Part shown: in pieces, positions 1 to 31,531 of the stretch
Layout of the letters: each line of letters opens with the position of its first letter
Numbering within the stretch: the first letter of the stretch is position 1
Source of the DNA: a virus
DNA: 31,531 nt
Direction: 5' to 3' (one strand)
IMG/VR virus record: IMGVR_UViG_3300020027_000026
Span: 1-31,531 of that record
Program-made: the position numbers and the translations under genes
Notes under the pieces: model-generated
Database searches by the model: none
Seen by the model: only the letters and a program-made list of their open reading frames with translations
What the model was told of the DNA's origin: nothing

Positions 1-823
1 CACAGCCGCAATTGATATGCCTCATTACAGCAGTAGCTAAACCGCTAACAGACCATGCTCGATTACTATCACCTAACGCTATAATGGCAGCTGCTGGCGT
101 CGTCAAACCAATAATTGCAGCTGCAGGAAAAATAGAGCCGAATATAGTTACACCAGTTGGCGTAGCAGGATTCAATGTATTATCGAGTTGATTCGTACCT
201 CGCGAATTCGTGTCATAGACCAATGAACTAGTATGACTGCCATTTGCAAAAGGCAAACCGCTAGCGGGCGGCAATGACCAAAGGCCGTGCGTTCTTAATA
301 CAGATGCACCGACGCCCGGTGGCAACGTCACAATGCATTTATCAGAAACAGCATATTGTCCGGGCGTTAAAACTTTTGATCTAATACCATTCCAAAATAC
401 AGGCACAATAACAGAACCAACTTCTAAAGCGCATTCGACCGTAATGTCAGCTAAAGCGTCATCAACCTTTCCATTATTGATAGAAGTAATGTTTTGCAAA
501 GCAACTTGAATTTCAGATGCAAAATCAGTCAGACGCAAACCTATACGCTGATTAAAGGAATTATATGCGCCCGTTGTAGAACTAAGGCTTGTCGGTATTC
601 CAAAACCGCCGCGAGTGTTTATGTGTTGTCTTAACATTGAAGGATTCGCAAGATTCTCCATCAAACCAGAATCTTTAAACTTTACTAATAACAAATCAAA
701 CTGTGCTTTTAAATCCGAAACAGTTGCCGCCGCTTGCGGATACTGCACTGGCATCTGTTTAGCAACGCCGACTTTAAATTGAGTAGCACCAGCGTTTGCA
801 AAACTCCTTGCAAACCCTTTCAT
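1..823 (-). CDS. Phage tail protein with SGNH-hydrolase motif (partial)
   Basis: The reading frame opens at ATG 823 and is open to the left edge, so only the first 274 residues are seen. Its ATG overlaps the TGA of the fibre gene upstream (ATGA), which implies coupled translation. Residues 1-55 form a small helical module that recurs in the 58-aa gene at 1885-2061 (shared GVAKQMPVQ). The middle is Gly/Ser/Thr-rich, as in tail proteins. Near residue 250 there is a hydrophobic strand followed by LGDSNRAW, which matches block I of SGNH/GDSL hydrolases, where the Ser is the nucleophile; the other catalytic blocks would lie outside the window. I infer a virion tail or baseplate protein that de-acetylates or cleaves host surface glycans. 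The SGNH call rests on a single block. Confidence 0.7.
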   Translation of the reverse strand, partial: MKGFARSFANAGATQFKVGVAKQMPVQYPQAAATVSDLKAQFDLLLVKFKDSGLMENLANPSMLRQHINTRGGFGIPTSLSSTTGAYNSFNQRIGLRLTDFASEIQVALQNITSINNGKVDDALADITVECALEVGSVIVPVFWNGIRSKVLTPGQYAVSDKCIVTLPPGVGASVLRTHGLWSLPPASGLPFANGSHTSSLVYDTNSRGTNQLDNTLNPATPTGVTIFGSIFPAAAIIGLTTPAAAIIALGDSNRAWSVSGLATAVMRHINCGC

Positions 824-1872
824 GGCAACATTTCAACTAACAAATGCGCAACCTGACCAAGATTTGCACCGCTACCAGTTTGTGTACTTGCCGTTAAACT
901 TAAAGCATTTACATCAATATCCTCAATTGTTGTATTTACTGGCGTGGGAGTAGCACTTAAACCGCCAGTAAATCCAGCAATACCATCCGAACGACCTAAC
1001 ATGCGTACTTGTGTCGCCGATGTAACAGCAAAGAAAGGGCCAACTGCAAATGTGCGATTAGACGCTACAAATAATGCAGAAGTGAACAAAAGCGGATCGA
1101 CAATAGTTCCTAAAGTTCCAAGTCTAAGATTTGTTGTTGCAGCAGTAGCAACGCCATTCTTTGCAAATAGGCACTGTATTCTAAAGCTTCTACCTAATCT
1201 CAAAATACCAATTGGAAGTACTGCAGTTTTTATAATATTTTCCGTTGTATTTGATGGTCCTGTTTGAAGCGTCAAATCATAAACAATATAAGTTGGTGCA
1301 GTAACACGCCAATACGTTCCGTCCCACCTAACCAATGTACCTGCAGCGCCACCAATATCCGTAATAAGCTTAGACTGTCCAACCGTTGAACCAACTCCAC
1401 GCAACGCCCAAGTAGAAGCAGGCGTTACATTCTGCTTAGTAGCTAGCGCTGTTACCATCGTGGCCGCAAACGAAGCATCGCTAGCGAGTGACAACGCCAA
1501 TTCATTCAACGTATCAAGTGCGCCCGGAGCGCCACCAATCAATGCGTCAATAGCCGCTTTGACAAAAGCAGTAGTCGCTAATTGCGTGTTATTAGTAGCA
1601 CCGGCAGCAGTTGGCGCTAACGGTGTGCCGGTAAATGTCGGAGATAAGAGCGTCGCTTTTAAAGCAAGCGCTGCAGTAGTTGCAGCAGCATCCGCTTTCA
1701 AAAGCAAAGCCGCTGCTAACACCGCGTCGCTAATCGCACCAATATTAGCTGGCGTAATAACGACATCGCCTGTTCCGCCATTAACTGACGTAACAGCGCC
1801 GCCCTCGCCGCCACCGCTAGCAGCAGGAACGCCTTTAGGCCGTAAGTAAAACGGGAATTTTGGAAATTTCAT
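820..1872 (-). CDS. Tail fibre-like protein
   Basis: 350 residues. The N-terminal part carries VTSVNGGTGDVVIT (about residues 28-41) and then SPTFTGTPLAPTA...NNTQLATTAFV (about 77-104), both hallmark repeats of tail fibre and collar proteins in many tailed phages. This is followed by an Ala-rich helical stretch and a Gly/Thr-rich beta-type C-terminus. It starts 12 bases after the stop of the 58-aa gene; the Shine-Dalgarno is weak, so it is probably translated by coupling. It overlaps the SGNH protein by ATGA. The likely role is receptor binding or a link in the distal tail. The C-terminal domain is not recognised. Confidence 0.8.
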   Translation of the reverse strand: MKFPKFPFYLRPKGVPAASGGGEGGAVTSVNGGTGDVVITPANIGAISDAVLAAALLLKADAAATTAALALKATLLSPTFTGTPLAPTAAGATNNTQLATTAFVKAAIDALIGGAPGALDTLNELALSLASDASFAATMVTALATKQNVTPASTWALRGVGSTVGQSKLITDIGGAAGTLVRWDGTYWRVTAPTYIVYDLTLQTGPSNTTENIIKTAVLPIGILRLGRSFRIQCLFAKNGVATAATTNLRLGTLGTIVDPLLFTSALFVASNRTFAVGPFFAVTSATQVRMLGRSDGIAGFTGGLSATPTPVNTTIEDIDVNALSLTASTQTGSGANLGQVAHLLVEMLP

Positions 1873-1884
1873 GACGTTCTGCTG

Positions 1885-2061
1885 TTATGCAGACGCCATT
1901 AAACCAGCTGTCTTTAGTTTTGCTAATAGTGCGTCAAACTGCACTTTCAGCGCTGCTACGTCAGCCGCAGCAGCAACAGCTTGAACAGGCATTTGTTTTG
2001 CGACGCCGGCTTTACTTGCCGTTGACGCCGCACGAGCTAATGTACGTGGTGCACCTTTCAT
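1885..2061 (-). CDS. 58-aa protein, paralogue of the N-terminus of the SGNH tail protein
   Basis: Starts at ATG 2061 behind a clear AGGAG eight bases upstream and ends at TAA 1885. Its residues from about 17 on (GVAKQMPVQ, then DVAALKVQFDALLAKLKTAG) line up with residues 18-55 of the SGNH tail protein (GVAKQMPVQ, then VSDLKAQFDLLLVKFKDSG). It is therefore a free-standing copy of that helical module. It lies between the capsid and fibre genes. A role as a small virion component or assembly adaptor is inference only. Confidence 0.75.
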   Translation of the reverse strand: MKGAPRTLARAASTASKAGVAKQMPVQAVAAAADVAALKVQFDALLAKLKTAGLMASA

Positions 2062-2096
2062 TTTCGCAACTCCTAAGTTAAATACTTGCTTAACAT

Positions 2097-2133
2097 CTTT
2101 CGCCGGAAATTCTCACGAATAAACCGGCGAAAG
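2097..2133. other. Perfect 10-bp stem-loop after the capsid gene
   Basis: CTTTCGCCGG at 2097-2106 and CCGGCGAAAG at 2124-2133 form a perfect inverted repeat with a 17-base loop. It lies in the gap between the capsid stop and the 58-aa gene. Neither strand has a U-tract after the stem, so it is not a standard Rho-independent terminator. A transcript-processing or 3'-end stabilising element for the abundant capsid mRNA would fit. Confidence 0.6.
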
Positions 2134-2152
2134 AGCATCAACAACTTATTTG

Positions 2153-3178
2153 TTACGCTTTTGAAAGCAGAAATGCCATCGGCACCTGTTTACGCGCAAC
2201 TACTCGATTCCAATGCGCGGCCAACGCCAGATCAGCGTTAGTCGGACTGAATTCTGTAATCGCTGCACCCGCTTCTACCCAATCAAAACCAAACGGATGT
2301 AAAATCAGCGTTCGGCGTTCACCGATAGATTCCATGCCGCCGCCATGACCGGCTTGCTCAACACGTTCAACCCATACCGGCGTTTCGGGTACACCTTCGC
2401 CTAACGCAAATTCGTGACCTTCAATACCACCAAAACCAAATGCACCGGCACCAAAAAATACTGACGTATAAATCGTATTGATACCAGAACCCGTCTTAGG
2501 CATGTTGTCGTCAACAACAACACGTTTACCGCGATAAAACTTAACTGGAAATCCCTGACTGTCAGGAATAACGTCAATCAAGTCATTTTTTTCCATTCGC
2601 GCCAAAATCTGCGAATGAACGGCAATGGTAACGAAACTACCTGCAGCGTCGCCCATTGTGAACTCTGCATCAATTGACGACTCAGCAGTAAAGATACCGT
2701 CACCAACTGCAGAAATGTTTACAATCATGTCGCCAGCATCATTCGCCAGATTATCGGCATAAATGCCGTTAACCGTAGCAATCAAACGACGTTGGTCGCG
2801 ACGCTGCCAATAAACACCAAACCGATTGCGAATACGCTGCATAGGACTAGAACCCGCCAACTCCGACACCAAATCCATTGCAGAATAGGATTGGTTAACG
2901 AAGCACTTCCGATAGTGCATCAAGCTAGAACCTAACTTTTGCGGCGTCGCAAAGTCAGCCGGATCATCATTAGACTGGTTCTCTTGAATCGTCGGATCAA
3001 GATCAAGCCAAAACGGAATAGTGCCTGTTATGCCGCCAGCACGCGCAATACCGTCAAATAGCTCATTGCGTACAATGATGCCAGATGCAAAGAATTGCGT
3101 AAGTTCAGGAAGATTTAGCGCCGTATAACTGCGATACACAGTAGGAACGACAGCATCGGAGAGACGTACAACAGCCAT
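2153..3178 (-). CDS. Major capsid protein
   Basis: 341 residues; ATG 3178 follows AGAGG with eight-base spacing, a strong ribosome binding site. The N-terminal third has the pattern typical of a widespread coat family: VVRLSDAVVPTVYRSY, then IIVRNELFDG, PFWLDLD and SNDDPADFATP, followed by SAMDLVSELAGSSPMQRI. The length suits an HK97-fold coat protein. It follows the scaffold gene in the canonical order terminase, portal, head morphogenesis, scaffold, capsid. It builds the icosahedral shell. The call is by family pattern and gene order, not by alignment. Confidence 0.88.
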   Translation of the reverse strand: MAVVRLSDAVVPTVYRSYTALNLPELTQFFASGIIVRNELFDGIARAGGITGTIPFWLDLDPTIQENQSNDDPADFATPQKLGSSLMHYRKCFVNQSYSAMDLVSELAGSSPMQRIRNRFGVYWQRRDQRRLIATVNGIYADNLANDAGDMIVNISAVGDGIFTAESSIDAEFTMGDAAGSFVTIAVHSQILARMEKNDLIDVIPDSQGFPVKFYRGKRVVVDDNMPKTGSGINTIYTSVFFGAGAFGFGGIEGHEFALGEGVPETPVWVERVEQAGHGGGMESIGERRTLILHPFGFDWVEAGAAITEFSPTNADLALAAHWNRVVARKQVPMAFLLSKA

Positions 3179-3190
3179 TGTGGTTTTCCT

Positions 3191-3910
3191 CTAAGAAGTG
3201 CGCACAGGAAACATTTCGTGAAACTTGGTTGGATTGCTATTAAATAATGCAACCCGCTCTTGCTCACTGTATTCGCTGGCTTTCTTAGAGGCACCGCCCC
3301 CGTGATTGCCGCCCGCCCCACCGGAACCGGACGCTTTGCTACCAATCAAAATATCCTCAAATTCCTTATTGTCAAGTGTCTCCTTTTTTAAATCTGCCAG
3401 AGTCAACGCCGATGCCTTACCATCCTTATCGCGCACGCGAACAATTGGCGTATCGCCGTCATAATCAATATATACACGTTCCGCCAATAAACGCGCGTCG
3501 CGTTGCGGCTTCAAAAAGATTTCAGCAGCCATTGCATCAACTGCACCTTGCACCATTACTTTTTCAAGTTGTGTTTTCAACTTCGCAATAGTCGCATCAG
3601 ATTCCTTCTTAGCTGTTTCAAGTTTAGTTGACCAACTCTTTTCAATGTTAGTCAAATCCTCTGATTTATGCCTATCACCGGGCGGCAATGCTTTCAATTC
3701 ATCATATTGTACTTGCAAATCCTTTGCTTTCTTTTCAGCTTCGTTAGCGCGTGCTTGTTCACGATCCTTTGCGCGTCGCAACTCTGCAGCAATTTCAACA
3801 TCATCAATATCTATCTTATAAGCATCGCCATCGACTACATACAAACTTTTTGCAGCTTCGTCTTCAAGCTTTTCCCATTCCTCTTTCGTCAACTTCAATT
3901 TACGCTTCAT
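3191..3910 (-). CDS. Scaffold-like head assembly protein
   Basis: I place the start at ATG 3910 (MKRKLKLTKEEW), giving 239 residues; a GTG at 3937 in frame would add nine. Residues about 45-130 are highly charged and heptad-like (coiled coil), then comes a short folded part (YIDYDGDTPIVRVRD), a Gly-rich linker and a basic C-terminal tail. This layout is usual for capsid scaffolding proteins, which guide coat assembly and leave the prohead. It sits directly before the capsid gene. No protease is visible nearby. Confidence 0.75.
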   Translation of the reverse strand: MKRKLKLTKEEWEKLEDEAAKSLYVVDGDAYKIDIDDVEIAAELRRAKDREQARANEAEKKAKDLQVQYDELKALPPGDRHKSEDLTNIEKSWSTKLETAKKESDATIAKLKTQLEKVMVQGAVDAMAAEIFLKPQRDARLLAERVYIDYDGDTPIVRVRDKDGKASALTLADLKKETLDNKEFEDILIGSKASGSGGAGGNHGGGASKKASEYSEQERVALFNSNPTKFHEMFPVRTS

Positions 3911-3952
3911 GATAGCACCGCTATAAAAGCCACGCACCGCGCGACTGTGAAT

Positions 3953-4951
3953 TTACCCTGCAATAATAGTCTCAGCAGAGTTCCTAAATTGTTCCGTTGT
4001 AATTGCTTTATTGAATGCAAACTTCTGCATCTTATCTGGCTGTCGCTTAATCCATTTAGCAAACGTATCTGTAATTTCAGCATCACCACCACGATAAGGA
4101 ATAATTGTGCTTCTGCATCTCATGTGGGCAGGCGGATACGGTCCAGTACCATGTTTATAAATTTTCTGATTACGACCGCGACAAATATCTGTCGTGCCAC
4201 CATCAATAACGCTAATCCAACGATATTGGCCAAACAATGCCGATTGAACGCTAGCGGCAACAATCGCTTCAACATGTTGAATGACTGTCGACAATACTGC
4301 GTCCGCTTGATTCGTTACTTTATCGATTTGCTTTTTAGCTTCAACAATTGTATTCGATACGGTCCAACTATTTGAATAACCTTTGCGTATCATATTTTCC
4401 ATTGATAATTGTGCAGAAGCGCTAAACGATTTGACCAAAGGATTAAGCAACGTACCGTTGGCTGCTATAGGTTCGCTAAGGATATTTGCCCACAATTTAT
4501 CCGAGCCTAGTGTAATGGCCGCTATGCCAAAAAGCGCAATGAATTTGTTTTGTTTGTTTTCAGCTTCAATAAAAGTAGATGCTTGCTTATCGCTTGGAAT
4601 AAAATGTGGTTCATTTTCTTCTAATTCGACAAAGCTAGAGACATTAATAATACGATTCACTGTCAACGATGCTTGCATGAAATCTTTAAGCTGTTTGAAT
4701 ATCTTTTCAACGTACTTGCTATAAACCTCTCGCTGTGAAACGCGCAACGTTGCTACCAGCACAGTTAATTGTGCTTTCGTCAATGCATCCAAACTCTTCG
4801 CATCGACATTTTGTAGTAACTTACGAAATTCAAAATAGACGTTTTGTGCAACGTCATTGAATTCCGCGCTGTGATGTGCCTTAACCGCTTCTACATAGAG
4901 TTGCAGCCGAATGGCAATATCAAACAGACGTTGCGCGTCGCGTAGGCTCAT
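3953..4951 (-). CDS. Head morphogenesis protein, Mu gpF/SPP1 gp7-like
   Basis: 332 residues. The N-terminal two thirds are helical. Near residue 240 begins the signature YRWISVIDGGTTDICRGRN, followed by a PPAHMRCRSTIIPY block: the W..D..T...C....G..PPAH..CR pattern of the minor head protein family. These proteins sit inside the head near the portal and act in assembly or early ejection. The ATG overlaps the portal stop (ATGA), so the two are translationally coupled. Confidence 0.85.
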   Translation of the reverse strand: MSLRDAQRLFDIAIRLQLYVEAVKAHHSAEFNDVAQNVYFEFRKLLQNVDAKSLDALTKAQLTVLVATLRVSQREVYSKYVEKIFKQLKDFMQASLTVNRIINVSSFVELEENEPHFIPSDKQASTFIEAENKQNKFIALFGIAAITLGSDKLWANILSEPIAANGTLLNPLVKSFSASAQLSMENMIRKGYSNSWTVSNTIVEAKKQIDKVTNQADAVLSTVIQHVEAIVAASVQSALFGQYRWISVIDGGTTDICRGRNQKIYKHGTGPYPPAHMRCRSTIIPYRGGDAEITDTFAKWIKRQPDKMQKFAFNKAITTEQFRNSAETIIAG

Positions 4952-6486
4952 GCCACAGGCACCGGAGGCGTGTTATCGGCAACCGCCTTGGTCGTCGCAC
5001 CGATTTCTTTAGCCGCGTCTGCAATCGCCTTAGATTGGTCCTTATCGATTTCTGCCTTGGCATCTTTGTCTGTCTGCGACGTGCGGCCGGCTTTACGTTG
5101 AATGCTGCGCATCTCCGTCCACGACAACGCGCCGTCCTGCCAGCTCTTGACGACTAGTGCAATTTCTTCGCCGCCCATACGCGACAATTCAAAATCAGTA
5201 TTAAGTTCAAACTTGATACCGGTTTCGGGTACGTTCATAAAGACTGCGCACCATTCCAACGCCCATTGCATCGCCGCTGAAACGTTTTTAGCGACCGCTG
5301 CTAGAATAGATTCCTCTGCAGCATTTTCCATACCAGCCTCTGTTGCCGTACGTTGTACTGTCTTCTGTTCAACAATCTTGGCACCTAACGCGACCATTTG
5401 CCGCTCTTTTGCTTCCATGCCTTCCTTAGCGGCCGTATTCGGTTCAACCTGCAACATTTCAGCTTTTGCGCCGACAGGCAACGGCAAACCAATGCGCGAA
5501 CCAAACGGCACTTTTTTATTTAGAACGGCGTTGTACCATTCTTGAGTGAGACCGCTAACACATAACATCGGTTGACCGACTACGTAAATCATTTCTTCAT
5601 AGTCAGCACTATTACAATAGTGACCAATATTGATATTCGCCAAATCTAATAGCGGTTCGGGATCTATCGATGCTTCGTTATTCTTAGAACCGATAAACGT
5701 AAACGGAATAGAGTCTAGTGCTTTACCTGCGCCATCCTTGGGAAAGTAAGGGTCACCAAACTTTTCAAAATCGGTGCCTTTGGGATCTTTCGCGCGCCAC
5801 AGTTGCACGCTATAAACATTGTTATCACTCAAACGCAATTCGCGATAATATACAGCGTCCTGCGTTTCAAATCCGTCATCTTGCACCGTATAGGTTTCAA
5901 CTAAGACGACTAGACACAACACCTTTTTAGAGCCGACAACTTTTTCGCGCCAGTTGATTACATTCTTCGGACCGTAAACAGTAATCGTCGGTTGAACGTT
6001 ACCACTCGACAATTCTGCTTTACTCGCTGCACGATTAACTGGCGGATAGTCAATAAAGATTCCGCAGCGACCGAAAGAGCCGGTATACCATTCAGCATCA
6101 CGCGATAATTGTTCCGCGCCTATGCCGCTACCGCTGCTATTCGTAACGACATTATCTAACGCTGCTGGCACTTCGATAACCGGCGCACGTATAAAGATTT
6201 GACCTTGCAGGCCAAGCGCCGTACGTTGCGTGACATTGTAGAACAATGCACGCTGCACATAAGATGTGTAACGCGCGTTATTATCATCTGAGTTGTTTGC
6301 CGGATCAGGTTTTGGTAAATAAATAGTCGATTTGCTTTTGACCGCTTCTGAACCTTTCAAACAATCAGCAATTAGATCATACGATCTAAAATGTTCTGTC
6401 AATTCAGTGCGAATAAAACCGACGCCAGTATTAGGCAACGTTGGTTGTAAGCCAGTGCCCTGTTCAGTAACAAATGAATCGACCAT
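4948..6486 (-). CDS. Portal protein (DUF4055-type)
   Basis: 512 residues, the usual portal length. Features recalled from DUF4055 portals: IADCLKGSEAVKSKSTIYLP, YTSYVQRALFYNVTQRTALG, the RCGIFIDYP strand and an acidic helical C-terminus with GGEEIALVVKSW. The start at ATG 6486 has AGGTGA upstream. The dodecameric portal would connect head to tail and serve as the DNA channel for the terminase encoded just upstream. Confidence 0.87.
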   Translation of the reverse strand: MVDSFVTEQGTGLQPTLPNTGVGFIRTELTEHFRSYDLIADCLKGSEAVKSKSTIYLPKPDPANNSDDNNARYTSYVQRALFYNVTQRTALGLQGQIFIRAPVIEVPAALDNVVTNSSGSGIGAEQLSRDAEWYTGSFGRCGIFIDYPPVNRAASKAELSSGNVQPTITVYGPKNVINWREKVVGSKKVLCLVVLVETYTVQDDGFETQDAVYYRELRLSDNNVYSVQLWRAKDPKGTDFEKFGDPYFPKDGAGKALDSIPFTFIGSKNNEASIDPEPLLDLANINIGHYCNSADYEEMIYVVGQPMLCVSGLTQEWYNAVLNKKVPFGSRIGLPLPVGAKAEMLQVEPNTAAKEGMEAKERQMVALGAKIVEQKTVQRTATEAGMENAAEESILAAVAKNVSAAMQWALEWCAVFMNVPETGIKFELNTDFELSRMGGEEIALVVKSWQDGALSWTEMRSIQRKAGRTSQTDKDAKAEIDKDQSKAIADAAKEIGATTKAVADNTPPVPVA

Positions 6487-6496
6487 ACTGTTTCAC

Positions 6497-8008
6497 CTAC
6501 ACAAAACTTAAATCTATGGAAGTCACTAGCGAATTGTTACCAGCTAACAATCGGTATTTAATAACGTCAAATACGTGCTTTTCATAATTACGATCAACTT
6601 CGTCCGGCTTCTCTTCGTCACGCGGTATCGGCGGAAGTAATTCAATTGTAGCAGGACAGCGGCGCGTCACATAAAATGCTTTGCCTTCGCGGCGCAACGC
6701 AGCTTCTAGTCGATCTCGCAACACTTGCAAACCCATTGCATTAGAACCCGGTGACTTATCCGATTCAGTCCAGCCAATACCTTTTGCACGCATCTTGGCT
6801 TCAATTGTTTCAACACTCACATCATTGACGTTACGAATCTGATTATCCGCCGGCCCTGCTTTCGGTTGCGTCTTGAATATTCCTAAGCGCAAAAAATTGA
6901 TTTCACGTTCACGTATACCTTCTGCAATAACTGTTGGCGACAACTTCAAACCTTTATTAGTACCGATATCGCGCGAGCCATACCATTCTGCTACTTGAAT
7001 TAACGAACCCGCTACCGGACAAAAAATACTGCCATCAGGCATCGTTACTTCTTCACCATTAGCTTCGGCATACCACGCCACTTGAAACGGTTCTGTAGAT
7101 CCCCAATCGAAACCGCGATCAATTCGCCAGTTCCTAGGAATGGAAAAATCCGCAGGTAAAATATGAACATTATCGTCCCACAAATCATCAATCGCGCCGC
7201 CAGCTGTGACATTCCAATCGCCATATAACCAAGCGCGCCGCAAATTAGGATCAGTAATAGACTCCAACTCTGCAATATATTCAGGCGACAAGAATGTATT
7301 TTCACGCCAGCTACCAAATATATGTACATGTGTCTTAGTGACCTTTTCATCCTTTTGCGTTCGCGGATTAAAGACTTCATAAACCTTGCGAACAACTTCA
7401 CCCGGTTCCGAACCATCAACTAAATTTCGCTTAACCCAATTTCGACCAACGCCGCTAGGATTCGTCGTGCTAAATACTTCAAGCGGAATTTCTGGTAACG
7501 GATGTTTCGGATCAGGACTATCTATCAACGGCAAAAACGATGAACGATTAATCGACATCATTTTAAAATACAAGTCACCTGTCGGAAACTTCGTTAACTC
7601 ATTCCATCCTAAAAACGGTATAGACCAACCGTGAAAACCTTCATAATCGCTAATGCGTTTGACATGGCGGAACATCAACTCTTCGCCAGTCGGCCAAACC
7701 CATTTGTATTCTTGTGCGCTAGAAAGAAACTTTGCGCCGTCGCCAAATTTCGTAAAAAACCGTTCCGATTGCGCTACTAGATCAGAAAGGTTTTTAAATT
7801 CACGATCAAATATAATTCCTCGCCAAAATGCACCATAGCCAATGCCAACGCGGCGACGATAACGCATCAACTGCGTTAATGTTTTAGTGGCACCCCTCGC
7901 ACCATGATATAACGTTGAATTGCACCTGCTATCAAGCGCAATCGTTTGTGATCCCGGTAGCGGTTCCCATACAACATGAATTAAATCCTGTTTAGCTACT
8001 GCGGACAC
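6497..8008 (-). CDS. terL: Terminase large subunit
   Basis: ATPase/nuclease that packages phage DNA. With the GTG at 8008 as start (AAAAGG nine bases upstream) it is 503 residues; an in-frame GTG at 8026 lacks a ribosome site. Walker A is GARGATKT (residues 36-43), Walker B is within IPFLGWNELTKF, and the RNase H-like nuclease domain starts at RGFDWGSTEPFQVAWY. The gene overlaps the end of the small subunit gene by 17 bases. The Walker A with Ala-Arg before Gly is normal for this terminase type. Confidence 0.92.
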   Translation of the reverse strand: MSAVAKQDLIHVVWEPLPGSQTIALDSRCNSTLYHGARGATKTLTQLMRYRRRVGIGYGAFWRGIIFDREFKNLSDLVAQSERFFTKFGDGAKFLSSAQEYKWVWPTGEELMFRHVKRISDYEGFHGWSIPFLGWNELTKFPTGDLYFKMMSINRSSFLPLIDSPDPKHPLPEIPLEVFSTTNPSGVGRNWVKRNLVDGSEPGEVVRKVYEVFNPRTQKDEKVTKTHVHIFGSWRENTFLSPEYIAELESITDPNLRRAWLYGDWNVTAGGAIDDLWDDNVHILPADFSIPRNWRIDRGFDWGSTEPFQVAWYAEANGEEVTMPDGSIFCPVAGSLIQVAEWYGSRDIGTNKGLKLSPTVIAEGIREREINFLRLGIFKTQPKAGPADNQIRNVNDVSVETIEAKMRAKGIGWTESDKSPGSNAMGLQVLRDRLEAALRREGKAFYVTRRCPATIELLPPIPRDEEKPDEVDRNYEKHVFDVIKYRLLAGNNSLVTSIDLSFV

Positions 8009-8480
8009 TTGAAACAACCTTTTCACGCAATTGTTTCTGTTGCTCTAATGCTTTCTTCTCCCAATCTTTATCGCTGCCATGATCCGGCACCACCATTACA
8101 TTGTTTTGAATGTTAACGACATTACCAGCTTCCTTCGGATAATAGTCCATGATCTTTAAATGCATATCAAAATACTTTGCCGCTGCAGCTGGATCATTCT
8201 TTTTTAAAGTTCTATGACTTTCCAGCGCTTCACGCGCAAGATCGGCTTTTGTGGGCAAGAATGCAAATTCGCCTCTTTCTTCTTTTAGCTGCTTTTGCGT
8301 TTCAATTACAAGCGGATCAGATATCCATTCATACGAAGCACGTAATGCACCGCTAGTGTCAGATCCAAATATTTCTAGTGCGACGCCAAATGCATCATAT
8401 GGATTCTTAAGCAATAACTCAGCAAAACGCTTTTTGCGCTCATCCATGTCAACGGCGACAAATGGCTCTATAAGTTTCAT
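7992..8480 (-). CDS. terS: Terminase small subunit
   Basis: 162 residues starting at ATG 8480. The N-terminal half has a helical DNA-binding-like region (KRFAELLLKNPYDAFGVALE, then PTKADLAREALE), followed by a helix and a charged coiled-coil C-terminus, as in small terminase subunits that recognise the packaging site and form a ring. The call is supported by its place directly before terL, with overlapping ends. The o-spanin stop lies inside this gene (8449-8480 overlap). Confidence 0.78.
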   Translation of the reverse strand: MKLIEPFVAVDMDERKKRFAELLLKNPYDAFGVALEIFGSDTSGALRASYEWISDPLVIETQKQLKEERGEFAFLPTKADLAREALESHRTLKKNDPAAAAKYFDMHLKIMDYYPKEAGNVVNIQNNVMVVPDHGSDKDWEKKALEQQKQLREKVVSSVRSS

Positions 8481-8670
8481 TATGAATTAAAATCTGTCTT
8501 GCAGTTTCTGGTGTTAAAACATCATCCTTGCTAATCAATATCTCTTTCGACGTTTGGCACCTTGTGTCAATGATCTCTCGTGTACTTGTCGCGCAACTGC
8601 TTATCAATAGCAGCAGCATCGAGCTTATTAATATCCGTCGTAACATCATTAGCGATAGTAACTTTTGCAT
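8449..8670 (-). CDS. Outer-membrane spanin (Rz1-like lipoprotein)
   Basis: 73 residues, start ATG 8670 with AGAGG seven bases upstream. A hydrophobic signal (about residues 9-24) ends in the lipobox LLISSC with the lipidated Cys at 26, giving a short mature protein of about 48 residues. The gene starts inside the inner-spanin gene in another frame, which is the classic embedded Rz/Rz1 layout. With the inner spanin it would bridge the periplasm and fuse the membranes in the last step of lysis. This implies a Gram-negative host. Confidence 0.85.
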   Translation of the reverse strand: MQKLLSLMMLRRILISSMLLLLISSCATSTREIIDTRCQTSKEILISKDDVLTPETARQILIHNETYRAICRR

Positions 8671-8815
8671 TGGCTTGCCTCTGTGCTTCCGCTATACGTG
8701 CGTCATCTTTTACTTTTTCCGCCGCTTTGCCTTTACTACGTCCTCGTAAATAAACGCCAATAATGCCCACAATCATGGTAACGCCAGCAATCAAATATCC
8801 GTAAAGTGCAGTCAT
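8567..8815 (-). CDS. Inner-membrane spanin (Rz-like)
   Basis: 82 residues. One N-terminal membrane segment (about residues 4-24) is followed by a basic stretch and a helical periplasmic domain rich in Ala, Lys and Asp, the usual form of i-spanins. The ATG overlaps the endolysin stop (ATGA). The o-spanin start lies within this gene. Confidence 0.85.
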   Translation of the reverse strand: MTALYGYLIAGVTMIVGIIGVYLRGRSKGKAAEKVKDDARIAEAQRQANAKVTIANDVTTDINKLDAAAIDKQLRDKYTRDH

Positions 8816-9159
8816 CTCACACCATCACGTTCGCTTGAAAAGTGATTGCCGTCAGATTTAGCGAAGCGTCCGCCCCACCGGCAAAGCGCATGCATCGATT
8901 CCCATTTTTCACCGATCTTTGTATAAGCTTCACTTTCGTATTGATAGTCGCCATCGATATACAAAAGAAAATCGACTGCTAAACCAATTAAGTGTAAAGA
9001 ATTAGCAATGCCAACGCCATTTTCTGCATTTGCTTTTGCTTGTATTGGCATTCTAACGACTTCGTTAAATGCCACTTCGTATCCGGGTTGCTCAAATATC
9101 CATAAGCCTAGTTGACAAGTCAACCGGGTAAATAAACATCGTTGTTCACGTAACGTCAT
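8812..9159 (-). CDS. Endolysin, M15-type peptidase (L-Ala-D-Glu peptidase-like)
   Basis: 115 residues from ATG 9159. It shows the M15 metallopeptidase pattern: SLHLIGLAVDF with H56 and D63, then WESMHALCRWGGRF, then DGNHFS with H106; these His/Asp residues bind zinc. The N-terminus (MTLREQRCLFTRL) fits related phage endolysins, which favours this start over a TTG at 9216 in the same frame. It cuts the peptide stem of peptidoglycan. It has no signal peptide, so it needs the holin to reach the wall. A terminator-like hairpin ends four bases before its start. Confidence 0.87.
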   Translation of the reverse strand: MTLREQRCLFTRLTCQLGLWIFEQPGYEVAFNEVVRMPIQAKANAENGVGIANSLHLIGLAVDFLLYIDGDYQYESEAYTKIGEKWESMHALCRWGGRFAKSDGNHFSSERDGVR

Positions 9160-9162
9160 CTT

Positions 9163-9207
9163 AAAACGGTGCGCTTCCCGCAGGAGAATATTGCGAAAAG
9201 CGCACCG
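9163..9207 (-). terminator. Terminator-like hairpin directly before the endolysin
   Basis: On the minus strand CGGTGCGCTT (9207-9198) pairs perfectly with AAGCGCACCG (9176-9167). The helix extends by five more pairs, two of them G-U, around an 11-base loop, and is followed by UUUU (9166-9163). The endolysin ATG comes three bases later, leaving no room for a promoter or ribosome site, so the element probably attenuates or processes the read-through late mRNA. Confidence 0.75.
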
Positions 9208-9247
9208 ACCTAACAACAGGGCAGGTTGCTATTACCCTGTAGTCGGT

Positions 9248-9499
9248 TCAGACCGGCTCAGGCTGCGGTGCGTCTGGAATCTTTTCATCCAGTTCCTGCG
9301 CCTTCGCTTCTACAGCCGCAACAGCTGCTTCCACTTCCGGCGTTACGTCGCCACCAGCGGCAATAACGTCACGCAGTTCCTGCACTGTTACTTTCAGTTC
9401 ATCAGTCGTCGTCTGCAGTCCGTCAATTTCTGTACCGACCTTCGTCAGCTTATCGTTCAGGGTATTAACCCGACCTACCAATTCAGCTTGTGTTGCCAT
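9248..9499 (-). CDS. Small coiled-coil protein
   Basis: 83 residues with a strong AGGAG upstream of ATG 9499. Heptad-like sequence from residue 3 to about 45 (LVGRVNTLNDKLTKVGTEID), then DVTPEVEAAVAAVEAKAQEL and a Pro-rich acidic tail. The segment TPEVEAAVAAVEAK recurs in the next gene upstream (9525-9707). Such short coiled-coil proteins are common in phage late regions and some are virion decorations. No function can be assigned. Confidence 0.75.
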   Translation of the reverse strand: MATQAELVGRVNTLNDKLTKVGTEIDGLQTTTDELKVTVQELRDVIAAGGDVTPEVEAAVAAVEAKAQELDEKIPDAPQPEPV

Positions 9500-9524
9500 G
9501 ATTCGCTTAACTCCTAAAAAGTAA

Positions 9525-9707
9525 TTACGCTTTCGTCCGCCTATGAATCTTTCGATTCAATTCTTTCACCTTTGCTTCAATAGCTGCAATAGCAGCTTCC
9601 ATTTCTGGAGTTGCTTCGCCTGCAACCTGATGAAAATGAATGTCACAGCGGAGATTGACATTCAATTCCTTATCATCACGATTATCATCGCCATGATCTT
9701 TTGCCAT
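9525..9707 (-). CDS. Small protein sharing a helix with its neighbour
   Basis: 60 residues from ATG 9707, chosen because GAGG lies nine bases upstream; an in-frame ATG at 9734 has none. The N-terminus is very polar (KDHGDDNRDDKE), followed by a His-containing strand and TPEMEAAIAAIEAKVKELNRK, a near copy of the helix in the downstream gene. Function unknown. Confidence 0.65.
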   Translation of the reverse strand: MAKDHGDDNRDDKELNVNLRCDIHFHQVAGEATPEMEAAIAAIEAKVKELNRKIHRRTKA

Positions 9708-9737
9708 AAATAAATTCCTCAAAAACTTGCACATAAA

Positions 9738-9992
9738 TTAAAGTCCGTAATGCGCCCAATTACCTTTATGATTACCTTTACTATGCGTCGGGTTTATTTT
9801 TAACTTCTTTCGTTGCATGCACTCTTGTTTAGTCAACGGTATAACTTTAACAAGAGGGCACATTATATTTTCACGAATCTGTTTCATTAATTCAGGCGAT
9901 ACAAATATATCGCCGTCAATTTCCTCATTGGTGAAAAAACGACCTTGGTCGTAATTCCAACCGTTATTAGAGTTTGCAAGATGCGACGACAT
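9738..9992 (-). CDS. Hypothetical protein
   Basis: 84 residues from ATG 9992 (a GTG at 10007 is possible; neither has a good ribosome site). It overlaps the end of the secreted FN3-like gene by 26 bases, so translation may be coupled. It has SHLANSNNGWNYDQGRFFT, an acidic middle and a basic, Gly/His-rich C-terminus. No family recognised. Confidence 0.55.
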   Translation of the reverse strand: MSSHLANSNNGWNYDQGRFFTNEEIDGDIFVSPELMKQIRENIMCPLVKVIPLTKQECMQRKKLKINPTHSKGNHKGNWAHYGL

Positions 9993-11028
9993 AAGTTTTC
10001 TTGGCACCTGTCCAAGTTACCAAAGTCGCTGGAACGCGATAAAACGCTGTTACGCCAACTCGATACGTTGACGTGCACAAGACGTTTGCTTTAATCGTTC
10101 CAACCTTGCTGCCAAGCTTCCAACTAAACTTGCTCGGCACACCAGCGACAATAGCGGCGTTATAGTCAGGTGACGGTTCAAACACGTCACCACCGACCGT
10201 ACGCAAGCCGCTAGGAGGTTCTACCGGGATCGATACACAGGCACCAGCCGGCGCTGTGACAGGCAAGTAAGGGCCAAGCAACCAGCAGGTTGGATACGCT
10301 ACCGCGCTATACGTTGCAACTTTCTGCCAACTTCCTGTAGTGCCTGACGGACACGTTTGCGATTGCGTCTTATCAGCCGGTTTCGGTTTAGTGCTGCAAT
10401 CAGGCGTCGGATCAGCGACTTTCTTAACTGAAACAACATTCGACATAGCACTCAGCACATCGGCACTATTTACAGCTTTCAAACCATAAAAATAAGTACC
10501 GGGCGAAACGCCAGTAATTAGAAACGTTGTTTTAGTCTTATCAGTTATTGTCGTCATCAATGACAACGTATTTGCCGACGTACCGGAATGTACTTGAAAA
10601 CTTTTCAGATTTGTTAGTGCAGTACCATCAGTATTCTGCGTTGGCGCAATCCAACTCAAACAAATCTTAGTCGCTTCAATGACGCCACCACAAGGCGACG
10701 CACCGCCGGGAGGAACAGGCGTTGTGGTGCCCCAATCAATTGCATTAACAGCCAACCAATCACCGACAGTCCCTGTCTGCGTCCAAATCCTATCACTAGT
10801 AACTTTAGACGCGAGACGCCAGTAAAATGGATGTGCACCACCATTGGTTGCAACAACTAACGACTTAGATGGTGCACGATAATCCGCCGTCTGACAATTC
10901 GGCCAACCTATCGTATCGCTTTCAAGTATGCGACCATCGGCACCACTATCGGTACAGGAATAAACTAAAGTTTGCGAATGTGCTGTAAAGGCAAAGCCTA
11001 ACAGCAATAGGGCAATAATTGTTTTCAT
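9967..11028 (-). CDS. Secreted protein with a fibronectin type III-like domain
   Basis: 353 residues from ATG 11028, which overlaps the stop of the 36-aa peptide (ATGA). A typical signal peptide covers residues 1-18 (MKTIIALLLLGFAFTAHS). After a Cys-containing N-terminal domain, an FN3-like module runs from about 120 to 200: LSWIAPTQNTDGTALTNLKS, then FLITGVSPGTYFYGLKAVNS. The C-terminal half is Cys-, Gly- and Pro-rich. The cysteines fit disulfides in the periplasm or outside. It lies within the lysis gene cluster. Role unknown; envelope binding or lysis assistance are guesses. Confidence 0.75.
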   Translation of the reverse strand: MKTIIALLLLGFAFTAHSQTLVYSCTDSGADGRILESDTIGWPNCQTADYRAPSKSLVVATNGGAHPFYWRLASKVTSDRIWTQTGTVGDWLAVNAIDWGTTTPVPPGGASPCGGVIEATKICLSWIAPTQNTDGTALTNLKSFQVHSGTSANTLSLMTTITDKTKTTFLITGVSPGTYFYGLKAVNSADVLSAMSNVVSVKKVADPTPDCSTKPKPADKTQSQTCPSGTTGSWQKVATYSAVAYPTCWLLGPYLPVTAPAGACVSIPVEPPSGLRTVGGDVFEPSPDYNAAIVAGVPSKFSWKLGSKVGTIKANVLCTSTYRVGVTAFYRVPATLVTWTGAKKTYVVASCKL

Positions 11029-11135
11029 GAGTTTTTCGCCCATTTAGCAACAGCCCATTTATAAAAAGCAGGTACTGTTACTGTAACGACAACGCCACCG
11101 GCAAAACCAATTACCAATGCAAATAAAGTGCTCAT
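11025..11135 (-). CDS. 36-aa single-span membrane peptide
   Basis: Short frame with ATG 11135 and TGA 11025. Both ends overlap neighbours by four bases (ATGA with the holin-like gene before it and with the secreted protein after it), and AGAGG lies ten bases upstream. The sequence begins MSTLFALVIGFAGGVVVTVT, one membrane span, and ends in a short basic tail (YKWAVAKWAKNS). Given its position next to the holin-like gene it may be a holin partner, but this is inference. Confidence 0.7.
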   Translation of the reverse strand: MSTLFALVIGFAGGVVVTVTVPAFYKWAVAKWAKNS

Positions 11136-11425
11136 GAACGTAATACCTCTTTAACTTCTGCCGCTTCCTTTGCTGCGTCTACTTGAACTTGCAATTTAGG
11201 TTGCGGTATAAATTTCGCAATGATGGATGAAAAGAAAATCACCGCAGTTATGATCTGCGTATATTGTTGTGGAATTAAAACTCGCAAGTTATCCGGCAAA
11301 TAAACCCAAGCTTGCGTTACAATGTCGGGAAACGTCGAAAAGAAACCACTAACAAGTATTCCAAATGCAGCGATTTTAACGCTCCATAATTTCCACAAAC
11401 TTTTCCACCACGGGACAACGTTCAT
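11132..11425 (-). CDS. Putative holin
   Basis: 97 residues with two membrane segments (about 17-35 and 58-76), a Trp-rich N-terminus (VVPWWKSLWKLWSVKIAA) and a charged C-terminal tail. The spacing between the spans includes LPDNLRVLIPQQY, a pattern I recall from a common proteobacterial phage holin-like family. It would form the membrane lesion that releases the endolysin. It lies about 2 kb ahead of the endolysin in the same transcription unit. Confidence 0.72.
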   Translation of the reverse strand: MNVVPWWKSLWKLWSVKIAAFGILVSGFFSTFPDIVTQAWVYLPDNLRVLIPQQYTQIITAVIFFSSIIAKFIPQPKLQVQVDAAKEAAEVKEVLRS

Positions 11426-11426
11426 T

Positions 11427-12083
11427 TCAATTCATTCTAGCATTCAAATTACTTAACGCTATTGCAATAGCAATGAGAGTTCCTATAGCAGCAACTATTG
11501 AAAATACCATTGCCATTACATTTTTAGATCCTTTCTCCTGACCTTCGAGTCGTGTCAAGCGTTCTTTAACGTCTTCAATCTTGCCAATCAACGCGACGTT
11601 AGTCGTACCAAGCAATACCGATTGTTGATCTATTTGTTTTGCAGTTGCTGCTTCTGATTTCGCTATCGACTGTTGAAATGTTTCTGTCTGTTTACTCGCC
11701 AATTCCTTCTGTGCCGATAAAGCCGCATCAACAGCTACTTTCGTATCGCGTGCAGTCTCAGCAACTTTTATATCGCGTTCCTTAATCTGTTGTTGTATAG
11801 ATTCAAATTTAATACCATCTGTCAAAAACCTTTCAAAAATAACATCTTTTAAATGACCAACTGCTTTATCAACATCAGTCGGAACACGAACTAAATTATC
11901 ATGCGCAACAACAACCGCTCTATCAACCGCTTCAATTCGTTGCGTCAATAACTTTTCTAAATGTTCTATCTCTCGTTGTAACTGTTGAGTTGTCAATAAC
12001 GACGGATCGTTAGCGGCAATGTATGCAGCAACACTAGAAGTTGGTTTGGTGCTCGGCATGGGATCGGCACCATACGCTTGCAT
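11427..12083 (-). CDS. Long coiled-coil protein with C-terminal membrane anchor
   Basis: 218 residues from ATG 12083; ATG 12059 (MPSTKPTSS) is an alternative and neither has a clear Shine-Dalgarno. Residues about 35-185 are heptad-like (LQREIEHLEKLLTQRIEAVD, then AALSAQKELASKQTETFQQS, IEDVKERLTRLEGQ), and a hydrophobic span (VMAMVFSIVAAIGTLIAIAI) ends the protein. Proteins of this design are frequent next to phage holins, of unknown function. It is the first gene after the terminator at 12096-12127. Confidence 0.7.
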   Translation of the reverse strand: MQAYGADPMPSTKPTSSVAAYIAANDPSLLTTQQLQREIEHLEKLLTQRIEAVDRAVVVAHDNLVRVPTDVDKAVGHLKDVIFERFLTDGIKFESIQQQIKERDIKVAETARDTKVAVDAALSAQKELASKQTETFQQSIAKSEAATAKQIDQQSVLLGTTNVALIGKIEDVKERLTRLEGQEKGSKNVMAMVFSIVAAIGTLIAIAIALSNLNARMN

Positions 12084-12095
12084 TATGACAAACGC

Positions 12096-12127
12096 AAAAA
12101 AGCCCGGTAAGTTTCCCTACCGGGCTT
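12096..12127 (-). terminator. Rho-independent terminator
   Basis: Minus-strand RNA: AAGCCCGGTA (12127-12118) pairs perfectly with TACCGGGCTT (12109-12100) around an eight-base loop, then a run of U (12100-12096). It ends the transcript of the gene at 12174-12788. Confidence 0.92.
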
Positions 12128-12173
12128 CTCGACTATCGCAACCCGCTAGATTCAGCGGCGCGAGGATCTTACC

Positions 12174-12788
12174 TCAATTCGCGCTAGGTTGCACGCGCCA
12201 GATACGCGAACCGCCCTCAACCGTGCGCACCACGAACTGACGAACCTGTCGCGTTGCCTGCACTTCGACGCCCTTGCGCGTCTGACGCATTGCACCGGGG
12301 ATATCCTCGGCGTAACGCTTGTTCGCACTGGAAATCGTTGACGCCAAGTTCTTTGCCGGCTTGTTCACCTTGAAAGACTGGCCAATTTCCAGCTGATCAA
12401 ACGGATACGTGCTGCCCGTACGACCGCGACCAACAATGGCCGGCATTGGCACGTCATTTTCAATCAGGTATTCCGGGCGTCCACCGTTGCCGGGGATCGC
12501 ACCACTAGGAACACTACCAACGTCACCCGCGCCAATTGTCTGCGATTCAGATGGCGACTGTGCGGTTGCATTTGCCTTGTTCATGAATTCAATACCTTTT
12601 GGGGTGGCCCGCGTCATGAAACGGCCCGCACCATCCGGAAACTGTGCGTTGGCTTCGACCAACTTATCAGCTTCGAGTGCGGCGCGATCAATCGCAGACG
12701 TGTAAGGAAACTGATTATCCCGATTGGCCGTGATAATCGTCGCGAGCAAAGTCATTGCAGCAGAATCATAAGACTTCTTCTTAGCCAT
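12174..12788 (-). CDS. Conserved phage protein (DUF7303-like)
   Basis: 204 residues; ATG 12788 follows GAGGA. The N-terminal part is helical (YDSAAMTLLATIITANRD), the middle is a Ser/Gly/Pro linker, and the C-terminal third carries GRTGSTYPFDQLEIGQSFKV and RQVRQFVVRTVEGGSRIWRV. The second part resembles a small phage domain I recall as DUF7303. It is monocistronic: a consensus-like promoter lies 47 bases before it and terminators lie on both sides, which suggests high and separate expression. Function unknown; a DNA- or RNA-binding role would suit such expression. Confidence 0.75.
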   Translation of the reverse strand: MAKKKSYDSAAMTLLATIITANRDNQFPYTSAIDRAALEADKLVEANAQFPDGAGRFMTRATPKGIEFMNKANATAQSPSESQTIGAGDVGSVPSGAIPGNGGRPEYLIENDVPMPAIVGRGRTGSTYPFDQLEIGQSFKVNKPAKNLASTISSANKRYAEDIPGAMRQTRKGVEVQATRQVRQFVVRTVEGGSRIWRVQPSAN

Positions 12789-12834
12789 GTTTGAAAATCC
12801 TCTATGTGTGAAATGAATAAACTAAGCAACTCAA

Positions 12835-12862
12835 ATTGTATCGTCTAAACCGTCAATGTCAA
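12835..12862 (-). promoter_or_regulatory. Sigma70-like promoter
   Basis: On the minus strand TTGACA (12862-12857), 16-bp spacer, TACAAT (12840-12835). It points at the gene at 12788, whose start is about 40 bases after the expected transcription start. Confidence 0.8.
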
Positions 12863-12871
12863 CATCTAATT

Positions 12872-12906
12872 AAAAAAGAATCGACCTACAGTCCCGGTTT
12901 CGATTC
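12872..12906 (-). terminator. Rho-independent terminator of the leftward small-gene block
   Basis: Minus-strand GAATCGA (12906-12900) pairs with TCGATTC (12884-12878), with two more C-G pairs across a small bulge, followed by UUUUUU (12877-12872). It separates the small-gene block from the promoter at 12835-12862. Confidence 0.8.
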
Positions 12907-12950
12907 AATCGCCTTGCAGCGTTAGCTCCCTTCTTGCCGTGCGTTTCGAC

Positions 12951-13148
12951 TTATCGGCGGTTGCTGCGGGAGTAGATAATACGGTTCACAGGGTTATTAG
13001 AACGATATATAATGTCTTTGTCAACAAAATAAGTGACGTGATACAGATTTGTTAAGTACATCGCAATTTCATCAAGTGACTTGCCCACAAGTATCATAGT
13101 GCGAGCTATTACCTTAGCCCGTGCAATTTCACACCGCTGGCAATTCAT
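12951..13148 (-). CDS. Hypothetical protein
   Basis: 65 residues from ATG 13148, which overlaps the GNAT stop (ATGA). N-terminal MNCQRCEIARAKVIARTM has a CxxC; then a helix-rich middle (SLDEIAMYLTNLY) that could be helix-turn-helix-like, and a basic end. It is the last gene before the terminator at 12872-12906. Confidence 0.6.
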   Translation of the reverse strand: MNCQRCEIARAKVIARTMILVGKSLDEIAMYLTNLYHVTYFVDKDIIYRSNNPVNRIIYSRSNRR

Positions 13149-13447
13149 GGCCGACATTGGCAGTTAGGATAGCGTACTAGATATAACGTTTTTTCTTCGA
13201 CGAAGCCTAACCGCTTGTACCAACGTGTCAGCTGTGAGTAGGACAACCCGCCACTAGGAGCAACATGCAATGCTAGAACCTTCCCTGATTCGTCAGCGTC
13301 GCGCAGCACCTTGGCCATGAGTGTGCGCGCGTGACCTTTACCACGATGCTCTATCGGCACATTGATGCGGTTAATGATTAGCCGGTCGCCGTCGTCTGTC
13401 AGATCGACAATGGAACGAGTAGCCAGATCAGCGTAACAGGTTTTCAC
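13145..13447 (-). CDS. GNAT-family N-acetyltransferase
   Basis: 100 residues, short for the family. It starts with GTG that overlaps the nuclease stop (GTGA). The acetyl-CoA-binding motif A is visible as VPIEHRGKGHARTLM (R-x-x-G-x-G/A), followed by a helix, a strand (ALHVAP) and the closing WYKRLGF motif. Substrate unknown. In phages such small acetyltransferases may modify host or phage macromolecules. Confidence 0.85.
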   Translation of the reverse strand: MKTCYADLATRSIVDLTDDGDRLIINRINVPIEHRGKGHARTLMAKVLRDADESGKVLALHVAPSGGLSYSQLTRWYKRLGFVEEKTLYLVRYPNCQCRP

Positions 13448-13941
13448 GATAAGTAAGCTACAATAGCGTCACGGGCTTGCATCCAACCGTAACATGTCAC
13501 CCAATGATAACCCTGATTGATGACAAAATTACCAAATTCTTTTTGATTGTCTGACACGTCAGACGGTTTCCCATCCTTGCGCTTCAATTCGATATATAAG
13601 CCACAATATTGCGTTTCATTGTATTCTTTTTTATCTGGCCAAAGCATTTTAGACACTGGCAAACAGATATCGGCTATGCCGCTTTTTAAACCTTCTGCTT
13701 TGAGTTGTCCGGCCGCTACCTTATTACCTCTCGCGCCCGCATTAGGTATTGCGTAAATCCATTTCAATACAGGTACAGCTGTTATAACAGTGAAACTAGT
13801 TTTTGCCGCTTCTAAACCTTCGCCTTGTGCCCATCGATTAGCAACATTGAAACCATAATTTCTAGCGACATTACACCATGCAAACAACGCCATTTGTTCG
13901 CCATGCTCAGTACCACTCTTGGCCAATTGTTCGGGCGTCAT
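13444..13941 (-). CDS. VRR-NUC domain nuclease
   Basis: 165 residues. Core motifs of the VRR-NUC (PD-(D/E)XK) fold: YAIPNAGARGN, then AGQLKAEGLKSGIADICLP with the catalytic Asp, then GLYIELKRKDG with the E-x-K pair, then the downstream Gln in DNQKEF and a GYHWVTCYGW strand. Phage members are structure-selective endonucleases for branched DNA. It is followed by the GNAT gene in one coupled unit. Confidence 0.88.
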   Translation of the reverse strand: MTPEQLAKSGTEHGEQMALFAWCNVARNYGFNVANRWAQGEGLEAAKTSFTVITAVPVLKWIYAIPNAGARGNKVAAGQLKAEGLKSGIADICLPVSKMLWPDKKEYNETQYCGLYIELKRKDGKPSDVSDNQKEFGNFVINQGYHWVTCYGWMQARDAIVAYLS

Positions 13942-13943
13942 AG

Positions 13944-14138
13944 CTAACCTTCTATTCTGTCTTCAATGTGATTGCAATAGAGTTCCTTCTCGCCTTTCTG
14001 CAATTTCCACAATACAATATCACCTAATGGCGGCGCTTCGCTCTTGTCCCGATGCGGTTCCGTCACAGCCAACGCTATGCCATAGCTTTGACATAGCCGG
14101 CGTAACTCATATATGAATTTTTCAGATTGTGGATTCAT
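13944..14138 (-). CDS. Hypothetical protein
   Basis: 64 residues; its ATG overlaps the stop of the gene before it. Sequence features: YELRRLCQSYGIALAVTEPH and a C-terminal strand region. Unrecognised. Confidence 0.6.
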   Translation of the reverse strand: MNPQSEKFIYELRRLCQSYGIALAVTEPHRDKSEAPPLGDIVLWKLQKGEKELYCNHIEDRIEG

Positions 14139-14341
14139 TCGTGTTCCCCGTAAATAACCAAGGGTGAATGCTTGACCAATGCAATGAAAACGTTAGCGGT
14201 CCACCTGTGGGCAAACGTTGCGACATATGTCTGCCCGTCATCACCGCCGGTAATGACTTCCTCGCCGTCGCAGATATGAGTAATCGACAACGTTTCCTTA
14301 TCGACCTTGACAACAACCGTATTTTTATCTTTGAACGTCAT
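14135..14341 (-). CDS. Hypothetical small beta-rich protein
   Basis: 68 residues of alternating strands (TVVVKVDKETLSITH, GQTYVATFAHRW). Both ends overlap neighbours by four bases. Unrecognised. Confidence 0.62.
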   Translation of the reverse strand: MTFKDKNTVVVKVDKETLSITHICDGEEVITGGDDGQTYVATFAHRWTANVFIALVKHSPLVIYGEHE

Positions 14342-14589
14342 TGTTTCATCCTGTCATACAGTTGCTTTGTAATCTTGCGCATACGTCTGAGTGTAAAGCC
14401 AATGTTATCATGCCCGGCGTCGCTAATTCGCAAGAAACCGGTGCTGTTATCGTAACTCCATTCAGTCGGGCGACGAATATACACTAGCTGATACGCATTG
14501 GCATATTCATTGAATACCTTGCGGGCGCGCTTCATGTAAAGCGGCTCTTTCTCCTTTGGTAACTTTACGTTGTCGTCAATGATAATCAT
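14338..14589 (-). CDS. Hypothetical protein
   Basis: 83 residues. The start is set at ATG 14589 because GGAG is seven bases upstream and the stop of the 38-aa peptide overlaps it (ATGA). It is basic and helical (KRARKVFNEYANAYQLVY), ending in a basic helix (RRMRKITKQLYDRMK), so nucleic-acid contact is possible. Confidence 0.62.
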   Translation of the reverse strand: MIIIDDNVKLPKEKEPLYMKRARKVFNEYANAYQLVYIRRPTEWSYDNSTGFLRISDAGHDNIGFTLRRMRKITKQLYDRMKQ

Positions 14590-14702
14590 AGCCGACTCCA
14601 CAAGAAATAATTAACAACAATCAAGGCAAAGAAAAATATAATAGGCATTATATCTTCAATGAAATCTGTAAAGCCTTCAAGCTTTGTATAAAGACGACTC
14701 AT
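14586..14702 (-). CDS. 38-aa single-span membrane peptide
   Basis: ATG 14702 overlaps the preceding stop (TAATG) and the TGA overlaps the next ATG. Residues 19-34 are hydrophobic (MPIIFFFALIVVNYF) and end in WSRL. Exact junctions on both sides support it as a real gene despite its size. Confidence 0.7.
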   Translation of the reverse strand: MSRLYTKLEGFTDFIEDIMPIIFFFALIVVNYFLWSRL

Positions 14703-15118
14703 TACCTTCTCCAAAGTTCTGCTAAAACACGCTGCACAAAATAGGCTCTATCGTCATGAAAGTGCAATGAGTCTAGCATCATCTTGAGCGGTCTAACGGC
14801 CATATCAAATTGCGACTGACGACTTTCTAGTATTTTCTTGCTTTTAAACTCTGCCATTCGCGCCTCACCGGCAACAGTTTCAGCTTCCCATTTTGTTATG
14901 TCTTTGGCATCAGTGTGCATTTCACCGCGAACGGGTTTGCTTGTTCCGCCTAAAATAATTCGACCTTCTTTATCTGCAACAAACGTCCAGCACTCGCCAA
15001 TGACAGACGGCGCTAGTTGTTTGGAATATAAACGTTCCGTGTCTTCGCCTTCAAACTTCCATGTATAAGCGAATTTTTGTTTAGTCGTTACTCTGCGACC
15101 AACGTATATAGCTTTCAT
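14702..15118 (-). CDS. Hypothetical protein
   Basis: 138 residues; ATG overlaps the stop of the 26-aa gene. An N-terminal beta part (KAIYVGRRVTTKQKFAYTWK, then ECWTFVADKEGRIILGG) is followed by an alpha-helical half with HFHDDRAYFVQRVLAELWRR. It resembles small phage proteins with a beta-barrel start but I cannot name the family. Confidence 0.65.
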   Translation of the reverse strand: MKAIYVGRRVTTKQKFAYTWKFEGEDTERLYSKQLAPSVIGECWTFVADKEGRIILGGTSKPVRGEMHTDAKDITKWEAETVAGEARMAEFKSKKILESRQSQFDMAVRPLKMMLDSLHFHDDRAYFVQRVLAELWRR

Positions 15119-15195
15119 CCGTTTCGCCTGCGCGACACACGTCGCATTGCTTGGGCTAGTGATTCACCTTTGCGTGGCTTAAACCAATTCTTCAT
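15115..15195 (-). CDS. 26-aa basic peptide
   Basis: ATG 15195 follows GAGGAG at eight bases, one of the best ribosome sites in the window; the TGA overlaps the next ATG. It starts MKNWFKPRKGESLAQAM and ends in an Arg-rich tail, so it is strongly basic. The ribosome site lies in a hairpin (15203-15222). Confidence 0.62.
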   Translation of the reverse strand: MKNWFKPRKGESLAQAMRRVSRRRNG

Positions 15196-15202
15196 GTCAT
15201 TT

Positions 15203-15222
15203 GCTCCTCTAGTTATAGGAGC
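15203..15222 (-). promoter_or_regulatory. Hairpin over a ribosome binding site
   Basis: Minus-strand GCTCCT pairs perfectly with AGGAGC across an eight-base loop. The AGGAG arm is the Shine-Dalgarno of the 26-aa peptide, so the helix would block its translation until opened. Confidence 0.6.
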
Positions 15223-15229
15223 GGTTATA

Positions 15230-15490
15230 TTACCCTCTTTTATTCAATTCGTCAAACTTCTTTTGTAACGACGTTACCGCCGCTTGATTGAAACGTGACG
15301 TGCTTTCGATTTCTTGATGCAACGGCAACAATGCAACGATGACATCCGATCCCTGCCACAACTGCACCGCTAATCCATGCTTGCCTTGCAAGTTCGCACT
15401 ATCGCCAGCGTCTTTCAAACTCCTAGCGACATAATGCGCATTTGCAATCAAATCCGTAATATTCATCTTGACATAAGGGTTTAGCTTCAT
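15230..15490 (-). CDS. Hypothetical helical protein
   Basis: 86 residues; AGGT lies upstream of ATG 15490. Helical throughout (IANAHYVARSLKDAGDSANL, then VTSLQKKFDELNKRG). Unrecognised. Confidence 0.6.
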   Translation of the reverse strand: MKLNPYVKMNITDLIANAHYVARSLKDAGDSANLQGKHGLAVQLWQGSDVIVALLPLHQEIESTSRFNQAAVTSLQKKFDELNKRG

Positions 15491-15494
15491 AATG

Positions 15495-15677
15495 TTACCT
15501 GTTTTTTTCGTCTTTGACTTTATCGACCAAACGAAACAAATCTCCTAACACATCCTTAGAGTCAGGATCAATTTCGTCTAATCGCTTATAGACCTTCAAA
15601 GCAAGTTGTTCAACTGCTTTATCGCCGCCCAATAAGATTATGCCGATGCGTCGGCGAATTCGATAACGTAAGTCCAT
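15495..15677 (-). CDS. Hypothetical protein
   Basis: 60 residues with a basic N-terminus (MDLRYRIRRRIGIILLGG) and a helical end. AGGTG precedes the ATG. Unrecognised. Confidence 0.58.
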   Translation of the reverse strand: MDLRYRIRRRIGIILLGGDKAVEQLALKVYKRLDEIDPDSKDVLGDLFRLVDKVKDEKNR

Positions 15678-15685
15678 AACGTCAC

Positions 15686-15841
15686 CTATAAATGCTTAGG
15701 CCAGATTTTACCCTGTGGCAATGGGAGAGGCACAGCAAGGCGCAAATCACCTGCCAGTGCGGTAGCAAGGGCGTAGGCAGAAAACGGCACCTGCGGCACC
15801 CTGTGCAGGCAGGCAGCGATTTGGGCAGGTGTCTGGCTCAT
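15686..15841 (-). CDS. 51-aa hypothetical peptide
   Basis: ATG 15841 overlaps the stop of the zinc-finger-like gene (ATGA) and it ends at TAG 15686, just before the next gene. Ala/Leu/Pro-rich (VPFSAYALATALAGDLRLAV, then a Pro-rich end). Its DNA is more GC-rich than its neighbours. Confidence 0.55.
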   Translation of the reverse strand: MSQTPAQIAACLHRVPQVPFSAYALATALAGDLRLAVPLPLPQGKIWPKHL

Positions 15842-15999
15842 GATCGCGACCGAATCGGCACCGGCGCTTCGGCCAACGCTTCACGTTGCGCGTTACTGTG
15901 CGCTATCTGCGCTTCACATACGCGCCAATGCGAACCTAACAGCGCGTTGTACGTTTTGCCGCAAAAGGGACACAAAGTCGTTTTCACTTGAATGTTCAT
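15838..15999 (-). CDS. 53-aa zinc-finger-like protein
   Basis: ATG 15999 to TGA 15838. It has one finger: CPFCGKTYNALLGSHWRVC, that is C-x2-C-x10-H-x4-C, followed by an Ala/Glu-rich helix. This is a C2HC-type zinc knuckle. Small proteins of this kind often contact nucleic acids or proteins. It lies 35 bases after a 14-bp palindrome. Confidence 0.68.
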   Translation of the reverse strand: MNIQVKTTLCPFCGKTYNALLGSHWRVCEAQIAHSNAQREALAEAPVPIRSRS

Positions 16000-16033
16000 A
16001 GCTTCATTATCGACGCTATCGCCAATAACTTAA

Positions 16034-16047
16034 GTGACGTACGTCAC
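16034..16047. promoter_or_regulatory. 14-bp perfect palindrome, operator-like
   Basis: GTGACGTACGTCAC lies in the short gap between the genes ending at 16051 and starting at 15999. Its half-site GTGACGT recurs in palindromes at 21866-21875 and 21886-21893. A dimeric regulator site is inferred. Confidence 0.5.
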
Positions 16048-16050
16048 AAT

Positions 16051-16323
16051 TTACGTCGGCGCTTTCTCTTTGCCAATAAATACATGCGCCATATGCACAC
16101 CGTCATGACATGAGCCGACGTGATCCATACCCGATGGCACCATGCCGCCAGTTCGCACAACACATAGCCTAACAGTCTGCGACCGTTTCTCTTCTTCGTC
16201 AATCAATATCCATAAACACAGCTGCAGTTTCTGCATACCAACGCGCAAAGGTTTAAAACCAAGCGGAAAACGAAAGTTCTTATCAACATTCGGTTGAATC
16301 GGATATTTAAATACAGTTAGCAC
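16051..16323 (-). CDS. Small phage protein (DUF7352-like)
   Basis: 90 residues from GTG 16323, with AGAGG seven bases upstream. The pattern TVFKYPI, FPLGFKPLRVGMQ, LCLWILID, VVRTGGMVP and GVHMAHVFIG matches a small beta-rich phage family I recall as DUF7352. Function unknown. Confidence 0.7.
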   Translation of the reverse strand: MLTVFKYPIQPNVDKNFRFPLGFKPLRVGMQKLQLCLWILIDEEEKRSQTVRLCVVRTGGMVPSGMDHVGSCHDGVHMAHVFIGKEKAPT

Positions 16324-16324
16324 G

Positions 16325-16621
16325 TTATACCTCTATGTCGTGTCCTGCGTCCCATTGACGAAACCTTTCTACTTTTTCGCAAGCGCGCTTGTCAATAGCT
16401 TCGGTATCAAGTTGCAATTTGTTCGATACAAATTCCATTGCCGCTATTACGTCGGCCATTTCCTCTTGCAAGCGATGACGCAAGTTACTTCCGTCAGGAT
16501 GCAATAAACGATCATCGGTCGTCAGTTGCAATTTCGGATACTGCAACAGCTTGCCCACAATTTGAAGCATCTCGCCAGCTTCTTCAGTTAACTTCGATAG
16601 ACCGTTATTTGTCATAGCCAC
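16325..16621 (-). CDS. MazG-like nucleotide pyrophosphohydrolase
   Basis: 98 residues. GTG 16621 has GGAG at eight bases; ATG 16615 is the alternative. The all-alpha NTP-PPase pattern is clear: LTEEAGEMLQIVGKL (E-E-x-x-E) and, after a loop, LQEEMADVIAAMEFV (E-x-x-D). These enzymes hydrolyse (d)NTPs to monophosphates; phage copies may clean the nucleotide pool or lower alarmones. Metal ligands are intact. Confidence 0.82.
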   Translation of the reverse strand: MAMTNNGLSKLTEEAGEMLQIVGKLLQYPKLQLTTDDRLLHPDGSNLRHRLQEEMADVIAAMEFVSNKLQLDTEAIDKRACEKVERFRQWDAGHDIEV

Positions 16622-16760
16622 GAGTTCTGCTCCATGTGCCTAATTCTTTGTCACGCTTGCGACGACTCTTGTAATGATGACGAATCATGAATAACGCGAC
16701 TACGCCACAAGTACCAATGCCGGCAAGAATGTATCGCCAAAGTTCTATATAATACATCAT
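16605..16760 (-). CDS. 51-aa single-span membrane peptide
   Basis: ATG 16760 overlaps the preceding stop (ATGA), with AGGATG upstream, and the frame ends at TAA 16605 inside the start of the MazG-like gene. A span at about residues 9-25 (YILAGIGTCGVVALFMI) is followed by a very basic cytoplasmic tail (YKSRRKRDK). Confidence 0.68.
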   Translation of the reverse strand: MMYYIELWRYILAGIGTCGVVALFMIRHHYKSRRKRDKELGTWSRTRGYDK

Positions 16761-16945
16761 CTTTCATCCTGAGCTATAATGGCCAATAGTTCATTTGCCT
16801 GTTTAACGGCGAAGCGTTGCCAATAGTCGGTGTTATCTACACCTCCATTATTAGAAATGATAGCTGCAAATAACTGCGCTGCTATCGCTTCACGTTTAGT
16901 CATGAGTGACGCTAGTTTATTTGCATTGTCGGGACCACGCATCAT
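16757..16945 (-). CDS. Hypothetical protein
   Basis: 62 residues, helical (LASLMTKREAIAAQLFAAII, then RFAVKQANELLAIIAQ). Resembles small phage proteins of unknown role that share the form x-Y-W-Q-R-F-A-V-K-Q-A. Four-base overlaps on both sides. Confidence 0.65.
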   Translation of the reverse strand: MMRGPDNANKLASLMTKREAIAAQLFAAIISNNGGVDNTDYWQRFAVKQANELLAIIAQDER

Positions 16946-17304
16946 TTTAAAAATTCTCCCATTTCTTTAAGTTCTTTCAAAAGTTTGTCAGTGCGTTCAA
17001 CTATGCGACTGTCAAAGCATTGTACAGACATTGGATCGGATTGCCACTCCGCATTAATCAAATCGAGTAATTGAATTGCCTCCTGTTTCAATTCAAACGT
17101 TCGTTCAATCTTTTTCACAATAGACAACGCCATTGCTTTCTGCGGCTCGTTCGGTTTCCATACCGGATAAATGCCGTCATCAGGATGTTTAGATTTATTG
17201 TTGCCGCTAACAGTTTGTCCATGCTTTTTACATAGACCATTTGATTCTGCTTTTTTATAACAGCCCATAACAGCGCACCACGGTCGAATTGATTCACGTG
17301 CCAT
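16942..17304 (-). CDS. Hypothetical protein with N-terminal zinc-binding-like motif
   Basis: 120 residues. WCAVMGCYKKAESNGLCKKH gives C-x4-C-x8-C-x3-H, a likely zinc site like those in small HNH-related or recombination-associated proteins. The C-terminal half is helical (IERTFELKQEAIQLLDLINA). It overlaps the preceding gene by 11 bases. Confidence 0.65.
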   Translation of the reverse strand: MARESIRPWCAVMGCYKKAESNGLCKKHGQTVSGNNKSKHPDDGIYPVWKPNEPQKAMALSIVKKIERTFELKQEAIQLLDLINAEWQSDPMSVQCFDSRIVERTDKLLKELKEMGEFLK

Positions 17305-17731
17305 TGCTTTTCTCTTTTGGTACTAACACCGGACCGCTATTCAATTGCATATCCTTGGCAACGTTCTGCTGACCTTCCAACGTTATGCGCATGGTCATGC
17401 TATTCAAGTCCATCAACTGTTCTAGCTTGCTCGACAGCTCTTTATAGAACTTCTGATTGATATGGCCTGTCAACACAGCATGATTGATTTCATTCAACAG
17501 GTGTTTCAAGCCAATTTGATTACGGCACACCATTTGGTAATTGTGCATGGACGCCATTAGCATGTTCTGTGCTTCTGGCAATACATGCGCCAGCTTGAAG
17601 ACATTGACTACAGCTAATTCACCGCCGGGAAGTGTAGCATAGTCTTTCAGGTTGAACGCTACGCAAAATTCGTTGGCATTGTCTGTCGTCAAACCATGCA
17701 TGACAAGAAATTCGTGAGTGAATGAAGTCAT
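17294..17731 (-). CDS. Hypothetical protein
   Basis: 145 residues, mainly helical. Contains LAVVNVFKLAHVLPEAQNML and LSSKLEQLMDLNSMTMRITL. No family recognised. ATG overlaps the stop of the next upstream gene. Confidence 0.65.
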   Translation of the reverse strand: MTSFTHEFLVMHGLTTDNANEFCVAFNLKDYATLPGGELAVVNVFKLAHVLPEAQNMLMASMHNYQMVCRNQIGLKHLLNEINHAVLTGHINQKFYKELSSKLEQLMDLNSMTMRITLEGQQNVAKDMQLNSGPVLVPKEKSNGT

Positions 17732-17901
17732 TTGTTTTCACCTTCTGCTTGTTCAATGCCAGCTTTAATACCAGCGTCATAGCCGCGCATAAATTCGTCT
17801 GCTAACAGACGATCAACCTCGCGTTTCTCTATGTACTCGCCTATACCTTCTTTGCGCATTCCCATGGCAGTCCATTTCAAAACGAGCATATCAATATTCA
17901 T
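17728..17901 (-). CDS. Hypothetical protein
   Basis: 57 residues from ATG 17901, which lies eight bases past the stop of the preceding gene; longer in-frame starts (ATG 17937, ATG 18000) would run deep into that gene. Helical and acidic at the end (EVDRLLADEFMRGYDAGIKA). Confidence 0.58.
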   Translation of the reverse strand: MNIDMLVLKWTAMGMRKEGIGEYIEKREVDRLLADEFMRGYDAGIKAGIEQAEGENK

Positions 17902-17908
17902 ATCGTTC

Positions 17909-18166
17909 TCACAATTTATGCTGACATCCTGTTTCATGTTCAGGCAATCGACACTTACAATCAGGACAAAATAAAGTTTGAAATACAATTGTTGCATCAT
18001 GGTTAGCGAGTTCCCACAATTCAGTAACGCGACAAGGGCCGCACTTTTTCGTCACGAATTGAGGTATTTTCATATCAGCATATAGAACGTTGTGCTCGCA
18101 AGTGCAAGGCATGTTTTTCAACGTAATATACATCTGTTGAGCCGCTATACGTTGTGCTGGCGTCAT
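17909..18166 (-). CDS. Cys-rich zinc-ribbon-like protein
   Basis: 85 residues from ATG 18166 (AGGA nine bases upstream; overlaps the stop of the 21-aa peptide). Helical N-terminus, then CTCEHN, CGPC and CPDCKC pairs with a closing CQH, enough ligands for two zinc ions. Function unknown; possibly a regulator or nucleic-acid-binding protein. Confidence 0.65.
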   Translation of the reverse strand: MTPAQRIAAQQMYITLKNMPCTCEHNVLYADMKIPQFVTKKCGPCRVTELWELANHDATIVFQTLFCPDCKCRLPEHETGCQHKL

Positions 18167-18228
18167 GGCTCGCAATCCTCAAATGGATCATAGTCGTCCT
18201 CAAAGGGATTGACGCTATCCTCTATCAC
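18163..18228 (-). CDS. 21-aa acidic peptide
   Basis: GTG 18228 overlaps the preceding stop (GTGA), AGAGG lies seven bases upstream, and the TGA overlaps the next ATG (ATGA). The sequence is very acidic with a near repeat: SVNPFEDDYDPFEDCE. The exact fit of both junctions and the strong ribosome site argue for translation. Confidence 0.6.
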   Translation of the reverse strand: MIEDSVNPFEDDYDPFEDCEP

Positions 18229-18407
18229 TTCACCACCTCTAAACGTTTCAAGATATTAGCAGCTTCGGATATCATATCCTCTCGGTATGTTAGCAAATCA
18301 ACAAACGCCGCTTGATGCTGCTCGCGCCATGTCGATTTAGATATTCCTTTGTCAAGAATAGAATTGACAATAACACGAGCAATACGTTGCGCTTGTTCTT
18401 TCATCAT
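18225..18407 (-). CDS. Hypothetical helical protein
   Basis: 60 residues; GGAG lies eight bases before ATG 18407, which overlaps the stop of the 29-aa peptide. Contains IARVIVNSILDKGISKSTWR and a helix (YREDMISEAANILKRL). Confidence 0.62.
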   Translation of the reverse strand: MMKEQAQRIARVIVNSILDKGISKSTWREQHQAAFVDLLTYREDMISEAANILKRLEVVK

Positions 18408-18493
18408 TTACGTTTACTCCGCACTAGCGCAACAAACGCTAACACAAGCGCCGTTGTGGAAAGGGTGAGGTTAAGCCATGTCCACCAACTCAT
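18404..18493 (-). CDS. 29-aa single-span membrane peptide
   Basis: ATG 18493 and TGA 18404 both overlap neighbours (ATGA). Residues 6-24 are hydrophobic (WLNLTLSTTALVLAFVALV) and the tail is RSKRK, so the C-terminus is probably cytoplasmic. Position in the coupled chain supports it. Confidence 0.68.
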   Translation of the reverse strand: MSWWTWLNLTLSTTALVLAFVALVRSKRK

Positions 18494-18690
18494 GATGTTT
18501 TCACCAACATGGATTCAAGAACAGCATTGAACGCCTCGCGCGCGCCACAGTGCGAACATATCAGCGTGTTATTATCGAAGCGTGAGATACTAACACCGGG
18601 TTGACCATACTCATTTGTTATTAGCTTCGTACAATCCTTATACGCGCATTTAATAATCGGCGCGTCAATATGTTTACTTTTGTTGCTCAT
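18490..18690 (-). CDS. Small zinc-ribbon-like protein
   Basis: 66 residues with KCAYKDCTKLI (C-x4-C) and ICSHCGAREAF (C-x2-C), a four-Cys zinc-ribbon layout. Overlaps both neighbours by four bases. Confidence 0.68.
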   Translation of the reverse strand: MSNKSKHIDAPIIKCAYKDCTKLITNEYGQPGVSISRFDNNTLICSHCGAREAFNAVLESMLVKTS

Positions 18691-18947
18691 GGTAGTTCCT
18701 CTAATTGAATTTGTGTCAATGCAATGATAGCACGATGTTCGGGTTTAAGCTTTGCTATATCTGAATCTGTTAACGTACGCAACTTTAGATCCGCTGTGAA
18801 CTCTGCGACGTTGCGACAATACAGACATATCGATATGTCACCAGCTCTAGGCGGCGCAGCGTCATTAATCGCACTCGTGGCCGCGTCCATGACCTTGCCA
18901 CACTTCGGACAACTATACGACGCTAGGCGATGTGTTGGTACCGTCAT
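18687..18947 (-). CDS. Small zinc-ribbon-like protein
   Basis: 86 residues with SCPKCGKVMDAAT and ICLYCRNVAEF, two CxxC knuckles separated by PPRAGDIS, and a helical C-terminus. The PRxGDISxCxYC core is one I recall from several phage hypothetical proteins. Confidence 0.7.
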   Translation of the reverse strand: MTVPTHRLASYSCPKCGKVMDAATSAINDAAPPRAGDISICLYCRNVAEFTADLKLRTLTDSDIAKLKPEHRAIIALTQIQLEELP

Positions 18948-19135
18948 TTCATTTCCTCAAGCGTCACAGTCAATAATTCGCCGATTTGCTCTTGATCGAG
19001 AGTTAACATAATGCGCTCAATCATGGTGGCACGCGGGGTTACGACCGTTTCGACCACGCTGTCTAATTGTACATCATGATAGATCATGTCGTCAAGACGT
19101 TTTCGCGCTGCTATGAAGTCGATCACGTTGTTCAT
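18944..19135 (-). CDS. Hypothetical protein
   Basis: 63 residues: MNNVIDFIAARKRLDDMI, then a Thr/Val-rich middle and an acidic helix (ERIMLTLDQEQIGELL). Overlaps both neighbours by ATGA. Confidence 0.6.
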   Translation of the reverse strand: MNNVIDFIAARKRLDDMIYHDVQLDSVVETVVTPRATMIERIMLTLDQEQIGELLTVTLEEMK

Positions 19136-19320
19136 GATTTTTCCTTAACACTATCGACAATAGTTACATAATTAAACATGTTGGCAAATAAGTCTATAAT
19201 AGCAATTCCCTCTGTTCTACCTGTACCAACGTAATCGGAACGCCATGCCGGCACAATTCGTGCTGTCCATTCAACGTCACCAGCTGATACATGCTGCGTT
19301 TCTATATGATAGTTGTTCAT
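19132..19320 (-). CDS. Hypothetical protein
   Basis: 62 residues, beta-rich N-terminus (HIETQHVSAGDVEWTARIVP). ATG overlaps the preceding stop (TAATG). Unrecognised. Confidence 0.58.
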   Translation of the reverse strand: MNNYHIETQHVSAGDVEWTARIVPAWRSDYVGTGRTEGIAIIDLFANMFNYVTIVDSVKEKS

Positions 19321-19457
19321 TAATTGTTTCCTAAGCCAGCACCGATTTCAAATCCATGAATGCGAAGCTTTACATACCAGCGAGCACACTTGAACCAAAA
19401 TAGCCAAGTGTTAACTAGGCAACAGCCGCGCGGTTGATATGCGACATATAGATGCAT
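19320..19457 (-). CDS. 45-aa hypothetical peptide
   Basis: ATG 19457 lies one base past the preceding stop and the TAA overlaps the next ATG. Aromatic and Cys-rich (GCCLVNTWLFWFKCARWYVK); it may associate with the membrane. The ribosome site is weak, so coupling is likely. Confidence 0.52.
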   Translation of the reverse strand: MHLYVAYQPRGCCLVNTWLFWFKCARWYVKLRIHGFEIGAGLGNN

Positions 19458-19458
19458 G

Positions 19459-19665
19459 TTAATTGCTCGGTCCATGAATGGCGTTAAATTCGTTGCGCAC
19501 AATGTCAAGCGCTTTATCAGTGTCTTCGTTCTCAAGCAATGTCTTGAGTTCACCTATCATGCGCTCATGCGCGGCATCTTTGCGACGGTAATCGATAACC
19601 AAGTGCTTCAATTCATCGATTGACTGTTTCATCACCAGTGCGATTGCTTTCTGTGCGTTTGCCAT
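19459..19665 (-). CDS. Hypothetical helical protein
   Basis: 68 residues; GGAG upstream of ATG 19665. Helical throughout (MKQSIDELKHLVIDYRRKDA, then ERMIGELKTLLENEDTDKAL). First gene after the promoter at 19700-19728. Confidence 0.65.
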   Translation of the reverse strand: MANAQKAIALVMKQSIDELKHLVIDYRRKDAAHERMIGELKTLLENEDTDKALDIVRNEFNAIHGPSN

Positions 19666-19699
19666 CTCGTGTCACTCCGTTGTTTCAATACCTGCCTGT

Positions 19700-19728
19700 A
19701 ATATACTACCTATAACGGCATACGTCAA
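19700..19728 (-). promoter_or_regulatory. Sigma70-like promoter
   Basis: Minus-strand TTGACG (19728-19723), 17-bp spacer, TATATT (19705-19700). The expected start at about 19693 gives a 28-base leader for the gene at 19665. Confidence 0.72.
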
Positions 19729-19747
19729 TACATCTTTAGGAACTGCG

Positions 19748-19918
19748 TCACAAATCGAAAGGCTTAATACATGGCTTCAAACCAAACAGGAGACATCCTC
19801 TAAGATAAATGCGATACACATATATAACAGCGATCAATAGCAGGATGATAGGCGTAGTCAACCAATCCCATACAACGCCGTTGCGAATCTTCCAGAGTTC
19901 CCATTGATCGCGGTTCAT
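19748..19918 (-). CDS. 56-aa single-span membrane protein
   Basis: ATG 19918 to TGA 19748; AGAG is eight bases upstream. Trp-rich N-terminus (MNRDQWELWKIRNGVVWDWL), one span (TTPIILLLIAVIYVYRIYL) and a basic C-terminal stretch. Confidence 0.62.
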   Translation of the reverse strand: MNRDQWELWKIRNGVVWDWLTTPIILLLIAVIYVYRIYLRGCLLFGLKPCIKPFDL

Positions 19919-19945
19919 AGATTATACTCTAAGTCACACCTTAAA

Positions 19946-20260
19946 CTACAAACAACAGCAAGGCATAGATTGACATTCTAAACAACTAACAACCTGTCGC
20001 TTACTACGTCTATCAGCCAATTCGCTAATGTCATCATCCAGTATCATGAGATTAATAGGTTCGCTAATCGGTTCCTGCATCATGTCGCGTATGTCATGGC
20101 TACCGCCAATCTCGCTACGTCGATTGAAATCCTTGTCTAACGCTTTCTCAGCACGTCGACAAGCCGCGCGTGCCTTATCCCATGCACGGGTAGCCCTCAA
20201 TAGCTTATCCTCTGCGCGCGTCAGCTTGTCACGTAGTTTAACGTACTGTTCAAGCTTCAT
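19946..20260 (-). CDS. Coiled-coil protein with Cys-rich tail
   Basis: 104 residues. Residues 5-50 form a basic coiled coil (LRDKLTRAEDKLLRATRAWD), then an acidic loop, and the end has CLECQSMPCCCL. The ATG overlaps the stop of the 42-aa gene. Function unknown. Confidence 0.65.
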   Translation of the reverse strand: MKLEQYVKLRDKLTRAEDKLLRATRAWDKARAACRRAEKALDKDFNRRSEIGGSHDIRDMMQEPISEPINLMILDDDISELADRRSKRQVVSCLECQSMPCCCL

Positions 20261-20385
20261 GGCCGATTCCCCTTGTCGTATTCCATGTAATTGTCACCAA
20301 CGAACGACGGCCATTGACCGTTAGGACGCCAGCGACTAATCCACAGCTCTAAGCCATAACTCCATCGGTAAATAGGTTTGCACAT
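20257..20385 (-). CDS. 42-aa Trp-rich peptide
   Basis: ATG 20385 follows GGAG at nine bases; TGA overlaps the next ATG. Aromatic (PIYRWSYGLELWISRWRPNG), polar overall. First gene after the promoter at 20433-20461. Confidence 0.65.
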   Translation of the reverse strand: MCKPIYRWSYGLELWISRWRPNGQWPSFVGDNYMEYDKGNRP

Positions 20386-20432
20386 TATGTTAACTCCGCA
20401 TTATGTTAACTTTACGTCAGATAGAGTCTTGA

Positions 20433-20461
20433 ATATAACAGCATGCGCCGTCACTTGTCAA
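20433..20461 (-). promoter_or_regulatory. Sigma70-like promoter
   Basis: Minus-strand TTGACA (20461-20456), 17-bp spacer, TTATAT (20438-20433); TATATT with an 18-bp spacer is the alternative register. It overlaps the stop of the gene at 20451-20639. Confidence 0.72.
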
Positions 20462-20639
20462 GAGGTTGTTTCATTGCTTCATCAAACTTGGCCGTTTTCT
20501 TACAGCGATTACACGTCACTTTAAAAGGATCATGTGTACTCCATATAGGATCACTTTTGTATTTTGATCGTTCCATATCACAAGCTGGATTACGTTGGCA
20601 TGCGTCGCCATGCAAATGACACACATAACGCCTACTCAT
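20451..20639 (-). CDS. Small Cys/His-rich protein
   Basis: 62 residues with CHLHGDAC, a further Cys, and VTCNRCKKT; a zinc-binding fold is likely. ATG overlaps the preceding stop. Confidence 0.6.
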   Translation of the reverse strand: MSRRYVCHLHGDACQRNPACDMERSKYKSDPIWSTHDPFKVTCNRCKKTAKFDEAMKQPLDK

Positions 20640-20959
20640 TCCCCTTCCCCCTTCTCTACAATAAGCACCTTTGACAGTGCGTTGTTAAAAATATGCTGTA
20701 ACCTATAAATCTGTCTTTCTCTGTCATTCGTCTTAAGCCCGGTCAATTGTTTGGCCAGCTTCAGGCAATTAACGCCGCGCGAGACGCGCATGCCTGACAT
20801 TTCCAGCTTCAAGCCGCTAATTAGCACCTTGATCCGATAGGCTTCAATCGCCTGCGGACCTTCGACGCTGCGCAGCTGGCCCTTATCATTCGTGACAACA
20901 TTGTGAGTTGCAAGCGCCGCTACAGCAGCATCAAACACTTTTGGGGATTTAATCGTCAT
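20636..20959 (-). CDS. Hypothetical protein
   Basis: 107 residues from ATG 20959 (GGAG eight bases upstream); a longer in-frame start at 21004 would lie inside the promoter. Helical with a basic middle (VSRGVNCLKLAKQLTGLKTN). First gene after the promoter at 20992-21021, so probably early. Confidence 0.65.
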   Translation of the reverse strand: MTIKSPKVFDAAVAALATHNVVTNDKGQLRSVEGPQAIEAYRIKVLISGLKLEMSGMRVSRGVNCLKLAKQLTGLKTNDRERQIYRLQHIFNNALSKVLIVEKGEGE

Positions 20960-20991
20960 GTAACTTTCTCCGATTCGTTTACTGAGTACAT

Positions 20992-21021
20992 AGTATAGCG
21001 GCACATCACGTCAGAAGTAAA
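20992..21021 (-). promoter_or_regulatory. Promoter of the TTTACT family
   Basis: Minus-strand TTTACT (21021-21016), 18-bp spacer, TATACT (20997-20992). The flanking CTTTACTTC and the GCCG just before the -10 are shared with the promoters at 21643 and 23094. Confidence 0.65.
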
Positions 21022-21089
21022 GCTTTATTTTAAATTCTTTTTATAACGGCGATTTAACATAAGATGACGTTATGTCGCATTGCCGTGCG

Positions 21090-21173
21090 TTATGTCAACA
21101 TCAGGAGAAAGGTTGCGACCCCGGCCGCGACCGCAAGCCATTCGAGCGGGCACCGCGTTATGTATTTATTCAT
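21090..21173 (-). CDS. 27-aa membrane peptide
   Basis: ATG 21173 lies five bases after the preceding stop; TAA at 21090. MNKYITRCPLEWLAVAAG followed by a hydrophobic end (VATFLLMLT): one short span. No clear ribosome site, so expression would depend on coupling. Confidence 0.5.
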   Translation of the reverse strand: MNKYITRCPLEWLAVAAGVATFLLMLT

Positions 21174-21178
21174 GACGT

Positions 21179-21364
21179 TCATTTATACTCTAGGGCAAGT
21201 TCAAACACTTCATCAGGAATATCATCGCCGACATAGAGGTTAAGTTCACAAGCTGCTGACTCAGCCAACATGGTGTAATTGATCTCGCCCGTCTGCCGAT
21301 CACGGCAACCCTCGGCGAGACACTTCATAGTGTTGCGAACTTGTTTGATGTTTAACTTATTCAT
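21179..21364 (-). CDS. Hypothetical protein
   Basis: 61 residues: MNKLNIKQVRNTMKCLAEGC, then an acidic C-terminal half (DDIPDEVFELALEYK). ATG overlaps the preceding stop. Confidence 0.6.
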   Translation of the reverse strand: MNKLNIKQVRNTMKCLAEGCRDRQTGEINYTMLAESAACELNLYVGDDIPDEVFELALEYK

Positions 21365-21606
21365 GACTTGTGCACCACATAGCTATAAGGCGAAACAATC
21401 TTAGCGGCCGACATAATAGCGGCTTTGCGTTTTGAATGCGCCAGCGTCCTGCCGTCCACCGTAATGATCAACCAGACGTTATGCTTGTTATGCACGACGT
21501 AAGCGAAGGTGTAAGCGCCATCGTGCCCACAGTGTTCAATCGCGATGCGGTTTGCCACGTAACGGTTTGGGATCAACTCCGCTGCGACTTCTACTAACTT
21601 GTTCAT
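21361..21606 (-). CDS. Hypothetical protein, first gene of the leftward early block
   Basis: 81 residues; AGAGG lies eight bases before ATG 21606. Alpha/beta (VEVAAELIPNRYVANRIAIE, then NVWLIITVDGRTLAH). Driven by the promoter at 21643-21671. Being first after the divergent control region suggests very early expression. Confidence 0.65.
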   Translation of the reverse strand: MNKLVEVAAELIPNRYVANRIAIEHCGHDGAYTFAYVVHNKHNVWLIITVDGRTLAHSKRKAAIMSAAKIVSPYSYVVHKS

Positions 21607-21642
21607 GATCGTTTCCTCTCGTGTTTCCGTTCCAGTGAATTA

Positions 21643-21671
21643 AGTATCGGCTTATAACAGCGAGAAGTAAA
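21643..21671 (-). promoter_or_regulatory. Promoter of the TTTACT family
   Basis: Minus-strand TTTACT (21671-21666), 17-bp spacer, GATACT (21648-21643). The spacer holds GTTATAAG, also found in the rightward helicase promoter. Confidence 0.65.
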
Positions 21672-21792
21672 GTGTTAGTTGTGTGATGAACGTCACAAAA
21701 CGTCAGTAATAGCCCCAAATCATTGATTTTCCTAAAGTATATTAATATTAGGTCGGATTATATTGCTAAGTGCTTGATTCTTCTCTCTTATC

Positions 21793-21824
21793 TATAATAA
21801 TATAATAAATATAATAATATAATA
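21793..21824. repeat. 15-bp direct repeat, AT-only
   Basis: TATAATAATATAATA occurs at 21793-21807 and again at 21810-21824, two bases apart. It offers many possible -10 elements and easy strand opening. Confidence 0.8.
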
Positions 21825-21840
21825 GTAGGAGAACAGAGGT

Positions 21841-21879
21841 ATGTATTTATTAATGACGTTTATAAGTGACGTCACATAG
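21841..21879 (+). CDS. 12-codon leader ORF (uncertain)
   Basis: ATG 21841 with AGGAG nine bases upstream and TAG at 21877-21879, encoding MYLLMTFISDVT. A good ribosome site on so short a frame suggests a leader peptide or chance. The stretch ATGTATTTATTnATGACGTT is repeated at 21160-21180. Confidence 0.3.
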   Translation: MYLLMTFISDVT

Positions 21880-21893
21880 CGTTAATGACGTCA
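21866..21893. promoter_or_regulatory. Two TGACGTCA palindromes, operator-like
   Basis: GTGACGTCAC (21866-21875) and TGACGTCA (21886-21893) are perfect palindromes whose centres are 19 bases apart, close to two helical turns, so two regulator dimers could bind the same DNA face. Confidence 0.5.
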
Positions 21894-21916
21894 ATATTAG
21901 GCTTTTTTCCCAAAAA

Positions 21917-21990
21917 CCATTATATTATTATATTATCAATGAAATCAACAACTTAGCCATTATATTGCCATTATATTTTGTTATATTTTG
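21917..21990. repeat. Iteron-like AT repeats
   Basis: CCATTATATT at 21917-21926, 21957-21966 and 21968-21977; TTATATTTTG at 21971-21980 and 21981-21990, followed by another TTATAT. Confidence 0.75.
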
Positions 21991-22052
21991 TTATATCGCA
22001 GAAATAAATACATCAAACGTCATTTATAAGTTCAAAATATCCTAAAGTTCTA

Positions 22053-22081
22053 TTGACAACGGCCGAAAAAGCATTTACAAC
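22053..22081 (+). promoter_or_regulatory. Sigma70-like rightward promoter
   Basis: TTGACA (22053-22058), 17-bp spacer, TACAAC (22076-22081). Leader of about 29 bases to the gene at 22117. Confidence 0.7.
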
Positions 22082-22116
22082 GTAACGTACTTAAACACGA
22101 CGGAGCACATTTCATC

Positions 22117-22446
22117 ATGACATCCTCAACCAACCCGGCAGTCCGTTTTATCCTCAACACAATCACGTCCAAACGCGATAGCAATGGGAATACTCAGAAT
22201 TACGTCATACTCACGTCAACCAAAACCGGCAAACGCTTGTTCATTGACGATTGTTGCGAAGGCAACGCCATTTCCATGCTCAATAAACTTAGTGATAAAT
22301 ATCTGTCGTATCCTACAATCGTCTGCATCAATTCTATCGTTGGCATTCGCGACTTTTACGCGCGTCGTCGTCAGAACAAAGCGGATAGCGCGCCAACGCA
22401 ATACATGGTAACTGTCGAAATGATCGGCGAACTTGAAACGCTTTAA
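22117..22446 (+). CDS. Hypothetical protein, first rightward early gene
   Basis: 109 residues. GGAG lies 12 bases before the ATG, a long spacing also seen for the next gene. Contains SSTNPAVRFILNTITSKRDS and SIVGIRDFYARRRQNKADSA. No family recognised. It is first after the promoter at 22053. Confidence 0.65.
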   Translation: MTSSTNPAVRFILNTITSKRDSNGNTQNYVILTSTKTGKRLFIDDCCEGNAISMLNKLSDKYLSYPTIVCINSIVGIRDFYARRRQNKADSAPTQYMVTVEMIGELETL

Positions 22447-22467
22447 AGCAATTGGAGTCACATTCAA

Positions 22468-22878
22468 ATGTCAATCTCAATCACCAAAACATCGCCTGTT
22501 TCTGACTTTGCTAAATTGTGGGCAAACGCTGAAAAGGCCGGACGCGAAGCCGCTGCAAACGTCATGGTTAAAGACTATCTCATTCAGTCCGTCGATATTC
22601 TCACCGGCACTCCTGTTAATGGTTCACCACAGTACGTCATGAACGGCGTTTGTGGTTTTGCTTGGCTCATTATCAAGCCCGCTAATAGCCGCTTCGCGAA
22701 ATGGCTGCTGGCATCCGGCTTCGGTCGCAAGTCGTCCTATGAGGGCGGTGTGCGCGTCTCGATTAGCGATTTCCGATACGGTCAGTGCATGGAACGCAAG
22801 CAGGCTCACGCGGGCGCAATGTGTCAAACCCTGTGCGCCGCTGGCATCAACTGCTATTCTGATTCAAGGATGGATTGA
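22468..22878 (+). CDS. Conserved phage hypothetical protein
   Basis: 136 residues. The core GFAWLIIKPANSRFAKWL, then GGVRVSISDFRYGQCMERKQ and a C-terminal AGINCYSDSRMD follow a pattern I recall from many phage early-region proteins. Function unknown. Confidence 0.72.
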   Translation: MSISITKTSPVSDFAKLWANAEKAGREAAANVMVKDYLIQSVDILTGTPVNGSPQYVMNGVCGFAWLIIKPANSRFAKWLLASGFGRKSSYEGGVRVSISDFRYGQCMERKQAHAGAMCQTLCAAGINCYSDSRMD

Positions 22879-22880
22879 AC

Positions 22881-23090
22881 ATGACGGTTGTTACACACTA
22901 TTACTTGAAAGACCGAAATAAGACAGCATGCGGCATTATAGCCGCGCCATTTCGGTTTGGTCATGGTGTGTTCAGTGACGAATCAGATAACGAGGCTATT
23001 ACGGCAAAAGGATGGATGATTAACATCACATATGACAAAAAGAAAGTTAATTGCCGTAAGTGTAGAAATGTGATTAAGATCACTAAATAA
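22881..23090 (+). CDS. Small zinc-binding-like protein
   Basis: 69 residues from ATG 22881, three bases past the preceding stop; an upstream in-frame TTG is less likely. TVVTHYYLKDRNKTACG and NCRKCRNVIK place single Cys and CxxC ligands as in small phage zinc proteins that begin THYxxDxxxTxCG. Confidence 0.62.
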   Translation: MTVVTHYYLKDRNKTACGIIAAPFRFGHGVFSDESDNEAITAKGWMINITYDKKKVNCRKCRNVIKITK

Positions 23091-23093
23091 CGC

Positions 23094-23122
23094 TTTACTT
23101 CCGTCGTTATATGCCGTAATCT
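23094..23122 (+). promoter_or_regulatory. Promoter of the TTTACT family, rightward
   Basis: TTTACT (23094-23099), 17-bp spacer with GTCGTTATATGCCG, TAATCT (23117-23122). It sits in the gap before the gene at 23161. Confidence 0.62.
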
Positions 23123-23160
23123 ATAGTTACTGAATCGAAACGCACCGGGAGTAAACGACA

Positions 23161-23397
23161 ATGGCTTATTGGACAAAGAAGTTTGGCAAGTACGAAGTGA
23201 ACCTTGAAGTGCGCAAACTTGAAACGCCCGATGAACAGGAAAGCGATTGTTTCATCAGTTACAAGGATTTTAGCGCGTCGCTGGAATGTGCCGATGCAAC
23301 TGGTGTACTTGAGAACCACGAGCGTTCAACCGAGCACAAGATTGACAATGGCACGCTTGAACAGATTCGCACATGGGCAGAAGCAAACGGTTATTAA
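23161..23397 (+). CDS. Hypothetical acidic protein
   Basis: 78 residues; GGGAG nine bases upstream. Beta-rich start (KFGKYEVNLEVRKLETPDEQ) and a short helix at the end (LEQIRTWAEANGY). Unrecognised. Confidence 0.65.
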   Translation: MAYWTKKFGKYEVNLEVRKLETPDEQESDCFISYKDFSASLECADATGVLENHERSTEHKIDNGTLEQIRTWAEANGY

Positions 23398-23428
23398 ATG
23401 CCCACACTCAACCACAGGAGTTTAGAAT

Positions 23429-23641
23429 ATGGATCCACTTGAATGCTTGATACGTCTAGATCAGCAGATTAGTGATTTGCGTTTAGTTGATGCAACGGCG
23501 TCGCTGGCTGATTATCGTGCATGGCGTCGCACTGGCGGATTTGAGCCATATGTGCATAGTGCTGAGAAGCGTGGCGACGTTTTCGCGGCAAATTGCGAAA
23601 GACGATTAATTGATTGCAAAATGCAAGACAACATGCTTTAA
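23429..23641 (+). CDS. Hypothetical protein
   Basis: 70 residues; AGGAG eight bases upstream. Helical start (LECLIRLDQQISDLRLVDAT) and a YRAWRRTGGFEPYV segment. The -10 of the small-RNA promoter overlaps its stop codon. Confidence 0.65.
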   Translation: MDPLECLIRLDQQISDLRLVDATASLADYRAWRRTGGFEPYVHSAEKRGDVFAANCERRLIDCKMQDNML

Positions 23642-23642
23642 T
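23614..23642 (+). promoter_or_regulatory. Sigma70-like promoter for small RNA A
   Basis: TTGCAA (23614-23619), 17-bp spacer, TTTAAT (23637-23642, overlapping the TAA of the preceding gene). The expected start at about 23649 is two bases before the first helix of RNA A. Confidence 0.6.
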
Positions 23643-23648
23643 AGCGTC

Positions 23649-23750
23649 AATAGATCGGAACGCAGCGTTAGCGTTAGGAAATGGCGGTATCGAAACCCGC
23701 CACCGATCTAGGGCAGAACGAAGTCGCGCCGTCGCGATTCCCCATTTTTC
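23649..23750 (+). ncRNA. Candidate small RNA A (three-way junction plus terminator)
   Basis: About 100 bases. P1 TAGATCGG (23651-23658) pairs with CCGATCTA (23703-23710). Inside, P2 AACGC (23659-23663) pairs with GCGTT (23671-23675), and P3 TGGCGG (23682-23687) pairs with CCGCCA (23697-23702). P1/P2 and P3/P1 abut with no unpaired base; the only linker is AGGAAA. All helices are perfect. A terminator hairpin follows (23711-23750). No coding frame explains the stretch. No known RNA class recognised; target or ligand unknown. Confidence 0.65.
23711..23750 (+). terminator. Terminator of small RNA A
   Basis: AGTCGCG (23722-23728) pairs with CGCGATT (23733-23739, one G-U), extended by GGG (23711-23713) against CCC (23741-23743), then TTTTT (23745-23749). 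Confidence 0.6.
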
Positions 23751-23768
23751 TAAGGGAACCTGCACGTT

Positions 23769-23873
23769 ATGTTAAATTGTATAACAATTGAAGTTATTAC
23801 ATTATGTCGGGAAATGCAATACGATTGGATTGATGGTTGTTTCCATTCCTGCGATAAATGGATTTATTTGTGA
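23769..23873 (+). CDS. 34-aa Cys-containing peptide (uncertain)
   Basis: ATG 23769 to TGA 23873, with AAGGGA about 12 bases upstream. MLNCITIEVITLCREMQYDW, then CFHSCDKWIYL: four Cys and one His, a possible zinc site. It lies past the terminator of RNA A, where no promoter is evident. Confidence 0.35.
   Translation: MLNCITIEVITLCREMQYDWIDGCFHSCDKWIYL
23775..23789. promoter_or_regulatory. AATTGT-ATA-ACAATT inverted repeat, operator-like
   Basis: Perfect 6-bp arms (23775-23780, 23784-23789) around ATA, about 105 bases before the -35 of the helicase promoter. Confidence 0.4.
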
Positions 23874-23892
23874 CGCAATACCTAAAGAATAG

Positions 23893-23921
23893 TTGCACAA
23901 CGTCGTTATAAGATGTATTCT
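23893..23921 (+). promoter_or_regulatory. Sigma70-like promoter for the helicase
   Basis: TTGCAC (23893-23898), 17-bp spacer containing CGTCGTTATAAG, TATTCT (23916-23921). It fixes the helicase start at ATG 23955, since an in-frame ATG at 23913 would lie before the transcript. Confidence 0.68.
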
Positions 23922-23954
23922 AAATGCACTTACCAACCGAACGGAATTAAAGAA

Positions 23955-25421
23955 ATGAAAGCAGTTGTAAAAGAATGGTCACCGTATCAGAACAACGTGT
24001 TTACATTCGTCACCGATGGCGCTGGCAATTGCATTATCGAAGCAGTCGCAGGCTCAGGCAAGACAACCACGATTGTAGAAGCAATGCGCCGCACCTTCGG
24101 AACGTCAATCTTCCTCGCATTCAATAAGTCCATCCAAGTTGAGCTGTCATCGCGCGGTGTCAACGCCAAGACGTTTCACAGCCTGACGTTCCGCACGGTA
24201 ATGCAGTTCAAAAAGCAGAAGCAAGTCACACAAGACAAGCTGCGTTTAATCGTTGACGCGAACCTTGGCGATGATGACGTGCGAGCCTACGGCGCGTTTA
24301 TCTGCAAGCTGGTCAGCCTCGCGCGTAACAACGGCGTCGGTTGCCTTGTTCCTGACGTTGAATCGGAATGGTATGACTTGATTGACAAGCATGAATTAGA
24401 ACTGCAGACCGAAGAAGCGTCAGTTGAAACCGCTGTAATGTACGCGCGCAAGTTGCTGGCAACGTCGAACGAATCGCCAATGGTTGACTTTGACGACTTG
24501 CTCTATCTAGCGGTGAAAGAGGGTTTGACACTGGAAAAATATGACCATGTTTTCGGCGATGAAATGCAGGACACCAATGCAATACAGCGCGCGATTCTGC
24601 GTAAGATCATGAAGCCAACCAGCCGCTTTTACGGCGTTGGCGATGCAGCGCAGGCGATCTACGGTTTTCGCGGCGCAGACAGCGACAGCCTGAAGCTACT
24701 GGCGACAGAGTTTCAGTGTGTGACGTTGCCCCTGACAGTTTCGTACCGTTGCGCCACATCGATAGTAGAATATGCGCGTCAATTCGGTTCGCCGATTGAA
24801 GCGGCACCAAATGCCCCGGCGGGCGAAGTGATCTCACTCAATACCGAATGGACAACGGCGAACTTTGCGGCGAATGACTTGGTTGTTTGTCGCACCACAA
24901 AGCCGCTTATATCACTGGCGTTCAAACTGTTGAAAGCGCGCGTCCCGGTCCGCATCATGGGCAAGGAAATTGGCGATACACTTATCACGCTGATTGAGCG
25001 CATGAAGGCGAAAGGTATTAGCGCACTCGAAACGAAGCTTGAAGTGTGGGCTAATCGTGAAGCGGAAAAGGCAATTGCCAAAAAGCAGGAAACGAAGGCG
25101 GAAGCGATTCGCGATAAATTCGACGCGATTATGTGCCTAATTGAAGGCTTAGACGAAACCGAGCGCACAATACCTGCACTGTGCGAAATCATCCGCTCGC
25201 TATTCGACAACGGTTACAATCAGGTTGTCTTGGCCACGATCCATAAAGCGAAAGGTTTAGAGTCACCGCGTGTTTACTGGCTGAATAGCAGCAAGTGTCC
25301 CTCGCCGTACGCGCGTCAGGAATGGCAGCTGCAGCAGGAGCGCAATCTCTGCAACGTTGCCGCCACGCGCGCCATGCGAACGCTTGTACTCATTGAGGAA
25401 CCGACTAAGGCGCGATCATGA
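23955..25421 (+). CDS. SF1 DNA helicase, UvrD/Rep-like
   Basis: 488 residues. Motif I AVAGSGKTTT (residues 30-39), motif Ia around FLAFNKSIQ, FHSLTFRT, motif II FGDEMQDTN, motif III YGVGDAAQAIYGFRGA, motif IV region LPLTVSYRC, motif V TIHKAKGLE and motif VI NVAATRAMRTL are all in order and intact. It is shorter than cellular UvrD, with a reduced 2B domain, as in phage and T4 Dda-like enzymes. It would unwind DNA during phage replication or recombination. ATG 23955 is preferred over 23913 because of the promoter. Confidence 0.93.
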   Translation: MKAVVKEWSPYQNNVFTFVTDGAGNCIIEAVAGSGKTTTIVEAMRRTFGTSIFLAFNKSIQVELSSRGVNAKTFHSLTFRTVMQFKKQKQVTQDKLRLIVDANLGDDDVRAYGAFICKLVSLARNNGVGCLVPDVESEWYDLIDKHELELQTEEASVETAVMYARKLLATSNESPMVDFDDLLYLAVKEGLTLEKYDHVFGDEMQDTNAIQRAILRKIMKPTSRFYGVGDAAQAIYGFRGADSDSLKLLATEFQCVTLPLTVSYRCATSIVEYARQFGSPIEAAPNAPAGEVISLNTEWTTANFAANDLVVCRTTKPLISLAFKLLKARVPVRIMGKEIGDTLITLIERMKAKGISALETKLEVWANREAEKAIAKKQETKAEAIRDKFDAIMCLIEGLDETERTIPALCEIIRSLFDNGYNQVVLATIHKAKGLESPRVYWLNSSKCPSPYARQEWQLQQERNLCNVAATRAMRTLVLIEEPTKARS

Positions 25422-25612
25422 AGAAGCAACCCACAAGTAGCGGGCTACCCTGCGCCGCGTGCCCATGGACTAGTAAACACGCCAGCGATAAAGCCGCGTT
25501 GACACCTGAAGTCCGCGCGGCGGCACTCGCCGGCAGTTGGTTCTGTTGTCACGTCAACCTAGGCACCTGCCACGGCGCGGCGCGCTACAGTAAAGCGAAA
25601 CGCGGAACTTGA
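25418..25612 (+). CDS. Cys-rich small protein (DUF6283-like)
   Basis: 64 residues; ATG overlaps the helicase stop (ATGA). PCAACPWTSKHASD, then WFCCHV and GTCHGAARY, a layout I recall as DUF6283 with a probable zinc or metal site. Coupled to the helicase. The -35 of small RNA B overlaps its stop codon. Confidence 0.72.
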   Translation: MKKQPTSSGLPCAACPWTSKHASDKAALTPEVRAAALAGSWFCCHVNLGTCHGAARYSKAKRGT

Positions 25613-25637
25613 CACCTGCTGCGTACGTTGACATAAT
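25609..25637 (+). promoter_or_regulatory. Strong sigma70-like promoter for small RNA B
   Basis: TTGACA (25609-25614, containing the TGA stop of the preceding gene), 17-bp spacer, CATAAT (25632-25637). The expected start is about 25644. Confidence 0.75.
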
Positions 25638-25643
25638 GCAGTT

Positions 25644-25770
25644 AGCTTCTCAGCTATCCGATGGTAACCCCGGTGAACCCGGTCCGCGTGAAACGTTACC
25701 CGATGCAGCCGACGCGCGGGCAGGCATCACGAAACGCCGCTAGGTTAGATCCCCTAAGCGGCGTTTTCTT
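25644..25770 (+). ncRNA. Candidate small RNA B (three hairpins plus terminator)
   Basis: About 125 bases with helices in series: TAGCT (25643-25647) with AGCTA (25652-25656) around TCTC; GGTAAC (25663-25668) with GTTACC (25695-25700) enclosing a CCGG/CCGG helix; GATGC (25702-25706) with GCATC (25724-25728) enclosing GCC/GGC; then a strong terminator. Own consensus promoter. A 35-codon frame crosses it but starts at the -10 element and so would not be in the transcript. No known RNA class recognised. Confidence 0.68.
25732..25770 (+). terminator. Rho-independent terminator
   Basis: AAACGCCGCTAGG (25732-25744) pairs with CCTAAGCGGCGTTT (25753-25766) with one bulged base, followed by TTTTCTT. 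It also closes the rightward helicase operon ahead of the convergent primase gene. Confidence 0.88.
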
Positions 25771-25812
25771 ATGTCACTACGTTATGTCACTACGTTATGT
25801 CACTACGTTATG
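25769..25812. repeat. 13-bp tandem repeat, three copies plus a partial one
   Basis: TTATGTCACTACG at 25769-25781, 25782-25794 and 25795-25807, then TTATG. It fills the gap between the convergent terminator and the end of the primase gene. Confidence 0.9.
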
Positions 25813-25816
25813 ACAT

Positions 25817-28096
25817 TTATAAATTGAAAGTTTTCATATTTGTAATTATGAACGCTTCACCACGAGCGCCGAATTTATTTGCTAAATCAGATGGCGGTAA
25901 TTTCTGAATTTGGCCATTATCTAATAACACTCCCAATGCACGTTTCAAAGCAAAGCTTGCTCCCATTTTATCATTTCTAAAAGCAGCATAAGCAGATGTA
26001 TTTTTTTGTATGTAAACTTTTGGAATGACTTTAGCGTTATGCATTTCTCTATTACCTTTGCCGTCTGCTTGTCCCTCGCATTCGTCCCAAGGTTTCACAA
26101 TCCAATTACGCATAACTTCAACAACTCTTTCGGATTGTTTTATTTCTTCTCTATTCGCTCCAAAAGCGCCAGTATCAAAACGACCTAATAAACTTTTAAC
26201 CTCTGTGTGTATCATATTCGTCGCCCAATGAGCAGAGTCGATTTCAATTATAGGTAAAATGTAATTAAGACCGACTGCCCACAATGAAGCTAACTTCATC
26301 GCCTTCATATAAGCGCGACTCCAAAACTCACGCACAAAACTATTTTCTGAACTGTTAATCTGACTATCGCAAAACGTATTAAATTTGCTGAAAACATTTG
26401 AAGCATCGCTTGTGAATTGCACATCAATTGAATTGTTATAATCATTAAGCTGTAAACTGTGCGCACATAAGGAACCGAATTCGTGTATCAACTTTGTTGA
26501 TGGAATAGCATTGATGTTTTCATTTAAAGCAACTCTTGGCCCTAGGTATTCCATGACAAAGAGACGTGGCACCAATCCTCCTTTAATTGCCATTTCATCT
26601 AATGATTCTAAAAAGGTTTCCGGCGTTGATTCGCCAAGTAAACTAAATGCTGGACTGATTACCGGATCAATTGTTTTTGCACGTTCACTGTAAGCCATCC
26701 AATTCAATACATCGCCGCGCCCGCTTTTATTGTACAAGTCTAAGTAGATTTGCAGTAATAAAGCCTTATGCGGTGCGGCGTCTCGACGTGACATTTCGTG
26801 TAGGGCTATGCCAAATTCTCCCACAATACAAAGAATGCTAGGCGTGTTGACTAATACTTTATTCAACGCTTCTCTAGATGAAATGGTGCCCGGTCCAATG
26901 AATTTTCCAGCGTCCCTAACACCTAATTTAATAGCGGCAGTTATCAACTTATTAATGCCGCTTGCCATCGCTTCTTTACCTGTACCGGTTTTAGCTAGCA
27001 AGATGACGTATTGATTTAAGCCGGTCCCTGATACGTTATAGGCGCGCCCACAGATACCCGCCATAAGACCAATGGCCCCGGCGAGTGCGATCTCAGGCAC
27101 CGGCCTAGGCGCTGCAGCATAAATATATTTCGCGATCTCGCCAAGCAATCCCGGTGGCAATTCTGGCGAGGCTGATGGTGTTTCTATGACAGCTGATAAT
27201 GTTTTCGCTTTCTTCTTTTCAGCAATAACAGCATTGAACTCGTTAATAACGCCATCAATGTCTATTGGTGGCGGCATTCGATCAAAGCATCTAGCGAGCA
27301 TAGGACCAACGTAATCCGATCTATTGGCTTTTTGTCGTTGCCCTAATTTTGATTTCAAAAATAAATTGTGTACTTGCTGTTTGTTCTGACTATAGAACGC
27401 AAGAATATCAATCAATGCATAATCTGCTTCTGACTGCGATTGATAATACTTTTCCCATTCACCTTTGTAATACAAATCATCAAATTTTTCTGCATTGCTT
27501 GCACTCGAAGCAATTTCTAAAACTCTTTCGTCTGTGTATATAGGTGCTTCTAATCCACCATAGAAAGAAATAGCATGTTTGCCTTCGCCTAGTTCTAAAA
27601 ACAATTCGTTTGCTTGTAAGGTGCAATCAACAATCGGCAAGTTGCGAACAATATCGCCGGTAAACGTCATGTATCGATTGTCAGAATAAATTTCAATAAA
27701 CTTGCGCCGCCGTCCACTTGGTATCTTACCTTTAAAAAGAATATGGCAACCTTTACCAGATGGCGAACGTTCGGTATAGCTTTGAAATTTTTCGTATACT
27801 TCTAATTGTTTGCCGAGTGCGGTAGAATCGTCCGTATAGTCAATGTCTATAAATCCATAGGGATTAATTTCTGAAACTATAAAGCCAATACCACTCCATT
27901 TGCCGTTAGCTCTTGTTGCTAGTATTGCTTCGGCAAAGGCACAACCTGACGACACATTAGTAATGTCGCACTTAATGCCGCTTCGGGGATCATATGGAAC
28001 CTTAGTAGGTTTTTTAGCTTCGGTATCTTCATAGCGCCAAACGCACCAACTGTTATAACTCCGCAGTTCAAGCGGAATGTTATCGTATTTATCCAC
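25817..28096 (-). CDS. NrS-1-like primase-polymerase fused to DUF3987-like ATPase
   Basis: 759 residues, GTG 28096 one base after the preceding stop. The N-terminal archaeo-eukaryotic primase-type domain follows the NrS-1 pattern: SYNSWCVWRYE, KVPYDPRSG, GFIDIDYTDD with the D-x-D pair D84/D86, SPSGKGCHILF with H118, then RRRKFIEIYSDNRYMTFTG with E135. Residues about 210-270 match the helix-bundle domain of NrS-1-type polymerases. The second half has Walker A AKTGTGKE (about 368-375) in a DUF3987/helicase-like domain. It probably primes, and perhaps extends, phage DNA near the fork. No other polymerase lies in the window. Confidence 0.82.
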   Translation of the reverse strand: MDKYDNIPLELRSYNSWCVWRYEDTEAKKPTKVPYDPRSGIKCDITNVSSGCAFAEAILATRANGKWSGIGFIVSEINPYGFIDIDYTDDSTALGKQLEVYEKFQSYTERSPSGKGCHILFKGKIPSGRRRKFIEIYSDNRYMTFTGDIVRNLPIVDCTLQANELFLELGEGKHAISFYGGLEAPIYTDERVLEIASSASNAEKFDDLYYKGEWEKYYQSQSEADYALIDILAFYSQNKQQVHNLFLKSKLGQRQKANRSDYVGPMLARCFDRMPPPIDIDGVINEFNAVIAEKKKAKTLSAVIETPSASPELPPGLLGEIAKYIYAAAPRPVPEIALAGAIGLMAGICGRAYNVSGTGLNQYVILLAKTGTGKEAMASGINKLITAAIKLGVRDAGKFIGPGTISSREALNKVLVNTPSILCIVGEFGIALHEMSRRDAAPHKALLLQIYLDLYNKSGRGDVLNWMAYSERAKTIDPVISPAFSLLGESTPETFLESLDEMAIKGGLVPRLFVMEYLGPRVALNENINAIPSTKLIHEFGSLCAHSLQLNDYNNSIDVQFTSDASNVFSKFNTFCDSQINSSENSFVREFWSRAYMKAMKLASLWAVGLNYILPIIEIDSAHWATNMIHTEVKSLLGRFDTGAFGANREEIKQSERVVEVMRNWIVKPWDECEGQADGKGNREMHNAKVIPKVYIQKNTSAYAAFRNDKMGASFALKRALGVLLDNGQIQKLPPSDLANKFGARGEAFIITNMKTFNL

Positions 28097-28097
28097 G

Positions 28098-28337
28098 TCA
28101 AGCGCTATTCTTAATAGCGATTAAATAAGTATATATCCTCGCTACTCTAGGATACGAAGGATTCGGAATTTTACCAGACAATAAACATGTAGATATCCAA
28201 GGCACCGTTGTATTAGTATTTTTTGCAAGATTAATTAACGATAAGGAACGCGGCCGATTCAAAACTAACTTTCGCACTTCCTCTAATGTGGGCAGGATGA
28301 CTACCGGGGGCGACGGGAAAGGGTTTGGCTGTGCGCT
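28098..28337 (-). CDS. Putative HTH DNA-binding protein
   Basis: 79 residues from ATG 28337; ATG 28364 is also possible and neither has a good ribosome site. After a Pro-rich start, LSLINLAKNTNTTVPWISTC and IPNPSYPRVARIYTYLI read as a helix-turn-helix plus a following helix, in the Cro/XRE manner. It lies at the head of the primase operon, facing the divergent operon at 28528, so it could regulate both. Confidence 0.55.
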   Translation of the reverse strand, partial: SAQPNPFPSPPVVILPTLEEVRKLVLNRPRSLSLINLAKNTNTTVPWISTCLLSGKIPNPSYPRVARIYTYLIAIKNSA

Positions 28338-28426
28338 CATGCGCTGGAAGCTAACAACGAAAGCCATAAAAGGCAAATACAAAATGTTGTTGACAAGCAA
28401 AAGCCGCTAGGCGCAGTCTCCCGCCC

Positions 28427-28505
28427 CGGCCTATCCCAGTCGCGAGAGCGATAGTCCTAGGTCACTGGCGGTCAGGGTAATACCAAACCCGTTTGGGATA
28501 GGCTG
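28427..28505 (+). ncRNA. Structured leader RNA candidate
   Basis: CGGCCTATCCC (28427-28437) pairs with GGGATAGGCTG (28495-28505), 11 bp with one G-U, extendable by two. Inside: TCGC/GCGA capped by a GAGA tetraloop of the GNRA type (28440-28451), CTG/CAG (28465-28475), and GGGT/ACCC (28475-28490, sharing one base as an alternative). The Shine-Dalgarno of the next gene begins 11 bases after the closing helix. A riboswitch or translation control element is inferred. Confidence 0.55.
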
Positions 28506-28527
28506 ATTCACTCACAGAGGGTAGACA

Positions 28528-29067
28528 ATGAGCGTATTACAGATTGGCAGCGACGCATACGAAGCAGAAGCGCGTCGCATTGAAAGCGCAATAGAATGGA
28601 AACAACCGCTTTCAACAGATGAAAAAGTGTTCTATCGCGACTACCTATTAGTCAAATGGGACGAAGCCAAAAAAGAAGTAGAAAGGGCTAAAGTTGAGGA
28701 AATGGATTTGCGTAAGCAAATTGTGCATTTCGCATTTGACGCAACCAAACTTAAAGGAACTGAACGTATTCCATTGCACAATGGATATGAATTGAAGTCC
28801 GTTAAGAAACTCAATTACGGATTTGTTCACAACGCGGAAGGCAAACTTGATAAAGCGCGCATTGATAACGCGCTAACGTTAATTGAAAAAGCTGACCCTA
28901 ATGGCGTACTCATTGCCGAACGTCTGGTGAAATGGCAACCTGACCTTTCCCTGACGGAATACAACCTTCTGGCCGCACCGCTTAAAACTATCATCGACGC
29001 GGTAATCATCACTAGCGAAGGCGCGCCGACATTAGATATCGTGCCACCAAAAGGGGTGAGAGCATGA
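28528..29067 (+). CDS. Conserved phage protein (DUF7173-like)
   Basis: 179 residues; AGAGG upstream. Charged coiled-coil N-terminal half (DEAKKEVERAKVEEMDLRKQ), then FDATKLKGTERIPLHNGYEL and SVKKLNYGF, a signature I recall from a phage family commonly found beside RecA-like ATPases, as here. Probably a recombination or replication accessory. Confidence 0.72.
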   Translation: MSVLQIGSDAYEAEARRIESAIEWKQPLSTDEKVFYRDYLLVKWDEAKKEVERAKVEEMDLRKQIVHFAFDATKLKGTERIPLHNGYELKSVKKLNYGFVHNAEGKLDKARIDNALTLIEKADPNGVLIAERLVKWQPDLSLTEYNLLAAPLKTIIDAVIITSEGAPTLDIVPPKGVRA

Positions 29068-29303
29068 ACGGCAAGAAATGCGTCTATGAGAATTGCATCC
29101 GTATTTCCAGTACGAAGGAAGACGACTGCGGCGCTTGCCGTGCACGCTATCGTTATTGGGATAAAAAAGATCCTTCGCGACGTATCGAACGACGGCGCAA
29201 GCTTTCATTGTCCGGCGAAACCATGCGCGAATTCATTAGCGACACGAAGCTAAAACAATTCATTCGTAAGGAACATAAAAAAGAGGTAAGGATAAATGGA
29301 TAA
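29064..29303 (+). CDS. Basic zinc-finger-like protein
   Basis: 79 residues; ATG overlaps the preceding stop. KCVYENCIRISSTKEDDCGA contains C-x4-C-x10-C and is followed by C at x2, a four-Cys site; the rest is very basic (SRRIERRRKLSL). Nucleic-acid binding is likely. Confidence 0.65.
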   Translation: MNGKKCVYENCIRISSTKEDDCGACRARYRYWDKKDPSRRIERRRKLSLSGETMREFISDTKLKQFIRKEHKKEVRING

Positions 29304-29610
29304 GTCGCAGTCAAACGGTCACGATAAAAAACATCCTTTAGCCGGTCGCAAACAGAGTGCCGCCACCATTGCTAAACGTAAACTGACGATGGCAACAAAA
29401 CGTGCAATAAGAACGGCAGAAGCTGAAGCCAATTATCATGCACGCAAAGCAAAAACATTACCTACTACAGAAAAACGTGAGGATGCACGTATTTATTTAC
29501 GTCATGCTAAACGCATCATTAACCAGCACATTGCAAACGGAAAACTAAAAGAGATGGACGAAGCACACTTGCTAGCATTGCTGGCATTGAAAGTGCTAGA
29601 GAAGGCGTAA
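29296..29610 (+). CDS. Basic Lys/Arg-rich protein
   Basis: 104 residues, overlapping the preceding gene by eight bases. Begins MDKSQSNGHDKKHPLAGRKQ and continues with SAATIAKRKLTMATKR, a pattern like DNA-binding tails; the second half is helical (YLRHAKRIINQHIANGKL). Function unknown. Confidence 0.62.
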   Translation: MDKSQSNGHDKKHPLAGRKQSAATIAKRKLTMATKRAIRTAEAEANYHARKAKTLPTTEKREDARIYLRHAKRIINQHIANGKLKEMDEAHLLALLALKVLEKA

Positions 29611-29630
29611 ATCAACTAGGAGAATGTCAC

Positions 29631-30458
29631 ATGCAATTTATTTTTATTGTTCTAGCTGCTTTGCTGGCAGTAACGGCGAACGCATCAACTCGCTATATAC
29701 CACAGCAACAGTCAATGAAACATCATGAGTTATTTTTAGATCGTATTCATGAAAACTTAGAACGACCCGGCGTTAATAACGTTATCAGTCGATTGTCAGA
29801 CATAGAGTTAGCTGACCTTGTATTACTATATGGTGCAGCGTCAAACGGTAATCAGCATCAACTAGTAACCGTACTCAGCAACCGCATTGACAATGCACAA
29901 ATGACGCGATTATCTTCTGCGTTCAATCGACCCACTACGTTGACGCAAAGCGTACCGAAAGGCACAATCATCAACGGTTCGCCGACGTTGGATATGACGT
30001 TAACAGAAGTCTATTTAGAGTATCGTACCGCTCCCGTCGGCAGCTTGGGCGTCGGCGCGGCGATGGCTGAAACGGCGATGTATACCGCTGGTTGGTTGTC
30101 GGCATCGTGGGCCGCTGGATACAGTGCCGGAACCGGCGCGTCAATGCTAATGCAGCGTTACATGCCTAATACATGGGAAAGCATTGGAAATGCCATCGGT
30201 GGCTTTGTAAACGCTTTTAATCACACATCGGATATGTTGACGCGAGGCAGCTATCAACAGCAAATTGACCGGTCTTTTGGTGGTACCATTTCAGTCTATG
30301 GAACAACTCATAGTAACTACAATTCGACTTATGGATCATCCTCACCAGATTATTCAGGTGATTTTAATACTTCCTCTGCCTTTGATTACCGCATGGACGC
30401 TAACTATTTTAACGGTGGCCAACCGTCCTGCCGCATTCGGCATTGTTCGCAATTCTAG
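29631..30458 (+). CDS. Secreted or envelope protein of unknown function
   Basis: 275 residues; AGGAG nine bases upstream. A signal peptide covers residues 1-19 (MQFIFIVLAALLAVTANAS). The middle holds LTEVYLEYRTAPVGSLGVGA and a Gly/Ala-rich stretch (SASWAAGYSAGTGASMLMQR) that could insert in a membrane, followed by NTWESIGNAIGG. The end is Ser/Tyr/Asn-rich with two Cys. I recall the TEVYLEYRTAPVGSL pattern from other phage hypotheticals. Placed in a replication operon, so expressed early: superinfection exclusion or host envelope modification are guesses. Confidence 0.72.
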   Translation: MQFIFIVLAALLAVTANASTRYIPQQQSMKHHELFLDRIHENLERPGVNNVISRLSDIELADLVLLYGAASNGNQHQLVTVLSNRIDNAQMTRLSSAFNRPTTLTQSVPKGTIINGSPTLDMTLTEVYLEYRTAPVGSLGVGAAMAETAMYTAGWLSASWAAGYSAGTGASMLMQRYMPNTWESIGNAIGGFVNAFNHTSDMLTRGSYQQQIDRSFGGTISVYGTTHSNYNSTYGSSSPDYSGDFNTSSAFDYRMDANYFNGGQPSCRIRHCSQF

Positions 30459-30470
30459 GAAACCGTCAAC

Positions 30471-30692
30471 GTGAGTACGTCTTACATCCTGCTATTAATC
30501 GGCATGCTGTTTACTGTCACAGCGGAAGTTATTTATCCGGTTGTGTTTTCAAAACAGCATGCCGACAAGACGTTACCTGAATATTACGAAGGTATTAGAG
30601 AAGAAGAAATTGCATTTCCTTTTGTAGTTCGGTTAATGCATTGGATAGCAGGAGGTTTGTACCTTTCCGCTGTTATTCTGTTGTTGTATTGA
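30471..30692 (+). CDS. Two-span membrane protein
   Basis: 73 residues from GTG 30471 (AGGA ten bases upstream). Spans at about residues 4-24 (SYILLLIGMLFTVTAEVIYP) and 52-72 (RLMHWIAGGLYLSAVILLL), with an acidic loop between. It follows the secreted protein by 12 bases, so the two may act together at the envelope. Confidence 0.68.
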   Translation: MSTSYILLLIGMLFTVTAEVIYPVVFSKQHADKTLPEYYEGIREEEIAFPFVVRLMHWIAGGLYLSAVILLLY

Positions 30693-30711
30693 GTTACTTG
30701 CCCGCCGAACC

Positions 30712-30832
30712 CTCTAGCCGGCGCACGTCTGCCAAGCGCCACGTCCAAAAGGCTAGAGCATGTGACAGCCCGGTAAGTGCAAGCCGCGCCGGTAGACCGC
30801 TAGGCTCAAACGAAGTAGTCTACTAATTTTTA
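30712..30832 (+). ncRNA. Structured intergenic RNA candidate
   Basis: CTCTAGCC (30712-30719) pairs with GGCTAGAG (30751-30758); directly stacked inside is GGCGC (30720-30724) with GCGCC (30736-30740). CCGGCGC (30718-30724) can instead pair with GCGCCGG (30786-30792), a mutually exclusive fold. GTAGAC (30792-30797) pairs with GTCTAC (30818-30823), followed by TAATTTTTA, a weak terminator. It lies between the membrane protein and the gene at 30843. No strong promoter seen; a switching leader is inferred. Confidence 0.42.
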
Positions 30833-30842
30833 TAGGTGATAT

Positions 30843-31106
30843 ATGAAACAAGAAATCTATACGTCGTCAACGAAAGGTGAAATCCCTCTGTCGTTCACTG
30901 GCCGACATCTATTACAGTCATTGCGCGAGGCAATTATAGAAGCAATCGATGAACAAGATATGGGAGTCAACGCAAACCACTTATCACGAGTTAGAGCACA
31001 AGTTGCCGAATACATGAGCATACTCGAAAGAAAGAGTATTCAGCTAGAGCATATTTTCAAAGAAAATTCTGTACTGCGTGAACGTCTAGCAGAATTGTCA
31101 AAATGA
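30843..31106 (+). CDS. Hypothetical coiled-coil protein
   Basis: 87 residues; AGGTG upstream. Helical, with a coiled coil at the end (SIQLEHIFKENSVLRERLAE). Its stop overlaps the ATG of the RecA-like ATPase, so it is probably co-translated with it. Confidence 0.65.
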   Translation: MKQEIYTSSTKGEIPLSFTGRHLLQSLREAIIEAIDEQDMGVNANHLSRVRAQVAEYMSILERKSIQLEHIFKENSVLRERLAELSK

Positions 31107-31531
31107 ACATTTCGCAGCTACGTCCCGCGTCGCAATTAGCGCAACGGTTTGGCGTTAAGTCAATCCTATACGGTAGTCCGGGCACAAGCAAAACACCGTT
31201 AACCAATACTGCGCCACGTCCTGTACTGTGTGCAGCAGAACCCGGCATGCTGTCTATGCGCAATTCATTAGTGCCCACATGGGAAGCATACACAGTGCCT
31301 AAGCTGGAAGAGTTTTGGCAATGGCTATTTACGTCGGCAGAAGCAAAGAACTTCGATACTGTCGCTATTGATTCAATTTCGCAGGTATCTGAAATCTACC
31401 TGACGAAGTATCTAGGCGAAAACAAAGACGGACGTAAAGCCTATGGGGAGTTGTCGCGCAGAGTAATGGAGATAGCCAACGCTCTTTATTACCTTCCACA
31501 GAAACACGTTTACTTGATTGCAAAGCAAGCG
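31103..31531 (+). CDS. RecA-like ATPase, Sak4/AAA_24-type (partial)
   Basis: 143 residues seen; open at the right edge. Walker A GSPGTSKTPLT (about residues 24-34) and Walker B FDTVAIDSIS (about 75-84) lie in the arrangement of phage nucleotide-binding proteins of the AAA_24/Sak4 group, single-strand annealing or recombination ATPases. After Walker B come YLTKYLGENKDGRKAYGELS and HVYLIAKQA, as in that family. It likely works with the DUF7173-like protein upstream. Confidence 0.82.
   Translation, partial: MNISQLRPASQLAQRFGVKSILYGSPGTSKTPLTNTAPRPVLCAAEPGMLSMRNSLVPTWEAYTVPKLEEFWQWLFTSAEAKNFDTVAIDSISQVSEIYLTKYLGENKDGRKAYGELSRRVMEIANALYYLPQKHVYLIAKQA

Follow-up and report, generated by a model that had tools for sequence, protein, structure and literature searches.

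A conserved structured element, probably a small noncoding RNA gene, between the helicase operon and primase gene of a phage

The gap between the helicase operon and the convergent primase gene of virus record IMGVR_UViG_3300020027_000026 holds an element that is probably, at about 60%, an independently transcribed, structured phage small noncoding RNA gene. Sequence comparison with two other phages (G001 and G021) shows the element to be noncoding, structured, conserved and syntenic; from there we infer its transcription, the stability of the RNA and its action in trans.

The window, meaning the whole stretch of DNA analysed, is the record at its full length of 31,531 bases. It is a phage contig carrying genes for a terminase, a major head protein, a UvrD-family helicase (phrog_1967, E 1e-104) and a DNA primase. 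The helicase operon lies on the + strand. Features of the locus are as follows.

25418..25612, + strand: Cys-rich ORF of 64 aa, the final protein gene in the helicase operon; TGA stop at 25610-25612
25609..25637, + strand: sigma-70-like promoter, 11/12 match with extended -10; start predicted at about 25644
25609..25743, + strand: 44-aa ORF spanning the element, TTG start and TAG stop; judged to be no protein gene
25644..25768, + strand: predicted small RNA of about 125 nt, delimited by promoter and terminator; matched by the covariance model in G001 and G021
25643..25656, + strand: HP1, 5′ hairpin UAGCU-UCUC-AGCUA; identical in G001, not clearly kept in G021
25663..25700, + strand: HP2, core hairpin of 38 bases; 33/38 identical in G021, compensatory change in G001
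25702..25728, + strand: HP3, hairpin GAUGC/GCAUC plus GCC/GGC; conserved in G001
25731..25767, + strand: intrinsic terminator; stem replaced but pairing kept in G001 and G021
25817..28096, − strand: DNA primase gene, convergent (phrog_3022, E 1.7e-204)

Promoter, hairpins and terminator

The initial annotation placed a TTGACA-17-CATAAT promoter over the stop codon of the upstream gene, and this arrangement is present. The -35 TTGACA (25609-25614) and the -10 CATAAT (25632-25637) are separated by a 17-nt spacer, a TG one base ahead of CATAAT makes an extended -10, and the TGA of the 64-aa ORF falls inside the -35. Sites matching at 11/12 or better number five in the whole window, against a mean of 0.9 in locally shuffled sequence. 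A plain 9-of-12 scan gave 18 sites in the region and 21.4 in shuffled sequence, which is no enrichment, so the promoter taken alone is modest evidence. G001 has the same two hexamers at the same spacing, around a 17-nt spacer much of which has diverged. G021 has a perfect TTGACA at the matching place, 50 nt ahead of HP2 (54 nt in the window), followed by no good -10, so that the -35 alone is recognisable there; a promoter belonging to the element itself is thus supported in two of the three phages, the window and G001. Elsewhere in the window, three more 11/12 sigma-70-like sites (12862, 12985 and 13024) fall within about 160 bp on both strands and are perhaps a divergent promoter region.

Three serial perfect hairpins followed by a strong terminator had also been described. 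All three hairpins are found, but perfect pairing is confined to HP1 and the outer HP2 helix. HP2 consists of a 6-bp outer helix (GGUAAC/GUUACC), an inner CCGG/CCGG helix, a pentaloop NGAAC and an 11-nt 3′ bulge. The intrinsic terminator is there after the hairpins, with an 11-bp lower stem and UUUU at its end; a consensus terminator scan did not report it, presumably because the U tract past the stem is short.

Folding z-scores are -2.2 (-2.15) for the window, -3.4 for G001 and -3.2 for G021. The minimum-energy fold of the window sequence (-46.1 kcal/mol) lacks HP2 and HP3, and the serial-hairpin fold, which is the one that the relatives support, is 0.8 kcal/mol worse. In G021, HP3 can form with compensatory changes, but a competing fold exists. 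A three-way-junction variant of HP2, in which CGU-NNA-ACG forms a mini-hairpin, comes out 2-3 kcal/mol less stable. Pairing of the HP2 loop with the bulge in a pseudoknot appeared possible by eye only in G021, and the idea was abandoned.

Homologues and conserved structure

An IMG/VR search with the extended ORF returned one contig, IMGVR_UViG_3300020034_000021 (52.8 kb; G001, L010), while the same search of genome contigs gave no match. This is a syntenic phage, whose helicase is 86% identical to that of the window in amino acids and 80% in DNA, and whose portal protein is 88% identical in amino acids. More records were gathered by helicase- and portal-based scans, and a covariance model (R1) built from the window and G001 RNAs was run over 37 records. 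It found a third copy, at E 1.5e-14, in IMGVR_UViG_3300000956_000068 (33.5 kb; G021, L127), directly downstream of a UvrD helicase with 55% identity to that of the window. The homologues are therefore three in all, two of them close relatives, and each lies at the same site after the UvrD helicase. The upstream neighbour differs by phage: the 64-aa Cys-rich ORF in the window, an 83-aa ORF that extends into the element in G001, and in G021 an 86-aa ORF whose sequence is unlike the others.

No copy was found beyond these three in the searched records and species genomes. A model of HP2 only (R2), run over 53 records, gave no additional true copy. Two matches from an HP2 pattern scan of viral_contigs (L130, L131) lie across long ORFs and were rejected as due to chance, and matches of the model in G019 and G023 were weak, below significance, with that in G019 overlapping an ORF. 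None of 84,980 bacterial and archaeal species genomes matched an extended HP2 pattern, and a second copy of HP2 is absent from the window, from G021 and from the parts of G001 searched unfiltered. Searches of viral_contigs with the 64-aa neighbour protein or the primase gave no relatives. Other ORFs follow the helicase in three helicase relatives (41-43% identity) and in the isolates JG012, VPv62, DoCa3, MMDA13 and MiCath; the RNA model had no significant match in the three relatives, VPv62, DoCa3, MMDA13 or MiCath. It likewise had no match in Xanthomonas phage XAJ2, the nearest isolate by portal protein (61.6%). Rfam 15 gave no family at or above the gathering threshold, with only chance matches at E up to 10, and by ARAGORN the element is not a tRNA or tmRNA.

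Between the window and G001 the body of the RNA has six substitutions, none of which breaks a pair going to G001: one compensatory pair, one change that completes a pair, and three at unpaired positions. The compensatory change, A-U to G-C, sits in the HP2 outer helix. When these changes were placed at random, P was ~3e-4 toward G001 and ~0.02 in reverse, values that are somewhat favourable because the G001 fold served in part to define the structure. The terminator stems add six compensatory pairs. Across the three-sequence alignment 96.5% of cells pair, and 13 of the 38 pairs vary on both sides compared with 4.4 in shuffles; these figures lean toward structure because the alignment was fitted to the model. 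HP2 on its own has one varying helix pair, which is compensated; taken alone, its covariation is not significant. HP2 still ranks first in identity among the blastn segments shared by the window and G021 (33/38). Aligned coding sequence of the same two phages averages 57% identity for helicase and 54% for primase. In G021 the HP2 pentaloop is kept, as is most of the 11-nt bulge. The initial annotation had proposed a covariance-model check at homologous loci, and had named helices not conserved in relatives as evidence against an RNA gene. The model recovers copies in both relatives, and in both the helices are kept, with compensatory changes.

Other parts of the region were compared as well. 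A second RNA-like element, upstream of the helicase (23650-23713, + strand), has an 8-bp closing helix UAGAUCGG/CCGAUCUA with two hairpins inside. It also occurs in G001, where one hairpin has an apparently compensated change, and has no match in G021 or the other records searched. The helicase gene leader (23866-23960) is 95.7% identical to L010:3024-3117 of G001, which has about 296 extra bases with small ORFs between this leader and the helicase start. In a more distant relative, G029 (IMGVR_UViG_3300037439_000020), the helicase-primase gap (L137:15890-16110) holds a different, strongly folded stretch, with a folding z of -4.3, long helices and no Rfam match. The gap may accordingly be a recurrent site for phage RNAs.

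Protein gene, cis-acting RNA or DNA site

The initial annotation saw no plausible gene in the element. The 44-aa ORF does exist, its TTG (25609) overlapping the preceding stop codon and its TAG (25743) inside the terminator stem, and it is the comparison with relatives that rejects it as a protein gene. Since an overlapping start, a short gene and a terminator make a normal phage operon end, we treated as the leading rival the reading that the ORF closes the helicase operon as a small protein gene, with the operon terminator behind it. It was the first reading that we followed. The frame is open in the window, and in G001 it forms the C-terminal part of the 83-aa ORF, about 80% identical in amino acids.

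Third codon positions of the ORF frame, however, are 94% identical to G001 (33 codons from the ATG, binomial P ~8e-7) and 85% identical to G021 (the 13 codons of HP2, P ~6e-4), whereas those of the helicase are 54% and 37% identical, respectively. From the ATG, the ORF differs from G001 by four nonsynonymous and two synonymous codon changes, against 66 and 181 in the helicase. In G021 the frame stays open through the terminator into downstream sequence, and the ORF has no protein family match. A recently exchanged segment would look unusually similar in G001 as well; G021 keeps the core only, with diverged surroundings, which argues against recent exchange as the whole explanation. On the third-position and frame tests the protein reading was rejected, and we now find it scarcely credible; to judge from these comparisons, selection is on the nucleotides, not on a peptide. 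The claim that the RNA itself is the likely product thus gains support from the conserved helices and this nucleotide-level constraint. Where a phage intergenic gap could hold either a small ORF or a hidden sRNA, comparing third codon positions with those of a neighbouring gene offers a way to decide.

The main rival to an independent sRNA is a role in cis, a tentative possibility. The element would then give the helicase operon mRNA a structured 3′ end, or serve as a leader or attenuator, and its promoter would be incidental. Through binding of a protein or of RNA polymerase, HP2 would control termination or the stability of the mRNA. The element does follow the helicase operon in all three phages, and G021 lacks a good -10. 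Two or three small ORFs on the same strand lie past the terminator in G021, so the element could act as 3′ UTR, leader or attenuator. Against this, neither the window nor G001 has a same-strand gene before the convergent primase, and G001 keeps the promoter hexamers around a diverged spacer.

A repeated motif, ACGTTATGTCA, was noted across the window, with 25 occurrences at up to two mismatches and 10.5 expected. It stands in tandem right past the RNA terminator (25769-25815), singly after the second RNA-like element (23764-23774), and in a cluster near 21.07-21.10 kb (21067-21097). It recurs in the early region of G001 (L015); at up to one mismatch it has no occurrence in G021, G029, the G020 pieces or XAJ2. 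The RNA promoter, too, has a related sequence, which lies on the opposite strand and overlaps the -10.

These repeats directly downstream and the similar motif over the -10, together with the location between replication genes, would suit a DNA element, such as a binding site for a protein or a piece of a replication origin, with the hairpins as DNA palindromes. That reading is very unlikely in our view. The repeats are missing from G021 while the HP2 core is kept, which makes a DNA-site role less likely; the hairpins also run from promoter to terminator on one strand, and the unpaired loop and bulge bases are conserved.

Proposed action and known phage RNAs

As an independent small RNA gene, the element would work as follows. 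Host RNA polymerase would use the sigma-70-like promoter where the helicase operon ends, start near 25644 and transcribe about 125 nt before the terminator stops it short of the convergent primase gene. The 5′ end of the RNA would be shielded by HP1, and the 3′ end by the terminator. HP2 would be the conserved working part, a binding surface, and the varying parts scaffold and terminator. The pentaloop and most of the bulge of HP2 stay the same in sequence, whereas the stems around it and the terminator vary; a surface for binding protein or RNA in trans would be expected to behave so. The place between replication genes suggests that the RNA acts early or midway through infection, with replication or gene expression as the process affected. 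In a duplex scan against the start regions of 48 conserved phage genes the best summed z was -4.6, which is not convincing for 48 tests, and no target was assigned.

A more specific proposal, which we hold to be unlikely, is that HP2 is a compact binding module, in which the pentaloop and 11-nt bulge capture a protein or complex of the host or the phage, one serving replication, transcription or defence, for example, and so act as a decoy or scaffold. If true, phage RNA effectors would gain a new class, and related phages would be using the helicase-primase gap to carry structured RNAs that differ from one phage to the next. The element, with comparison pointing to selection on RNA, a defined 38-nt core and no Rfam family, lends itself to searches, expression and pull-down experiments.

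A review (PMC12197685) still counts few phage-encoded sRNAs. We compared the element with three known phage RNAs. The Racr RNA anti-CRISPRs are compact phage noncoding RNAs with a predicted promoter ahead and a conserved hairpin, and they resemble CRISPR repeats (PMC10651486). The element is similarly compact and noncoding, with a conserved hairpin behind a predicted promoter. It appears to differ in that it matched no Rfam CRISPR-repeat family at E up to 10, in that HP2 is closed by an outer helix, and in that the exact HP2 pattern occurs in 0 of 84,980 species genomes. Membership of the Racrs, the tRNAs or an Rfam family is not supported by Rfam, ARAGORN or the species-genome pattern scan.

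OOP RNA of lambdoid phages is short, has its own promoter and adjoins replication genes, and is antisense to cII (PMC12197685). The element shares the short length, the promoter of its own and the nearness to replication genes. Unlike OOP it overlaps no opposing gene, the primase coming to an end at 25817, and thus shows no obvious cis-antisense role.

PreS (LPR1) of lambda is a phage sRNA that acts on host dnaN, a replication gene (PMC12197685). It is likened to the element by description, not by sequence: both are phage-encoded, and the element, too, is found among early and replication genes. In lambda, PreS sits between ea10 and ral, whereas the element lies between helicase and primase in unrelated phages, with no Hfq link or target evident for it. 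We judge the element to be a new RNA family of an already known kind, the phage sRNA.
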